NCBI RefSeq assembly: GCF_004341365.1
Contig: NZ_SLXH01000006.1
Span: 62,001 to 126,000 of the forward strand
DNA: 64,000 bases
DNA from: Simplicispira metamorpha
Lineage (GTDB): Bacteria; Pseudomonadota; Gammaproteobacteria; Burkholderiales; Burkholderiaceae_C
Direction of reading: 5' to 3'
Positions 1-64,000 of this stretch are shown in pieces. The notes beneath the pieces are model-generated. The model had not been told where the DNA came from and did no database searches. It saw only the letters and a program-made list of their open reading frames with translations. How positions within the stretch are numbered: position 1 is the stretch's first letter; each line of letters starts with the position of its first letter. Position numbers and translations under genes: made by a program.

Positions 1-769
1 TCAGCGCGCCCAGCACCATGGTGGCGATCAGGGTGACGGCGTAGGTCTCGAACAGGTCGGCCGCCATGCCGGCGCAGTCGCCCACGTTGTCGCCCACGTT
101 GTCGGCGATCACGGCAGGGTTGCGCGGGTCGTCCTCGGGGATGCCGGCCTCGACCTTGCCCACCAGGTCGGCGCCCACGTCGGCGCCCTTGGTGAAGATG
201 CCGCCGCCCAGTCGGGCAAAGATGGAAATCAGCGACGAGCCAAAGGCAAAACCAATCAAAGGGTTGAGTTGGCTGGCCAGCGTGGCATCGGCCACCGGGT
301 GGTTGCCCACCAGGTACCAGTAAAACCCGGTCACGCCCAGCAGGCCCAGGCCCACGACCAGCATGCCCGTGATGGCGCCGCCGCGAAACGCCACGTCCAG
401 GGCCGGGCCGATGCCTTGCGTGGCCGCCTGCGCGGTGCGCACGTTGGCGCGCACCGATACGTTCATGCCAATAAAGCCGCAGGCGCCCGAGAGCACAGCG
501 CCAATGATGAAACCGACGGCGGTTTTAACGTCCAGAAAGACGCCGATGAGGAGGGCCAGCACCACGCCGACGATGGCAATGGTTTTGTATTGCCGCGCCA
601 GGTAGGCCGCAGCGCCCGCCTGGATGGCGGCGGCGATCTCTTGCATCCGGGCGTTGCCCGGGTCTTTGGCAAGGATCCAGCCACGGGCCCAGATGCCGTA
701 GGCCACCGCGATCAGCCCACACACCAGGGCCAGGAGAAGGGGGGAAGTCAGCGCTGTCGTGGCGGCCAT
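1..769 (-). CDS. hppA: Membrane-bound proton-translocating pyrophosphatase, N-terminal part (cut by window edge)
   Basis: The open frame enters the window at base 1 and starts at ATG 769, so only the first 256 residues are present. It begins [18 protein letters not shown] and has several hydrophobic helices. Near the window edge it carries the family signature DVGADLVGK followed by [17 protein letters not shown], the pyrophosphate/Mg-binding region of H+/Na+-translocating pyrophosphatases. Established role of the family: an integral inner-membrane pump that couples PPi hydrolysis to cation export. A GGAG Shine-Dalgarno lies at 776-780. A perfect TCGCGG/CCGCGA dyad (787-801) sits just upstream in the leader. 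The residues that decide K+ dependence lie outside the window. The gene is divergent from soluble pyrophosphatase ppa. Confidence 0.95.
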
Positions 770-997
770 GCTTTGCTCCGGTGGTATCGCGGGAACCGCG
801 AAACGGGAGCCACAACGCACGGGTTATGCCTCCGCTGCGTTGCTTCCTCGCCCACCATGCCGGGGGGCGATTGGCCAACCGGGCCAATTTACCGCTGAAA
901 TCGGGCTTTGCAAGCGGGCTGAAAGGGGCGAGCCGGTAAAATCAGGGTTAATCCCGACGGGGATTCTTGGCCTTTATCAACCACACGACCGACAACC

Positions 998-1534
998 ATG
1001 TCCCTCAACAACGTCACTCCCGGCAAAAACATTCCCGAGTCTTTCAACGTGGTCATTGAAATCCCCATGGATTCTGACCCGATCAAGTACGAAGTGGACA
1101 AGGAATCGGGCGCTATTTTCGTGGACCGTTTCATGACCACGGCCATGTACTACCCCTCCAACTACGGCTACGTGCCCCAGACCCTCAGCGGCGACGGCGA
1201 CCCGGTGGACGTGCTGGTCATCACCCCCTACCCACTGCTGCCCGGCGTGGTGGTGCCCTGCCGTGCGCTGGGTATCCTGAAGATGGAAGACGAAGCTGGC
1301 ATCGACGGCAAAGTGCTGGCCGTTCCCACCAACAAGGTGCTGGCCATGTACTCGGCCTGGAAAGACATCGGCGATGTGAACCCCATGCGCCTCAAAGCCA
1401 TCAGCCATTTCTTTGAGCATTACAAAGACCTGGAAGAAGGCAAGTGGGTCAAGGTGCTGGGCTGGGAAGGCATTGAGGCCGCCCACAAAGAAATCACCGA
1501 CGGTCTGGCCAACTACCAGCAGTCCCAAGCCTGA
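998..1534 (+). CDS. ppa: Soluble inorganic pyrophosphatase
   Basis: A 178-residue family I inorganic pyrophosphatase, the usual bacterial length. It hydrolyses cytosolic PPi released by biosynthesis to two phosphates with Mg2+. The metal-binding segment [10 protein letters not shown] is present, as are the conserved N-terminal part ([19 protein letters not shown]) and [11 protein letters not shown]. The ATG at 998 has only a weak Shine-Dalgarno. The gene is divergent from the membrane pyrophosphatase hppA across a 228-bp spacer with no other gene, and is followed by a strong terminator shared with the convergent gene. Confidence 0.97.
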
Positions 1535-1568
1535 TCCTGGGCGGCGCAGACTGCCCGCCACATCCCCC

Positions 1569-1607
1569 AAAAAAAGCCTGCCGGCCTGTGCCCGCAGGCT
1601 TTTTTTC
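1569..1607. terminator. Bidirectional intrinsic terminator (ppa / acyltransferase)
   Basis: Stem AAAAAAAGCCTGC pairs with GCAGGCTTTTTTT around a short loop. A-run and T-run flank the GC stem, so it can stop ppa transcripts rightward and the convergent gene leftward. Confidence 0.9.
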
Positions 1608-1637
1608 ATGGGTGCAGGCCAGTAATGGCGGGGCAGG

Positions 1638-2882
1638 TTATGGCTGTTTCAGCGGGCTGCGCGATTGCAAATGTTCCAGGTACTGCGCAACGCCAGTGCT
1701 TTCGCGCTCCAGAAAGCGATCCACCGCGTCGGCGAAGGCCGGATGTGCCAGCCAGTGTGCGCTGTGGGCGGGCACTGGGAGCAGGGCGCGGGCCATTTTG
1801 TGTTCGCCCTGGGCGCCGCCTTCAAAACGCTGTATCCCGTGCGCGATGCACCACTGCAAGGGCTGGTAGTAGCAGGCCTCAAAGTGCAGGCAGTCCACGC
1901 GCTCCAGGGCGCCCCAATAGCGGCCATAAGCGATGGGGGTAGGTGATTTGAGATCATTTTGGCCCCCAGCGCTTGCTGGGTCAGCGCTTACAGCTATCAA
2001 ACTGCTAGCAATGGCACGACCCGCCCGCTCGGCAATGAACAGCACCCAAGTCTCTGCCATGTCGCTGTGCATGTGCGCAAAGAACGCGCGTGACAGGTAG
2101 GGCAGATTGCCGTGTTCCAGGTAGGTGCGCTCGTAGCAGCGGTAAAAGAAATCCCAGTCGGCGGGTGTGATGTCGGCACCGCGCAGCCAGCGGAAAGTGA
2201 CGCCCGCTTCGGTCACACGGCGGCGCTCCTGGCGGATTTTTTTGCGCTTTTCCTGGGTCAGGCTGGCCAGGAAATGCTCAAAGTCGGTGTAGTCGGCGTT
2301 GCGCCAGTGAAACTGCACCGTGTGGCGTTGCAGCAGCCCCTCGGCAGTGCAGGCGATCAGATCGCCATCGCTGGCGAACAGCACGTGCAGCGATGACAGG
2401 CCCTGGCCTGCGCACCAGTCGCGCAGGGCCGCCACCAGAGCGCGGCGCAGGGTGGCATCGCGTGCCAACAGCCGCGCACCGGGCACGGGGGTGAAAGGCA
2501 CGGCCACCACGGCCTTGGGGTAATACGCCAGACCGTGCGCGTGGTAGGCGTTGGCCCAGGCGTGGTCGAACACGTATTCGCCATACGAATGGTCTTTGAT
2601 ATACACCGGGCACGCTGCCACCAGCACACCCGCCTGCCAGAGGGTGAAAAACTGCGGCGCCCAGCCCGTGGCCGCAGTGGCGCTGGCGCTGGTGTGCAGG
2701 GCCGCCAGGTATTCATGGCGCATGAAGGGCGTGGCGTGTGGCTGTGCGGCCAGCAGCTGGTTCCAGGCGCTGGCGTCAATGTCCAGCACGGTGTTGAACA
2801 CGCGGGTGATAATTGCGCCTTCAGCCACGGCCGCTCCTGTAGCGGCAGTCTGCCACCTGACCAGGCCCGGTGGGCAAGGCAC
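1638..2882 (-). CDS. GNAT/FemAB-like acyltransferase (DUF482, peptidogalycan-type family)
   Basis: A 414-codon frame that matches, by eye, the DUF482/COG3146 family of FemAB/GNAT-fold proteins; recognisable parts are MRHEYLAALHTSASATAATG, QEKRKKIRQERRRV and GAQGEHKMARALLP near the C-terminus. The family fold suggests acyl or aminoacyl transfer, but the substrate is unknown. The GTG start at 2882 is the longest option; a GTG at 2801, just before the family's usual N-terminus (VFNTVLDIDASAW), may be the true start. About residues 292-309 are encoded by a dispersed repeat (1956-2007) that inserts an in-frame, family-atypical stretch. Divergent from nadE with 35 bp between the outermost starts. 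Confidence 0.8.
   Translation of the reverse strand: MPCPPGLVRWQTAATGAAVAEGAIITRVFNTVLDIDASAWNQLLAAQPHATPFMRHEYLAALHTSASATAATGWAPQFFTLWQAGVLVAACPVYIKDHSYGEYVFDHAWANAYHAHGLAYYPKAVVAVPFTPVPGARLLARDATLRRALVAALRDWCAGQGLSSLHVLFASDGDLIACTAEGLLQRHTVQFHWRNADYTDFEHFLASLTQEKRKKIRQERRRVTEAGVTFRWLRGADITPADWDFFYRCYERTYLEHGNLPYLSRAFFAHMHSDMAETWVLFIAERAGRAIASSLIAVSADPASAGGQNDLKSPTPIAYGRYWGALERVDCLHFEACYYQPLQWCIAHGIQRFEGGAQGEHKMARALLPVPAHSAHWLAHPAFADAVDRFLERESTGVAQYLEHLQSRSPLKQP
1956..2007. repeat. Dispersed two-hairpin repeat, copy 1 (inside acyltransferase CDS)
   Basis: Forward-oriented copy: TTTTGGCCCCCAGCGCT, short spacer, AGCGCTTACAGCTATCAA. It lies inside an open reading frame and keeps the frame. Compared with intergenic copies it has lost part of the second hairpin. 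Confidence 0.75.
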
Positions 2883-2917
2883 TATCCATTTCGGCCACGG
2901 CGACCGTTTTCCATTCC

Positions 2918-4576
2918 ATGACGCTCTCCATTTGCACTGCGCAGCTTAATTTTGTCGTGGGCGATATGCCCGGCAATGCCCAAAAAATCATTGACGCTGC
3001 CCGCCAGGCCCATGCGGCTGGCGCACAGCTGTTGCTGACGCCCGAGCTGGCCATCTGCGGTTACGCCGCTGAAGACCTGTTCTTGCGCCCGGCTTTTCTG
3101 GCCGCTTGCGATGATGCCGTGAAAACCGTGGCCCGCGAGACCGCAGGGTTGAACGGCCTGGCCATCGTGCTGGGCCACCCCCAACGCGTTACCGGCCATG
3201 CCAGCGCCCGTCCGTCTTGCCACAACGCGGCCAGCGTACTGCGCCATGGCCTGGTCGAGCACACCTACGCCAAGTGGGAGCTGCCCAATTACAGCGTTTT
3301 TGACGAACGCCGCCATTTCACACCGCTGCGCCAGCCCTGCGTTTTCGAGGTGGCGGGTGTGCGTGTGGGCTTGCTGATTTGCGAAGACGCCTGGCTGGAG
3401 GCGCCCGCGCGCGCTGCGGCACAGGCCGGGGCCGAGCTGCTGGCGGTCATCAACGCCTCGCCCTTCCACGCGGGCAAAGCCGCCGAGCGTGAGCAGACCA
3501 TGCGCGAGCGCGTGCTGCAAACCGGGCTGCCACTGGTCTATGCCCATATGGTGGGCGGCCAGGACGAGTTGGTGTTCGATGGCCGCTCTTTTGCCCTGAA
3601 CACCGATGGCATCGTGGCAGGCCGTGCCCCCGGATTTATAGAAAAACTGGTGTTTACGCAGGCGCAGCGGGCGCAAGCAGCTATCAAAATAGAAGCGGAT
3701 GTGGCTCCCCAAGCCACGCTGCACGCCGAGCTGTGGGACGCGCTGGTGCTGGCTGTGCGCGACTATGTCGGCAAAAACCGCTTTCCGGGCGTGCTGCTGG
3801 GCTTGTCGGGCGGCATGGACTCGGCGCTGGTGCTGGCCATTGCGGTCGATGCGCTGGGGCCGCAGCGTGTGCGCACGGTGATGATGCCGTCGCCCTACAC
3901 AGCGGACATCAGCGGCATGGATGCCAGCGAGATGGCGCAGCGCCTGGGTGTGCACTACGAAGAAATCGCCATTGCGCCGCAGTTTGAAGCCTTCAAAGCG
4001 GCGCTGGCCGCTGACTTTGCCGGGCGCGCTGAAGACACCACCGAAGAAAACCTGCAAGCGCGCATCCGGGGCACGCTGCTCATGGCCTTGTCGAACAAGT
4101 TCGGCGCCGTGGTGCTGACCACCGGCAACAAAAGCGAGTTGGCCACGGGCTACTGCACCTTGTACGGTGACATGGCCGGTGGTTTTGCCGTCATCAAAGA
4201 CGTGCCCAAAACCATGGTGTATGCGCTGGCACGCTGGCGCAACCTCAACGACCCCTACGGCACCGGCCACAACCCCATCCCCGAGCGCATCATCACCCGG
4301 CCCCCCAGCGCCGAGTTGCGTCCCGACCAGAAAGACCAAGACAGTCTGCCGCCTTATGAAGTGCTCGACGCGATCGTGGAGCGTTATATGGAAAATGACG
4401 AGCCCATAGCGGCCATCATTGCTGCCGGATTTGCGTCCGCCGATGTCGAGCGTGTCACGCGCCTGATTCAGGTGAATGAATACAAACGCCGCCAGGCGCC
4501 GCTGGGGCCCCGGGTGACGCAGCGCAGTTTTGGCAAAGACTGGCGCTACCCCGTTACCAACCGCTTTCGCGCCTGA
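2918..4576 (+). CDS. nadE: Glutamine-dependent NAD+ synthetase
   Basis: A 552-residue two-domain enzyme that makes NAD+ from nicotinate adenine dinucleotide, ATP and glutamine-derived ammonia. The N-terminal nitrilase-type glutaminase carries Glu (TPELAICGY), Lys (KWELPNYSVFDERRHF) and Cys (LLICEDAW). The C-terminal synthetase has the PP-loop GLSGGMDSALVLAI. I chose ATG 2918 (MTLSICTAQLNF), the family-typical N-terminus, over an in-frame start 16 codons upstream. Residues about 248-260, in the linker between domains, are encoded by a degenerate copy of the dispersed repeat. It is followed by glnB, an order common in Burkholderiales; the pairing makes sense as both respond to glutamine. Confidence 0.96.
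   Translation: MTLSICTAQLNFVVGDMPGNAQKIIDAARQAHAAGAQLLLTPELAICGYAAEDLFLRPAFLAACDDAVKTVARETAGLNGLAIVLGHPQRVTGHASARPSCHNAASVLRHGLVEHTYAKWELPNYSVFDERRHFTPLRQPCVFEVAGVRVGLLICEDAWLEAPARAAAQAGAELLAVINASPFHAGKAAEREQTMRERVLQTGLPLVYAHMVGGQDELVFDGRSFALNTDGIVAGRAPGFIEKLVFTQAQRAQAAIKIEADVAPQATLHAELWDALVLAVRDYVGKNRFPGVLLGLSGGMDSALVLAIAVDALGPQRVRTVMMPSPYTADISGMDASEMAQRLGVHYEEIAIAPQFEAFKAALAADFAGRAEDTTEENLQARIRGTLLMALSNKFGAVVLTTGNKSELATGYCTLYGDMAGGFAVIKDVPKTMVYALARWRNLNDPYGTGHNPIPERIITRPPSAELRPDQKDQDSLPPYEVLDAIVERYMENDEPIAAIIAAGFASADVERVTRLIQVNEYKRRQAPLGPRVTQRSFGKDWRYPVTNRFRA
3661..3695. repeat. Dispersed repeat, copy 2 (partial, inside nadE)
   Basis: The right half of the repeat, GCGCAAGCAGCTATCAAAAT followed by AGAAGC, is almost identical to the intergenic copy at 43333-43384. 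The left half is degenerate. It is read in frame as part of the nadE interdomain linker (QRAQAAIKIEA). Confidence 0.65.
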
Positions 4577-4969
<393 letters not shown>

Positions 4970-4973
4970 GCCC

Positions 4974-5567
4974 TCAAATCACTGCTTGCAGCGCTGTCTC
5001 TGGTGCATCGGTGCGTATGTCTTGCACCAGAGAGCGCAGCAGGACATCGGTTTCCTGGCCGGTTTGTACCAGTCCCATTTGCCATTCACCGATGAAGCCG
5101 CTGGCAACGCTGTGCTGCAGAAAGGCCAGCATGGCGTCGTAATAGCCCGCCACGTTCAGCAGCCCGATAGGCTTGTCGTGGTAGCCCAATTGGCGCCAGG
5201 TCCAGACTTCAAACAGTTCTTCAAAGGTGCCTATCCCGCCGGGCAGGGCCAAAAAGGCATTGCTGCGCTCGGCCATCAAGGCTTTGCGTTCGTGCATGGT
5301 GCGCACGATGTGCAACTCGTCGCAGGCGTGGCGCGCATGTTCTTTGTCCACCAGCGATTGCGGGATCACGCCCACCACGCGGCCACCAGCGGCCTGGGTG
5401 GCATCGGCCACGGTGCCCATCAGCCCGCTGCGCCCGCCGCCATACACCAGTTGCCCACCGTTGGCACCTATCCAGGTGCCGACAGCGCGCGCCGCCTGGG
5501 CAAACAGTGCGTTCTCGCCAGGGCGCGAGCCGCAATAAACACAAATCGAAAAAGCCGGTTCAGCCAT
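4974..5567 (-). CDS. LOG-family (TIGR00730) nucleoside 5'-monophosphate phosphoribohydrolase
   Basis: A 197-residue Rossmann-like protein of the LOG/YvdD family. Signatures are CVYCGSRPG near the N-terminus and PGGIGTFEEL, the PGGxGTxxE motif that defines the family. Characterised members cleave cytokinin riboside or other nucleoside monophosphates to base and ribose 5-phosphate; the bacterial substrate here is unknown. I chose ATG 5567 (MAEPAFSICVYCG); the longer frame has no family support. The start overlaps the end of dgkA by 8 bases on the same strand, so the two are likely co-translated. The stop lies 4 bp from the convergent glnB stop. Confidence 0.88.
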   Translation of the reverse strand: MAEPAFSICVYCGSRPGENALFAQAARAVGTWIGANGGQLVYGGGRSGLMGTVADATQAAGGRVVGVIPQSLVDKEHARHACDELHIVRTMHERKALMAERSNAFLALPGGIGTFEELFEVWTWRQLGYHDKPIGLLNVAGYYDAMLAFLQHSVASGFIGEWQMGLVQTGQETDVLLRSLVQDIRTDAPETALQAVI

Positions 5568-5970
5568 GGAGAAACCTCTGGTAAATCGCGCTGGCCCAAA
5601 TGCCCACGCACAGCAACAAACTGAGTAAAACGGCGGCGCTTCCCATGTCCTTGGCCCGTTTGGACAGTGCGTGCCATTCGGGCCCGATGCGGTCAATGGC
5701 CGCTTCAATGCCACTGTTGAGCAGCTCTACCACCATCAGCAGCACAACCGAGCCTGCCAGCAGGGCCACTTCAGTCCAGCCACGACCCAGCCACACCGAC
5801 AAGGGCAACAGCACCAGCGCTGCGCTGGCCTCTTGGCGAAAGGCCGCTTCACCCCAGCCAGCGCGCAGCCCGTCCAGCGAATAGCGCGTGGCATGCCACA
5901 GGCGGTGCAGGCCGGTGCGGTTTTTCTGGGCGTTGGTGGGTTCGTGTGGAGCGGGAGGGGGGTGCGACAT
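5560..5970 (-). CDS. dgkA: Diacylglycerol kinase (DgkA family)
   Basis: A 136-residue small integral-membrane kinase with three hydrophobic helices in its C-terminal 80 residues. The conserved motif VELLNSGIEAAIDRI (ExxNxAIExxxD type, active-site and metal region) is clear, followed by AKDMGSAAV. It phosphorylates diacylglycerol to phosphatidic acid with ATP in the inner membrane, recycling lipid. The N-terminus is longer and more proline-rich than in E. coli DgkA. ATG 5970 was chosen because the upstream part of the frame has no family character. It overlaps the downstream LOG-family gene by 8 bases. Confidence 0.92.
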   Translation of the reverse strand: MSHPPPAPHEPTNAQKNRTGLHRLWHATRYSLDGLRAGWGEAAFRQEASAALVLLPLSVWLGRGWTEVALLAGSVVLLMVVELLNSGIEAAIDRIGPEWHALSKRAKDMGSAAVLLSLLLCVGIWASAIYQRFLHG

Positions 5971-6023
5971 GGGCGGAGTTTTGCGCCAGCTGCCTGAAGG
6001 TGCTGGAGGCCGTGAAGGTGTTT

Positions 6024-6590
6024 TCAGACGGGTTTGTTTCTTCGGGCCGCATCGAAATGCACCAGCCGGGTGCCTGCCAGTGCATCGTGCAAAAACTGGC
6101 GCTGCGGATGAAAGCGGCTCAGAATGGCCCAAACCGCTACCCAGCCCAATACGATGACCGTGATTTCCGGGCCTGAAAGCGCAAAGGGCGCAACGCCCAG
6201 CAAGGGTGGCAGAAACCACAGCCAGCTCAAGACGTAGCGCCACAGTGCGCGCCCTTGGCTCAGTGGTTGGCCTTGTGCATCAACTGCGCGGATGTGCCAG
6301 GTTTTCATGGCCAGTGTTTGCCCTTTGGCCCAAAACCAGGTGAAGTAAATGCCAAACACCACAAACAAAAAGCCTTGCAGTGCGTGCCGGTTGTCCAGCG
6401 CGTGGCGCGTTTGGCTGAGGGTGCTGAACAAATAGCCCGCAATGAAGACCACGCCAAACATCAGCAGCCCCTCGTAGAGCCAGCATGCCATGCGCCGTGG
6501 CAGGGGCGGAGCTTGCAGCAAGGTGGATTCAGGGGCTGTCGGCCCAGCCTGGGGGTGCTGCCGGGATGGGCGCGATGGCGAGGCGTGCAT
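6024..6590 (-). CDS. RDD family membrane protein
   Basis: A 188-residue protein with an RDD domain: an early Arg (RRMACWLYEGLLMFG), a W/A-K-G segment (FWAKGQTLAMKTWHIRAV) and a late His-Asp (QFLHDALAGTRLV). There are about four hydrophobic segments. RDD proteins are poorly understood inner-membrane proteins; some act in ion exchange. It is 8 bp downstream of the DUF3106 gene on the same strand, so it is probably transcribed with the sigma factor cassette. Confidence 0.88.
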   Translation of the reverse strand: MHASPSRPSRQHPQAGPTAPESTLLQAPPLPRRMACWLYEGLLMFGVVFIAGYLFSTLSQTRHALDNRHALQGFLFVVFGIYFTWFWAKGQTLAMKTWHIRAVDAQGQPLSQGRALWRYVLSWLWFLPPLLGVAPFALSGPEITVIVLGWVAVWAILSRFHPQRQFLHDALAGTRLVHFDAARRNKPV

Positions 6591-6598
6591 TCAGAAAG

Positions 6599-7441
6599 TC
6601 AGTGGAAATTAGGCGAATCGGGCTCGGAGGGAGGCGGTAGCTCCGCAGGGGCAGAACCCGATGGTAATGGGGGCAGTGGCAGTGGCGTAGCGATAGGGAC
6701 AGAAATCGGTACGGTTTCAACCACGATGGGTTCTGCCGTGTGTGTGCGTGTGTCCGTGGCTGGCTGGGATGGTGCAGTGCGCGCTATACGGCTGGGCGGG
6801 GGAGGAATTTTGGGGGGGTTCAGCGGATTGGCATCGCTGGCAGTGGCCGCGGGCACCTGGGCCAGTTTGCGTGCAGGCACAGGTCGCAGCGCTGTGGCAG
6901 CCCCCGTAGGACGGGGGGTAGCGCCCGCAGCCAAACGCTTTTTTTCTTCGCTGCTCAAGGCTTGGTAAGCCTCCCACTGCGCACGTTTGTTGTCGGGAGC
7001 CAGTTTGTTGGCAGTTGCGAAATTCAGACGCGCCTGGTTGCGCTGCTGCGCACTGAGATTGGCCCATTCGGTCATGCGCTCATGCAGCTTGGCTTGCTCG
7101 GGGGCAGGCAAACTGGCGAAACTTTGTGCCAACACCAGCCAACGGCGTTTTTGCAGCTCACTCAGAAAAGACCAGCGCTCTGCCAATGGGCGCAGCGCCA
7201 GTTTTTGTGCCGCCGTGAGTTCCATCCAGCCGGGGCCAGAGGCGGGGACGGCTGCATCTGTGGGACGCATATCGTTGGTGGCTTGCTTGCTGGTCAGGGC
7301 CCCTACAGGCAGCACGGTGCCAGGGGCCATGCGTACTTGCTGCAAGACTTGCCAGCCACACAGGGTCAGCGCACCCAGCAGCACCAAGGCTGCGCAGATG
7401 CTGGGGCTAAAGCGGGAGGGGGCGGAGTCCAGTACGTGCAT
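6599..7441 (-). CDS. DUF3106 protein, membrane-anchored with predicted periplasmic helical domain
   Basis: 280 residues. One hydrophobic segment at about 17-33 (AALVLLGALTLCGW) is followed by a helical region with repeated motifs: LTAAQKLALRPLAERW, LPAPEQAKLHERM, LSAQQRNQARLNFA, LSSEEKKRLAAG. The last third is proline-rich and probably disordered. DUF3106 is a domain of unknown function. The topology (single N-terminal anchor, exported helices with LxxxQ-type motifs) resembles periplasmic sensors of the CnrX/ZraP kind, which is an inference. It sits 17 bp downstream of the DUF3619 gene in the sigma factor operon. Confidence 0.8.
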   Translation of the reverse strand: MHVLDSAPSRFSPSICAALVLLGALTLCGWQVLQQVRMAPGTVLPVGALTSKQATNDMRPTDAAVPASGPGWMELTAAQKLALRPLAERWSFLSELQKRRWLVLAQSFASLPAPEQAKLHERMTEWANLSAQQRNQARLNFATANKLAPDNKRAQWEAYQALSSEEKKRLAAGATPRPTGAATALRPVPARKLAQVPAATASDANPLNPPKIPPPPSRIARTAPSQPATDTRTHTAEPIVVETVPISVPIATPLPLPPLPSGSAPAELPPPSEPDSPNFH

Positions 7442-7458
7442 GCAGGCGTGCGCAGTTG

Positions 7459-7902
7459 TCAGTGGTTTTGTGTGCCGCCTGCTTTGAGGAATTGCACAAA
7501 TCCAGGGTCTGCGTAGGCTGCGGGCGGCAAATCATCGGTGAGCAAGGCGGCATCCACTTCGGCTACTTCTGCCGTGCTGTATGCGTCTTGCGAAAAGTTG
7601 ATGACCACCAGACCCACCATCAGTGCCATGGCCGGAACTGCGCCTAGCAGGGAGCGCCACCAGCCACTGCCACCGCCCAGCCAGCCCAGCGCGGCGCTGG
7701 CGCCTGTTTGCACCACTGTAGGTGCCGTCTGGTGTACTGGAACGGCTTTTTTGCGTTGGGCCAGTGCCTGTACGCGCGCCGCCCGCAGGCGCTCCGAAAT
7801 ATCGTGGGGTAGCTCTCCTGTGCTGTCGTCCAGGCGCGCAGCCAAGCGGCGTGCATAGACGTCGCAGGCAGATTCGTGGGGGTGCGATTGCAAAGTGTTC
7901 AT
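7459..7902 (-). CDS. DUF3619 protein, candidate membrane anti-sigma factor
   Basis: 147 residues. A hydrophilic N-terminal part of about 85 residues (DVYARRLAARLDDSTGEL, HDISERLRAARVQALAQRKK) is followed by one transmembrane helix at about 88-108 (LLGAVPAMALMVGLVVINF) and a short acidic C-terminal tail. It overlaps the upstream ECF sigma gene by four bases (ATGA), the usual arrangement for a sigma factor and its anti-sigma. The size and topology also fit an anti-sigma factor, but no ZAS motif is present and the role is inferred from context. ATG 7902 was chosen over a longer frame that runs into the sigma gene. Confidence 0.8.
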   Translation of the reverse strand: MNTLQSHPHESACDVYARRLAARLDDSTGELPHDISERLRAARVQALAQRKKAVPVHQTAPTVVQTGASAALGWLGGGSGWWRSLLGAVPAMALMVGLVVINFSQDAYSTAEVAEVDAALLTDDLPPAAYADPGFVQFLKAGGTQNH

Positions 7903-8468
7903 GGTTCTATTCCTTTGGCCTTCAGGGCTTTGCTGAGGGCTTGGACGGCGCGAAAGCAATGGGTTTTGACACTGCCCTCAGAGCAACCCATGGCGGCTGC
8001 GGTTTCAGCCACGTCCATCTCTTCCCAATAACGCATCAAAAACGCCTCCCGTTGACGTGGAGGCAGTGCCTGGATTTCTATTTCAATATCGCGCAACGTT
8101 TGACTGCGCCGGGCCAAGTCTTCAGCGCTTTGGGCGCGCTCGCCATCGTCAGGCCCTGCCCATGCTTCCAGCAGGTCGAAGTCGCCGGCATCGTCACCGG
8201 GCGCTTCAAAGTCACTGAGGTGGGAAAACAGGGCGTTGTGCCTTTTTTGGCGCCTAAACCAGTCCAGCGTGCAGTTGGACAAAATGCGCTGAAACAGCAT
8301 TGGCAGCTCGTTGGCGGGTTTGTCGCCGTAATGCTCCGACAGTTTCATCATGCTTTCCTGCACGATGTCCAAAGCCGCTTCCTCGTTGCGCACGTGGTAA
8401 TACGAACGCTTGAACGCGCGTTTTTCCACGCTTTTAAGGAAATCGGAAAGTTCTTGTTCGGTAGCCAA
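7899..8468 (-). CDS. ECF-type RNA polymerase sigma factor
   Basis: 189 residues. Sigma region 2 is at about 10-80 (ALDIVQESMMKLSEHY, FQRILSNCTLDWFRRQKRHN). Region 4 is at about 125-180 (LPPRQREAFLMRYWEEMDVAE, MGCSEGSVKTHCFRAVQAL). The start is TTG 8468 (MATEQELSDFL); no in-frame ATG gives a family-typical N-terminus. It directs RNA polymerase to an unknown regulon. The following gene (DUF3619) overlaps by four bases, suggesting translational coupling to a partner that restrains it. It is divergent from ilvI across a spacer holding a perfect 12-bp inverted repeat. Confidence 0.92.
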   Translation of the reverse strand: MATEQELSDFLKSVEKRAFKRSYYHVRNEEAALDIVQESMMKLSEHYGDKPANELPMLFQRILSNCTLDWFRRQKRHNALFSHLSDFEAPGDDAGDFDLLEAWAGPDDGERAQSAEDLARRSQTLRDIEIEIQALPPRQREAFLMRYWEEMDVAETAAAMGCSEGSVKTHCFRAVQALSKALKAKGIEP

Positions 8469-8525
8469 GAGGTGTCGCTGAAAGAGGTCGTCTGGCGCGC
8501 GGCGGGCCTGGGGCGCACAAGCACG

Positions 8526-8593
8526 GGATTATCGCACCGGGATGGCTTTTTTTGGCGCCCGTCCCATATTCGTATGTTGCAGTGCGATAATCC
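8526..8593. promoter_or_regulatory. Perfect 12-bp inverted repeat in the sigma/ilvI divergent region
   Basis: GGATTATCGCAC (8526-8537) is repeated in inverted form as GTGCGATAATCC (8582-8593), 44 bp apart. Each arm contains GATAAT reading outward, so they may be the -10 elements of mirror-image divergent promoters or two binding sites for one regulator. Good -35 hexamers are not visible. Confidence 0.45.
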
Positions 8594-8743
8594 GCGCCGT
8601 ACATCAAAAAAGCAAACGGGTCACGGTCCGGCGGGGCACTCTTCTCGTCCATGGCCTTGGTCTCAAGTTCCAAGCCGGCTTCACAAGAGTTCGCGCAAGG
8701 AGCACCGAAGGTTTTTCGTTAGAGAAATTCACAAAGGTTCATC

Positions 8744-10522
8744 ATGGAAATCACCAAAGCGGAAATCTCTTCCGCGGCTGCTGCTCAAAACGCATCCAAT
8801 ACCCCCGAGCTCATGGGCTCCGAGATTCTCGTCAAGTCGTTGCAGGCTGAAGGCGTGCAGTACATCTGGGGTTACCCCGGCGGCGCAGTCCTCTACATCT
8901 ACGACGCCATTTATAAGCAAGACACCATCCAGCACGTGCTGGTGCGCCACGAGCAGGCAGCGGTGCATGCTGCCGATGGTTTTGCCCGCGCCACTGGCGA
9001 GGTGGGCGTGGCCCTGGTGACTTCTGGCCCCGGCCTGACCAACGCCGTCACCGGCATAGCCACCGCTTACAGCGACAGCATCCCGATGGTCATCATCTCG
9101 GGCCAGGTGGCCACGGCAGCCATTGGCTCCGATGCCTTCCAAGAGTGCGATACCGTGGGCATCACCCGCCCCATCGTCAAGCACAACTTCCTGGTCAAGG
9201 ATGTGCGTGACATGGCCGACATCATGAAAAAAGCCTTCCACATTGCCCGCACCGGTCGCCCCGGCCCGGTGGTGGTGGATGTGCCCAAGGATGTGTCGTT
9301 CAACAAGACCGCCTACCATGGTTACCCGGAATCGGTCGCCATGCGCTCGTACAACCCGGTGCGCAAGGGGCACGGTGGCCAGATTCGCAAGGCACTGCAA
9401 TTGCTGCTGAATGCCAAGCGCCCCTACATTTACACCGGCGGTGGTGTGTTGCTGGGCAATGCCTGCAACGAACTGCGCACGCTGGTCGATATGCTGGGCT
9501 ACCCGGTCACGAATACCTTGATGGGGCTGGGTGCTTACCCCGCCACCGACAAGAAGTTCCTGGGCATGCTGGGCATGCACGGCACCGTCGAGGCCAACTA
9601 CGCCATGCAGCATTGCGATGTGCTGTTGGCCGTGGGCGCCCGCTTTGACGACCGCGTGATTGGCAACCCCAAGCACTTTGCCTCGGTGGAGCGCAAGATC
9701 ATCCACATCGATATCGACCCCTCCAGCATCGCCAAGCGCGTGAAGGTGGATGTGCCGATTGTGGGCGACGTGAAAGACGTGCTGACCGAACTGATCACCA
9801 TGATCAAGGAGGGCCAGCAGCGCCCTGATGCCCAGGCTCTGGGTGCCTGGTGGGACACCATCGAAGGCTGGCGCGTCAAGGATTGCCTGGCTTACGACCG
9901 CGCCAACACTGAGGTCATCAAGCCGCAAGCTGTGGTTGAAACCCTGTGGAACATGACCAAGGACGATGACTGCTACATCACCTCGGACGTGGGCCAGCAC
10001 CAGATGTTTGCCGCGCAGTTCTACAAGTTCAACGAGCCGCGCCGCTGGATCAACTCGGGTGGCCTGGGCACCATGGGCGTGGGCCTGCCGTATGCGATGG
10101 GCATCAAGCTGGCCAAGCCGCAGGCCGATTGCTGGTGTATCACCGGCGAAGGCTCCATCCAGATGAACATCCAGGAGCTGTCCACCTGCCAGCAGTACGG
10201 TACGCACGTCAAAGTGATTTCGCTGAATAACCGCTACCTGGGCATGGTGCGCCAGTGGCAAGAGCTGATCTACCAAGGCCGCTACAGCCACAGCTACATG
10301 GATGCGCTGCCCAACTTCGTCAAACTGGCCGAGGCCTACGGCCACGTCGGCATGCTGATTGAGCGCCCTGAAGACGTGGAGCCCGCCCTGCGCGAGGCCC
10401 GTGCCATCAAGGACCGCACCGTGTTCATGGACTTCCGCACCGACCCGACCGAAAACGTCTGGCCCATGGTGGAGGCGGGCAAGGGCATTACCGAAATGCT
10501 GCTGGGTTCGGAAGAGCTTTAA
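8744..10522 (+). CDS. ilvI: Acetolactate synthase, large (catalytic) subunit
   Basis: A 592-residue ThDP enzyme that condenses pyruvate (or pyruvate and 2-ketobutyrate) in the first common step of valine, leucine and isoleucine synthesis. Seen: catalytic Glu in VRHEQAAVHAADGFARATG, central FAD-binding domain, and the ThDP motif as GEGSIQMN ending in SLNN (GDG replaced by GEG). The first 25 residues are a short extension. It is followed by its regulatory subunit ilvH and by ilvC. The 275-bp leader shows no branched-chain-codon leader peptide that I can defend. Confidence 0.96.
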   Translation: MEITKAEISSAAAAQNASNTPELMGSEILVKSLQAEGVQYIWGYPGGAVLYIYDAIYKQDTIQHVLVRHEQAAVHAADGFARATGEVGVALVTSGPGLTNAVTGIATAYSDSIPMVIISGQVATAAIGSDAFQECDTVGITRPIVKHNFLVKDVRDMADIMKKAFHIARTGRPGPVVVDVPKDVSFNKTAYHGYPESVAMRSYNPVRKGHGGQIRKALQLLLNAKRPYIYTGGGVLLGNACNELRTLVDMLGYPVTNTLMGLGAYPATDKKFLGMLGMHGTVEANYAMQHCDVLLAVGARFDDRVIGNPKHFASVERKIIHIDIDPSSIAKRVKVDVPIVGDVKDVLTELITMIKEGQQRPDAQALGAWWDTIEGWRVKDCLAYDRANTEVIKPQAVVETLWNMTKDDDCYITSDVGQHQMFAAQFYKFNEPRRWINSGGLGTMGVGLPYAMGIKLAKPQADCWCITGEGSIQMNIQELSTCQQYGTHVKVISLNNRYLGMVRQWQELIYQGRYSHSYMDALPNFVKLAEAYGHVGMLIERPEDVEPALREARAIKDRTVFMDFRTDPTENVWPMVEAGKGITEMLLGSEEL

Positions 10523-10525
10523 GCT

Positions 10526-10578
10526 AAATCGGCCTCCAGCGCTTATCTAGTAAGCGCTAGCAGCTATCATTTTGATAG
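10526..10578. repeat. Dispersed two-hairpin repeat, copy 3 (ilvI-ilvH spacer)
   Basis: The clearest copy. CGGCCTCC leads into hairpin 1, AGCGCTTA-tctag-TAAGCGCT (perfect 8-bp stem), then hairpin 2, CTATCA-ttt-TGATAG (perfect 6-bp stem), followed by a T-rich stretch. It begins 3 bp after the ilvI stop. Confidence 0.9.
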
Positions 10579-10662
10579 TTATTTTTTAGACGAATCTATT
10601 GCCTGCCAAGCCCGCTGTTTACCGGCAGCGGGGGAGGGCAGCAAAAAGAGGAATCCATTGCC

Positions 10663-11154
10663 ATGAAACACATCATTGCCGTCCTGCTCGAAAACGAACC
10701 TGGCGCGCTGTCGCGCGTGGTGGGCCTGTTTTCGGCCCGTGGTTACAACATCGAGTCGCTGACCGTTGCGCCCACCGAAGACCCCTCGCTGTCGCGCATG
10801 ACCATCCAGACCACTGGCTCGGATGACGTGATCGAACAGATCACCAAGCACCTCAACCGCCTGATCGAAGTGGTCAAGGTGGTCGATCTGACCGAAGGCG
10901 CCTACACCGAGCGCGAGCTGATGATGGTCAAGGTGCGCGCTGTGGGCAAGGAGCGCGAAGAGATGAAGCGCATGGCCGACATTTTCCGTGGCCGCATCAT
11001 CGACGTGACCGACAAGAGCTACACCGTCGAATTGACCGGCGACCAGAGCAAAAACGATGCTTTCCTGCAAGCGCTGGACCGCACCGCCATTCTGGAAACC
11101 GTGCGCACCGGCGCCAGCGGCATTGGCCGTGGCGAGCGCATCCTGCGCGTGTGA
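10663..11154 (+). CDS. ilvH: Acetolactate synthase, small (regulatory) subunit
   Basis: 163 residues, the usual length. An N-terminal ACT domain (VLLENEPGALSRVVGLFSARG) binds the feedback inhibitor valine. The C-terminal domain activates the large subunit. The 140-bp gap from ilvI holds a dispersed repeat. A GAGG Shine-Dalgarno lies a few bases before ATG 10663. It is co-oriented with ilvI and ilvC, as in most Burkholderiales. Confidence 0.96.
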   Translation: MKHIIAVLLENEPGALSRVVGLFSARGYNIESLTVAPTEDPSLSRMTIQTTGSDDVIEQITKHLNRLIEVVKVVDLTEGAYTERELMMVKVRAVGKEREEMKRMADIFRGRIIDVTDKSYTVELTGDQSKNDAFLQALDRTAILETVRTGASGIGRGERILRV

Positions 11155-11192
11155 GTTGTGCCTGTTTTGACTTTCCGTTTTTAACGATTTAA

Positions 11193-12224
<1,032 letters not shown>

Positions 12225-12251
12225 TCCGGGCTGCTTGCTGTCCTGATTGCC

Positions 12252-12275
12252 AAAGGCCACTTCGGTGGCCTTTTT
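12252..12275 (+). terminator. ilvC: Intrinsic terminator after ilvC
   Basis: AAAGGCCAC-TTCG-GTGGCCTTT with trailing T residues: a perfect 9-bp stem capped by a UUCG tetraloop, ending the ilvIHC unit. Confidence 0.93.
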
Positions 12276-12344
12276 CATTGGCCGACGTGCCCTTGCGCGG
12301 CGCTACACTGCGATCTGCCTCCAGCACCGACTGGTGGGTTAAGA

Positions 12345-12399
12345 TACTATGATTTTTATAGCTGCTCGCGCACGATGGACGTGCGCTGGAGGTCAATTT
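12345..12399. repeat. Dispersed two-hairpin repeat, copy 4 (supplies the pssA ribosome binding site)
   Basis: Reverse-oriented copy: ACTATGATTTTTATAGCTG, then GCGCAC-gatggac-GTGCGC (perfect stem), then TGGAGGTCAATTT. The conserved end of the repeat contains GGAGG at 12388-12392, eight bases before the pssA ATG at 12401. Confidence 0.85.
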
Positions 12400-12400
12400 G

Positions 12401-13237
12401 ATGCATGACGGCAATGGAGCCAAAGACGTCCCTGAGGTTCTGGTGCGCAAGCGCCGCAAAGGGATTTACATCTTGCCCAACCTGTTCACCCTGGCGGCGC
12501 TGTTTGGGGGGTTTTATGCGATTGTCATGGCCGTCGACGGGCGTTTTGACATGGCTGCTATCGGTGTGTTTTGTGCCATGGTGCTCGACAGCCTCGATGG
12601 CCGCGTGGCTCGCATGACCAACACGCAAAGCGCTTTTGGCGAGCAAATGGACTCACTGTCCGATATGGTGTCTTTTGGCGCGGCGCCTGCGCTCATCGCT
12701 TACGTCTGGGCGCTCAAGGATTTGGGGCGCTGGGGCTGGATTGCTGCTTTTGTGTATTGCGCTTGTGCGGCGCTGCGTCTGGCGCGTTTCAATGTCAACA
12801 CCGGGGTGGTGGACAAGCGTTACTTTCAGGGGTTGCCATCGCCGGCGGCGGCCGCGCTGGTGGCTGGTTTGATCTGGCTCATGAGCGAACTGGGCGTGCA
12901 CCGGGGGGCTGATGCCGCCTGGCTGACGTGGCGGCAGATTGCCTGGGTCATGTTTGGATTTACGTTGTACGCCGGCCTGACCATGGTGACCAATGTGCCG
13001 TTTTACAGCTTCAAAGATGTGCAGATGAAGAAAAGCGTGCCTTTTGTCGTGATTGTGCTGATCGCACTGGGTATTGCGGTGATCAACATCCATCCGCCGA
13101 TTGCCTTGTTCGGGGTGTTTGTGCTGTACGGCCTCAGTGGTTACGGCGTGTACGCCTGGCGCAAGGCCAAGGGGGTGCAAACCAGCGTCATCAGTACGTC
13201 CACGGATGAACCCGACGAGCGGGGGCTGCACAAGTAA
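12401..13237 (+). CDS. pssA: CDP-diacylglycerol-serine O-phosphatidyltransferase
   Basis: A 278-residue integral membrane CDP-alcohol phosphatidyltransferase. The catalytic motif DGxxARx8GxxxDxxxD is present as DGRVARMTNTQSAFGEQMD followed by SLSD, at about residues 66-88. Roughly eight hydrophobic helices follow. It makes phosphatidylserine from CDP-diacylglycerol and serine, en route to phosphatidylethanolamine. ATG 12401 is preferred to the TTG one codon earlier because GGAGG lies at ideal spacing; that GGAGG is the end of a dispersed repeat. The location between ilvC and leuA is typical of Burkholderiales. Confidence 0.95.
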   Translation: MHDGNGAKDVPEVLVRKRRKGIYILPNLFTLAALFGGFYAIVMAVDGRFDMAAIGVFCAMVLDSLDGRVARMTNTQSAFGEQMDSLSDMVSFGAAPALIAYVWALKDLGRWGWIAAFVYCACAALRLARFNVNTGVVDKRYFQGLPSPAAAALVAGLIWLMSELGVHRGADAAWLTWRQIAWVMFGFTLYAGLTMVTNVPFYSFKDVQMKKSVPFVVIVLIALGIAVINIHPPIALFGVFVLYGLSGYGVYAWRKAKGVQTSVISTSTDEPDERGLHK

Positions 13238-13276
13238 GCAGTGCGGCACTGCAGCAACTGTGCTACATTGGAACGC

Positions 13277-13330
13277 ATGAAAACGTTTGCTCTGGCCCTA
13301 CTGCTATCTTCCTTCGGGCGGAGGCAGTAA
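13277..13330 (+). CDS. leuL: leuA leader peptide (attenuation)
   Basis: A 17-codon frame, MKTFALALLLSSFGRRQ, with four Leu codons of which three are consecutive (CTA CTG CTA), ending at TAA 13330. A terminator hairpin follows 24 bp later, and leuA starts after that. This is the layout of amino acid-sensing transcription attenuation: ribosome stalling at Leu codons when leucyl-tRNA is short would prevent the terminator forming. It is too short for routine gene finding. Confidence 0.75.
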   Translation: MKTFALALLLSSFGRRQ

Positions 13331-13354
13331 GGCGCGTGCGCACACTTTTTCCTC

Positions 13355-13387
13355 AAAGGCCCGTATGCACCCGCAACGGGCCTTTTT
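13355..13387 (+). terminator. leuA: leuA leader attenuator hairpin
   Basis: AAAGGCCCGT-loop-ACGGGCCTTT followed by TTG then more T residues, lying between the Leu-rich leader peptide and leuA. Perfect 10-bp stem. It is the likely terminator half of the attenuator; the antiterminator pairing would need folding to define. Confidence 0.8.
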
Positions 13388-13451
13388 GTTTTGGGCACCA
13401 GAATTTTTGACCTTGCGGGCAACCCGTTAACAAAACACCAGGAGAAAACAC

Positions 13452-14990
13452 ATGGCCGACCAATTGATCATTTTCGATACCACCTTGCGCGATGGCGAGC
13501 AGTCACCCGGTGCGTCGATGACCAAAGACGAGAAGTTGCGCATTGCCCGCCAGTTGGAACGCTTGAAGGTGGACGTGATCGAGGCAGGTTTTGCTGCCAG
13601 CTCCAACGGCGACTTTGATGCCGTGCAGTTGATTGCCAACCACATCAAGGATTCCACCATCTGCTCGCTGTCGCGCGCCAACGACCGCGACATTGCACGT
13701 GCTGCCGAGGCTTTGCAAGGTGCCAACCGGGCACGCATCCACACTTTCATTGCCACCTCGGCGTTGCACATGGAGAAAAAGCTGCGCATGACGCCCGAAC
13801 AGGTGCTGGAGCAAGCCAAGCAATCGGTACGTTTTGCCCGCAACCTCTGTGGCGATATTGAGTTCAGCCCTGAAGATGGCTACCGCAGCGATCCGGATTT
13901 TTTGTGCCGCGTGATCGAGGCGGTGATTGCTGAAGGCGCCACTACCATCAACGTGCCCGACACGGTGGGTTACGCCGTTCCCGAGTTGTACGGCAATTTC
14001 ATCAAAACTTTGCGTGAACGTGTGCCCAACAGCGACAAGGCCATCTGGTCGGTGCATTGCCACAACGACTTGGGCATGGCGGTGGCCAACTCGTTGGCTG
14101 GGGTCAAGATTGGAGGTGCGCGCCAAATTGAATGCACGATCAATGGTCTGGGTGAGCGCGCTGGCAATTGCGCCCTGGAAGAAGTGGTCATGGCTGTCAA
14201 AACGCGGCGCGATTATTTCAACCTTGATCTGAATATTGACCCCCAGCACATCGTTGCTGCCAGCCGCATGGTCAGCCAGATCACCGGGTTTGTGGTGCAG
14301 CCCAACAAAGCGGTGGTGGGAGCCAACGCCTTTGCCCATGCCAGCGGTATTCACCAGGACGGCGTGCTCAAGGCGCGCGACACCTACGAAATCATGCGCG
14401 CCGAGGATGTGGGTTGGAGCAACAACAAGATTGTGCTGGGCAAGCTCAGCGGTCGCAATGCGTTCAAGCAGCGCTTGCAAGAGCTGGGGGTGAGTCTGGA
14501 CAGTGAGGCTGAAATCAACTCTGCCTTCGCACGTTTCAAAGAGCTGGCCGATCGTAAAAGCGACATTTTTGACGAAGACATTCTGGCGTTGGTCAATGAC
14601 GAGAGTGTGAGCGCGGAGAAGGAGCAGTACGGTTTTGTTTCGTTGTCGCAGCACAGCGAAACGGGCGAGATGCCGCACGCCTGTGTGGTTTTCACCGTGG
14701 GTGGTAAAGAGGTGAAAGCGGAGTCGGTTGGCAATGGGCCGGTGGATGCATCCCTCAAAGCCATTGAATCCCATGTGCAAAGCGGCGCCGAAATGGTGCT
14801 GTATTCGGTCAACGCTATCAGTGGCTCCACGGAGAGCCAAGGGGAAGTGACCGTGCGCTTGCAAAACAGCGGTCGGGTGGTCAATGGTGTGGGCGCTGAT
14901 CCCGATATCGTGGTGGCCTCGGCCAAGGCTTACCTCAGTGCGCTCAACAAGCTGCACAGCAAGGCCGATCGTGTGGCCGCGCAGGGTTGA
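13452..14990 (+). CDS. leuA: 2-Isopropylmalate synthase
   Basis: A 512-residue enzyme of the DRE-TIM family that condenses acetyl-CoA with 2-ketoisovalerate, the first committed step of leucine synthesis. The catalytic signature is [15 protein letters not shown] at residues 9-23; the metal-binding [14 protein letters not shown] is at about 200. The C-terminal part from about 395 is the leucine-sensing LeuA allosteric domain. AGGAG precedes ATG 13452. It is controlled, by sequence, through the leader peptide and attenuator just upstream. Confidence 0.97.
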
Positions 14991-15040
14991 AAGCGCTTAG
15001 GTCACTACAGTAAGTGTCGTGTCAATCGGGGTTTCAGCCC

Positions 15041-15046
15041 TATAAT
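15041..15046 (+). promoter_or_regulatory. Consensus TATAAT box upstream of pbpG
   Basis: An exact -10 hexamer (15041-15046) lies between GTGTCAA (15019-15025) and its inverse TTGACAC (15047-15053), which could be an operator dyad around the -10. No good -35 is visible, and a terminator hairpin follows at 15063. Confidence 0.4.
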
Positions 15047-15062
15047 TTGACACAATCGATTC

Positions 15063-15099
15063 AAAAGTCAGGTGAGGCATAAGCCTCACCTGACTTTTT
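15063..15099 (+). terminator. leuA: Strong intrinsic terminator after leuA
   Basis: AAAAGTCAGGTGAGGC-ATAA-GCCTCACCTGACTTTT plus T: a perfect 16-bp stem with flanking A and T runs. It closes leuA and may also end any transcript started at the TATAAT box 20 bp upstream. Confidence 0.92.
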
Positions 15100-15144
15100 G
15101 ATTGCAATACATTGACACATTTTGCCGTTTGGAGACACGTCGTG

Positions 15145-16257
15145 ATGCTCCGCCGTCCTAACGCAGTGCTGCGTTCTTTCTTTCAAGCATTGACCATCGG
15201 TGTGCTGGGTTTGGCGATTTCGCTGCCCACTGCGCATGCGGCAGAGCGCAAAAAATCGCCTTCCAAAAAACAACAGGTCAGTTCTGCTGCGGCCAAGCAA
15301 GCCAAGCGCACGCCCGTGCGTGTGGTTGCGCGTAAAGCCGCTGTTGGTGTCAAGGCTTCGCGTGTTGCTGCGGCCAGTGCCAGAACCCCCGTGCGCGCGG
15401 TGGCTGCTGCGGCGGCGGTGGAGCCAGCCCGGCTTTCGTTTGGTGAGCTGGCAGGTTTGCACAAGGTCAGTGATCCGCTTGATCTCAAATCGAGTGTGGC
15501 CTTGGTGATTGATCAAGATACACACGAAGTTCTGCTCAGCAAAAACGACCATGCGGTCTTGCCCATTGCATCGCTGACCAAGCTCATGACGGGGTTGCTC
15601 ATCATGCAAGCGCGTTTGTCGATGGATGAGCACATCACCATTACCCAGGATGACGTTGATACAGAAAAAGGCAGTCGGTCACGCCTGATGGTAGGAACTA
15701 CGCTGACCCGTCGGGAGATGCTGCATCTTGCGCTGATGTCGAGTGAAAACCGTGCTGCCCATGCGCTGGGGCGCACCTATCCTGGCGGGTTGGCCGTATT
15801 TGTCAACCAGATGAATGCCAAGGCGCGCGCTTTGGGCATGATGGACACCCGTTTTGTGGAGCCTACCGGACTGTCCAGCAACAACCAGTCCAGTGCGCGT
15901 GATCTGGCTGTGCTGGTGAACGTTGCGCACAGCGATCCTATATTGCGTGAGTTTTCCACTTCGCCCGGCTACGAGGTGGCGGTGGGCAGCAGAACATTGC
16001 AATACAACAACACCAACCGTTTGGTAAAGAGCCCTTCGTGGGACATTGGCTTGCAGAAAACCGGCTATATCTCTGAGGCAGGACGTTGCCTGGTGATGCA
16101 GACGCAAATTTCCGGGCGCAAGCTGATCATGGTGTTCTTGGACTCTGCTGGAAAATTCAGCCGTCTGGGAGATGCTGAGCGAGTACGCAATTGGGTGGAG
16201 TCTATGCCCGCACTGCGCTCCACCGTGTCTCAAGCGCAGATGCGCAGCGCCAACTGA
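15145..16257 (+). CDS. pbpG: D-alanyl-D-alanine endopeptidase (PBP7-type, S11 family)
   Basis: A 370-residue periplasmic peptidase that cleaves D-Ala-meso-DAP cross-links in murein. A signal peptide covers about residues 1-32 (LGLAISLPTAHA). A basic Ala/Lys/Val-rich linker of about 70 residues follows. The S11 catalytic motifs are all present: SLTK (about S143), SEN (about S200) and KTG (about K305). ATG 15145 was chosen; GTG one codon earlier is equally spaced from GGAG (15130-15134). It is convergent with an IclR gene over a shared terminator. Confidence 0.93.
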   Translation: MLRRPNAVLRSFFQALTIGVLGLAISLPTAHAAERKKSPSKKQQVSSAAAKQAKRTPVRVVARKAAVGVKASRVAAASARTPVRAVAAAAAVEPARLSFGELAGLHKVSDPLDLKSSVALVIDQDTHEVLLSKNDHAVLPIASLTKLMTGLLIMQARLSMDEHITITQDDVDTEKGSRSRLMVGTTLTRREMLHLALMSSENRAAHALGRTYPGGLAVFVNQMNAKARALGMMDTRFVEPTGLSSNNQSSARDLAVLVNVAHSDPILREFSTSPGYEVAVGSRTLQYNNTNRLVKSPSWDIGLQKTGYISEAGRCLVMQTQISGRKLIMVFLDSAGKFSRLGDAERVRNWVESMPALRSTVSQAQMRSAN

Positions 16258-16263
16258 CACAAT

Positions 16264-16293
16264 ACCAAAGCTGCGCTGTGCCGCAGCTTTGGT
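16264..16293. terminator. Bidirectional terminator between pbpG and the IclR gene
   Basis: ACCAAAGCTGCG-loop-CGCAGCTTTGGT, a perfect 12-bp stem between the convergent stops. The IclR stop codon (16294-16296) directly abuts the stem. Confidence 0.85.
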
Positions 16294-17094
16294 TTATCGC
16301 AATTGGGTGGGGGCGCCAGGGCCGGGATAGCCCAGTGCCAGTGAAATTTCGTTGGCTGTTGCCTGTAGTTTAGAGAGCCAGCCTTCGTCCAGCCTGTCTG
16401 CAGGGGCTGAGATCGAGAGTCCTGCCACCAGCTTGCCTTGGTCGTCGTAAACGCCCGCAGCCATACAACGAACACCCAGCTCAAGCTCCTCGTTGTCCCG
16501 GGCTACGCCATGTTGGCGTGCCTTGGCCAGTTCGCGCTCCAGTGTCGGCAATTGTGTGATGCTGTTGCGGGTGTGGCCTGCGAGGCCGGTGCGCATGGCG
16601 TAATTGCGCACATGTTGGGGGTCGTCTGCTGCCAGAAAAAGCTTGCCGGTGGAGGTCAGGTGCAGTGGTGCACGGCCACCAATGGCGCGCACCACCTGCA
16701 TGCCAGATCGCTCGCTGTAAGCGCGTTCGACATAGATAATTTCATCGCCCTGGCGCATGCTCAGGTTAACGGGCTGCTGTATCAGTTTGTGCAGATCGCG
16801 CATGGGCGCCAGGGCCGCATCGCGCACGCTCAGCCGCGCTTTGACCAAATTGCCCAGTTCCAGCAGGCGCATGCCCAGTCGGTAGCTGCCGGCTTCCGGC
16901 CTGTCCACAAAGCGCCCTGTGGCCAAATCGTTGAGGATGCGGTGGGTGGTCGAGGGGTGCAGGCCTGTTCTTTCGCTGATTTCTTTCAGCGATACCGCTT
17001 CTTCTTTGGAGGCCAGCACATCGATCAGTGCAAAGATACGTTCAATGACCTGAACGCTGGGTTTATGGTGAATTCCGGGATCTGTTTTTTTCAT
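16294..17094 (-). CDS. IclR family transcriptional regulator
   Basis: 266 residues with an N-terminal winged helix-turn-helix at about 15-75 (VQVIERIFALIDVLASKEEA, SLKEISERTGLHPSTTHRIL) and a C-terminal effector-binding domain (GGRAPLHLTSTGKLFLA, VAGLSISAPADRL). IclR proteins are dimeric regulators of catabolic operons, but neighbours (pbpG, bpt/aat) give no clue to target or ligand. ATG 17094 (MKKTDPGIHHK) was chosen; an upstream extension is not family-like. A TATAAA-like element lies about 30-35 bp upstream of this start on the minus strand. Confidence 0.92.
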   Translation of the reverse strand: MKKTDPGIHHKPSVQVIERIFALIDVLASKEEAVSLKEISERTGLHPSTTHRILNDLATGRFVDRPEAGSYRLGMRLLELGNLVKARLSVRDAALAPMRDLHKLIQQPVNLSMRQGDEIIYVERAYSERSGMQVVRAIGGRAPLHLTSTGKLFLAADDPQHVRNYAMRTGLAGHTRNSITQLPTLERELAKARQHGVARDNEELELGVRCMAAGVYDDQGKLVAGLSISAPADRLDEGWLSKLQATANEISLALGYPGPGAPTQLR

Positions 17095-17152
17095 GGGCAA
17101 CGAACTCGCACAGCGTTCGTGCATTTTATAGAGTGAAATTGCATGGGGTGGG

Positions 17153-17905
17153 CTAAAAGCCGGTAGCGTGGGAAACCCGTTTCCATTGCTGCTGGTGCAG
17201 CACTTCATGCGGGAGGTAAGAGGCCTTGTAGCTCATTTTGGGGCTGGCCTGTATCCAGTAGCCCAGGTACACATGCGCCAGGCCCAGCGCACGCACCTGC
17301 TCAATTTGCCACAGCACGCCGTAGGTGCCATAGCTACAGTGGGTTTCAGGCTCGTAAAAGGTATAGACCGCAGACAGCCCGTCGTCCAGCAAATCAAGGA
17401 TGGAAACCATTTTGAGGATGCCGTGAGGGTGGTTGTCGCTGGGCTGGCGAAACTCCACCAACCGTGTATTGACCCGGCTTTGCAATAAAAACTGCGTGTA
17501 TTGGTCAATGCTGTCGTGGTCCATGCCGCCGCCTGCATGGCGACCGTTCTGGTAGCGCAGATACAGCTGGTAATGCTCTGGCACAAAGCAAGGGTTCATC
17601 ACCCGGGTTTGCAAGGTGTTGTGGCGTGCCCAGGCGCGCCGCTGGCTGCGGTCTGGTGTGAACTCTTGCGCCAATACGCGCAGCGGTGTGCAAGCATCAC
17701 AGCCGTCGCAATAAGGACGGTACGTGAACATGCCACTGCGCCGAAAGCCCTGCTGTACCAGGCTGGTGAAGTTATCGCTGCACACCAGATGCCCTGGCGT
17801 TGCCACCTGTGAGCGGGCCTGGCGCTCCGGGAGGTAGCTGCACTGGTAGGGGGCGGTGGCGTAAAACTGGAGTTTTTGGGGGGGGAGGTCGTTGAGTTGC
17901 GTCAT
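17153..17905 (-). CDS. bpt: Aspartate/glutamate leucyltransferase (Bpt/Ate family)
   Basis: 250 residues of the bacterial R-transferase (ATE) family. N-terminal Cys residues ([17 protein letters not shown]) and the C-terminal [20 protein letters not shown] and [20 protein letters not shown] are characteristic. Proteobacterial Bpt enzymes transfer leucine from Leu-tRNA to N-terminal Asp or Glu, making Leu/N-degron substrates for ClpS-ClpAP. Its start overlaps the upstream aat stop by four bases (ATGA), so the two N-degron enzymes are translationally coupled. Confidence 0.94.
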
Positions 17906-18657
17906 GCCGCAATGGCTTCAGGAGGCAAAAGCGCGTTCCAGTATACGGGGTCAAATTGCCACCGCAGTGGTGGCTGGCTGCGCGTTTGCCGCACATGCTG
18001 CAAAAAGAGGTCGCGCGCAATTTCACGGGCGCCCAGAGACGCCAGATGCCGTGTGTTTTGCTGGCAATCGATGAGTGTGACGCCCTGCTGTCGGCACAGA
18101 CACACCAGCGCGGCCAGCGCAATCTTGGAAGCATCGGTCTGGTGCGCGAACATGGATTCGCCAAACACTGCCCGGCCTATTCCCACGCAATACAACCCGC
18201 CCACCAAACGGCCATCGATCCAGGTTTCCACGCTGTGGGCATGGCCTGCGGCATGGAATGCGGCGTAAGCCTGGATAACGCCGGGAACAATCCAGGTGCC
18301 GTCCTGGCCTGGGCGAGCGGTGTTGGCACAGGCACGCATCACCTCCTCAAAGGCACTGTCCACGCGGATTTCGCAACCACGCTGGGCGCGAAACTTCAGC
18401 AGCGTGCGGCGCAAAGAGCGGTGCAATCGAAACTCCTGAGGGCGCAGCACCATACGCGGGTCGGGGCTCCACCATAAAACCGGCTGGCCTGTGCCAAACC
18501 ACGGAAAAATCCCCTCGCTGTAGGCACGTTGCAGGTGTTCTGCATCCAGGTGATGGCCCGCTGCGAGCAGGCCCGGTGCGGGATCTTCCGGGCCCCAGGC
18601 CAATGTGGCGGATGGAAACGGGTCTTGGGGCTCCAGCCAGTGCAGGTGGGGGGGCAT
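17902..18657 (-). CDS. aat: Leucyl/phenylalanyl-tRNA-protein transferase
   Basis: 251 residues. The enzyme adds Leu or Phe from tRNA to N-terminal Lys or Arg, creating primary N-degrons. Family signatures: FPWF in [45 protein letters not shown]-like [16 protein letters not shown]. Note [10 protein letters not shown] carries Cys where many homologues have Gly. ATG 18657 is supported by alignment of the N-terminus ([15 protein letters not shown]). It is followed by bpt with a 4-base overlap. Confidence 0.95.
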
Positions 18658-18813
18658 TGATTTACCGGGTAGTCACAGCGCCTGCATTGTCTTTCAGAAC
18701 GTGTCTGCCGGGGTGCAGGCTTGTGGGGTGCGGCTTGGCGGCTCGTTGCGCTGGAGGGTAATTCCGTGCCTGTGCCCAAGGCGGGCACCCTAAAATCTGT
18801 TGCGACGCAATCA

Positions 18814-19380
18814 ATGAATGGGCCACTGCCCGAGGAGCCAGTAGTGCAAGACCCCCAAACGGTGCCCGTGACCAAAGCGGCGCAGCGTGTGATCAAGAAA
18901 TACCCCAACCGCCGCCTCTACGACACCGCGACATCGACGTACATCACCTTGTCCCAGGTCAAGCAACTGGTCATGGAGCGCCAGCCGCTGGTGGTACGCG
19001 ATGCCAAAACTGGCGAAGACATCACGCGCAGCATCTTGCTGCAAATCATTCTGGAAGAGGAGGCCGGCGGCGCGCCACTGTTCACCGAGGCGGTGCTGGC
19101 CAACATCATCCGCGCCTATGGCCACGCCATGCAGGGCTTCATGGGCAACTACCTGGAAAAAAACGTGCAGGTCTTCACCGACATGCAAACCAAGTTGGCT
19201 GAGCAATCGCAAACCATGACCCCCGAAATCTGGGCCCAGTTCATGAGCGCGCAGTCGCCCATGCTGCAAGGTCTGATGGGCAACTACGCCGAGCAGTCGC
19301 GCAGCATGGTGACCCAGATGCAGGAAAAAATGCAAAAGCAAACCGAGCAGATGCTGGGTGTGCTGGGCCTCAAGCGCTGA
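18814..19380 (+). CDS. phaR: Polyhydroxyalkanoate synthesis repressor
   Basis: 188 residues from ATG 18814. The PHB/PHA accumulation regulator DNA-binding domain is at the start ([39 protein letters not shown]), followed by the PHB_acc domain and an amphipathic Met/Gln-rich C-terminus likely to bind PHB granules. PhaR represses phasin and PHB genes and is released by binding nascent polymer. A GTG at 18844 with GAGGAG at 18831-18836 is a strong alternative start, giving 178 residues. phaC/phaA/phaB are not in the window. Confidence 0.93.
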
Positions 19381-19423
19381 CCCTGCGCGTGCCCCGGGGG
19401 GCCAATGCTGGGACAATACGCCC

Positions 19424-20815
19424 ATGATTGAAGCCCCCACTCCCACCAAAATACCCAAAATCGGGTTCGTGTCACTTGGATGCCCCAAGGCGCTCACCGA
19501 CTCCGAATTGATCCTCACGCAGCTCAGCGCCGAGGGTTACCAAACCTCCAAAACCTTTGACGGTGCCGATTTGGTCATCGTCAATACCTGCGGCTTCATC
19601 GACGACGCCGTGCGCGAAAGTCTGGACACCATCGGCGAGGCCCTGGCCGAAAATGGCAAGGTCATCGTCACCGGCTGCCTGGGCGCGCGCGCGGGCGAGG
19701 GCGGTGGCAATCTGGTGCGTGAGATGCACCCCAGCGTGCTTGCCGTCACCGGGCCGCACGCCACGCAAGAAGTGATGGACGCCGTCCACCAGAACCTGCC
19801 CAAGCCGCACGACCCCTTCATCGACCTGGTGCCCGGCAGCTTTGGCGTGGCCGGTATCAAGCTCACGCCCAAGCACTACGCCTACCTGAAAATCAGCGAG
19901 GGCTGCAACCACCGCTGCACCTTCTGCATCATCCCGTCCATGCGCGGCGACTTGGTATCGCGCCCGGTGGGTGATGTGCTCTCCGAGGCCAAGGCGCTGT
20001 TCGAGGGCGGCGTCAAAGAGCTGCTGGTGATCAGCCAGGACACCTCGGCCTATGGCGTGGACGTGAAGTACCGCACCGGCTTCTGGGACGGCAAACCCGT
20101 CAAGACGCGCATGCTTGAACTCGTGCAGACGCTGGGTGAAATCGCCGCACCCTACGGCGCTTGGGTGCGCCTGCACTACGTGTACCCGTACCCCAGTGTG
20201 GACGAGGTGATTCCGTTGATGGCCCAGGGCCTGGTGCTGCCCTACCTGGACGTGCCGTTCCAGCACAGCCACCCCGATGTGTTGAAGCGCATGAAGCGCC
20301 CGGCCAGCGGCGAAAAGAACCTGGAGCGCATCCAGCGCTGGCGCGAGGCCTGCCCCGACATCGTCATCCGCAGCACCTTCATCGCCGGTTTTCCGGGCGA
20401 GACGGAAGAAGAATTCCAGCACCTGCTCGACTTCCTGCGCGAGGCGCAAATCGACCGCGCAGGCTGCTTTGCCTACAGCGATGTCAACGGCGCCGCTGCC
20501 AACGAGCTGCCCGGCATGCTGCCCCTGGAAGTGCGTGAGGAGCGCCGCGCGCGCTTCATGGCCGTGGCCGAAGAGGTGTCGATTGCCAAGCTGCAACGCC
20601 GCGTGGGCGCCACCATGCAGGTGCTGATCGACTCGGCGCCCGGCCTGGGGCGCAAGGGCGGCGTGGGCCGCAGTTACGCCGATGCCCCCGAGATTGACGG
20701 TACCGTGCAACTGCTGCCACCCGAGAAAATCAGCAAGCAGCTCAAGGTGGGCGAGTTCACCCGGGCGCGCATCGTCGGCGTGCGCGGCCACGATCTGGTG
20801 GCGCAGCCCATTTGA
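19424..20815 (+). CDS. rimO: Ribosomal protein S12 Asp methylthiotransferase
   Basis: 463 residues. N-terminal UPF0004 domain ([16 protein letters not shown]), radical SAM domain with CxxxCxxC as CNHRCTFC, and C-terminal TRAM domain. It methylthiolates Asp of ribosomal protein S12 (Asp89 in E. coli) using two iron-sulphur clusters. ATG 19424 ([12 protein letters not shown]) was preferred to a longer frame overlapping phaR. Confidence 0.97.
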
Positions 20816-20839
20816 GGCGCGCTCGGTGCTTCAGGTGCT

Positions 20840-20882
20840 TCAAAAAAGTGAGCTGCTTGCGCACATGCGGCGCAGTTTTTAC
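20840..20882. repeat. Dispersed repeat, copy 5a (degenerate, inverted relative to 5b)
   Basis: AAAAAAGTGAGCTGCTTGCG then GGCGCAG and a T-run: a reverse-oriented degenerate copy in the rimO-efp spacer. Confidence 0.5.
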
Positions 20883-20895
20883 AGTGTTTTGATAC

Positions 20896-20939
20896 TGAAA
20901 ACCTTTCGCAGTCAGCGCGAGCAGCTATCTTTTTGATAC
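20896..20939. repeat. Dispersed repeat, copy 5b
   Basis: AAAACCTTTCGCAG, AGCGCGAGCAGCTATC and TTTTTGATAC: a forward-oriented copy with the conserved AGCAGCTATC core. Together with 5a it makes an inverted pair. Confidence 0.65.
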
Positions 20940-20983
20940 CGACCGCCGAGAGCACCGTGCGATACAACGGGCGCCGCGCCCAC

Positions 20984-21013
20984 AAAAAAAGGCTTCCCTG
21001 GGGAAGCCTTTTT
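20984..21013. terminator. Bidirectional terminator between rimO and efp
   Basis: AAAAAGGCTTCCC-TG-GGGAAGCCTTTTT, a long GC stem with A and T flanks between convergent genes. Confidence 0.9.
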
Positions 21014-21059
21014 GCTGGGGGTGTCTGCACCGCAGCCAGCGGCACGCGGCCCGTGGGCA

Positions 21060-21614
21060 TTACACGCGCTTGCGGTATTCGCCGGTGCGGGTGTCGATTT
21101 CGATCTTGTCGCCTTGGCTGACGAACAGGGGCACGGGCACTTCAAAGCCGGTAGCGATCTTGGCGGGCTTGAGCACCTTGCCGGACGTGTCGCCCTTGAC
21201 GGCGGGCTCAGTCCAGGTGATTTCGCGCTCCACGCTGGTGGGCAGTTCGACCGAGATGGCCTTGCCGTCGTAGAACACCACTTCCACGGTCATGCCGTCT
21301 TCGAGGTAGTTCAGCGAGTCGCCCATGTTTTCGGCTTCGACTTCGTACTGGTTGTACTCCGTGTCCATGCAGACATACATCGGGTCGGCAAAGTAAGAGT
21401 AGGTGCACTCTTTCTTGTCGAGGATCACGTTGTCGATCTTGTCGTCGGCCTTGAACACGACTTCGGTGCCGAAGTTGCCGATCAGGCTTTTCAGCTTCAT
21501 GCGCACGGTGGCGGCGCCGCGGCCACCACGGGCGTATTCGGTCTTCAGGACGACCATGGGGTCTTTGCCGTGCATGATGACGTTGCCGGCGCGGATTTCT
21601 TGAGCGATTTTCAT
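21060..21614 (-). CDS. efp: Elongation factor P (arginine-32 type)
   Basis: 184 residues with the three beta-barrel domains of EF-P. It binds stalled ribosomes at the E site and promotes peptide bonds within proline runs. Position 32 at the tip of domain I is Arg (YARGGRGAA), not Lys, which is the subfamily rhamnosylated by EarP rather than lysylated by EpmA; earP is the neighbouring gene. The C-terminal signature [17 protein letters not shown] is intact. ATG 21614 was chosen; the longer frame is not family-like. Confidence 0.97.
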
Positions 21615-21753
21615 AGCATTTGCTGGGGGTTGGGCCGCTCTATGCGAGGGCGGGACGCCGGTGGGCGACCTGTGCCGGTGCATGTTCCGCGGCAGGGATG
21701 CGCGCTGCCGGTGCAAACATTGCAATCGGCGCTTTTGCGCAAAGCCCGCCATT

Positions 21754-22950
21754 TTAGCGTTTCTGCTCGCACCACCCCATGAGCTGGCTGACCAAATCGC
21801 TTTGCGCCAGCAGCCGGGTGCGTGCCGCCTGTATGCAAACGGCCCATTCGTGCAGCGTGGCGTCGTCCAGCGATGGCAGTGGCAGGGCTTCTATGCCGTT
21901 CCAGGCGGCGTGGAACTGGCGCAGCGAGGGCGGTGCCTGCAACCAGTCGAGAAACGCTTGCAGCTTGTCGTGGTGGGCGTTGTCGTCTTGCGGGTAAATC
22001 TGCCAGACCAGCGCTTGCCCGGCCCACAGTGCGCGCACGAGCGAGTCCTCGCCGCGCACCAGGTTCAGGTCGCAGGCCCAGAGCATCTCGTCGAATGCGC
22101 TGTGTGGCACGGGTGGTAGATATGAAATTGATAGCTGGTTGCGCTTGTCTGGCGGGGCCTGGAGGCTGTTTTGGTGCTTTATTTGCGCTAACGCGGCTTG
22201 CGTGGCTGCTGTGGCCCGACCGGGCGTGACCAGCAGGCGGGTGGGGTGGTCGGCCTGTGCGCATTGGGCCAGCAGCGCGGGCAGGGCCGGTGGCTCGTAG
22301 CAGAACAGCGAAATCCAGCGCCCATGCGCTGGCGCTGGGTTGGCCGCTGTGCTGCATTCGGCCACATGCGCGTGGCGCCAGGCGCTGCGGTCAAACTGCG
22401 CCTGGCGCGCCAGCAGATCGGTCTCGCGCAACAGGCCGCCCGTGGCCGGGGTGAAGCCGGGGTAGAAAAACCACTTCGTCCAGCCCGCCGCCGGGCCGTG
22501 CAGCACGGGCGAGGGCAGGGCATGGCAGCGCTCGACATACGATTCGGCGGACAGGTATTCCAGGTTGATCCATACAGGTTTTTGGCCTCTGACGCCCGCC
22601 TGTATTGCGCAAGCAGCTATGAAATCAGGAGTAATTTCGCAGCCAAAGGCTTCGACCAGCACGTCGGTGGGTGCATCGTGCGCTGCCAGAGCGCCGCCCC
22701 AGGCGCGCACCTGCACGCCCGGGCAGCCTTGCGGCGCCATCCAGTGCAGTGCAGAGGCGTCGTCAGTCCACAGGCGCACCTGCTGGCCGCGCTGGGCCAA
22801 GTCCTGTGCCAGGCGCCAGCACACGCCGATGTCGCCATAGTTGTCGATCACGCGGCAAAAAATGTCCCATTGGCGGGGCGGAATCGGGGTGGGTGCGCTG
22901 GCGCTGGCAATAGCCAAAGGTGTGGAAGGTGCAGTGGGTACAGTGCTCAT
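21754..22950 (-). CDS. earP: EF-P arginine-32 rhamnosyltransferase
   Basis: A 398-residue GT-B fold inverting glycosyltransferase that adds rhamnose from dTDP-L-rhamnose to Arg32 of EF-P. Characteristic parts: [20 protein letters not shown] with the catalytic Asp (about D40), [10 protein letters not shown], and [21 protein letters not shown] for nucleotide-sugar binding. It is 140 bp upstream of efp on the same strand. Two copies of the dispersed repeat lie inside the frame (residues about 108-124 and 259-277) and add non-family segments without a frameshift. ATG 22950 was chosen; ATG 22965 is possible. Confidence 0.93.
22121..22174. repeat. Dispersed repeat, copy 6 (inside earP)
   Basis: TATGAAATTGATAGCTGGTT then GCGCTTGTCTGGCGG and GGCCTGGAGGC-TGTTTTGG: reverse-oriented on the plus strand. 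Read in the earP frame as a short insertion around [18 protein letters not shown]. Confidence 0.75.
22579..22628. repeat. Dispersed repeat, copy 7 (inside earP)
   Basis: TTTTTGGCCTCTGACGCCCG, TTGCGCAAGCAGCTATGAAA: forward-oriented. Read in the earP frame as [19 protein letters not shown]. Confidence 0.75.
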
Positions 22951-23043
22951 GCGCGGATTGTCCATGCCGCTGCCGTGTCGATGCGCCACCCCGCTGCCGG
23001 GGCACTGGCACGGTGCAGGCGCGCAAATTTGCACAATAGCGCC

Positions 23044-25161
23044 ATGTCTGAATCGCACTCTGAAGAATTGCTCGCCCAAGTGGCTGCGTTGCCCGCGCTG
23101 CCCGGCGTTTACCGCTACTTTGACGCCCAGGGCGCGCTGTTGTACGTGGGCAAGGCGCTGCACCTCAAGCGGCGCGTGTCCAGTTACTTCCAGAAAAACC
23201 ACGGCGGCACCCGCATTGGCCACATGGTCAGCAAAATCGCCCGGCTGGAGACCACGGTGGTGCGATCAGAGGCCGAGGCGCTGCTGCTGGAGAACAACCT
23301 CATCAAGTCGTTGCAGCCCAAATACAACATCCTGTTCCGCGACGACAAGAGCTATCCCTACCTGAAAATCACCGGCTTGGCCGCCCAGGATGGCACCAGT
23401 AGCGTGCCCACGCAGGCCTTTGCCCGCATCGCCTACTACCGGGGCGCAGTGGACAAACACCACCGCTACTTCGGCCCTTACCCCAACGGCTGGGCGGTGA
23501 AAGAGACGATTTTGCTTCTGCAAAAAGTGTTTCGCCTGCGTACCTGCGAAGACACGGTGTTTGCCAACCGCACACGGCCCTGCCTGCTCTACCAGATCAA
23601 GCGCTGCACGGCGCCTTGTGTGGGGCTGATTTCCGGGCCCGCCTATGCGCAGGATGTGGCGCACGCGCAGGCCCTGCTGCGCGGCGAAACCCAAGACCTG
23701 CTCAAAGAGCTGGAGGCGCGGATGATGGCGCACTCCGAGCGGCTGGAGTTTGAGCAGGCGGCCGAGCTGCGCAACCAGATCACGGCGCTGGCGCGTGTGC
23801 TGCACCAGCAATCGATAGAAACGGTGTCGGACAAGGATGTGGACATCCTGGCCGTCAAGGTGCAGGGCGGACGCGCCTGCGTCAACCTGGCCATGGTGCG
23901 CGGCGGGCGCCATTTGGGCGACCGGGCGTACTTCCCGGTACACATCGAAGACGCCCAGGCCCTGTTTCAGCCCGAGGCCGACGGCGCGGAGGCGGGGCAG
24001 GGCGATGCTTCGGACGCGGGTCCGGGCCACAGTGAGGGGCAAAACCAAGGCGAGGGCCAGGGCTACGGTGACAGCGAAAGTGAAGGTGCTGAGGGGCTTG
24101 ACCGCGCAGGCCACCCGGCGCTGCCCGCCCCGGCCATAGAAGCCCGGGTGCTGGAGGCCTTTATCGCCCAGCACTATTTGGGCGTGCCAGTGCCGCCCGT
24201 GCTGGTGGCCAGCGCGCCCGTCAGCAAAGCCTTGCTGGACGCACTGAGTGCGCAACAGGGCGTGCGCATTAACCTGGTGCAGCAGCCGCGCGAACAGCGC
24301 CGCGCCTGGCTGGAGATGGCGCAAAAAAACGCCGATTTGCAACTGGCCCGCCTGCTGGCCGAGGAGGGTTCCCAGCAGGCGCGTACCCGTGCGCTGGCAC
24401 AGGCGCTGGATTTACCGCAAGACGACCTCGACAGCCTGAGCATCGAGTGCTTCGACATCTCGCACACGGCGGGCGAGGCCACGCAGGCCTCGTGCGTGGT
24501 GTTCCACCACCACAAAATGCAGGCCAGCGAATACCGCCGTTTCAACATCGACGGCATTACCGGCGGCGATGATTACGCTGCCATGCGCCAGGTGCTACAG
24601 CGCCGCTACAGCAAGGTGGCCGAGGCCCAGCGCGAGGCCGGTGGTATCGATTTTGGCGCCGCTGCGCCCGATGCAGCGGGCGCCGCGTCTGCATCGCCCA
24701 AAGGCCAAGCGCGCTTGCCCGATCTGGTGCTGGTCGATGGCGGTGTTGGCCAGGTGGCCGTGGCGCGCGAGGTGTTCGTGCAGCTGGGGCTGGATGTATC
24801 GCGCATCGTGGGCGTGGAAAAAGGCGAAGGCCGCAAAGTAGGGCTGGAGGAGCTGGTCTTTGCCGATGGGCGCGAAAAGGTCTATCTGGGCGCAGACAGT
24901 GCCGCGCTGATGCTGGTGGCGCAGATTCGCGACGAGGCGCACCGCTTTGCCATCACCGGCATGCGCGCAGCACGCGCCAAGGTGCGCGTGGGCGGTGGGC
25001 AGCTGCAAGAGATTGCGGGCATTGGCCCCAAAAAGCGTGCCCGCCTGTTGCAGCGCTTTGGCGGGGTGCGCGGCGTGGCAGCGGCCAGCGTGGAGGATTT
25101 GATGACGGTGGAAGGCATATCGCACGCCTTGGCGCAAGAGGTTTACCGCGCCTTGCGCTGA
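23044..25161 (+). CDS. uvrC: Excinuclease ABC subunit C
   Basis: 705 residues, about 95 longer than E. coli UvrC. The N-terminal GIY-YIG domain ([20 protein letters not shown]), UvrB-interacting UVR motif ([20 protein letters not shown]), RNase H-like endonuclease domain ([21 protein letters not shown]) and C-terminal helix-hairpin-helix ([18 protein letters not shown]) are all present. It makes the dual incisions in nucleotide excision repair. The extra length comes mainly from a Gly/Glu/Ser/Gln-rich insert at about residues 311-362 and an Ala-rich insert near 530-555. ATG 23044 fits the family; the same frame stays open for over 800 bp upstream. Confidence 0.97.
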
Positions 25162-25215
25162 GCGCTGGCAGCGTGCAAGCCTTTCAAGCGCGTTGGCCGT
25201 GACACAATCGCGGCC

Positions 25216-25782
25216 ATGTTCTGGACTATCCCCACCATCATGACCTGGACGCGCATCGTCGCGATACCTTTGATCGTGGGGGTGTTTTATGCGCCCCTCG
25301 ATCCGGCCACGCGCAACCTGGTAGCCACGGTGATGTTCGTCGTCTTTGCCGCCACCGACTGGCTCGACGGTTATCTGGCGCGCAAGCTCAACCAGACATC
25401 ATCGTTTGGCGCTTTTCTGGACCCGGTGGCCGACAAGTTTCTGGTGTGCGCTTCGCTGTTGGTACTGGTGCATTTGCAGCGTGCCGATGTGTTTGTGGCG
25501 CTCATCATCATTGGCCGCGAAATCGCCATTTCAGCACTGCGCGAATGGATGGCACAGATTGGCGCAGCCAAAAGCGTGGCCGTCCATATGCTAGGCAAGC
25601 TCAAGACGGTGGTGCAGATGGTGGCCATTCCCTTCTTGCTGTATGACGGGCGCTTGTTTGGCGCCGTGGACACAGGCGTCTGGGGTACTTGGCTGATCTG
25701 GATTGCAGCGGTGCTGACGGTGTGGTCGATGGTGTATTACTTGCAAAAAGCCGTTCCTGAAATCCGTGCCCGTGTGCAGTAA
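25216..25782 (+). CDS. pgsA: CDP-diacylglycerol-glycerol-3-phosphate 3-phosphatidyltransferase
   Basis: A 188-residue membrane enzyme making phosphatidylglycerophosphate, the committed step to phosphatidylglycerol and cardiolipin. The CDP-alcohol transferase motif reads DWLDGYLARKLNQTSSFGAF followed by LDPVADK. About five hydrophobic helices. It follows uvrC by 54 bp, the conserved uvrC-pgsA order of many proteobacteria. Confidence 0.96.
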   Translation: MFWTIPTIMTWTRIVAIPLIVGVFYAPLDPATRNLVATVMFVVFAATDWLDGYLARKLNQTSSFGAFLDPVADKFLVCASLLVLVHLQRADVFVALIIIGREIAISALREWMAQIGAAKSVAVHMLGKLKTVVQMVAIPFLLYDGRLFGAVDTGVWGTWLIWIAAVLTVWSMVYYLQKAVPEIRARVQ

Positions 25783-26084
25783 GGGTGTGACCGCACAGCC
25801 GAGACGTGCTGGCTCAGTGAAGGGATCGCATGGGCCTATAGACAAAAAACCGGGGCAAGTCCGGCAGCAGAGGCAATTGCGACTAGAATCGCGGCCAACG
25901 CCACTGCAAAGTGGCGTACTGTATTGACACCTGAATGTCGATGGCTTTTGTTTGAAACGGCAAGTTTTCTGCCCTTATCGCCCGCTTTTTCCTGCATGCC
26001 CGGCGCATGCCCGCTCAAGCCATTAGTGCGTGAAAATCAGACAGCCCGGAGACATTCATTCACGCTTATACCAAGAGGCTGCTT
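25783..26084. other. Intergenic region upstream of hupB
   Basis: 302 bp without a gene I can support. A TAGAAT element (25884-25889) may be a -10. A perfect dyad CGCCACT-GCAA-AGTGGCG (25899-25916) without a T-run lies just after, in what would be the hupB leader. AAGAGG (26072-26077) is the hupB Shine-Dalgarno. Confidence 0.5.
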
Positions 26085-26357
26085 GTGAACAAAACCGAAT
26101 TGATTGAGCATATAGCGAACAACGCTGACATCTCCAAGGCAGCAGCTGCGCGCGCGCTGGAGTCCACGATTGATGCAGTCAAGAAAACCTTGAAAAAAGG
26201 CGGTACAGTATCGCTGGTTGGTTTTGGCACGTTTGCAGTGGGCAAACGGGCAGCACGCACAGGCCGTAATCCACGCACCGGTGCAGCGATTAACATCAAG
26301 GCTGCTAAAGTACCGAAGTTTCGTCCGGGAAAAGCATTGAAAGATGCGTTAAACTAA
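26085..26357 (+). CDS. hupB: DNA-binding protein HU
   Basis: 90 residues, the standard HU length, beginning at GTG 26085 ([20 protein letters not shown]) with AAGAGG nine bases upstream. The DNA-binding arm signature [20 protein letters not shown] is present. HU is a nucleoid-organising dimer. It is followed 15 bp later by tRNA-Val and then a shared terminator, so the tRNA may be cotranscribed. Confidence 0.97.
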
Positions 26358-26372
26358 TACTTGATTCAGGTG

Positions 26373-26448
26373 GGGTGCTTAGCTCAGTTGGTAGAGCGGC
26401 GCCCTTACAAGGCGTAGGTCAGCGGTTCGACCCCGTTAGCACCCACCA
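26373..26448 (+). tRNA. tRNA-Val (anticodon TAC)
   Basis: Cloverleaf of 76 nt with encoded CCA. Acceptor GGGTGCT pairs with AGCACCC; D-arm AGCTCAGTTGGTAGAGC; anticodon loop CTTACAA on stem GCGCC/GGCGT; T-loop GTTCGAC. Anticodon TAC reads GTA/GTG valine codons. Confidence 0.97.
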
Positions 26449-26458
26449 CCACCGAAAC

Positions 26459-26490
26459 AAAGGCGAACGAAAGTTCGCCTTTTGTTTTTT
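26459..26490 (+). terminator. Intrinsic terminator after hupB/tRNA-Val
   Basis: AAAGGCGAAC-GAAA-GTTCGCCTTT then TGTTTTTT: a perfect 10-bp stem with a GNRA tetraloop. It lies only 18 bp before the ppiD start. Confidence 0.92.
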
Positions 26491-26508
26491 GTCATTGAAA
26501 GATTGACT

Positions 26509-28434
26509 ATGTTTGAATCTATCCGCAAGCATTCCAAGATCGCGATGTTCTTGCTGTTCTTGCTGATCATTCCGTCGTTCGTGCTCGTGGGCATTGATTC
26601 CAGTTATTTCTCTGCCGGTAGCCCAGTGGTGGCTCGGGTGGATGGCCAAGACATTACCCAGGAAGAATGGGACAACGCCCATCGCCAAGAGTCTGATCGC
26701 ATTCGTGCACAGCGACCTGGCGTGGACGCAGCGCTTCTGGACTCCGCACAAGCGCGCTATGCCACGCTGGAGCGTATGGTGCGTGATCGTGTGCTGCAAG
26801 CCGCAGTGAAAGAATTTCGGATCACCACCAGCGATGCTGAGTTGGCACGTGCTTTGAACGAAATTCCACAAATTGCTGCACTTCGCCGTGCCGACGGCAC
26901 ACTGGATGTTGAGGCCTACAAGGCCTTGGTCGGTTCCCAAGGGATGACGCCGGAAAGCTTTGAGGCCTCCATGCGCAGAGACCTGGCGGTCAACCAGGTT
27001 TTGGGCAACATCGCGGAAACTGCTTTTGCCAGCAAGGCACAAGCGAACATAGCGCTGGATGCACTGTTCCAGCGCCGTGAGATTCAAACGGTCAAAATCA
27101 ATCCGGCCGATTACGCTAGCAAGGTGCAGCCCACCGACGAGCAGCTGCAGACTTATTACAAAGCGCATCCAGCACTGTTCCAGCAGGCAGAGCAGGCCAC
27201 GATCGAGTACGTGGTGCTTGATCTGGACAGAGTGCGTGCAGGCATTTCGCTCAATGAAGACGACTTGCGCACCTACTACAAAGAGAATGTCTCTCGCTTG
27301 GCTGGCAAGGAAGAGCGTCGTGCCAGCCATATCCTGATTGCCTCTCCCAAAGATGCACCTGCTGCAGACCGCGAGAAAGCCAAAGCGCAGGCGGCGCAAT
27401 TGCTGGAGCAGGTGCGCAAGAGCCCAGGAAGTTTTGCGGATGTGGCGAAAAAGTCTTCCCAAGATCCCGGGTCTGCGGTGCAGGGCGGGGATTTGGGGTT
27501 TTTTGCGCGTGGGGCTATGGTCAAGCCTTTTGAGGAGGCTGCCTTTGCCTTGAAAAAAGGTGAAATCAGCGATGTCGTCGAGAGTGATTTTGGCTATCAC
27601 ATCATTCTGCTGACTGACACCAAAACGCCGCGTCAACCAAGTTTTGATGAATTGCGTGTTTCCTTGGAGGCGCAGTTGCGCCAGGAGCAGGCACAACGTA
27701 AGTTTGCCGAGGTGGCCGAAGCGTTCGCCAATGGGGTGTATGAACAATCCGATAGTTTGCAGCCTGTTGCAGAAAAGCTGAAACTGAAGCTCCAGTCTGC
27801 TAGCAATGTCACTAGAGTGCCTGCATCTGGTGTATCTGGTGCATTGGCCAACAGCAAGTTTTTGCAAGCCCTTTTCTCTGCGGAGTCTCTGGAGCAAAAA
27901 CGCAATACCGAGGCAGTAGAAGTCGGTACCAGCCAGCTTGCGGCAGGCCGTGTTGTGCAATACACACCAGCACTTACTTTGGCATTTGATGCAGTGCGCA
28001 CCCAAGTGCACAAGCTTTACGTGCAAGAGAAGTCTGCCGAGTTGGCTCGCCTTGATGGGGAGGCCAAACTCGCTGCCTGGAAAGCCAACCCAGATGCAGC
28101 AAAAGGCTTGTCTTCTCCTATTGTGGTTGCCCGTGATCAGCTGCAGGGGCAGCCATCTGCCTTGGTTGATGCGGTATTGGCTGCCAGTGCAGACGTATTT
28201 CCGGCTTGGGTGGGCGTTGATCTGGGGGCAGGTGGCTATATCGTATCGCGCGTCAACCGTTTGGTGCCTGCGCCGGCTGTGGATGAGCAATTGATGGCGC
28301 AGCGCCAACGTCAATATGTGCAATGGCTGGCGGATGCTGAAGTTTGGGCCTACTATGAGTCGCTGAAAAGCCATTTCAAGGCTCAGATCAAGGTGCCAAA
28401 GCCTTCAAACGAAAAAATGTCGGCAGAAAATTAA
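26509..28434 (+). CDS. ppiD: Periplasmic peptidyl-prolyl isomerase/chaperone
   Basis: 641 residues, the family's usual length. An N-terminal membrane anchor (about 12-34) precedes a SurA-like chaperone region and one parvulin domain at about 265-365 ([64 protein letters not shown]). PpiD sits at the SecYEG exit and assists newly exported proteins. ATG 26509 ([16 protein letters not shown]) gives the typical N-terminus; an in-frame start 27 bp earlier is inside the upstream terminator. Confidence 0.96.
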
Positions 28435-28463
28435 TTTTTTCTTCTAAAGAAGGTTTTTTGACA

Positions 28464-28469
28464 TATAAT
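28464..28469 (+). promoter_or_regulatory. -10 box of tRNA-His
   Basis: Exact TATAAT eleven bases before the first base of tRNA-His. The adjacent TTGACA (28458-28463) is directly joined to it and cannot be its -35. Confidence 0.6.
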
Positions 28470-28479
28470 TTATGTCTAC

Positions 28480-28556
28480 GGTGGCTGTAGCTCAGTTGGT
28501 AGAGTCCAGGATTGTGATTCCTGTTGTCGTGGGTTCGAGCCCCATCAGCCACCCCA
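28480..28556 (+). tRNA. tRNA-His (anticodon GTG)
   Basis: 77 nt with encoded CCA. Acceptor GGTGGCTG pairs with CAGCCACC, giving the extra G-1:C73 pair that identifies tRNA-His. Anticodon loop ATTGTGA, T-arm GTGGGTTCGAGCCCCAT. Its own -10 box and terminator flank it. Confidence 0.97.
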
Positions 28557-28565
28557 AGTAAATAA

Positions 28566-28599
28566 AAACCCTGCTACCTGCAAAGTAGCAGGGTTTTTT
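28566..28599 (+). terminator. Intrinsic terminator after tRNA-His
   Basis: AAACCCTGCTAC-CTGCAAA-GTAGCAGGGTTT plus TTTG: perfect 12-bp stem. Confidence 0.93.
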
Positions 28600-28643
28600 G
28601 TTTTTGCCGGTTGTTGTTTGGAGCGCTTCTGGCGCTGCGCCCT

Positions 28644-30086
28644 ATGTCTTCCCATACCTTTCTCTGGCACGACTACGAAACCTTTGGCGTCAACCCCCGG
28701 CGCGACCGGCCAGCGCAGTTTGCTGCCATTCGCACCGATGCACAGTTGAATGAGGTTGGCGAGCCGTTGATGCTCTATTGCCAGCCCGCCAATGATTACC
28801 TGCCAGACCCGCAATCGTGCCTTATCACTGGCATCACGCCGCAACTGGCCTGGGAGCGTGGCGTGCCCGAGCGCGAGTTTGCCGCCCGCATTGAGGCCGA
28901 AATGGCCCGGCCCGGCACCGTGGGCGTGGGTTACAACACCATCCGTTTTGACGATGAATTCACGCGCTTCATGTTCTGGCGCAACCTCATTGATCCCTAT
29001 GCCCGCGAGTGGCAAAACCAGTGCGGTCGCTGGGATTTACTGGATGTGGTGCGCATGGCCTATGCACTGCGCCCGGATGGCATCGTCTGGCCGACCAAGG
29101 AAGACGGTACGCCCAGCTTCAAACTCGAAGACCTGAGCTTGGCCAACGGCTTGGTACATGAGGCTGCGCACGATGCGCTGTCGGATGTGCGCGCGACGAT
29201 TGCACTGGCCCGGCTGGTCCGCGACAAGAACCCGCGCCTGTTCGACTTTTGCTTCACGTTGCATAAAAAAGACCGCGTGGCTGCCGAGTTGCACCTGCCG
29301 GTTACGGCCCTGACGGCACGGCCTTTCTTGCACGTCTCCGGCATGTACGGTGCCCAGCGCGGTTGTCTGGCTGTGGTGTGGCCGCTGGCCAACCACCCCA
29401 CCAATAAAAACGAAATCATCGTCTGGGATTTGGCCCATGATCCGAGCGAGCTGGCCACCATCAGTACCGAGACACTGCGCCAGCGTATGTTCACCCGCGC
29501 CGCCGATTTGCCCGAAGGCGTGACACGCCTGCCCATCAAAACCATTCATTTGAACAAGTCGCCCATGGTGGTGGGCAACCTCAAAACGCTCACACCGGCC
29601 CTGGCGCAGCGCTGGAGTATTGATATGGAGCAGGCTTTGCAGCACGCAGCCATCGCCCGCGATCTGCCTGATATGAGCGCTATCTGGCCCGCTGTGTTTG
29701 CCCGTCCGGCTGAGCCTGCACTGGATGTGGAGCAGGACTTGTACGCCGGTTTTGTCGGCAACCAGGATCGCTACAGGCTCCATGAATTGCGGGCCCTGTC
29801 GGGCGAGGCGCTGGCGCGTGCCAAAGGTAGTTTTGACGACCCGCGCCTGCAAGAGATGCTGTGGCGCTACCGCGCGCGCAATTTTCCGCAGACGCTGGAC
29901 GAGGCCGACCAGGCGCGCTGGGAGGCACACCGCGCGGCCCGTTTGTTCGATGGTGCGGGCGGCGCGCGCACCGTGGAGCAACTGTTCACCGAAATCGACC
30001 AGCTCTCTGAAACCGCCGATGAGCGTGCCGAAAGTATTCTGGGTGCGCTCTACGATTGGGCCGAGGCCATCGCGCCCGAACGCTGA
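28644..30086 (+). CDS. sbcB: Exodeoxyribonuclease I
   Basis: 480 residues (E. coli 475). A DEDDh 3'-5' single-strand DNA exonuclease: exo I motif HDYETFGVNPRRDRPAQFA, exo II GVGYNTIRFDDEFTRFMFW, exo III HDALSDVRATIALARLV. A C-terminal SH3-like and helical region completes the protein. It processes single-stranded tails in mismatch repair and recombination. ATG 28644 was preferred to a frame starting in the tRNA terminator. Confidence 0.96.
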   Translation: MSSHTFLWHDYETFGVNPRRDRPAQFAAIRTDAQLNEVGEPLMLYCQPANDYLPDPQSCLITGITPQLAWERGVPEREFAARIEAEMARPGTVGVGYNTIRFDDEFTRFMFWRNLIDPYAREWQNQCGRWDLLDVVRMAYALRPDGIVWPTKEDGTPSFKLEDLSLANGLVHEAAHDALSDVRATIALARLVRDKNPRLFDFCFTLHKKDRVAAELHLPVTALTARPFLHVSGMYGAQRGCLAVVWPLANHPTNKNEIIVWDLAHDPSELATISTETLRQRMFTRAADLPEGVTRLPIKTIHLNKSPMVVGNLKTLTPALAQRWSIDMEQALQHAAIARDLPDMSAIWPAVFARPAEPALDVEQDLYAGFVGNQDRYRLHELRALSGEALARAKGSFDDPRLQEMLWRYRARNFPQTLDEADQARWEAHRAARLFDGAGGARTVEQLFTEIDQLSETADERAESILGALYDWAEAIAPER

Positions 30087-30107
30087 AGCCGCGCCTTCAG
30101 GCCATTT

Positions 30108-32390
30108 TTAAAAATCCACCACCAGCGACAGCTGCGCGCTGCGGCCTGGCTGGGTATAGGCATCGGCAACCGTGCTGCTGCTTTCCAGGCCACGCACGTC
30201 AGACCACATCCAGTATTTGCGGTTGGTGAGGTTGACGATGCCGACATTCAGCCGCACATCCTTGCGCAGGCGCCACTGTGCAAACCAGTCCAGTGTGGTG
30301 GCCGCTGGCACGGTGATTTGTACCTTGGGTGCTTTGACAGTTTCGCTGCTGTCGATGTCCTGGGCGCGTTTGGCCGCATGGTGGCGCACCACCAGCCGGG
30401 TAGACCAGGTGGCGGTTTGGTAGTCCAGGCCCAGACTCAGTTTGGCGGGCTCTACCGAGCTCAGGGGGGTGCCGGTCAATGTGTTTTTACCCCGGGCCTG
30501 ACCGTAAGAAAATGGCGTGCCCCAGCGGCCACCAGCCCACAGGCCCCAGTCGTAATGCCCTTTGACCTCAAAGCCGTGGATACGTGCCTGGTCGATGTTC
30601 ACGGTTTGAAAAACTTTGGGGTCGGCCAGCGTACCTGCGCCCGAGATAAAGCGCTGTTCCTGAATCAGCTGGCTGAAGCGTCCGGAAAACACGGCTACAT
30701 CGGCCTGCAGCCGGTTCAGGCGGGTGCGCAGACCCAGTTCCAGATTGCGGCTTTTTTCGGGGCGCAGGTTGGGGTTGGGTGCAATAACGACGTGCTCGGC
30801 CAGGTTTTCGTAATAGCCGTTGACCTGGTACGCACTGGGCGCACGGAAACCCCCTGCGTAGTTGCCAAACAGGCTCCAGCCGGGCCGGACTTGGTACATC
30901 ACCCCCAGTTTGGGCGATACGGCAGAGCCTGAGAGGGAGCGGGCCGGGCGTTTGGCGGGCGGGTAAAAGCCCTCTTGTGTGCGCACATCCACGGCAAACC
31001 AGTCCAGCCGCACGCCGGGTACGATGCTCCAGCGCTCGTTCATCCACTCACTTTGGGCATAGAGGGCACTGCCGGACTCGCGCGTGTCCGGAAAGCGTTT
31101 GAGTGGGAAAACTTCCGGCGGCAGGGGGTTGACGCCCGTATAGAGGTTGCTCAGATCGGCGCTCTGGTAATCCAGGCCGTAGGTCAGCTTGCGTGCCCAG
31201 CCGTTGTCCAGGCTGGTCGATTGGCTGGCCTGTATGCCCGCTTGCCAGGTGGTTTCTTCATAGAAAACATCGCGCACACGGTCGGGGTTGCGGTACAGGT
31301 CGGACGTTCCCAGCTGCCGGGCAGAGGCACGTTGCACGCCCAGCACCGTGCGCACTTCGTTGGCCAAGGCGGTGTTGATCTGGTAGCGCGCGTCCCAAGT
31401 CAGGCGCTGGCGGGTGCTGGTGCTTTCAGCGCGCTCGTCCATCACGGCGGCGGCTTGTTGTGCGGGCGTGCCACCCAATGGCAGTGGTGCGCGGCTGGAG
31501 AGCAGGTTGACGCTGGATTCCTTGTCCACCTGCTCCAGCGTGAATACGTGTTTTTGCCAGCCATCGGGTTGAAAGACCAGCTTGCCCAGCAGGGCGGTAT
31601 CGCGGTCGTGCTGCGGGTTGGCGGTGGTGCGGCGGGTGTCGGGGGTGTCGATATCGCCCCGGGTTTGCAGGCCGTGGGCCCGGTGTCCGGATGCCGTGAG
31701 CAGCCATTGCACCGAATCGCTGGCACGGCCCGCCACGGTGGCGCTGAGGCCACGGCCCCTGTCGTCCCCACTCCAGGCCGTGGAGATGCGCCCGCCCAGC
31801 GATGTGGCCTCGCCCGTGCTGGAGTGCAAAAAGTCTGCCGGTTCATGGGTGATAAGGTTGACCAGGCCCGCCAGCCCGTCCGAGCCGTACAGCGCCGACG
31901 ACGGCCCGCGCAGCACCTCCAGGCGCTTGAGCAAGTCCATGGACAGGTAGTCGCGCCCAAAAGCGTTGCTGCCAAAAATGTAGCTGTGCGGTACGCGCAC
32001 GCCATCGACCAGCATCAACACCCGGTTGCCACCCAACCCCCGGATCTGAAAGCCTGCGTTGCCATCGCGCCCGGTGCTGCGGGCCGGGCCGGTGATGGCA
32101 AAGCGCGATGGCCCGCGTGGCACCGACAGATTGGGCAAATCCCGCACGGCATCGCGAATGTCCTGCATCTGGCTGAACTCGGCCTCTTGCTGGTTCACCA
32201 CGTCCAGCGACACGGGCAACTCGTCGCCCAGTTGTTCGCTGCGTGAGCCGCTCACCACCACCTCACGCAGCGTGGCGGCGGCGTTGGTTGGCTTGTCCTG
32301 GGCATTGGCCTGGCAGGCCAGACAAGCCAGCCAGGCCAATGGAAGGAGTGCGTGCCGGGATGGGCGGCGGGTGCGCAGAGGGTGTGGCAT
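30108..32390 (-). CDS. TonB-dependent receptor, haem/haemoglobin receptor family
   Basis: 760 residues. Signal peptide about 1-30 (LLPLAWLACLACQANAQ); TonB box region LREVVVSGSR; plug domain at about 50-170 (VLMLVDGVRVPHSYIFGSN, LEVLRGPSSALYGSDGLAGL); beta-barrel to the C-terminal Phe (LSLVVDF). The plug and barrel style match TonB-dependent haemoglobin/transferrin/lactoferrin-type receptors, so haem uptake is likely, but no haem utilisation genes adjoin it. It is divergent from nirS, whose product needs haem c and d1. I see no Fur box in the 218-bp spacer. Confidence 0.88.
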   Translation of the reverse strand: MPHPLRTRRPSRHALLPLAWLACLACQANAQDKPTNAAATLREVVVSGSRSEQLGDELPVSLDVVNQQEAEFSQMQDIRDAVRDLPNLSVPRGPSRFAITGPARSTGRDGNAGFQIRGLGGNRVLMLVDGVRVPHSYIFGSNAFGRDYLSMDLLKRLEVLRGPSSALYGSDGLAGLVNLITHEPADFLHSSTGEATSLGGRISTAWSGDDRGRGLSATVAGRASDSVQWLLTASGHRAHGLQTRGDIDTPDTRRTTANPQHDRDTALLGKLVFQPDGWQKHVFTLEQVDKESSVNLLSSRAPLPLGGTPAQQAAAVMDERAESTSTRQRLTWDARYQINTALANEVRTVLGVQRASARQLGTSDLYRNPDRVRDVFYEETTWQAGIQASQSTSLDNGWARKLTYGLDYQSADLSNLYTGVNPLPPEVFPLKRFPDTRESGSALYAQSEWMNERWSIVPGVRLDWFAVDVRTQEGFYPPAKRPARSLSGSAVSPKLGVMYQVRPGWSLFGNYAGGFRAPSAYQVNGYYENLAEHVVIAPNPNLRPEKSRNLELGLRTRLNRLQADVAVFSGRFSQLIQEQRFISGAGTLADPKVFQTVNIDQARIHGFEVKGHYDWGLWAGGRWGTPFSYGQARGKNTLTGTPLSSVEPAKLSLGLDYQTATWSTRLVVRHHAAKRAQDIDSSETVKAPKVQITVPAATTLDWFAQWRLRKDVRLNVGIVNLTNRKYWMWSDVRGLESSSTVADAYTQPGRSAQLSLVVDF

Positions 32391-32470
32391 GGTCGGGCCC
32401 TGGGTGAGAGAAATGTCTTTCCTGCACGATCGGCAGGGACTTTTAACAAAGTTTCACGTTAAATGACTGT

Positions 32471-32484
32471 TTGACATTTATTAA
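32471..32484 (+). promoter_or_regulatory. nirS: FNR/DNR-like box of nirS
   Basis: TTGACATTTATTAA matches the FNR consensus TTGATnnnnATCAA at 8 of 10 positions. A -10-like AATAAT lies at 32508-32513, placing the box centre about 42 bases upstream of a start near 32520, the class II activator position. Confidence 0.6.
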
Positions 32485-32515
32485 AGAATAACCCCATCAT
32501 CCGTTCAAATAATGA

Positions 32516-34342
<1,827 letters not shown>

Positions 34343-34383
34343 GTGCAGCGCGCGGCAGCTTGCTGCTGCGCCTGTGCAGTCAC

Positions 34384-34420
34384 ACCGCTGGCAGGGTTGG
34401 TTCCCGCCGGCGGTTTTTTT
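34384..34420 (+). terminator. nirS: Intrinsic terminator after nirS
   Basis: CCGCTGGC pairs with GCCGGCGG (one G-U) around a 13-base loop, followed by seven T residues. Confidence 0.85.
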
Positions 34421-34476
34421 GTGGCCCAGGCAGCGGTGCTGGGGAGGTGTGCCCCACGGGTTCTCAGATTTTTAAC

Positions 34477-34529
34477 TACTGAATTGATAGCTGGTAGCGC
34501 CCACTGTGCGGGCGCTGAAGGCCGATTTG
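34477..34529. repeat. Dispersed two-hairpin repeat, copy 8
   Basis: CTACTGAATTGATAGCTGGT, then AGCGCCC-actgtgc-GGGCGCT (perfect stem), then GAAGGCCGATTT. Reverse orientation, between nirS and the SpmAB-like gene. Confidence 0.85.
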
Positions 34530-34539
34530 GCTTGCATTT

Positions 34540-35769
34540 TTAGCCAAAAAACTGATAGCACACGGCAATCGCTGCCACCACACCGGCCAGTTCGGCCAGC
34601 AGGGCGCAGGCCACGGCGTGGCGCGCACGCTGTATGCCCACGGCGCCAAAATACACGGCCAGCACGTAAAACGTGGTTTCGGTGCTGCCCTGGACGGTAG
34701 CGGCGGCCAGGGCGGCAAAGCTGTCCACGCCCTGGGTCTGCATGGTTTCGATCAGCATGGCGCGCGCGGCGCTGCCCGAAAACGGCTTGACCAAAGCGGT
34801 GGGCAGCGCCTCAACAAAGCGGGCATCCAGCCCCAGCAGCTCCACGCCCCAGCGGATGGCATCCAGCACATAGCCCAGCGCCCCCGAGGCCCGAAACACC
34901 CCCACCGCGCACAGCATGGCCACCAGATAGGGCAGCAGGCCACGGGCCACGTCAAAGCCCTCTTTGGCGCCCTCGATAAACGCCTCATAGACAGCCACCT
35001 TGCGCCAGGCTCCCACGCAGACAAACAGCAGCACCAGCGCAAACAGCGTCAGGTTGCCCAGCAGGGACGACAACTGCGCCAGCGCCGCTGCGCTCAACGT
35101 GGTCAGCAGCGCCATAAAGCCCGCCAGCAGCAGCGCCACCGGCAGCAAATAGGCCAGCACCACCGGGCTGAACAGGGGCAGGCGCTGCACAGCGGCCACG
35201 CTCAACAGCCCCACGAGCGTCGATGCCGAAGTGGCCAGCAAAATCGGCAAGAACACCAGCGTCGGGTCGCTTGCGCCCTGCTGCATGCGGTACATGAAGA
35301 TGGTGACGGGCAGCAGCGTGAGCGACGAAGCGTTCAGTACCAGAAACAAAATTTGCGCATTGGTGGCGGTGTCGGGCCGGGGGTTGAGCGTTTGCAGCGC
35401 GTGCATGGCTTTCAGGCCCATGGGTGTGGCCGCGTTGTCCAGGCCCAGGGCGTTGGCGGCAAAGTTCAGTGTCATCAGGCCCAGCGCGGGGTGGCCGCGC
35501 GGCACCTCGGGCATGAGCCGGGCAAACAGCGGCGCCAGCCAGCGCGCCAGTGCATCGACGATGCCGGCTTTTTCTGCGATGCGCAAAAACCCCAGCCACA
35601 GCGTGAGCGTGCCAAACAGCAGCACCATGACCTCGACCGAGAGCTTGGCCATGGCAAACAGCGCCTCGACCATGGCGGCAAAAATCTGTGCGTTGCCGCC
35701 CAGCAGCCACTGGCTGCAGGCGGCGAGGGCGGCGGTGATGAAAAACCCCAGCCACAGGGTGTTGAGCAT
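34540..35769 (-). CDS. SpmA-SpmB-like fusion, nucleoside recognition (Gate) domain membrane protein
   Basis: 409 residues, highly hydrophobic, with two tandem Gate/nucleoside-recognition domains: an SpmA-like N-terminal half (GIVDALARWLAPLFARLMPE, LNFAANALGLDNAATPMGLK) and an SpmB-like C-terminal half (DVARGLLPYLVAMLCAVGVF, TTFYVLAVYFGAVGIQRARH). In Bacillus the halves are separate spore maturation proteins; in non-sporulating bacteria the role is unknown, perhaps transport. ATG 35769 (MLNTLWLGFFITAAL) fits the family; the frame stays open far upstream without support. Confidence 0.9.
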   Translation of the reverse strand: MLNTLWLGFFITAALAACSQWLLGGNAQIFAAMVEALFAMAKLSVEVMVLLFGTLTLWLGFLRIAEKAGIVDALARWLAPLFARLMPEVPRGHPALGLMTLNFAANALGLDNAATPMGLKAMHALQTLNPRPDTATNAQILFLVLNASSLTLLPVTIFMYRMQQGASDPTLVFLPILLATSASTLVGLLSVAAVQRLPLFSPVVLAYLLPVALLLAGFMALLTTLSAAALAQLSSLLGNLTLFALVLLFVCVGAWRKVAVYEAFIEGAKEGFDVARGLLPYLVAMLCAVGVFRASGALGYVLDAIRWGVELLGLDARFVEALPTALVKPFSGSAARAMLIETMQTQGVDSFAALAAATVQGSTETTFYVLAVYFGAVGIQRARHAVACALLAELAGVVAAIAVCYQFFG

Positions 35770-35942
35770 GGCTTCTTCCTTGAATAGATTTTGGCAACCC
35801 TGCGATGGTGGCATGCGCTGGGGGCGTTTGGCGCCAGGTGGTGCCCGGTCGCCGCTGGCAGCAGTGCCCGGTAGTGGCGGGTAAAACTGGCGGTTGCATT
35901 GGCTTTGACCTGCACATGCCAGTGGTAATCTCCCGGCCTTGC

Positions 35943-35976
35943 GGCATACGCCCTCTTTGTCAGCAGTGCGTATGCC
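35943..35976. promoter_or_regulatory. Inverted repeat upstream of the second yebC
   Basis: GGCATACGC (35943-35951) and GCGTATGCC (35968-35976) form a perfect 9-bp dyad with a 16-bp spacer and no T-run. It lies in the divergent spacer and may be an operator; nothing identifies the protein. Confidence 0.35.
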
Positions 35977-36036
35977 ACCAGCCGCCCCGGCTATCCAAGG
36001 GCCAGGGGCGGTACCACACCTGGAAAGACAGAGAAC

Positions 36037-36741
36037 ATGGGCGCGCAGTGGAAAGCAAAAGGCAAAGCACAGGTTGCAGATGCCAGAGGAAAGTTGTTTG
36101 GCAAGTTGGCCAAGGAAATCATGGTGGCCGCACGCGGCGGCGCTGACCCGGCGGGCAACTCCAAGCTGCGCCTGGTGCTGGAGCAGGCACGCAAGGTGTC
36201 CATGCCCAAAGACACGCTGGAGCGGGCCATCAAAAAAGGCGCCGGCATCGGTGTGGAGGCTGCCAGTTTCGAGCATGTGATCTACGAAGGCTTTGCCCCG
36301 CACCAGGTGCCGGTGATGGTCGAATGCCTGACCGACAACGTCAACCGCACCGCCCCCGAAATGCGCGTGCTGTTTCGCAAAGGCCAGCTCAGCCCCGTTG
36401 CCTGGGACTTTGACCACGTGGGCATGATCGAGGCCGAACCCGCCAGCGCAGGCGCTGACCCCGAACTGGCCGCCATCGAGGCCGGTGCGCAAGATTTTGA
36501 GCCGGGCGAAGAAGAAGGCCAGACCCTGTTCATCACCGACCCCGCCGACCTCGATCTGGTCAGCCGCGCGCTGCCTGCGCAGGGCTTCACGGTGCTGTCG
36601 GCCAAGCTGGGCTACAAGGCCAAGAACCCCATTGACCCAGCCAGCCTGAGCCCTGAAGCGCTGGAAGAAGTGGAAGCCTTTTTGGGTGCCATCGATGCCA
36701 ACGACGATGTGCAGAACGTGTTTGTCGGCCTGGCTGGCTGA
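36037..36741 (+). CDS. YebC/PmpR family protein, second paralogue
   Basis: 234 residues of the YebC/TACO1 family. It begins [20 protein letters not shown] instead of the canonical [15 protein letters not shown] found at 45119, and carries [20 protein letters not shown] and [18 protein letters not shown]. This divergent (YeeN-like) type is common alongside a canonical YebC in betaproteobacteria. Family members were long described as DNA-binding regulators; recent work on related YebC proteins points to ribosome rescue at proline runs. Which applies here is unknown. Confidence 0.9.
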
Positions 36742-36799
36742 TTCATTTGCCAGCAGCTGGGGTTGGGCCAGTTTGCGGGCCCCTGCCTTGGCCTGATGA

Positions 36800-37969
36800 A
36801 TGTTTTCCATGCACAGCCCTACGCTTTTTATCCTCAGCGCCGTTTTGATGGCGTTGGTGAGTACGGTGCTGTGCGCCGTGTGGCATTTCAACAAGCAGAT
36901 TCCCGGCCTGCGGCTGTGGACGCTTTCTTATAGCCTGGGTTTTTTAGCTTGCCTCAGTTTGCTGGTGCGCGACTATTTGCCTGAGCCCCTGTCCGTGCTG
37001 CTGACCCAGGGCACCATGCTGTGGGGGGCCTGTTTGTACCTTTTGGGCTGCATTGCCCATACGGGCAAGCGGCTGGTGTCGCTGCGCCATGCCACCGTTT
37101 TCATTGCGGCACTGATCGGGCTGAACCTGTATTTCACGGTGGTTCATCCTGATCTGCAAATGCGCTTCGTGCTGGCGGGCCTGGGCAACGGTATTTTCTT
37201 TTTGTTGACTGCGCGCACGCTGGCCTCCGGCGAGCGCCAGCAAGTGCCCATGCGCTATCTGGTGGCCTTGGTGGCAGGCTTGCATGGCGTGTTTTTGTTG
37301 CTGCGGCCTTTGCTGTTCAAACTGGGCCCGGTGCAGCCAACGGATGTGGAGCTGGTGGCGCTGCTGTCCCAGTTTGTTCTGCTCGAATTCATTGTGGCGC
37401 TGGTGTTCATGGCTTTTGGCACGCTGATGCTGGCCAATGAGTTCATCACCAACGAGTTGCGCCACCTGGCAGAAGTCGACCCGCTCACCAGCGTGTTCAA
37501 CCGCCGGGCGTTTTTGATGTCGCTGGACAAAGCCATCCACCAGGCGCAGCGCACAGAAGCCAGCTTGGCCGTGCTGGTGATTGACCTGGATTACTTCAAG
37601 AAAATCAACGACACCTGTGGGCACCAGGGCGGTGATGAGGTGCTGCGCCATTTTGTGCAAATCAGTGCCCAGTGCCTGCGCCAGCAAGATGTGATGGGCC
37701 GCCTGGGGGGCGAGGAATTTGCCATTTTCCTGCCCGGCTCCGATGGGGCAGGCGCCCGCACAGTGGCCGAGCGCCTGCGTGCTGCGGTGGCTGCCCGGCC
37801 CGCCGCCACGCACCAAGGCAGCGTTGCCCTCACGGTCAGCATTGGCCTGACGCTGTGCGGGCGGGGCGACTCATCAGATGCTGCCCTGCGTCGCGCCGAC
37901 CAGGCCATGTACCAGGCCAAAGAACACGGGCGCAACCGGGTCGAATTCATGGCCCAGGCGCCCGCCTGA
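36800..37969 (+). CDS. Membrane diguanylate cyclase (GGDEF)
   Basis: 389 residues. Six or seven N-terminal transmembrane helices (residues about 10-210) form a MHYT/7TM-like sensor of unknown ligand. The GGDEF domain is at about 225-385, with active-site GGEEF preceded by the I-site RQQD at the right spacing (RQQDVMGRLGGEEF). It should make cyclic di-GMP from GTP and be product-inhibited. No partner EAL gene is adjacent. ATG 36800 or 36809 may be the start. Confidence 0.93.
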   Translation: MFSMHSPTLFILSAVLMALVSTVLCAVWHFNKQIPGLRLWTLSYSLGFLACLSLLVRDYLPEPLSVLLTQGTMLWGACLYLLGCIAHTGKRLVSLRHATVFIAALIGLNLYFTVVHPDLQMRFVLAGLGNGIFFLLTARTLASGERQQVPMRYLVALVAGLHGVFLLLRPLLFKLGPVQPTDVELVALLSQFVLLEFIVALVFMAFGTLMLANEFITNELRHLAEVDPLTSVFNRRAFLMSLDKAIHQAQRTEASLAVLVIDLDYFKKINDTCGHQGGDEVLRHFVQISAQCLRQQDVMGRLGGEEFAIFLPGSDGAGARTVAERLRAAVAARPAATHQGSVALTVSIGLTLCGRGDSSDAALRRADQAMYQAKEHGRNRVEFMAQAPA

Positions 37970-38029
37970 CGGGGTCGGACGCTGCCGGTCGGCGCCCGAT
38001 CCTGGTGGAATTTTTACCAAGGAGTTTTC

Positions 38030-38416
38030 ATGCAGTTCGGCTACACCATTCTCTATGTCGAAGACGTGACCCAAACCATTGCCTTTTATGAGGCTGCTTT
38101 TGGCTTTCAGCGCCGTTTCATCCACGAGGCGGGTGATTTTGGCGAGCTGGAGACGGGGGCCACGGCCCTGGCTTTCTCATCGCTGCGGCTGATGACCGAG
38201 TTGGGCAAGAACCCCCAGCGTGCTTCGGCCAGCGCACCGAGTTTTGAAATTGCCTTCACCACCGCCGATGTGCCAGCTGCCGTACAGCGGGCGGTGGCCG
38301 CAGGCGCGCGCCTGGTGCAGGCGCCCGAGAAAATGCCATGGGGCCAGACCGTGGCCTATGTGGCCGATCTGAACGGCGTCTTGGTCGAGCTGTGTACGCC
38401 CGTGGCCGGGGCGTGA
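38030..38416 (+). CDS. VOC family (glyoxalase/dioxygenase superfamily) protein
   Basis: 128 residues with the two beta-alpha-beta-beta-beta modules of the vicinal-oxygen-chelate fold: FGYTILYVEDVTQTIAFYEA, then FEIAFTTADVPAAVQRAVAA and VAYVADLNGVLVELCTP. Likely metal-binding Glu at the end of module 2 (LVELC). Substrate unknown. AAGGAG precedes ATG 38030. Confidence 0.9.
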   Translation: MQFGYTILYVEDVTQTIAFYEAAFGFQRRFIHEAGDFGELETGATALAFSSLRLMTELGKNPQRASASAPSFEIAFTTADVPAAVQRAVAAGARLVQAPEKMPWGQTVAYVADLNGVLVELCTPVAGA

Positions 38417-38435
38417 GCTGGGGCAGGTGATGCCC

Positions 38436-38494
38436 CATTTTGCTATTAAATAAAGAGCTGCTCGCGCTTATCCAGCGGGCGCTAGGGCCTTATT
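38436..38494. repeat. Dispersed repeat, copy 9 (overlaps the upp stop codon)
   Basis: CATTTTGCTATTAAATAAAG, AGCTGCTCGCGCTTATCC, GGGCGCTAGGGCCTTATTT. Reverse orientation. The last bases of the repeat include the TTA that is the upp stop codon on the minus strand (38490-38492). Confidence 0.75.
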
Positions 38495-39119
38495 TGGTGC
38501 CAAAAATCCGGTCGCCTGCATCGCCCAGGCCGGGCAGGATGTAGCCGTGGTCGTTCAGCTCGCGGTCGATAGCGGCGGTGTAGATGGGCACGTCGGGGTG
38601 GGCTTTTTGTAGCGTGGCCACGCCTTCCGGGGCGGCCAGCAGGCAGACGAACTTGATCGACTTGGGCTGCAGCTGCTTCAGTCGCGCCACGGCCGCAGCG
38701 GCTGAGTTGCCGGTGGCCAGCATGGGATCGACCACGATGATGTCGCGCTCGGCCATCTCGGAGGGCATCTTGAAGTAGTACTCCACCGGTTGCAGCGTGT
38801 CGGGGTCGCGGTACAGGCCGATGTGGCCAATGCGCGCACCGGGCACTACGTTGAGCATGCCGTCCAGAAAGCCGTTGCCGGCGCGCAGGATGGACACCAG
38901 CACCAGCTTTTTGCCATCAATGACCTTGCCGGTCATGGTCTCCAGCGGGGTTTCGACCTGGATGTCTTGCAGCGGCATATCGCGCGTGACTTCGTAGGCC
39001 ATCAGGGTGGACAGCTCGCCCAGCATGCGGCGAAAGCTGTTGGTGCTGGCGTCTTTGCGGCGCATCAGGGTGAGCTTGTGCTGCACCAGGGGGTGATCGA
39101 TGACGTGGACGTTGCTCAT
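38490..39119 (-). CDS. upp: Uracil phosphoribosyltransferase
   Basis: 209 residues, the standard length. It salvages uracil to UMP with PRPP. The PRPP-binding motif reads [19 protein letters not shown]; the uracil-binding C-terminal [18 protein letters not shown] is intact. The stop codon and last bases are shared with the edge of a dispersed repeat, so the repeat may have reset the C-terminal end. It lies 39 bp downstream of the dehydratase gene on the same strand. Confidence 0.96.
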
Positions 39120-39158
39120 GGGGAGGGGCAGAAAAAAAGGATCGAAAAAAAAGGGCGC

Positions 39159-40133
39159 TCAGTCTGCCAGAAAGCGCGCGTAACGCGCCAGATCGACGTT
39201 GCCGCCACTGATCACAATGCCCACGCGCTTGCCACGGATATCCACGCCGCCGTGCTGCGCGCCTGCAAAAGCCAGCGCGCCCGTGGGTTCGACGACGATT
39301 TTCATGCGCTCGGCAAAAAAGCGCATCGCCTGCATCAGGTGCAGGTCGCTGGTGGTCGTGATGTCGTGGCCCTGGCGGCGCACGATGTCAAACACCAGCG
39401 GCCCCAGGCTTTGCGCCTGGGCGCCGTCGGCAATGGTGCGTGGCGTGGCAATGCGCACGATGTGGCCGCTGCGCAGCGATTGCTGTGCGTCGTTGGCGGC
39501 TTCGGGCTCCACGCCCACCACCTGGCACTGGGGCGCGCGTGCCTGCGCTGCCAGCAGGCTGCCCGCCATCAGGCCGCCGCCGCCCACGCCCACGAACAGG
39601 TAGTCCAGCCGGGGCACCTCTTCAAACAGTTCCAGCGCCGCCGTACCCTGGCCTGCAATGACGTGAGGGTGCTCGGAGGGGCCCACCAGCGTCATGCCGC
39701 GCTCTTGGGCAATGCGCTGGCTGATGGCCTCGCGGTCTTCGGTGTAGCGGTTGTAGGTGACGACCTGGGCGCCGTATTCGCGCGTGGCGGCCATTTTGGA
39801 TGCGGGCGCATCTTCGGGCATGACGATCAGCACGGGCATGTCCAGCAGGCGCGCAGCCAGTGCAATGGCCTGGGCGTGGTTGCCTGCTGAAAAAGCCAGC
39901 ACGCCGTGGCGGCGCTGCTCTGGCGTGAATTGGGACAGGGTGTTGAAAGCGCCACGAAACTTGAACGAGCCTGCGCGTTGCAGGTTCTCGCATTTGAAGA
40001 ACAGGTGCGCGTGCAGCAGCCGGTCGGCGGTGCCCGAGCGCAGCACGGGCGTGCGGTGCGCCGGGCCTTGCAGGCGCAGAGCAGCCTGGATGACGTCTTC
40101 CGGTACGGGCGGGGGCAGGGCAGGTGGGGTCAT
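39159..40133 (-). CDS. PLP-dependent threonine/serine dehydratase-like enzyme
   Basis: 324 residues of the fold type II PLP family. The PLP Lys is in FKCENLQRAGSFKFRGAFN; the phosphate-binding loop is VGVGGGGLMAG. There is no C-terminal ACT domain, so it is the catabolic/short type: threonine dehydratase, serine racemase or threo-3-hydroxyaspartate ammonia-lyase, which cannot be told apart by eye. ATG 40133 (MTPPALPPPVPEDV) was chosen over a start 14 codons upstream. Confidence 0.9.
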   Translation of the reverse strand: MTPPALPPPVPEDVIQAALRLQGPAHRTPVLRSGTADRLLHAHLFFKCENLQRAGSFKFRGAFNTLSQFTPEQRRHGVLAFSAGNHAQAIALAARLLDMPVLIVMPEDAPASKMAATREYGAQVVTYNRYTEDREAISQRIAQERGMTLVGPSEHPHVIAGQGTAALELFEEVPRLDYLFVGVGGGGLMAGSLLAAQARAPQCQVVGVEPEAANDAQQSLRSGHIVRIATPRTIADGAQAQSLGPLVFDIVRRQGHDITTTSDLHLMQAMRFFAERMKIVVEPTGALAFAGAQHGGVDIRGKRVGIVISGGNVDLARYARFLAD

Positions 40134-40215
40134 GGCGGCATCCTTGATGGCACTCAATGCATGGCAGCGCACCACGGCGTGGCTGCATCATGGGTGGCAC
40201 TGATTATCATGCAAA

Positions 40216-40268
40216 GAATCGCCTGCCAGCGCTTGTCCTGTGTGCGCTTTCAGCTATGCTTTTTGAAA
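40216..40268. repeat. Dispersed repeat, copy 10
   Basis: AATCGCCTGCCAGCGC, a TTGTCCTGTGT spacer, GCGCTTTCAGCTATGC and TTTTTGAAAT. Forward orientation, in the spacer between the dehydratase and hmp. Confidence 0.75.
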
Positions 40269-40331
40269 TGGCGCAGCCCTGTCTGTGCCCGCTGCCGGTG
40301 GTTTTTTGGGGGGGCTGCGCCGCTGGCCGCT

Positions 40332-41513
40332 TTACTCCAGCGCGGCGGCGGGGCCGAAGAACTCGTAGCGCGTCTGTGCCTCGGGCACGCCCAGTTCACG
40401 CAGCTGCTGTTTCACGCGCCGCATGAACGGCTTGGGGCCGAGAAAATACGCATCCACATCGCGCGATGGGGGAAGCCACTGCGCCAGTTGCTCGTTGCTG
40501 AGCAGGCCGGTGGCGTGGGGGGCGTCGGTGTCGGCGGCGTGCTCGTCATAGACATAAAAGCGCTGCAACTGGGCATGGCGGGATTGGTGCGCGTCCACCA
40601 CGTCGCGGAAGGCATGCACTGCGCGGTTGCGCGCGAAGTGGATGAAATGCACGGGCCGCTGGCTGGCCAGGGCCGCATCCAGCATGGCCAGCGTGGGGGT
40701 AATGCCCACACCGCCGCTGATCAGCACCACCGGCTTGCTGCCTTCGGCCAGCACAAAATCGCCAGCGGGCGGGAACACGTCCAGCGCATCGCCCACTTGC
40801 ACTTGTTCGTGCAGGTAGCCCGAAGCCACGCCGCCGGGCTCGCGTTTGACGCTGATGCGCAAAAACTGCCCGTTGGGCGCTGCCGACAGCGAGTAGTTGC
40901 GGCGGATTTCCTGGCCATCCACCACCAGGCGCAGGCCGATGTACTGGCCGGGCACAAAGCCGGGCACCGTGCCGCCGTCTTGCGGCTCCAGGTAGAACGA
41001 GGTGATTTCAGCGCTTTCGGCCTCTTTGCGCGCTACCCGGAAGGCCCGCGCACCGCGCCAGCCACCGGGTGCGGCGGCGGTGTCGGCATAGACCTTTTCT
41101 TCGGCGCCGATCAGGATGTCGGCCAGCTGCTGGTAGGCGGCGGCCCAGGCGGCAATCACGGCGTCGGTGGCAATCTCGGCGCCCAGTACCTCCCGGATGG
41201 CGCGCAGCAGGCAGCTGCCCACGATGGGGTATTGCTCGGGCTGGATTTGCAGCGACACATGCTTATGGACGATTTGCGACACCAGCGGGCCCAGGGCTTC
41301 GAGCCGCTCGATGTTGCGCGCGTACATCAGCACGCTGTTGGCCAGTGCGCGCGGCTGGTCGCCATTGGCCTGGTGGGCCTGGTTGAAGAAGGGGCGCACT
41401 TCCGGGTACTCGGACAGCATGATTTTGTAGAAGTGCGTGGTCAGTGCTTCGCCGCCTGTCTCCAGCAGGGGGACGGTGGCTTGGACGATGGCGCGGTGTT
41501 CAGGGCTCAGCAT
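40332..41513 (-). CDS. hmp: Flavohaemoglobin, nitric oxide dioxygenase
   Basis: 393 residues (E. coli 396). N-terminal globin domain with proximal His in SQIVHKHVSL; FAD domain with RNYSLSAAPNG; NAD domain with LISGGVGITPTLAML; C-terminal YEFFGPAAALE. It oxidises NO to nitrate with O2 and NAD(P)H, detoxifying NO made by nirS or hosts. ATG 41513 (MLSPEHRAIVQATV) is the typical N-terminus. It is divergent from norR. A sigma54-type promoter, an FNR box and candidate NorR sites lie upstream. Confidence 0.96.
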   Translation of the reverse strand: MLSPEHRAIVQATVPLLETGGEALTTHFYKIMLSEYPEVRPFFNQAHQANGDQPRALANSVLMYARNIERLEALGPLVSQIVHKHVSLQIQPEQYPIVGSCLLRAIREVLGAEIATDAVIAAWAAAYQQLADILIGAEEKVYADTAAAPGGWRGARAFRVARKEAESAEITSFYLEPQDGGTVPGFVPGQYIGLRLVVDGQEIRRNYSLSAAPNGQFLRISVKREPGGVASGYLHEQVQVGDALDVFPPAGDFVLAEGSKPVVLISGGVGITPTLAMLDAALASQRPVHFIHFARNRAVHAFRDVVDAHQSRHAQLQRFYVYDEHAADTDAPHATGLLSNEQLAQWLPPSRDVDAYFLGPKPFMRRVKQQLRELGVPEAQTRYEFFGPAAALE

Positions 41514-41596
41514 GGGATCGGTCTCCGGTGGTTGAAAAGAGAGCAGCGCCGCCCCCGCTGCGTGGGAGGTGGGGCGCATGTTCTGCCCATGCTTTC

Positions 41597-41612
41597 ATCA
41601 AGATGCGTGCCA
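41597..41612 (-). promoter_or_regulatory. hmp: sigma54-type promoter of hmp
   Basis: On the minus strand TGGCACGCATCTTGAT matches the sigma54 -24/-12 consensus TGGCACGnnnnTTGCW with one mismatch (TTGA for TTGC). It lies about 84 bp upstream of the hmp ATG and faces it. Confidence 0.7.
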
Positions 41613-41621
41613 GATCAATGC

Positions 41622-41635
41622 TTGATATAAATCAA
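41622..41635. promoter_or_regulatory. FNR/ANR/DNR box between hmp and norR
   Basis: TTGATATAAATCAA is a perfect match to TTGATnnnnATCAA. It lies ten bases upstream of the hmp sigma54 -24 element and about 82 bp before norR, so it could control either gene. Confidence 0.75.
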
Positions 41636-41663
41636 TGGCTTGCAAGGTTTCTATTCTGAATAC

Positions 41664-41699
41664 AGTCAAAAAGATACTTTGTTAAAGTAGTCAAAAAGA
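41664..41699. promoter_or_regulatory. Candidate NorR enhancer sites
   Basis: AGTCAAAAAGA occurs twice (41664-41674 and 41689-41699), separated by the dyad TACTTT-GTT-AAAGTA (41675-41689). The second copy extends to GTCAAAAAGAC, which fits the NorR half-site rule GT-N7-AC. The block lies 50-90 bp upstream of the sigma54 promoter. Confidence 0.55.
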
Positions 41700-41716
41700 C
41701 TCTTGAAAGCATCACA

Positions 41717-43312
41717 TTGACTGCCAATCCGATATTGCAAGCCTTGGTGCCATTGCTGGACGATCTGGCGCGCGAGCTGCCCGATGGCGAGCGCTACCGC
41801 CGCCTGCTCCAGGCCATGCAGGCCCTGTTGCCCTGTGATGCTGTGGCCTTGCTGCGGCTGGAGGGCGATGTGCTGGTGCCGCTGGCCACCCGTGGCCTGA
41901 GCCGCGACACGCTGGGCCGGCGCTTTCGGGTGCAGGAGCACCCGCGCCTGGGCCTGCTGCTGGCCGCGGGTGGCCCCTTGCGCATTGCCGCCGACAGCCC
42001 GCTGCCCGATCCCTACGACGGGCTGGTGGAAGGCGTACATGGCCACCTGGAGGTACACGACTGCATGGGCTGCGTGGTGCAAGTGGGTGAGAAGCCCTGG
42101 GGCCTGCTCACGCTGGATGCGCTGGGCAAAGAGCGCTTGTCGGCGGTGGACTTGGCCGATGTGCAGGCCTTTGCCAGCCTGGCGGGCGCCACCGTCAGTG
42201 TGGTGCAGCGCATGCAGGGGCTGGCGCTGCGCGCCGAGGATGAGCGCCAGCGCGCCGACAGCTACCGCGCCCTGGCAGCGCAAACCGCCGCACCGCCCGT
42301 GCTGATGGGACAGAGCACCGCGCACCAGCAGTTGCTGCAAGAAATAGCCAGCGTGGGCGACAGTGCGCTGACGGTGCTGGTCACGGGCGAAACCGGCGTC
42401 GGCAAAGAGCTGGTGGCGCAGGCGCTGCATGCAGCATCACCGCGCGCGGCGCGCCCGCTGGTGAGCCTGAACTGCGCAGCCCTGCCCGAAACGCTGGTCG
42501 AGAGCGAGCTGTTTGGCCATGTGCGCGGCGCCTTCTCGGGTGCGGTGGCCGAGCGGCGCGGCAAGTTTGAGCTGGCCGATGGCGGCACGCTGTTTTTGGA
42601 CGAGGTGGGCGAGTTGCCGCTGGCCGTGCAGGCCAAGTTGCTGCGCGTGTTGCAGGGCGGGCAGTTGCAGCGCCTGGGCTCTGACCGCGAGCACCAGGTG
42701 GATGTGCGGGTGATAGCCGCCACCAACCGCGAGCTTGCGCAGGAGGTGCGGGCCGGGCGCTTTCGGGCGGATTTGTACCACCGCCTCAGCGTCTATCCGC
42801 TGGTGGTGCCACCGCTGCGCGAGCGTGGCCAGGATGTGCTGCTGCTGGCCGGGCATTTTCTGGAGCAAAACCGTTCGCGCCTGGGGCTGGGCAGTGTGCG
42901 GCTGGACGCCAGCGCGCGCGCTGCGCTGCTGGCCCACGACTGGCCCGGCAATGTGCGCGAGCTGGAGCACCTGGTGGGCCGCAGCGCACTCAAGGCGCTG
43001 GCCGGTTTGGCCACGCGCCCGCGCATCCTCAGTTTGACCGCTGCGCATTTCGACTTGCCCACGCGCCCGGGGGGCATCGCGCCGGGGCCTGCCGCAGCGG
43101 CGCCAGACGGCGGTGCCCTGGCGCAGGCCGCAGCGCTGGTGGCCGAGGACTTGCGCAGCTCCACCGAGTCACACCAGCGCCAGCGCATTGCCAGTGCGTT
43201 GGCACTGCACCATGGCAACTGGGCTGCAGCGGCGCGCACGCTGGGTTTGCACCGCGCCAACCTGGTGCGGTTGGCGCGCAGGCTGGGGCTGCCAGCCCAA
43301 GGCCCGGCGTGA
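41717..43312 (+). CDS. norR: NO-responsive sigma54 activator NorR
   Basis: 531 residues: GAF domain (about 15-165) that binds NO at a non-haem iron, AAA+ domain (about 195-425) with Walker A GETGVGKE and Walker B LFLDEVGEL, and a Fis-type helix-turn-helix at the end (ASALALHHGNWAAAARTLGL). The sigma54-contacting loop reads GAFSGA rather than the usual GAFTGA. The start is TTG 41717; I see no better start. It is divergent from hmp, its likely target. Confidence 0.95.
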   Translation: MTANPILQALVPLLDDLARELPDGERYRRLLQAMQALLPCDAVALLRLEGDVLVPLATRGLSRDTLGRRFRVQEHPRLGLLLAAGGPLRIAADSPLPDPYDGLVEGVHGHLEVHDCMGCVVQVGEKPWGLLTLDALGKERLSAVDLADVQAFASLAGATVSVVQRMQGLALRAEDERQRADSYRALAAQTAAPPVLMGQSTAHQQLLQEIASVGDSALTVLVTGETGVGKELVAQALHAASPRAARPLVSLNCAALPETLVESELFGHVRGAFSGAVAERRGKFELADGGTLFLDEVGELPLAVQAKLLRVLQGGQLQRLGSDREHQVDVRVIAATNRELAQEVRAGRFRADLYHRLSVYPLVVPPLRERGQDVLLLAGHFLEQNRSRLGLGSVRLDASARAALLAHDWPGNVRELEHLVGRSALKALAGLATRPRILSLTAAHFDLPTRPGGIAPGPAAAAPDGGALAQAAALVAEDLRSSTESHQRQRIASALALHHGNWAAAARTLGLHRANLVRLARRLGLPAQGPA

Positions 43313-43332
43313 TGCAGGGCGGTTATTGAAGG

Positions 43333-43384
43333 TAAAAAGTGCCTTCAGACCGCACCAGTCAAGCGCAAGCAGCTATCAAAATAG
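43333..43384. repeat. Dispersed repeat, copy 11 (tandem pair, first)
   Basis: TAAAAAGTGCCTTCAGACCG, then CAAGCGCAAGCAGCTATC and AAAATAG. Forward orientation, after norR. Confidence 0.75.
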
Positions 43385-43437
43385 AATCTTTTTAACCCGT
43401 GACCAGCCAGTTTGATGCGGGGCAGTGTTTTGAAAGC

Positions 43438-43490
43438 CAAAAGTGCCTCTAGGCCCCGCTAATCAAGCGCCAGAAGCTATCAAAAAAGGA
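43438..43490. repeat. Dispersed repeat, copy 12 (tandem pair, second)
   Basis: CAAAAGTGCCTCTAGGCCCC, then CAAGCGCCAGAAGCTATC and AAAAAAGGAG. Same orientation as copy 11, about 105 bp away. Confidence 0.75.
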
Positions 43491-43540
43491 GCTTTCGTGG
43501 CGCTTGCGCCCCGCCGGTGCAGCGGGGCAGGGCGCCGCCT

Positions 43541-45052
43541 TCAGCGCCGGCGCCCGCCCAGCAGGCTGCCCAGTACGCCGCGCAAAATCTCGCGTCCCAG
43601 CGTGGTGCCCATGGTGCGCACGGCCGATTTGGCCATGGTCTGGGCCAGGCCATCGCGCTGGCCGCCACGGGGGCCAGTGCTGCCAAACAGCATGTCTTTG
43701 AGCCCGCCCATCAGGCCCTCGTCGGCCGTTTGGCCGGGCGCGGTGCCGTTTTTGCCGTTGCCCTCGGGGGCGTTGGCAGAGCGGTTTTTCAGGATTTCGT
43801 AGGCCGATTCGCGGTCTACCACCTGCTCATACACACCGGCCACCAGCGAACTGGCGCGCAGCGCCTGGCGTTGGGCGGCATCGATGGGGCCAATCTGGCT
43901 GCCAGGGGGCAGCACATACACGCGCTCGGTCACGCCGGGGCGGCCCTTGGCGTCCAGAAAGCTCACCAGCGCCTCGCCCACGGCCAGCTCGGTGATGGCG
44001 GTTTCGATGTCGAGGCCCGGCTTTTGCCGCATGGTGGTGGCCGTGGCCTTGACGGCTTTCTGGTCGCGCGGGGTAAACGCCCGCAGCGCGTGCTGCACGC
44101 GGTTGCCCAGCTGGGCCAGCACGCTGTCGGGGATATCCAGCGGGTTTTGCGTGACGAAATACACGCCCACGCCCTTGGAACGCACCAGCCGCACCACCAG
44201 TTCGATGCGCTCGATCAGCACCTTGGGCGCTTCGTTGAACAGCAGATGGGCCTCGTCGAAGAAGAACACCAGTTTGGGCTTTTCAGGGTCGCCAATCTCG
44301 GGCAGCTGCTCAAACAGCTCGGACAGCATCCACAGCAAAAAGGTGGCGTACAGGCGCGGCGAGTTCATGAGCTTGTCGGCTGCCAGGATGTTGACCACGC
44401 CGTGGCCTGCGGCATCGGTCTGCATGAAGTCCTGGATGTTGAGCATGGGCTCGCCAAAGAACTGGTCGCCGCCTTGCTGCTCGATTTGCAGCAGCCCGCG
44501 CTGGATGGCGCCCACGCTGGCGGCGCTGACGTTGCCGTAGCCGGTGGTGAACTCTTTGGCGTTGTCGCCCACGTACTGGAGCATGGCGCGCAGGTCCTTC
44601 AGGTCCAGCAGCAGCATGCCGTTGTCGTCGGCAATTTTGAACACCAGGTTGAGCACGCCCAGTTGGGTTTCGTTCAGGTTCAGCATGCGTCCCAGCAAGA
44701 GCGGGCCCATGTCAGAGATGGTGGCGCGCACCGGGTGGCCTTGTGCGCCAAATACGTCCCACAGGGTGACGGGGCAGGCCAGCGGCGTGGGCAGCGCAAT
44801 GCCGCGTTCGTGCAGCGCGTGCGCCATCTTGTCGCTGACATGGCCAGCCTGGCTGATGCCGGTGAGGTCGCCCTTCACGTCGGCCATGAATACGGGCACG
44901 CCAATGCGCGAAAAACTCTCGGCCAGCGTCTGTAGCGTGACGGTCTTGCCCGTGCCAGTCGCTCCCGTAATCAGACCATGGCGGTTGGCCAGTGCGGGCA
45001 GCAGGTGGCACTCGGTGGAAGGGTTCTTGGCAATCAGCAGGGAGTCGGCCAT
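43541..45052 (-). CDS. HerA-like ATPase (DUF853 family, YjgR-type)
   Basis: 503 residues. Walker [12 protein letters not shown] near residue 30, Walker [12 protein letters not shown], and further family signatures [43 protein letters not shown]. These are HerA/FtsK-superfamily hexameric ATPases; the YjgR branch has no known function. The C-terminal tail ([19 protein letters not shown]) is a conserved feature of this branch. It is divergent from yebC by 66 bp. Confidence 0.92.
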
Positions 45053-45118
45053 GGCGGGGGGTACGGAAAAGTAGAATCGGAGGCGTAGATTAAATCAGGA
45101 TAAGTAAAAGGACTTCCC

Positions 45119-45838
45119 ATGGCCGGACACAGCAAATGGGCGAACATTCAGCACCGCAAGGGTCGCCAGGACGAAAAGCGCGGAAAAATCTGGACGCGCA
45201 TCATCCGCGAAATCACCGTGGCCGCGCGCGCCGGTGGCGGTGACCTGGGCGCCAACCCGCGCCTGCGCCTGGCGGTAGAAAAGGCCAAGGCGGCCAACAT
45301 GCCCGCCGACCGCGTCAAATACAACATTGACAAGGCCACCGGCAATGCCGAGGGCGTGAACTACGAGGAAATCCGCTACGAGGGCTACGGCATCGGTGGC
45401 GCCGCCATCATCGTGGACACCATGACCGACAACCGTGTGCGCACCGTGGCCGAGGTGCGCCATGCTTTCAGCAAGCACGGCGGCAACATGGGCACCGAGG
45501 GCTCGGTGGCTTTCCAGTTCAAGAACGTGGGCCAGATCATTTTTGCCCCAGGCGCCAATGAGGACAAGATCATGGAGGTAGCGCTCGAAGCGGGCGCCGA
45601 AGATGTCATCACCGATGACGACGGCGCCTTGGAGGTGCTGACCGCCGCCACTGACTTCGAGGCCGTGAAAAACGCCCTGGAAGCCGCTGGCTTCACGCCC
45701 GACGCCGCCGATGTCACCATGCGCCCCGATGTCACCATCGAACTTACTGGGGAAGACGCTGTGCGTATGCAAAAACTGCTTGATGTACTAGAGGATCTGG
45801 ACGACGTACAAGAAGTCTTCCACAACGCTGCACTATGA
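45119..45838 (+). CDS. yebC: YebC/PmpR family protein, canonical
   Basis: 239 residues with the canonical start [20 protein letters not shown] and the three-domain YebC fold ([37 protein letters not shown]). Described as a transcriptional regulator (PmpR) and, in recent work on relatives, as a translation factor at proline runs. Its stop overlaps the purD start by four bases (ATGA). A divergent paralogue lies at 36037. Confidence 0.95.
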
Positions 45839-47118
45839 AGGTTTTAGTTATTGGCGGCGGTGGCCGCGAACACGCCATCGCCTGGAAACTCAGCCAGTCG
45901 CCCAAAGTCACGCGCATTTTTGTTGCGCCCGGCAACGGCGGCACGGCGCTGAACCCCAAGTTTGAAAACCTGCCCATCACCAACGTGGTGGCCCTGCGCG
46001 AGTGGGCGCAAAAAGAAAAAATCGGTCTCACCGTGGTCGGCCCCGAAGCGCCACTGGCCGCTGGTGTGGTCGATGAGTTCCGTGCCCACGGTCTGCGTAT
46101 TTTTGGCCCTACCAAGGCGGCAGCGCAGCTGGAAAGCTCCAAAGCCTTCTCCAAGGCATTCATGCGCCGCCACGGTATTCCCACGGCGGATTACGACACC
46201 TTCACCGATCCGACCCTGGCCCACGCTTTTGTCGATCGCCTGGGCGCGCCCATCGTTATCAAGGCCGACGGCCTGGCCGCAGGCAAGGGCGTGGTGGTGG
46301 CCATGAGCCTGCAAGAAGCGCACGACGCCGTGGACTTCATGCTGGTGGACAACAAGTACGGCGTGACACACAACGAGGGCGGAGCCCGTGTTGTCATTGA
46401 GGAGTTCCTTGAAGGCGAAGAAGCCAGCTTCATCGTGCTGTGCGACGGCAAGAATGTGGCCGCCCTGGCCACCAGCCAAGACCACAAGCGCCTGAAAGAC
46501 GGCGATGAAGGCCCCAACACCGGCGGCATGGGCGCGTATTCGCCCGCGCCGGTGGTCACTGCCGACGTGCATGCCCGCGCCATGCGCGAAATCATCCTGC
46601 CCACCATCCGTGGTATGGAAAAAGACGGCATTCCGTTCACCGGCTTTTTGTACGCAGGTCTGATGATCGACGCCCAGGGTCGCCCCAAGACGCTCGAATT
46701 CAATTGCCGCATGGGTGATCCCGAAACCCAGCCGATCATGATGCGCCTGAAAAGCGATTTGCTGGATCTGCTGGGTGCCGCCATTGACGGCAAGCTCGAT
46801 CAGGTCGATTTGCAATGGGACCGGCGCCCGGCGCTGGGCGTGGTCATGGCTGCGCACGGCTACCCCGAAGACCCGCGCAAGGGCGACGCCATCACCGGCT
46901 TGCCTCCCGAGGCCGACGATGCCATGGTGTTCCATGCAGGCACCGTGCTCGAAGACGGTGTGGTGCGTACCAGTGGTGGCCGCGTGCTCTGCGTCACGGT
47001 GCTGGCTGACAGTGTGCGCTTGGCGCAGCAACGTGCCTACGACGTGGCACGCGGCATCCACTTTGATGGCGCCCAGTACCGCCGCGACATTGGCTACCGC
47101 GCCATCAAAAATCCATGA
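45835..47118 (+). CDS. purD: Phosphoribosylamine-glycine ligase
   Basis: 427 residues, the usual GARS length. ATP-grasp enzyme catalysing the second step of de novo purine synthesis. N-terminal [18 protein letters not shown], the substrate loop [18 protein letters not shown] and the central ATP-grasp region [16 protein letters not shown] are present. It overlaps both neighbours by four bases (yebC before, hemF after), so the three are one translationally coupled unit. Confidence 0.97.
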
Positions 47119-48056
47119 CCCCGGCCTTCAATACCGAGAGCACCGTCGCGCAGGTGCGCCAGTATCTGGTGGGCTTGCAGGCACGCATCATCGGCGCGCT
47201 CGAAGCCATAGAGGGGCCAGAGGGTGCCCGCGCGGTGGTTGATCCCTGGCACAAGCCTGCGGGCGAGTTGCTGCAAGGCGATGGCATCACGCAAATCATC
47301 GAAGGCGGGCGTGTTTTTGAGCGCGCGGGCTGTGGCTTCTCGCACGTGCGCGGGCCGCAACTGCCGCCCTCGGCCACCCAGCACCGGCCCGAGCTGGCAG
47401 GTGCGCCCTTTGAGGCCATGGGCGTGTCGCTGGTGTTTCACCCGCGCAACCCTTACGTGCCTACCGTTCACATGAATGTGCGCATGATTGCCGCAGGCCA
47501 CCCCGGCCAGGCACCCGTGTGCTGGTTTGGCGGCGGCATGGACTTGACGCCCTACTACGGCTTCGAGGAAGACGCGGTGCACTTTCACCGCACCTGCCAC
47601 GGTGCGCTGGCTCCCTTTGGCGAGGACAAGTACCCACGCTTCAAGCAGTGGTGCGATGAATATTTCTTTTTGAAGCACCGCAACGAACAACGCGGCGTAG
47701 GCGGCGTGTTTTATGACGACTTTTCCGAGCTGGGTTTTGAACGCAGCCTGGCCATGACGCAGTCGGTCGGCGATGCTTTTTTAGATGCCTACCTGCCCAT
47801 CGTGGAGCGACGCCAGCACATGGCCTATGGTGAGCGCGAGCGCGAATTTCAGCTTTACCGGCGCGGTCGTTATGTGGAGTTCAATCTGGTCTGGGACCGG
47901 GGAACGCACTTTGGCCTGCAGTCGGGCGGGCGCACCGAGTCGATTTTGCTGTCCATGCCGCCGCTGGCCAGTTGGTCGTACCAGCGCGTTCCTGAGCCTG
48001 GTTCGCCTGAGGCCGCCCTGACGCAGCACTACCTACAGCGCCGCGACTGGCTCTGA
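47115..48056 (+). CDS. hemF: Coproporphyrinogen III oxidase, oxygen-dependent
   Basis: 313 residues. It decarboxylates coproporphyrinogen III to protoporphyrinogen IX with O2, in haem synthesis. Signatures: [54 protein letters not shown] and [18 protein letters not shown]. It overlaps the purD stop by four bases. Aerobic haem synthesis contrasts with the oxygen-free nitrite respiration of nirS elsewhere in the window; hemN would be needed under anoxia and is not here. Confidence 0.97.
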
Positions 48057-48135
48057 AGTGCCTGGCCTGTGCCGGAGCATCTGCTTCAGCATGGGCCGCC
48101 ACGCACAGCACCAGGCTTCACCCGGGATACACAAC

Positions 48136-50145
48136 GTGAAACAGACAGCCACCTCCTGGATGGGGGGCCTTCGGGCCAAGTCGATGTTGGCCTTGGCGCT
48201 GGCGTGTCTGCTGGCCCTGCTGCCAGCGGTTTTGATTGGCTGGCAGGTACTCGATGGCGTGCGCAATTACTTTGGCGAGAACTACGCGCGCAACTACACC
48301 CAGCTCAAGCGGCAAAGCATTCTGGCCCCGGTGGCGCGCGAACTGGCACTGTCTTTGCGCCTGGCCGATTCGGTCGTGACGCGGCAATGGTTGCTGGACG
48401 AAGGCAATGCCGCCAAAAGAGCGCTGTTTTTTGAAGAGGCCGAGGGCTACCGCAAAGACTTTCGCGACCACGCTTATTTTTTGGCCAGCGTCGGCAGTCG
48501 GTACTTTTATTTCAATGACAACACCAAGCCGTTCAGTGATGGGCCCCGCTATACGCTGGATTTGACCCAGAAAAAAGACGCATGGTTTGCCGGCACCCTG
48601 AGCCAAACTGGGAGCCACTACAACATCAACGTGGACGACAACGTCCAGTTGCAAACCACCAAGGTCTGGTTCAACGTCATTGTTCGCAGTGGCGATCGCA
48701 AGATCGGCGTGACCGGGGCCGGACTGGATTTGACGGGTTTTCTGAAAGACTTCATTGCCACCAGCGACCCGGGCGTCACCCCCATGATCCTGACGGCTGC
48801 CGGAGAAATCCAGGCCCACCCCAACCGCCAGCTGATTGCCATCAATATGGCGGCCGGGCGTGCCAATCTGGCGCAAACCCTGGCCGGGCAGTTGCCTGCG
48901 GGTGCGCAGCGCGATGCGCTGGCGGCGGCCATGGCGCAGGCAGTGGCCAAGCCGGGCGAAGTACGCAGCTTCAAAGCCACGCTGGATGACAAGGCGCAGC
49001 TGCTGGCCGTGTCTTACATCCCTGAGCTGCAATGGCACATCGTCACGGCGGTGGATCTGAAGGCGGCCCAGGTGATTGACCAAGGCTGGCTGCGCGCCGT
49101 GATGGCCGCTGTGGCCGTGGTGCTGGGGGTATTGCTGCTGGTATTTGGCTACGCAGTGGAAAAACTGGTTCTGCAACCGGTGCGCAAGCTGCAGAAGTCG
49201 GCGTCGGCCATGGCACAGGGCGATTTCAGCGTCTCTTTGCCTCCCGATGGTCAGGACGAGCTGGGTGACCTGACCCGGGCTTTTGGCACCATGGCCCGCC
49301 AAATTCGCAGCAATACCGAAGAGCTGGAGCACAAGGTACAGGCCCGCACACTCGCTTTGGAAGAGGCCAACCGGGACATGCGGCGGGCACACCAGCAAAT
49401 CAACGATTCCATCGACTATGCCAGCCTGATCCAGCAAGCCACCTTGCCCAGCCAGCAGCTGACGCAGCTGCTGGGCCCGCAGCAATTTGTGCTGTGGCGG
49501 CCCCGCGACGTGGTGGGCGGCGATTTTTATGTGTTCCGCGCCGAAGGGCAGCGCTATCTGCTGGGCGTGGTGGACTGCGCGGGCCATGGCGTTCCCGGTG
49601 CGCTGATGACCATGCTGGCGCGCTCGGCTCTGGACCATGCCATGGCGCACGTCGGCATCAGCGCACCGTCTGCCATCCTGAGCCACACCGACACCACCAT
49701 GCGCGCCATGCTGCAACACAGCGAGTTGCCCCGCGCCATTGCCACCAACATGGACGTGGGCCTGGCCTGCGTGGACCGCGAGGCCCGCACCCTGCATTAC
49801 GCCGGTGCCAAAATCAGCCTGTACTGGAGCGACGGCCAGACGGTGCATGAGGTCAAGGGAGGGCGCCGGGCACTGGGCGATCGGCGCCAGGGCAGCTACA
49901 CCGACACCCAGGTAGAGATCGTTCCCGGCGCCACCTACTACCTGACCACCGATGGTTTTCTCGACCAGGCTGGTGGCGAGCTGGGCTACGGCTTTGGCGA
50001 CACCCGCTTTGCCCAGCTGCTGCTGGCGCACGCCCGTTTGCCCATGGAGCAGCAGGCCAGCGCACTCAACCAGGTGCTGGAGGCGTACCGGGGCGACTAC
50101 CCCCAGCGCGACGACATCACGCTGCTATCCTTTCGCATAGCCTGA
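48136..50145 (+). CDS. siaA: SiaA-type membrane PP2C-like protein phosphatase
   Basis: 669 residues from GTG 48136; ATG 48091 in the same frame is an alternative. Transmembrane helix about 17-37, a periplasmic Cache-like sensor to about 325, second helix about 327-348, HAMP about 350-405 (LVLQPVRKLQKSASAMAQGD), then a PPM/SpoIIE phosphatase domain with RDVVGGDFYVF, DCAGHGVPGALMTML, TTDGFLDQAGG and RDDITLL. In Pseudomonas SiaA dephosphorylates SiaC in response to an unknown signal. siaB follows by 3 bp. Confidence 0.9.
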   Translation: MKQTATSWMGGLRAKSMLALALACLLALLPAVLIGWQVLDGVRNYFGENYARNYTQLKRQSILAPVARELALSLRLADSVVTRQWLLDEGNAAKRALFFEEAEGYRKDFRDHAYFLASVGSRYFYFNDNTKPFSDGPRYTLDLTQKKDAWFAGTLSQTGSHYNINVDDNVQLQTTKVWFNVIVRSGDRKIGVTGAGLDLTGFLKDFIATSDPGVTPMILTAAGEIQAHPNRQLIAINMAAGRANLAQTLAGQLPAGAQRDALAAAMAQAVAKPGEVRSFKATLDDKAQLLAVSYIPELQWHIVTAVDLKAAQVIDQGWLRAVMAAVAVVLGVLLLVFGYAVEKLVLQPVRKLQKSASAMAQGDFSVSLPPDGQDELGDLTRAFGTMARQIRSNTEELEHKVQARTLALEEANRDMRRAHQQINDSIDYASLIQQATLPSQQLTQLLGPQQFVLWRPRDVVGGDFYVFRAEGQRYLLGVVDCAGHGVPGALMTMLARSALDHAMAHVGISAPSAILSHTDTTMRAMLQHSELPRAIATNMDVGLACVDREARTLHYAGAKISLYWSDGQTVHEVKGGRRALGDRRQGSYTDTQVEIVPGATYYLTTDGFLDQAGGELGYGFGDTRFAQLLLAHARLPMEQQASALNQVLEAYRGDYPQRDDITLLSFRIA

Positions 50146-50148
50146 AAA

Positions 50149-50727
50149 TTGCCCCGCCACCACAGGATTTCCATGCAAGACATCAACCTATTTGAGCTTC
50201 GGGCCCACTTCAACCGCAGCAATATCCTGCTGTGCTTCAATGGCCCGATTTCGCGCAGTCTGATTGAGGAAATCGGCAACGCGCTGAAAAACTACCTCCA
50301 GGCCGACCAAGCCCAGCCCAACGCGGCCATGGATGTGTTCAGCGTTTACATCGAGATGACGCAAAACATCCGCCACTATGCCGTTGCCCACCAATACGAT
50401 GACATCGACAGCTCGGCCACGGTGGTGGTGGCGCGTGACGATGACCAGCATTACGTGGTGCAATCGGGCAACCTGGTGGAAAAGGCCGATGGCGAAGTCC
50501 TCATGGCCCGCATCCACGCCCTGGCCAGCATGGACAAAGCAGAACTCAAGGCCGCTTATAAAACCCAGCTGCGCCAGCCGCGCAGTGAATTGGCTGCCAG
50601 CGGTGCTGGCCTGGGCCTGATTGATATTGCCCGCAAATCAGTGCAACCCCTGAGCGCCACCCTGACCGAGCTGGATAACGGCCGCTGTTTTTTCAGCGTG
50701 CGCGCCGTGATCCAAAAAACCTCTTGA
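50149..50727 (+). CDS. siaB: SiaB-type kinase
   Basis: 192 residues of the SiaB family (DUF6272), a GHKL-like Ser/Thr kinase. Recognisable: an N-box-like IEMTQNIRHYAVAHQYDD, a glycine-rich LAASGAGLGLIDIARKS. In P. aeruginosa SiaB phosphorylates SiaC, opposing SiaA. Only 3 bp separate it from the siaA stop. AGGA precedes ATG 50162 region: the annotated frame may start at the ATG at 50173 (MQDINLFELRAHF) preceded by a CACAGGA element. Confidence 0.85.
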   Translation: MPRHHRISMQDINLFELRAHFNRSNILLCFNGPISRSLIEEIGNALKNYLQADQAQPNAAMDVFSVYIEMTQNIRHYAVAHQYDDIDSSATVVVARDDDQHYVVQSGNLVEKADGEVLMARIHALASMDKAELKAAYKTQLRQPRSELAASGAGLGLIDIARKSVQPLSATLTELDNGRCFFSVRAVIQKTS

Positions 50728-50737
50728 TGAATCGACC

Positions 50738-51127
50738 ATGAGCGATAAGAACAACATCTCTATTGCGGGAAGCCAATCTACCCCCAGCGTTACCGGCGAC
50801 TGGGCGCTGGGCTTGCTGCGCATGCAGGGTGACTCGTACCCTGAGAACTCCTTTGAATTTTTTGGCCCCATCATTGACTGGCTGGAACGCTTTCTGAATG
50901 CCCCTCCAGCTCCTTTGCTGCGCCTGGAGCTGCGGCTGGTGTACATGAACACCAGCTCAGTCAAGGCCATGATGGACATCTTTGATCTGCTTGAAGATGC
51001 ACACAAACAAGGTGGCAAGGTCTGCGTGGATTGGTATTACGACCCCCGCAATGAGCGCGTGGTGAATTTGGCCGACGAGTTTCGGGAGGATTGCAGTTTC
51101 CCGTTCCAGATTGCCGCAGATGCTTGA
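50738..51127 (+). CDS. siaC: SiaC-type partner-switch protein (DUF1987)
   Basis: 129 residues, matching P. aeruginosa SiaC in length. Core DUF1987 motifs: YPENSFEFFGPIIDWLERF and LVYMNTSSVKAMMDIFDLL, where Thr72 (or Ser73) corresponds to the residue that SiaB phosphorylates and SiaA dephosphorylates. Unphosphorylated SiaC binds and activates the diguanylate cyclase SiaD. Its stop overlaps the siaD start by 8 bases, so the pair is translationally coupled. Confidence 0.92.
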   Translation: MSDKNNISIAGSQSTPSVTGDWALGLLRMQGDSYPENSFEFFGPIIDWLERFLNAPPAPLLRLELRLVYMNTSSVKAMMDIFDLLEDAHKQGGKVCVDWYYDPRNERVVNLADEFREDCSFPFQIAADA

Positions 51128-51914
51128 ACGCCCGCGCCTGGCCCACGATGAGGATGAGCTGATCGTTCAAGTCCAGGCGCTGCTGGCTGACCCGGCGCAC
51201 CAGGGCAATCCGCTGCGCGAGCCCTTGGCGCATTTGCTGGGCTGCAACCAGGTGCACCAGGCGCAACTGCGCCGCCTGATCCGCATCTCTGATGGCTACC
51301 AGTACATCTCGCGGCGCCAACAAGAGAGCCTGGAGCACCAGTACGACCGCCAATTGCACCGCCTGGAAAAATTGGCCCGCATCTCTGACCGCTACCAAAA
51401 CAGCCTGCGCGAGTTGAGTGAAACCCTCAAGCAGGCCTCGCTGCACGATCCCTTGACTGGCTTGGGCAACCGCCGCTTTTTGATGGAGCGCCTGACGCAG
51501 GAAACCGAGCGCGCCAACCGCAAAGAATCCCCTTACACGCTGGGCATTCTGGATGTGGATCGGTTCAAGGCCATCAACGACCGTTTCGGCCACGAAGCAG
51601 GCGACACCGCCCTGTGTGCCATTGCGCAGGCCATTGCCGGTGCGCTGCGGGAATACGATGTGTGCGGCCGCTGGGGCGGTGAAGAGTTTTTGATCCTGAT
51701 GCCGGAAACGCCGCTGGATTTTGCCCGGCAGATTGCGCAGCGGGTTTCTCAGAGCATCAAGGCCATTCACCTCGAATTTCTGGACATCGGCATTTCTGCC
51801 AGCGTGGGCTTGAGTGTTTACCGCTTGGGCGAGCGCTTTTCTGACACCCTCAACCGCGCCGATGCCGCTTTGCTGCAAGCCAAAACCCATGGCCGTGACC
51901 GGATTGAAGGGTGA
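51120..51914 (+). CDS. siaD: SiaD-type diguanylate cyclase
   Basis: 264 residues. A coiled-coil-like N-terminal half (SLEHQYDRQLHRLEKLARIS) precedes a GGDEF domain from about 105 (LHDPLTGLGNRRFLMERL) with active-site WGGEEFLIL and I-site REYD at the correct spacing. No transmembrane segment. In Pseudomonas SiaD needs SiaC to be active and drives aggregation and biofilm formation through cyclic di-GMP. ATG 51120 lies inside the siaC end; a TTG at 51111 is possible. Confidence 0.92.
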   Translation: MLERPRLAHDEDELIVQVQALLADPAHQGNPLREPLAHLLGCNQVHQAQLRRLIRISDGYQYISRRQQESLEHQYDRQLHRLEKLARISDRYQNSLRELSETLKQASLHDPLTGLGNRRFLMERLTQETERANRKESPYTLGILDVDRFKAINDRFGHEAGDTALCAIAQAIAGALREYDVCGRWGGEEFLILMPETPLDFARQIAQRVSQSIKAIHLEFLDIGISASVGLSVYRLGERFSDTLNRADAALLQAKTHGRDRIEG

Positions 51915-51985
51915 GGGCAGTCGCGGTATCGACGCCCATTGCGATGGCCACAACGCCCCGCCCAGAGAGCCAGTCTGTTGCCAAA

Positions 51986-52039
51986 AGCTATAATTTCAAT
52001 AGCTGTAGGCGCACGTGTCCTGTGCGTTAGCACCTTAAA
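51986..52039. repeat. Dispersed repeat, copy 13
   Basis: AGCTATAATTTCAATAGCTG, then GCGCAC-gtgtcct-GTGCGT, then TAGCACCTTAAAA. Reverse orientation, between siaD and rsfS. The element also contains TATAAT. Confidence 0.75.
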
Positions 52040-52202
52040 ACATCTCTATGGAAACCCCGGTTTCCGTGGACACCAGCCCACCGTACCGAAAAGCAGCGAC
52101 TGCCAGCGACACCGCGTGATACACGCCGGGGCAGTTGGTGCCCGGCGTTGCGCGCTATATTGGCTCCCATTGCTTTCCACTCACCTCCCACACCACAGTC
52201 TG

Positions 52203-53150
52203 ATGACCACCACCTCCCAATCGGAATCCGCCGCCAAAAAAGACGTCACCAAACTCCAGCGCGCCATCGTTGACGGCCTGGAAGATGTCAAGGCGCAAGA
52301 CATCCAGGTTTTCAATACCGAGCACCTGTCGCCGTTGTTTGAGCGCGTGATCGTGGCCTCGGGCACGTCCAACCGCCAAACCAAGGCATTGGCCGCCAGC
52401 GTGCGCGATGCCGTGCGCGAAGCCGGTTTCCCCAAACCGCGCACCGAAGGCGAAGAAAACGGCGAATGGATCATCGTGGACTGCGGCGCTGCCGTGGTGC
52501 ATGTGATGCAGCCCACCATCCGCCAGTACTACCGCCTGGAAGAGCTGTGGGGCGATACGCCCGTGCGCCTCAAGCTGGGTGCGCCCAAGCCTGCGGCGGC
52601 CCCGGCTGCCAAAGTGCCTGCCAAGACCGCTGCGCGCCGCGCGGCCAAGGCCGAGGCCGAAGCCGCCGCCGTGCCCGCCAAATCGGCCAAAGCCACCGCA
52701 GCGGCCCGCAAGCGCAGCGACGCTGCCACGCAAGAGGCCGCTCCTGTGGCCAAAAAGCCCGCCGCCCGCAAGAGCGCTGGTGCCGCAGTGACCAGCGCCA
52801 CCAAGGCCCCGGCCAAGAAGGCGCCCGCCAAGAAGACAGCAGCCGCCAGCAGCGCAGCCAAGGCACCTGCCAAAACGGCAGCCACAACGGCCACCAAGAC
52901 AGCGGTAAAGACACCGGCCAAGACGGCTGCCAAGGCCCCCGCAAAAACTGCACCGGCCAAGACCGCCATCCAGACCCTGGTCGTCAAGCCGCGCGCTGAA
53001 AAGGCCCCGGCCAAAAAAGCCGCCCCCCGTGCCAGCGCCAAAGCGCCTGCCAAGTCCGCTGCCAAAGCTGCGGTCAATGCGCCCGCCGCAGACGCACCCG
53101 CCAAGACCGCCGCGCGCAAGAGCGCAGCGCCGCGCAAACCCAAAGCCTGA
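52203..53150 (+). CDS. rsfS: Ribosomal silencing factor RsfS with long Lys/Ala/Pro-rich tail
   Basis: 315 residues, where most RsfS proteins have 105-130. The N-terminal 125 residues are a normal RsfS domain (KLQRAIVDGLEDVKAQDIQV, VASGTSNRQTKALAASV, GEWIIVDCGAAVVHVMQP), which binds uL14 of the large subunit and blocks subunit joining in starvation. Residues about 130-315 are a low-complexity tail of Ala, Lys and Pro (AKKAPAKKTAAA, KTPAKTAAKAPAKTA) like histone H1-type tails. The tail is continuous and in frame. It is followed 19 bp later by rlmH, the usual neighbour. Confidence 0.94.
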   Translation: MTTTSQSESAAKKDVTKLQRAIVDGLEDVKAQDIQVFNTEHLSPLFERVIVASGTSNRQTKALAASVRDAVREAGFPKPRTEGEENGEWIIVDCGAAVVHVMQPTIRQYYRLEELWGDTPVRLKLGAPKPAAAPAAKVPAKTAARRAAKAEAEAAAVPAKSAKATAAARKRSDAATQEAAPVAKKPAARKSAGAAVTSATKAPAKKAPAKKTAAASSAAKAPAKTAATTATKTAVKTPAKTAAKAPAKTAPAKTAIQTLVVKPRAEKAPAKKAAPRASAKAPAKSAAKAAVNAPAADAPAKTAARKSAAPRKPKA

Positions 53151-53169
53151 CGTTTGAAGGGTTGGAACC

Positions 53170-53637
53170 ATGCGTTTGCTGATTGTGGCCGTGGGCCAGC
53201 GCGTTCCCGATTGGGCGCAAACCGCCTACGACGACTACGCCAAGCGCTTTCCGCCCGAGCTCAAGGTCGAGCTCAAGGCCGTCAAGACCGAGCCGCGCGG
53301 CTCCAAAACCCTGGAGACGCTGTACGCCGCCGAGCGCGAACGCATCGAGGCGGCCATCCCGCGTGGCACCCGCGTGGTGGTGCTGGACGAGCGCGGCACC
53401 AGCCTGACCACCAAGGCGCTGGCCGAACGCCTCCAGGGCTGGCAGCTGGGCGGTGACGATGTGGCGCTGGTCATTGGCGGGCCGGACGGGCTGGAGCCTG
53501 CGTTTCGCCAAAGCGCGCATGAGCGCATCCGCCTGTCGGATTTGACCCTGCCGCACGCCATGGTGCGCGTGCTGCTCATCGAGCAGCTCTACCGCGCCTG
53601 GTCGGTCAACGCGGGCCACCCCTACCACCGCGAGTAG
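53170..53637 (+). CDS. rlmH: 23S rRNA pseudouridine-1915 N3-methyltransferase
   Basis: 155 residues, the full SPOUT enzyme. It methylates pseudouridine 1915 in helix 69 of 23S rRNA using SAM. Motifs: [19 protein letters not shown] and the SAM-knot [20 protein letters not shown], with C-terminal [20 protein letters not shown]. It follows rsfS, another large-subunit protein, in the conserved rsfS-rlmH order. Confidence 0.97.
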
Positions 53638-53669
53638 GGCCATTGGCGGCTGTGTTGCATGCCGATTTA

Positions 53670-53723
53670 CTCCTGATTTAATAGCTACTGGCGCTTGCTG
53701 CACAAGCGCCAGAGTCGTTTTTG
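53670..53723. repeat. Dispersed two-hairpin repeat, copy 14
   Basis: TCCTGATTTAATAGCTA, then CTGGCGCTTG-ctgca-CAAGCGCCAG (perfect 10-bp stem), then AGTCGTTTTTGA. Reverse orientation, between rlmH and maf. The stem differs from copy 3 by paired, compensated changes. Confidence 0.88.
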
Positions 53724-53747
53724 ACCCTCAATTTTTGGAGCGCCACC

Positions 53748-54362
53748 ATGCCTGCGTTCGTTTACCTTGCCTCCCAAAGCCCGCGCCGCAGCCAGTTGCT
53801 GGCGCAAATCGGCATTCGCCATGAATTGCTCTTGCCCGATGCCGACGGAGCGCACGCCGAGGACGCCGAAGCCCTGGAGGCCGTGCTGCCCGGCGAATCG
53901 CCCACGGCCTATGTGCAGCGCGTGACCCGCCTCAAGCTCGATGCCGCCGTGGCCCGCCATGCGCGCCGGGGCCTGGCCGCCGCGCCCATCCTGTGCGCCG
54001 ACACCACCGTGGCCCGGGGCCGCACCATCTACGGCAAGCCATTGGATGCGATGGACGCCGCGCGCATGCTGGCTGAACTCTCGGGCCACAGCCACCGCGT
54101 GCTCACGGCGCTGGCCTTGCAGGTGGGCGAGCAGCGCCTGAGCGCGCTGTCGGTATCGCGCGTCACTTTTGCGGCGATGGGTGCGGCGCAGATTGACGCC
54201 TACGTGGCCACTGGCGAGCCCCTGGGCAAGGCCGGCGCCTACGGTATCCAGGGCCACGCGGGTGCGCATGTGCGCCACATCAGCGGCAGCTATTCGGGCA
54301 TCATGGGCCTGCCTTTGTACGAAACTGCCGAGCTGCTGCGCACGGCCGGTTTTGCCCTCTAA
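53748..54362 (+). CDS. maf: Maf-family nucleotide pyrophosphatase
   Basis: 204 residues. N-terminal [19 protein letters not shown] with the phosphate-binding SxSPRR, catalytic region [18 protein letters not shown], and C-terminal [21 protein letters not shown]. Maf proteins hydrolyse dTTP, UTP or modified nucleotides; this one resembles the YhdE (dTTP/UTP) type. ATG 53748 with GGAG at 53737-53740. It precedes rng by 18 bp. Confidence 0.94.
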
Positions 54363-54380
54363 CCCTACGGCTCCCTCCCT

Positions 54381-55868
54381 ATGCAACAAGACATTCTGAT
54401 CAACTGGTCGCCCCAGGAAACGCGCGTGGCCGTGGTGGAAAACGGCGCCGTGCAAGAGCTGCACGTCGAGCGCACGCTGGAGCGCGGCCTGGTGGGCAAC
54501 GTCTATCTGGGCAAGGTGGTGCGCGTGCTGCCGGGCATGCAATCGGCCTTTATCGACATTGGCCTGGAGCGCGCCGCGTTTTTGCACGTGGCCGATGTCT
54601 GGCAGCGCCAGGAGGGCGGCGAGGCGCCCATGTTCGCGCGCAAAGGCGAGCCCCTGGTGCCCATCGAAAAACAGGTGTTCGAGGGCCAGGCCATCATGGT
54701 GCAGGTCATCAAAGACCCGATTGGCACCAAAGGCGCGCGCTTGTCCACGCAGATCAGCCTGGCCGGGCGGCTGTTGGTGTTTTTGCCACAGGACGACCAT
54801 GTGGGCGTGTCGCAGAAAATCCCGTCCGCCGAGCGCGATGCACTGCGTGCGCGCTTGCAGGCGCTGGTGGGCAGCAAAGAGTCGGGCGGGGGCGGTGGCT
54901 TTATTTTGCGCACCAACGGCGAAGACTCCTCCGACGCCGAGCTGGCCGAAGACATTGCCTACCTGCGCAAGACCTGGGCCCGCACCAAAGAGGCCGCGCT
55001 GCGCCTGCCGCCCATGTCACTGCTGTTGCAAGACCTGGATTTGTTGCAGCGCGTCCTGCGCGATCTGGTGGGCGACCACACCCAGAGCATCCGCCTCGAT
55101 TCGATGGAGCAGTTCCAGCGCCTGCGCGCTTTTGGCCAGGAGTTCATGCCCGCAGCGGCGGCCAAGTTGCAGCACTACAAGGGCGAGCGGCCCATTTTTG
55201 ACCTGTATGCCATCGACGAGGAAATCGCCCGCGCGCTGGGCCGGCGGGTGGATTTGAAATCGGGCGGCTACCTCATCATCGACCAGACCGAGGCGCTGAC
55301 CACCATTGACGTGAACACGGGCGGCTTTGTCGGCGCACGCAATTTTGACGAAACCATTTTCAAGACCAACCTGGAGGCGGCGGGCGCGATTGCGCGCCAA
55401 CTGCGCCTGCGCAACCTGGGCGGCATCGTGATCGTGGACTTCATCGACATGGTGCAGGCCGCACACCAGGATGCGGTGCTGGCCGAGTTCAGAAAACACC
55501 TGGCGCGTGACCGCGTCAAGACCACGGCGGGTGGGTTCTCGCCGCTGGGGCTGCTGGAGATGACGCGCAAGCGCACGCGTGAATCATTGGCCCACATGCT
55601 GTGCGAGCCCTGTGCCGCCTGCCAGGGCCGCGGTGCCCTGAAAACCGCGCGCAGCGTGGCCTACGACATCCTGCGCGAAATCCTGCGCGAAGCACGCCAG
55701 TTCCATCCGCGCGAGTTCCGCGTGGTGGCCGCACCCCAGGTGGTGGAGCTGCTGCTGGACGAGGAAAGCCCGCACCTGGCGGGGTTGTCCGATTTCATTG
55801 GCAAGCCCATCTCGTTGCAGGCCGAGGCGGCCATGGGACAAGAGCAGTTCGACATCGTGCTGCTGTAG
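54381..55868 (+). CDS. rng: Ribonuclease G
   Basis: 495 residues, as in E. coli RNase G. An S1 RNA-binding domain at about 38-130 (VGNVYLGKVVRVLPGMQSAF), 5'-sensor/RNase H-like region, and DNase I-like catalytic domain with the two metal-binding Asp residues in TIDVNTGGFVGARNF and GGIVIVDFIDMV. The Zn-link Cys pair is CEPCAACQGRG. It matures the 5' end of 16S rRNA and cuts some mRNAs. No long RNase E scaffold tail. It lies in the usual maf-rng order. Confidence 0.97.
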   Translation: MQQDILINWSPQETRVAVVENGAVQELHVERTLERGLVGNVYLGKVVRVLPGMQSAFIDIGLERAAFLHVADVWQRQEGGEAPMFARKGEPLVPIEKQVFEGQAIMVQVIKDPIGTKGARLSTQISLAGRLLVFLPQDDHVGVSQKIPSAERDALRARLQALVGSKESGGGGGFILRTNGEDSSDAELAEDIAYLRKTWARTKEAALRLPPMSLLLQDLDLLQRVLRDLVGDHTQSIRLDSMEQFQRLRAFGQEFMPAAAAKLQHYKGERPIFDLYAIDEEIARALGRRVDLKSGGYLIIDQTEALTTIDVNTGGFVGARNFDETIFKTNLEAAGAIARQLRLRNLGGIVIVDFIDMVQAAHQDAVLAEFRKHLARDRVKTTAGGFSPLGLLEMTRKRTRESLAHMLCEPCAACQGRGALKTARSVAYDILREILREARQFHPREFRVVAAPQVVELLLDEESPHLAGLSDFIGKPISLQAEAAMGQEQFDIVLL

Positions 55869-55967
55869 CGGTTTGGGGGCGCGGGGTGCTGCCCCCGCTG
55901 GCGGTTGGCGCTTGTTGGGTCTGCGCGCGGCTGCCAGCGGTGGTCTGGAGGCGCTTCTGGAGTGCGG

Positions 55968-56858
55968 TCAGGCCAGGGTGTGCAGCGGAATGTCGTGCGC
56001 CAGCGCCAGTGCATCGAGCTGGGCGCGGGTTTGTGGTGCCACAAAGGCAGCGATGGCCGCGTGGGTGGCGGCGGCGCGCATGGTGCCCGCATCACCCAAG
56101 GCAGGCAGGCCAGCGGCCTGGCACAGGCGCACGGCAAAGTGCGGCTCCAGCGCGGCCATGGCCACGCGGCCATCGGCGCAGGGGTAGAGGCGGTAGCCCG
56201 CGTGGGCGCCGCCCACATCGCTGTCGGGCTGCATCAGGCCCCAGGTGGCGGGCAGCGCTAGCCATTGCGCCGATTCGGCCAGTCCCACCTCCAGGCACAC
56301 GCCATGCCCATCTTGCAGGCGCGCCAGTTGCGCTTGCAGCACGGCCTCGCTGGCCACCAGCGAGCCTGCCATGTCGGCAAACAGGCTGGGCGGCATGTGC
56401 AGGCCGTTGACCAGCCCGGCATCAGCTTGGTAGGTCAGGTCGTGGCCGGGCTCTTCAGCGCGATCGCCTTCGCTGCCGACGATGCGCACCAGCGACAGCT
56501 GCGGATAGCGCGCGCGCAGTGCCTCCCAGCCCAGCCCCAGTTTGTCCAGCGCCGAGGGGCGAAACGACGTGATCAGCACATCGGTGTGGGCCAGCTCCTG
56601 GTGCAGCGTGGCCTGGCCCTCAGGGGTTTTGAGGTGGGCGTGCAGCACGCGCACGCCCTCGTGCATGGCGGCATAGGCGACGGCGCTGTAGCTGGCCATG
56701 GGGTCGGCGCTGGGCTGGCCTGCGGGCGCGGGTGGCTCCAGCTTGGTGCACAGGGCGCCCATGCGCGCGCAGCGCACCAGAGCCGCCGGGCCGGGCAGGT
56801 TCAGCGCCAGGCTGAGGATGCGGAGGTTGCGCAGGGGTTGGGGCAGGGCAGTGGTCAT
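55968..56858 (-). CDS. CaiB/BaiF family CoA-transferase-like protein (short)
   Basis: 296 residues, about 100 shorter than typical class III CoA-transferases. Family motifs: LSLALNLPGPAALVRCARMG, DVLITSFRPSALDKLGLGW, GHDLTYQADAGLVNG with the catalytic-type Asp, and DGRVAMAALEPHF. The short form resembles alpha-methylacyl-CoA racemase-related proteins found in betaproteobacteria. Reaction and substrate are unknown. It lies between rng and a repeat. Confidence 0.88.
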   Translation of the reverse strand: MTTALPQPLRNLRILSLALNLPGPAALVRCARMGALCTKLEPPAPAGQPSADPMASYSAVAYAAMHEGVRVLHAHLKTPEGQATLHQELAHTDVLITSFRPSALDKLGLGWEALRARYPQLSLVRIVGSEGDRAEEPGHDLTYQADAGLVNGLHMPPSLFADMAGSLVASEAVLQAQLARLQDGHGVCLEVGLAESAQWLALPATWGLMQPDSDVGGAHAGYRLYPCADGRVAMAALEPHFAVRLCQAAGLPALGDAGTMRAAATHAAIAAFVAPQTRAQLDALALAHDIPLHTLA

Positions 56859-56885
56859 CGGTGGGGGCGGTGGCAGGGGTTGATT

Positions 56886-56941
56886 TACTATTTTTTTGAT
56901 AGCTGCAAGCGCACGCCAGACGGGCGCTAGAGGCCAAAATT
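56886..56941. repeat. Dispersed repeat, copy 15
   Basis: TACTATTTTTTTGATAGCTG then CAAGCGCACGCCAG, GGGCGCTAGAGGCCAAAAT. Reverse orientation, between the CoA-transferase and tyrB. It is the copy closest to a full consensus at the GGCCAAAAT end. Confidence 0.88.
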
Positions 56942-56946
56942 ACCAT

Positions 56947-56970
56947 AAAAAAACCGCCCTAAGGCGGTTT
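56947..56970 (-). terminator. Intrinsic terminator after tyrB
   Basis: AAACCGCC-CTAA-GGCGGTTT with a run of seven A on the plus strand, so the T-run follows the stem on the minus strand. Confidence 0.88.
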
Positions 56971-56994
56971 CTGTATCAGGGGTTTACCCGGTGC

Positions 56995-58191
56995 TTACAC
57001 CACCTTGGCGATGGCCTGGCACACGTAGTCGATGTTCTTGCTGTTGAGCGCGGCCACGCAGATGCGGCCCGTGTCGGTGCCGTACACGCCAAACTCATTG
57101 CGCAGGCGCACCATCTGGTCTTTGGACAGGCCCGAGTAGCTGAACATGCCGATTTGCTGCGTCATGAACGACATGTCTTGCTGCACGCCAGCGGCTTTCA
57201 GGCCATCGACCAGCTTTTGGCGCATGGCCTTGATGCGCACGCGCATGTCGCCCAGTTCTTTTTCCCACAGGGCGCGCAGCTCGGCATTGCCCAGCACGGC
57301 AGCCACCACCGCACCGCCGTGGGTGGGTGGGTTGCTGTAGTTGGTGCGGATGACGATTTTGAGCTGGGAGAGCACGCGCGCGGCTTCTTCCTTGTTCTCG
57401 CACAGCACGCTCAGGCCGCCCACGCGCTCGCCGTACAGGCTGAAGCTCTTGGAGAAGCTGGTGGAGACAAAAAAGCTCAGGCCAGCGGCCACAAACTTCT
57501 GGATCACGGCGCCGTCTTCGGCAATGCCGTGGCCAAAGCCCTGGTAAGCCATATCGAGGAAAGCGGTCAGGCCCTTGGCCTTGACCACTTCCACCACCTG
57601 GTCCCACTGCGCGGGGGTGATGTCGTAGCCGGTGGGGTTATGGCAGCAGGCGTGCAGCACGATGATGGTGCCGGGCGCAGCCGCATTCAGGCTGGCGAGC
57701 ATGCCGTCGAAGTTGACGCCGCGTTTTTCAGCGTCGTAGTAGGCGTAGGTATCGACCACAAAACCGGCGTTGGTGAACAGGGCGCGGTGGTTCTCCCAGC
57801 TGGGGTCGGAGATCAGCACCTTGGCATCGGGGCTGATTTTCTTCAAAAAGTCGGCACCGATTTTCAGGCCGCCCGTGCCGCCAATGGCTTGCACCGTGGC
57901 CACGCGGCCCGAGGTGACGGGCTCGCTGCCTTCGCCAAACACCAGCGCCTTGACGGCGTTGTCGTAGGCCACGATGCCGTCGATGGGCAGGTAGCCCCGG
58001 GCGGTGGGCTTGGCCATCAGGGCGGCTTCGGCTTTTTGCACGCATTCCAGCAGCGGCAGCTTGCCGTTGTCGTCGAAATACACGCCCACGCCCAGGTTGA
58101 CCTTGTTGGGGTTGGTGTCGGCGTTGAATTGCTCATTGAGGCCCAGGATGGGGTCGCGGGGCGCCATTTCGACGGCGGTGAACAGAGACAT
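56995..58191 (-). CDS. tyrB: Aromatic amino acid / aspartate aminotransferase
   Basis: 398 residues, fold type I subgroup I-alpha transaminase. PLP Lys in STSFSKSFSLYGERVGGLSV; substrate/phosphate region DPSWENHRALF, HACCHNPTGYDI; Arg near the C-terminus in TGRICVAALNSKNIDY. AspC and TyrB types cannot be firmly separated from sequence; betaproteobacterial homologues are usually called aromatic aminotransferases. It transfers amino groups between Asp/Tyr/Phe and 2-oxoglutarate. It is divergent from uvrB by 118 bp. Confidence 0.93.
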   Translation of the reverse strand: MSLFTAVEMAPRDPILGLNEQFNADTNPNKVNLGVGVYFDDNGKLPLLECVQKAEAALMAKPTARGYLPIDGIVAYDNAVKALVFGEGSEPVTSGRVATVQAIGGTGGLKIGADFLKKISPDAKVLISDPSWENHRALFTNAGFVVDTYAYYDAEKRGVNFDGMLASLNAAAPGTIIVLHACCHNPTGYDITPAQWDQVVEVVKAKGLTAFLDMAYQGFGHGIAEDGAVIQKFVAAGLSFFVSTSFSKSFSLYGERVGGLSVLCENKEEAARVLSQLKIVIRTNYSNPPTHGGAVVAAVLGNAELRALWEKELGDMRVRIKAMRQKLVDGLKAAGVQQDMSFMTQQIGMFSYSGLSKDQMVRLRNEFGVYGTDTGRICVAALNSKNIDYVCQAIAKVV

Positions 58192-58309
58192 GTGAGTCCT
58201 TGGAGGGGTGAAGAAAGGGGGGAGGGTGGAGCATTGCAGCCGCAGCTGTTAGGCTTTTGGGCTCCCCCCAATTTTAGCGGCGCCGGGTCTGCGCTGCCGC
58301 ACCTTTGCC

Positions 58310-60394
58310 ATGTCAGAAATTACCGCTGTGCCCGCTGTCGGGCAGTTTGTCCATTTCCCCGATTCGCCCTTTGCGCTGTACCAGCCTTACCCGCCTGCGG
58401 GCGATCAGCCCACTGCCATCGACCAACTGGTAGAGGGCGTGCGCGATGGCGAGGTGTTCCAGACCCTGTTGGGCGTGACCGGCTCGGGCAAGACCTTCAC
58501 CATGGCCAACGTCATTGCCCGGCTGGGGCGCCCGGCCATCGTTTTTGCGCCCAACAAGACACTGGCGGCCCAGCTCTACAGCGAGTTCCGCGAGTTTTTC
58601 CCGAAAAACGCGGTGGAGTATTTCGTCAGTTATTACGACTACTACCAGCCCGAAGCCTATGTGCCGCAGCGCGACCTGTTCATCGAGAAAGACAGCGCCA
58701 TCAACGAGCACATCGAGCAAATGCGGCTGTCTTGCACCAAAAGCATTCTGGAGCGGCGCGATGTGGTGATTGTGGCCACGGTGTCGGCCATTTACGGTAT
58801 CGGCAACCCCGAGAGCTACCACCGCATGATCATGACGCTGCGCGTGGGCGACCGCATCGGCCAGCGCGATGCCATCGCCCAGTTGGTGTGCATGCAATAC
58901 CAGCGCAACGACATGGACTTTGCGCGCGGCAACTTCCGTGTGCGCGGCGACACCATCGACGTGTTCCCGGCGGAGCATTCCGAGCTGGCGCTGCGCATCG
59001 AGCTGTTTGACGATGAAATCGAGAGCCTGCAGCTGTTCGATCCGCTCACCGGGCGGGTGCGCCAGAGCATTGCGCGCTTTACGGTGTACCCGGGCAGCCA
59101 CTACGTCACGCCACGCGACCAGGTGCTGTTGGCGGTCGAGGCCATCAAACTGGAGCTGGCCGAGCGCCTGAAGCAGTTGGTGGGTGATGGCAAGCTGGTC
59201 GAAGCCCAGCGGCTGGAGCAGCGCACCCGTTTTGATCTGGAAATGCTCAGCGAAGTGGGGCACTGCAAAGGCATCGAGAACTACTCGCGCCACCTCTCGG
59301 GCACGGCGCCGGGCGATCCGCCCAGCACGTTGACCGACTACCTGCCCAAAGATGCGCTGATGTTTCTGGATGAAAGCCACCAGATGATGGGCCAGCTCAG
59401 TGCCATGTACAACGGCGACCGTTCGCGCAAGACCACGCTGGTCGAATATGGCTTTCGGTTGCCCAGCGCGCTGGACAACCGCCCGCTCAAGCTGGAGGAG
59501 TTTGAGCAGCGCATGCGCCAGGTGGTGTTCGTCTCAGCCACCCCGGCAGACTACGAAAAGCAGCACGCCAGCAAAGTGGTGGAGCAGGTGGTACGCCCCA
59601 CCGGGCTGGTCGATCCGCTGGTGCAGGTGCGCCCGGCGGCCACGCAGGTCGATGATGTGTTGCAGGAGATTCGTCTGCGTGTAGAGCGCCAGGAGCGCGT
59701 GCTCATTACCACCCTGACCAAGCGCATGGCCGAGCAATTGACCGATTACCTGAGCGACAACGGTGTCAAGGTGCGCTACTTGCACAGCGATGTGGACACC
59801 GTGGAGCGCGTGGAAATCATCCGTGACCTGCGCCTGGGCGCGTTTGATGTGCTGGTGGGCATCAACCTGTTGCGCGAGGGGCTGGATATTCCCGAGGTGT
59901 CGCTGGTGGCGATTCTGGATGCCGACAAGGAGGGCTTTTTGCGCTCCGAGCGCAGTCTGATCCAGACCATTGGCCGCGCCGCGCGCAATTTGAGCGGCCA
60001 GGCCATTTTGTATGCCGACCGCATCACGGCGTCCATGGAAAAAGCCATCGGCGAGACGGAACGTCGGCGCGCTAAACAGATCACACACAACGAAAAGCTG
60101 GGAATTACGCCGCGCAGCATTGTCAAGCAAGTAAAAGACCTGATTGACGGTGTTTACAGCGAAAAAGCGGGCAAAGATGCGGCCCGCATGGAGCAGGAGG
60201 CGATGCAGCGCGCCCAGGTAGAAGACATGTCAGAGAAAGAGGTGGCCCGCGAAATCAAGCGCTTGGAAAAGCAAATGCTGGAGCATGCGCGCAACCTGGA
60301 GTTTGAGCAGGCAGCGCGCCTGCGCGACCAGTTGGCGCTGCTGAAAGAGCGTGCTTTTGGCGCCCACGGCAGTGACCCGATGGCCAGCGCCTAG
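58310..60394 (+). CDS. uvrB: Excinuclease ABC subunit B
   Basis: 694 residues. Walker [15 protein letters not shown], beta-hairpin [20 protein letters not shown], helicase motif [13 protein letters not shown], motif [11 protein letters not shown], and the C-terminal UVR domain that binds UvrC ([20 protein letters not shown]). It verifies DNA damage and hands over to UvrC, whose gene is at 23044. No LexA box is visible in the 118-bp upstream spacer. Confidence 0.97.
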
Positions 60395-60439
60395 AAAGCC
60401 CCCGGCAGTGTGTGTGAATGCGACCTGACAGCGTCAAAT

Positions 60440-60455
60440 GTGACTGTAAAGTCAC
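60440..60455. promoter_or_regulatory. GTGACT/AGTCAC dyad upstream of iscR
   Basis: GTGACT-GTAA-AGTCAC, a perfect 6-bp dyad without a T-run, just upstream of the IscR-like site. Role unknown; it may be a second operator. Confidence 0.35.
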
Positions 60456-60456
60456 T

Positions 60457-60491
60457 TTATCCGACAAAAATAATGGGGATTGTGCTATACT
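60457..60491 (+). promoter_or_regulatory. iscR: iscR promoter with IscR type 1-like site
   Basis: The 25 bp at 60457-60481 (TTATCCGAC, then AAAAATAAT, then GGGGATT) fit the type 1 IscR consensus ATASYYGACTRWWWYAG plus inverse half at about 19 of 25 positions. It overlaps where the -35 would be. The -10 TATACT is at 60486-60491. This suits autorepression by cluster-bound IscR. Confidence 0.55.
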
Positions 60492-60628
60492 GTGGTCAAA
60501 CACTCAACCAATGCCCTGCGATGAACGTCTGCGCCGACAAGGCAGCGTGATGGGCTGAGACGGTACTGCTGCGGTTATCCACGGCAAGCGGTATTTCCTG
60601 AACCAACAAGCCAAAAAAGGAGCTTGCG

Positions 60629-61165
60629 ATGCGCCTCACCACCAAAGGCCGCTTTGCGGTCACTGCCATGATTGACCTGGCCCTGCGCCAGAACAACGGC
60701 CCTGTCACGCTGGCAGCCATCAGCCAACGCCAACGCATTTCCCTGTCGTATCTGGAGCAGCTGTTTGGCAAACTGCGCCGCCATGAGCTGGTCGAGTCCA
60801 CCCGGGGCCCCGGCGGCGGCTACACGCTGGCACGCAAGGCCACCGACATCACTGTGGCCGACATCATCGTGTCGGTGGACGAGCCCATTGACTCCACCCA
60901 GTGCGGTGGCAAAGAAAACTGCCTGGGCGAAACCGGCCGTTGCATGACGCACGACCTGTGGGCTTCGCTGAACCAACGCATGGTCGAGTTTCTGGATGCC
61001 GTCACGCTGCAAAAACTGGTGGAAGACCAGTTGGCCAAGGGTGTGCAGATTGAAGAAAAACCGGCAGTGCGCCGCGCCATTTCCACCACGCCGGTGGTCA
61101 AGCCCATCCGTGTGAACGCGCCCAATTCGGTGTTCGCCCTGGGCAACGTTTTCGCCAAGTCCTGA
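60629..61165 (+). CDS. iscR: Fe-S cluster regulator IscR
   Basis: 178 residues of the Rrf2 family. Winged helix-turn-helix at 1-85 ([20 protein letters not shown]). Cluster ligands Cys spaced [14 protein letters not shown] and the nearby His in MTHDLW, the E. coli C92/C98/C104/H107 pattern. With a 2Fe-2S cluster it represses the isc operon. AAGGAG (60617-60622) precedes ATG 60629. First gene of the isc operon. Confidence 0.97.
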
Positions 61166-61269
61166 TAGCGCAGTGGTGCCAGCGCGCGGCCACCAGGCCA
61201 GCGCTGCCCTGCGAGATTGCTTTTCACTTTCTTCTGTTTTGCCAGCCAGAACCTTTCACTGAGCCAGCC

Positions 61270-62490
61270 ATGGACACGACACCGCACTTCCCCATTTACC
61301 TTGATTACGGCGCCACCACGCCCGTCGATCCGCGCGTCGTGGACGCCATGATCCCGTGGCTGCGCGAGCACTTTGGCAACCCCGCATCCCGCAGCCACGC
61401 TTGGGGCTGGGAGGCCGAAGCCGCCGTTGAAAAAGCCCGCGAGCAAGTGGCTGACCTGATTGGCGCCGATCCGCGCGAAATCGTCTGGACCAGCGGCGCT
61501 ACCGAGTCCAATAACCTCGCCATCAAGGGCGCAGCGCAGTTCTACAAAGGCAAGGGCAAGCACCTGATCACCGTCAAGACCGAGCACAAAGCCGTGCTGG
61601 ACGTGATGCGTGAACTGGAGCGCCAGGGCTTTGAAGTGACCTATCTGGATGTCCAGGAAAACGGCTTGCTGGATTTTGAGGTGCTCAAGGCCGCCATCCG
61701 CCCCGACACCATCCTGATCAGCGTCATGTTCGTGAACAACGAGATTGGCGTGATCCAGGACATCCCGGCCATTGGTGCGCTGTGCCGTGAGAAGTGCATC
61801 ATCTTCCACGTCGATGCGGCCCAGGCCACTGGCAAGATCGAGATCGACCTGAAAACCCTGCCCGTGGATTTGATGAGCCTGGCCTCGCACAAAACCTACG
61901 GCCCCAAGGGTATCGGCGCGCTGTATGTGCGCCGCAAGCCCCGCGTGCGCCTGGAAGCCCAAATGCACGGCGGTGGCCATGAGCGCGGTATGCGCTCGGG
62001 TACGCTGCCCACCCACCAGTGCGTGGGCATGGGCGAGGCCTTCCGCTTGGCCAAAGAAGAAATGGCGCAAGACCTGGCCAAGGCCCAGGCCCTGCACCAG
62101 CGCCTGCTGGACGGCCTGAAAGACATCGAGCAGGTCTTCATCAATGGCGACACGGCGCGCCGCGTGCCGCACAACCTGAACATGAGCTTCAACTTTGTCG
62201 AGGGCGAGTCGCTGATCATGGGCATCAAGGGGTTGGCGGTGTCGTCAGGCTCGGCCTGCACCTCGGCCAGCCTGGAGCCCAGCTACGTGCTGCGCGCGCT
62301 GGGCCGCAGCGACGAGCTGGCCCACAGCAGCCTGCGCATGACCATTGGCCGCTTCTCCACCGAGGAGGAGATTGATTACGCCATCGGCACCATCCGCGAA
62401 AACGTGGCCAAGCTGCGCGAACTCAGTCCGCTGTGGGAGATGTTCCAGGATGGTGTAGACCTCAGCACCATCCAGTGGGCAGCCCACTAA
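61270..62490 (+). CDS. iscS: Cysteine desulfurase
   Basis: 406 residues, group I NifS/IscS. PLP Lys in [17 protein letters not shown]; catalytic Cys on the mobile loop in [18 protein letters not shown]. It takes sulphur from cysteine and passes it to IscU, TusA and ThiI. Second gene of the isc operon, 104 bp after iscR. A dispersed repeat separates it from iscU. Confidence 0.97.
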
Positions 62491-62500
62491 TAATATGTAT

Positions 62501-62548
62501 CAAATTGGCCTCTAGACCTTGCGCAGCAAGCGCTAGTAGCTATTAATA
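62501..62548. repeat. Dispersed repeat, copy 16 (iscS-iscU spacer)
   Basis: CAAATTGGCCTCTAGACC, CTTGC-gca-GCAAG, CGCTAGTAGCTATTAATA. Forward orientation. It ends immediately before AAAGGAG, the iscU Shine-Dalgarno. Confidence 0.8.
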
Positions 62549-62560
62549 AAGGAGTAAATC

Positions 62561-62965
62561 ATGGCCTATTCCGACAAAGTGATTGACCACTATGAAAACC
62601 CGCGCAACGTGGGTTCGTTTGACAAGGGCGACGAATCGGTCGGCACCGGCATGGTCGGCGCACCTGCCTGCGGCGACGTGATGAAGCTGCAAATCAAGGT
62701 CAACCCTGACACCGGCGTCATCGAAGACGCACGCTTCAAGACCTATGGCTGTGGCTCTGCCATCGCCTCATCGTCCCTGGTGACGGAGTGGGTCAAGGGC
62801 AAGACGCTGGACGAAGCGGCTGCGCTGAAAAACAGCGAAATCGCCGAAGAACTGGCGCTGCCGCCAGTGAAGATCCACTGCTCGATCCTGGCCGAAGACG
62901 CCATCAAGGCCGCAGTGCAAGACTACAAGGCCAAGCACGGCGCCGCAGCGCCTGCCGCTGCCTGA
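62561..62965 (+). CDS. iscU: Fe-S cluster assembly scaffold IscU
   Basis: 134 residues. The three cluster-ligand Cys are in [26 protein letters not shown] and [15 protein letters not shown]. The HscA-binding LPPVK is present (ALPPVKIHC). It builds 2Fe-2S clusters with IscS sulphur and passes them on through HscB/HscA. AAAGGAG at 62548-62554 is the Shine-Dalgarno. Confidence 0.97.
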
Positions 62966-62969
62966 CGCC

Positions 62970-63293
62970 ATGGCCATCACGCTGACTGAAGCAGCAGCCC
63001 GGCATGTCAGCCGCTACCTGGCCCGGCGCGGCCAGGGGCTGGGTGTGCGGTTGGGCGTCAAGACCAGTGGCTGCTCGGGCTTGGCCTACAAGCTGGAGTA
63101 TGTGGACGAGGCCGCGCCCGAAGACCTGGTGTTTGAAAACCATGGCGTCAAGGTGTTGATCGACCCGAAAAGCCTGGCCTACATCGATGGTACCGAACTG
63201 GATTTTGTGCGCGAGGGCCTCAATGAAGGCTTTCGCTTCAACAACCCCAACGAGCGCGACCGCTGCGGCTGCGGAGAAAGCTTCCGGGTTTGA
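62970..63293 (+). CDS. iscA: A-type Fe-S carrier IscA
   Basis: 107 residues. The three A-type Cys are in [17 protein letters not shown] and the C-terminal [12 protein letters not shown]. It carries clusters, especially 4Fe-4S, to apo-enzymes under aerobic conditions. It starts 4 bp after the iscU stop. Confidence 0.97.
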
Positions 63294-63319
63294 GCAAAAT
63301 TTGCCTGCAACCTTTGTGC

Positions 63320-63355
63320 AAAACCGCCACCGCGCACCGTGCTGGCGGTTTTTTT
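63320..63355 (+). terminator. Intrinsic terminator inside the isc operon (iscA-hscB)
   Basis: AAAACCGCCA-loop-TGGCGGTTTT followed by TTT: a perfect 10-bp stem with T-run between iscA and hscB. It should lower expression of the chaperone genes relative to iscRSUA. Confidence 0.85.
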
Positions 63356-63362
63356 ATGACCT

Positions 63363-63881
63363 ATGAACCTGCAATCTGACGATTTTGCGTTGTTTGGCGT
63401 GCCCCAGCGCTTTGCCCAGGAGCGCAGTGCGCTCGATGCACGCTGGAAAGAACTACAGCGCGAAGTGCACCCTGACCGCTTTGCGGCCCAGGGCGCCGCT
63501 GCGCAGCGCGTGGCCATGCAGTGGTCGGTGCGCATCAACGAGGCCTACCAGCGCATCAAAGACCCGCAGCGCCGTGCCGCCTACCTGTGCGAACTGAACG
63601 GCGCGCCCATCCGTGCCGAAGACAACACCACCATGCCAGCGCAGTTTCTGATGCAGCAAATGGAATGGCGCGAGGCACTGGACGAGGCCGATAGCGCCGC
63701 CGCGCTCGACGCCCTGGAAGGCGAAGTGCGCCAGGCGCGCCAGGATGCACTGGAGCGCTGTGCCACGTTGATCGACGAGCAGCACGACTACACCGCCGCT
63801 GCCCAGCAGGTCAGAGCCCTCATGTTCATTGCGCGTTTTGCCCAGGACATAGAGCGCCGCCAAGACCTGCTGGGACAATAA
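63363..63881 (+). CDS. hscB: Fe-S co-chaperone HscB
   Basis: 172 residues. N-terminal J-domain with the HPD motif in ELQREVHPDRFAAQGAAAQ and a C-terminal three-helix IscU-binding domain (QQMEWREALDEADSAAALDA). It delivers IscU to HscA and stimulates its ATPase. It begins 7 bp after an operon-internal terminator and is followed by hscA. Confidence 0.95.
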   Translation: MNLQSDDFALFGVPQRFAQERSALDARWKELQREVHPDRFAAQGAAAQRVAMQWSVRINEAYQRIKDPQRRAAYLCELNGAPIRAEDNTTMPAQFLMQQMEWREALDEADSAAALDALEGEVRQARQDALERCATLIDEQHDYTAAAQQVRALMFIARFAQDIERRQDLLGQ

Positions 63882-63914
63882 CGACCTTCTCTCTACCCAC
63901 ACCAGAAAAAATCC

Positions 63915-64000
63915 ATGGCGCTGTTGCAGATTTCCGAACCCGGCCAGTCCCCCGACCCGCACCAACGGCGCATTGCCGTCGGTATTGACCTGGGCACCAC
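63915..64000 (+). CDS. hscA: Hsp70-type chaperone HscA, N-terminal fragment (cut by window edge)
   Basis: Only the first 28 residues are present, beginning [16 protein letters not shown] and reaching the Hsp70 phosphate loop AVGIDLGTT at the edge. It directly follows hscB by 33 bp, as expected for the isc operon. It releases clusters from IscU with ATP. Confidence 0.93.

Follow-up and report, generated by a model that had tools for sequence, protein, structure and literature searches.

A conserved ECF sigma factor–DUF3619–DUF3106 gene trio as a probable trans-membrane signalling unit

We found that an ECF sigma factor gene, a DUF3619 gene and a DUF3106 gene form a conserved trio; they lie together and, in most genomes, are either all present or all absent. 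Natural fusions join DUF3619 with a sigma-like part and with DUF3106. The trio lies in a 64,000-nucleotide stretch of DNA, called the window here. An initial annotation had proposed that a sigma factor, a membrane anti-sigma factor and a periplasmic partner form a unit, and this proposal is strongly supported by the conservation of the genes, their shared presence and absence, natural fusions and the occurrence of a zinc-finger form of the middle protein. Judged from sequence, it is close to certain that the three proteins act together, and probable that they make up one trans-membrane signalling unit, in which DUF3619 would be the anti-sigma factor and its acidic tail would be engaged by DUF3106. 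If this is true, two unexplained Pfam families gain a function at once, as an anti-sigma factor and as its periplasmic partner, in a module that reaches 177 of 250 genomes across our Burkholderiales sample and is scattered through the class.

Genes and proteins of the trio in the window

The trio and two of its neighbours are located as follows.

7899..8468, minus strand: ECF sigma factor gene (NF006550/PRK09047), 189 aa, TTG start; from profile matches
7459..7902, minus strand: DUF3619 gene (147 aa) for the putative membrane anti-sigma factor; from PF12279, the ATGA overlap and fusions elsewhere
6599..7441, minus strand: DUF3106 gene (280 aa) for a helical protein, either exported or anchored, that is the putative periplasmic partner; from PF11304
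6024..6590, minus strand: RDD membrane protein gene, a neighbour outside the conserved core; PF06271, 1.3e-13
ending at 5560, minus strand as the trio: dgkA, downstream; PF01219, 3.8e-30

The sigma ORF, in which an upstream stop followed by TTG marks the earliest possible start, scored 261.1 bits against NF006550 (curated cut-off 173) and is therefore a member of that family; it matched Pfam Sigma70_r4_2 at 1.4e-17, and its Sigma70_r2 match of 21.5 bits was under the cut-off of 24. The other two ORFs are members of PF12279 (2e-40; 138.6 bits, gathering cut-off 22.2) and PF11304 (7.3e-27; 94.3 bits, gathering cut-off 24.3), respectively. The DUF3619 ATG overlaps the sigma TGA in the ATGA at 7899-7902, and 17 bp separate the DUF3619 stop from the DUF3106 ATG. 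ORF coordinates and profile matches thus bear out, over 6599-8468 on the minus strand, both the overlap and the spacing first described for the locus. The neighbours of the trio in the window are the RDD gene, dgkA, a TIGR00730 gene and, upstream, a divergent ilvB.

Within the two DUF proteins we located these features.

7753..7881, minus strand: DUF3619 residues 8-50, predicted cytoplasmic helices 8-28 and 33-50, proposed sigma-binding part; from AlphaFold2 and conserved residues
7594..7650, minus strand: DUF3619 transmembrane stretch, about residues 85-103; Kyte-Doolittle maximum
7483..7554, minus strand: DUF3619 acidic periplasmic tail motif, residues 117-140, D..LL.DDLP..AY.DPGF..FLK; from conserved columns
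7331..7405, minus strand: DUF3106 N-terminal hydrophobic helix (signal or anchor), residues 13-37; from the predicted structure
6929..7228, minus strand: DUF3106 domain, residues 72-171; seven helices predicted between residues 77 and 173

The window's DUF3619 protein (locus L001) has a single strong hydrophobic stretch, with a net charge of +3 on the cytoplasmic side and -6 in the tail, in agreement with its earlier description as a small one-helix protein with a cytoplasmic N-terminus and a short tail; the orientation was taken from net charge. Over 368 loci the net charge was positive for the cytoplasmic part in 327, negative for the tail in 362 and positive for the DUF3106 domain in 354. 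The tail is thus opposite in sign to the DUF3106 domain, and co-variation of the two charges was absent (r = 0.035). An AlphaFold2 model of DUF3619, weak overall (pTM 0.23), comprised two N-terminal helices (pLDDT ∼74-80 over residues 11-50), a low-confidence linker, a long helix at residues 80-121 in the membrane region and a helical tail. In the cytoplasmic part L24, R38, L39, R43 and A46 were conserved among 368 distinct loci. The tail was conserved at D117 (84%), L121 (93%), P126 (89%), D132 (86%) and F135 (91%; n = 368), with Y130 also kept; a simple expression of its pattern matched 349 of 427 middle-ORF tails, and a tail resembling E-D-L-D-F-Y-x-W-L was frequent in those class genomes that fall outside the order. 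DUF3619 therefore has the layout of the anti-sigma class, being encoded with a sigma factor and having one membrane helix and a sigma-facing N-terminus; the two N-terminal helices, predicted in a low-confidence single-protein model, might correspond to the two short helices that in the CnrY-like class II lie on sigma2 and sigma4. From these features and those described below, we regard an anti-sigma role of DUF3619 as likely.

The DUF3106 domain was modelled with high confidence (mean pLDDT of 87-97 per 10-residue block over residues 71-170). The LTAAQ/LSAQQ-like repeats noticed in the initial annotation proved to lie inside this domain on conserved columns, which include L75 (96%), Q79 (83%), L129 (88%) and R134 (96%; n = 368). 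Fold searches with the DUF3106 model gave no significant match to a solved structure (best Z 3.5), nor did searches with the weak DUF3619 model (pTM 0.23), and we do not take this as a sign of a new fold in either family.

Sigma-DUF3619 coevolution was computed from 362 paired sequences, equivalent to 272 effective ones at 80% identity, a set in which phylogeny dominates and for which the script did not show convergence. The periplasmic tail took 77 of the top 100 couplings and residues 1-60 took 15. The tail, which carries the strongest couplings, cannot touch sigma, and coevolution was not counted either way.

These features suggest how the trio may work. The ECF sigma factor would be kept inactive at the inner membrane by the cytoplasmic helices of DUF3619, whose single membrane helix would place a short tail, acidic and aromatic, in the periplasm. 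There DUF3106, a basic and helical exported protein, would engage this tail and decide whether the anti-sigma factor holds or releases sigma. We infer all three steps, namely the inhibition of sigma by DUF3619, the binding of DUF3106 to the tail and the use of this binding as a switch. That DUF3106 acts through the DUF3619 tail appears fairly probable.

RseA-type anti-sigma factors, which have one membrane helix, are degraded stepwise. DUF3619, with its one-helix topology and conserved C-terminal tail, could be subject to similar regulated proteolysis, in which case DUF3106 would merely shield the tail from the protease; no protease was found among the eight window neighbours scanned, and we consider this reading possible, if doubtful, beside the proposed switching through tail engagement.

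Conservation of the trio and its surroundings

We examined 150 genomes from the GTDB family to which the window belongs, 250 of the order (Burkholderiales), 185 of the class, drawn evenly from the larger group, and 14 named controls. DUF3619 occurred in 129 of the 150 family genomes, 181 of the 250 order genomes and 16 of the 185 class genomes (14 over cut-off) and in none of the 14 controls. In the order, DUF3106 was found in 184 genomes and sigma in 182; a sub-cut-off DUF3106 match was also present in the E. coli control. By set comparison, 177 of the 250 order genomes had all three families, 62 had none and 11 had a part. A check of the triplet's joint conservation, suggested in the initial annotation, thus did not refute the proposal. 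Partial genomes carried sigma and DUF3106 (G333, G426), sigma and DUF3619 (G394, G512), DUF3106 alone (G464, G562 and, weakly, G375 and G572) or a weak DUF3619 alone (G453); in G336 sigma was the only one of the three recognised by Pfam, and a divergent middle gene was present. G544 was rejected as a trio without sigma, as 100 N stand at the sigma position and are followed by a sigma end, marking an assembly gap. Several families (e.g. f1, f174, f178, f180, f183, f186 and f192) contain both trio-bearing and trio-less genomes, and the trio therefore seems to have been lost as a unit more than once.

Gene order was examined in 300 records, the window and 299 loci picked by DUF3619 or DUF3106 matches, with some genomes represented twice. 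All three genes lay on the same strand within 4 kb in 294 records, and the order sigma-DUF3619-DUF3106 was seen in 291; the three out-of-order records are single ORFs joining DUF3619 to DUF3106. The incomplete records lacked a DUF3619 match to our own profile (L007, L014), DUF3106 (L278, and L112, which stops at a contig end), sigma (L077, the G544 gap) or both sigma and DUF3619 (L298, a short contig). In a set of 439 records, sigma scored over 90 bits in 433, a membrane-spanning middle ORF was picked in 427 and DUF3106 was found in 425. Of the 427 middle ORFs, 406 received a DUF3619 profile score, and the remainder include at least one wrong pick (L427); among the six records with no picked middle ORF, four (L097, L218, L220, L299) showed by eye a DUF3619-like ORF that the filter had passed over and two (L422, L429) showed none. 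The four-base overlap of sigma and middle ORF recurred in 327 of the 427 records, some genomes again counted twice, which is more than chance.

In the class sample, sigma was over cut-off in 41 of 185 genomes, and DUF3106 lay directly downstream in 40 of these. The exception, G110, speaks against the unit reading, as its sigma is over cut-off and neither of the two partners was recognised. Eight weaker sigma matches (100-168 bits) were followed by DUF3106 in five cases and by a contig end in one, and DUF3106 was absent from two (G141, G097). Among the order genomes with sigma and a middle gene and lacking DUF3106, the tail was truncated in G336 and long, acidic and of low complexity in G394, changes that are no more than suggestive of a dependence between tail and DUF3106; G512, with a normal tail and no DUF3106, argues against the proposed tail-DUF3106 contact.

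Three of the 427 middle ORFs (L326, L420 and L430) encode a protein with HxxxCxxC ahead of its membrane helix, as zinc-finger anti-sigma (ZAS) factors have, and with the tail D-L-[ED]-F-Y-x-W-L retained. HxxxCxxC is given as the zinc-finger anti-sigma signature in the accessible portion of PMC4598750. In a three-sequence search the DUF3619 profile matched the membrane and tail part of L326 and L420 (1.6e-7 and 6.7e-6) and barely matched L430 (0.035), and zf-HC2 was over cut-off in L326 only (22.8 versus 22.2 bits), with L420 and L430 below. L326 and L420 come from one family's two genomes, and L430 is the second, sub-cut-off sigma locus of G080. The motif is absent from the window's DUF3619 and from 424 of the 427 middle ORFs, so that the window protein is not a ZAS factor by this motif. 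The presence of HxxxCxxC proteins with the same tail indicates that the middle slot can hold a recognisable type of anti-sigma factor.

Sigma/anti-sigma pairs are usually encoded by a sigma gene and an overlapping gene for a protein with one membrane helix. This layout, which the trio shares, and the zinc-finger anti-sigma motif in the middle slot of some genomes both speak against DUF3619 being a membrane anchor or a positive partner of sigma, an alternative that we regard as very unlikely.

The surroundings of the trio were less constant. Among the testable Comamonadaceae-type loci (L104-L183), dgkA lay no more than 2 kb downstream in 62 of 70, RDD was downstream in 66 of 72 and a divergent ilvB was present in 75 of 75. 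The corresponding counts were 0 of 104, 77 of 112 and 81 of 105 order-wide, and in other class families RDD was found at 0 of 12 and ilvB at 0 of 23 loci. The conserved core is the trio, and RDD and dgkA lie outside it; the lipid theme that had been read from these two genes is not supported, given the order-wide count for dgkA and the count for RDD in the other class families. An L,D-transpeptidase gene upstream of sigma was rejected as a rule, having been seen in 1 of 32 loci by motif scan.

Two candidate promoter elements were identified between the sigma operon and ilvB, where they stand back to back.

8528..8536, minus strand: TGCGATAAT, candidate extended -10 of the trio (sigma-70 type); from genome copies and a scan of upstream regions
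8583..8591, plus strand: TGCGATAAT, candidate extended -10 of the divergent ilvB; from the same two sources

Counting either strand or both, 131 of 357 upstream regions contained elements of this type versus 9 of 368 coding stretches, and 72 of the 357 had one on the sigma strand. The 10-mer TGCGATAATC occurs twice in the genome, both times here, but the 9-mer TGCGATAAT has five exact genome copies versus six for a reversed control pattern, and TGCGATAATC was rejected as a motif of the trio's sigma. Of the other three 9-mer sites, one is in a tuf locus and one lies between dnaA and an rnpA-like gene (genes named by eye, with the sites lying on the reverse strand of these loci). This placement makes it likelier that the elements are housekeeping extended -10 sequences than a motif of the trio's sigma. 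Paired GGAAC-type ECF promoters upstream of sigma numbered 4 in 360, versus 10.5 expected, and were thus not enriched, while GGAAC alone (98 versus 80.5 expected, sd 5.5) and GAAC alone (250 versus 216 expected, sd 7) were somewhat over-represented. Since paired ECF-type sites were not enriched, autoregulation by the trio's sigma is not indicated, though a sigma with an unusual consensus would escape the GGAAC test.

Natural fusions among the three proteins

Single ORFs joining DUF3619 to DUF3106, with one membrane helix, were found at L265, L279 and L297, all of genus g372, so that the three may represent one event. Both Pfam domains were over cut-off in each, and these are all the loci where both profiles match one ORF. 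The single helix implies that the DUF3619 tail and DUF3106 lie on the same side of the membrane. The fusions thereby fix the topology and open the contacts to direct test.

Spy and CpxP are periplasmic chaperones with LTxxQ-like repeats. The similar repeats of DUF3106 would suit another reading, in which DUF3619 is the anti-sigma factor and DUF3106 is a sigma-induced chaperone-like or cell-wall effector in the periplasm that feeds back, rather than a sensor. Among the 49 DUF3106-bearing class genomes, nine had no adjoining over-cut-off sigma, as an effector would allow, and two of these nine had a sub-cut-off sigma next to it, leaving seven with neither. The fusions of DUF3106 to the tail fit a partner better than a diffusible effector, and no paired ECF promoter was found upstream of the operon; we judge the effector reading unlikely and retain that of a partner engaging the tail.

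A second kind of fusion occurs in family f13. G165 has an intact sigma locus and also a separate ORF, one half of which is sigma-like while the other resembles DUF3619; a DUF3106 gene comes after it. Relatives of this ORF matched in 65 of 79 f13 genomes; six of the matches (G597, G608, G611, G615, G642, G648) are intact sigma factors, leaving 59, some of them partial. Intact sigma was over cut-off in 67 of the 79 genomes, and 52 of the 59 fusion genomes have both. We examined the 20 best places of the relatives, G165 among them (L458 is cut by a contig end). The sigma profile matched in all 20 (E at most 0.0018), and the DUF3619 profile gave E below 1 in 16, of which 11 were at 0.0025 or better. 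The DUF3106 profile matched in 16 loci, in 15 as a separate ORF and in one (L456) within the fused ORF. By HHalign, the N-terminal half of the fusion aligned with the sigma family over residues 2-175 (98.2% probability) and the C-terminal part with DUF3619 over residues 18-146 (95.3%), the latter helped by the membrane helix; the cytoplasmic part alone gave 67.2%, and swapped controls gave 0.2% and 3.4%. Four of the 20 (L455, L456, L460, L461) are triple fusions in which a DUF3106-like C-terminal domain ends the same chain. This domain shares 47-51% identity with the PF11304 protein that G165 encodes separately (E at most 4.1e-27); the DUF3106 profile matches two of the four, and the other two were recognised by the pairwise match alone. 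By these alignments, sigma-like, anti-sigma and DUF3106-like parts exist as one molecule.

In the sigma half of the fusion, the helix-turn-helix residues that intact members of the family conserve are missing. Because it is degenerate, the fusion shows association of the parts and not inhibition of an active sigma. Tentatively, it could mimic sigma while tethered to the membrane, and so compete for the anti-sigma factor and DUF3106 of the intact system or preset them; as such it may be an anti-anti-sigma device derived from the decay of a whole sigma system. It may be a new instance of sigma mimicry, one set in the membrane. In PhyR/NepR mimicry a sigma-like domain is likewise tied to an anti-sigma factor; the f13 sigma-like part differs in being joined to a membrane anti-sigma part and not to a receiver domain, and its match to PhyR_sigma-like was weak (0.0045) and below cut-off. 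Sigma/anti-sigma fusions are known from IutY (ECF243), ECF48/52/53 and ECF36, as far as the available text of PMC8999054 covers them, and these likewise join a sigma factor to its own membrane anti-sigma part. The f13 fusion differs in its missing conserved helix-turn-helix residues and in the intact sigma that accompanies it in 52 of 59 genomes.

Relation to known systems

The initial annotation had compared the locus with CnrH-CnrY-CnrX of Cupriavidus metallidurans. The resemblance holds for the arrangement, in that both comprise an ECF sigma factor, a membrane anti-sigma factor (proposed for DUF3619) with a short helical cytoplasmic part and a periplasmic sensor (proposed for DUF3106), as far as the Cnr system is described in the excerpts cited here; a sequence relation between DUF3106 and CnrX was not found. 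According to the portion of PMC4598750 available, two helices of CnrY embrace sigma2 and sigma4. The gene order is cnrYXH in the accessible text of PMC9045368, which differs from the order sigma-DUF3619-DUF3106 here. In Pfam at E up to 0.01, DUF3106 was the sole family found on the third protein, CnrX not being found, and a search of the DUF3106 profile against PDB sequences up to E = 1 gave a single match, to an unrelated chain (0.082). Also in contrast to CnrYXH, metal-efflux genes were not present beside the trio among its neighbours in the window.

The same three roles as in the CnrYX anti-sigma complex (PMC4598750 and PMC9045368, in the parts available) would allow metal sensing, with metal-bound DUF3106 opening DUF3619. 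His, Cys and Met are absent from the invariant columns of DUF3106, which consist of W, L, P, R, A and Y; this, the lone unrelated PDB-sequence match and the missing efflux genes make metal sensing highly improbable.

The words DUF3619 and DUF3106 occur in no paper of the open PMC literature, and among the matches listed there neither the trio nor the degenerate-sigma fusion is described; ECF group tables in subscription papers or supplements may list the trio. In the accessible part of PMC10418997, SbrI/SbrR of Pseudomonas aeruginosa resembles the trio as an anti-sigma-controlled ECF sigma factor, with a cell-envelope theme. The Cupriavidus gene rpoR (Rmet_0910), which is known with a double-mutant phenotype from the portion of the literature available, was considered as a possible orthologue of the trio's sigma.

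Sigma start codon and the ilvB leader

Two features of the window lie where the ECF sigma gene and the ilvB gene diverge from each other:
8466-8468, minus strand: TTG start codon of the sigma gene
8592-8743, plus strand: ilvB leader with conserved blocks, recognized as 7-mers common to many loci

Among 368 sigma homologues, 211 were likewise assigned a TTG start, an assignment that depends on our own profile. Read on the sigma strand, CGTTTGC, for example, occurred in 145 of 360 upstream regions, compared with 5.6 in shuffles, and GACCCGT in 101 of 360 (8.4 in shuffles). The ilvB leader had no match in Rfam up to E = 1 and is possibly an unnamed leader RNA.

Variants of the trio

In the family f13 (L437 and L445-L464), a conserved membrane protein joins a degenerate sigma-like half to DUF3619, and at 4 of 20 loci this fused protein also carries a DUF3106-like domain. 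At L431 and L432, DUF3106 is present and sigma is absent; an L,D-transpeptidase-like gene (judged by eye) lies immediately upstream of DUF3106, separated from it by a remnant of a tail-like peptide.

Additional secreted-looking proteins

Several genomes of the class (loci L011, L302, L304, L305, L323, L424 and L432) encode a small, apparently secreted protein between the middle gene of the trio and DUF3106. Its motif, like L-E-F-L-G...W-x-D-P, is similar to the anti-sigma tail, the short acidic periplasmic C-terminal part of DUF3619, and the small protein could compete for DUF3106.

Upstream of the sigma gene, L307 and L312 encode a secreted-looking protein with G-D-R-I-x-x-R-x-D-like repeats, which is possibly a member of the regulon.
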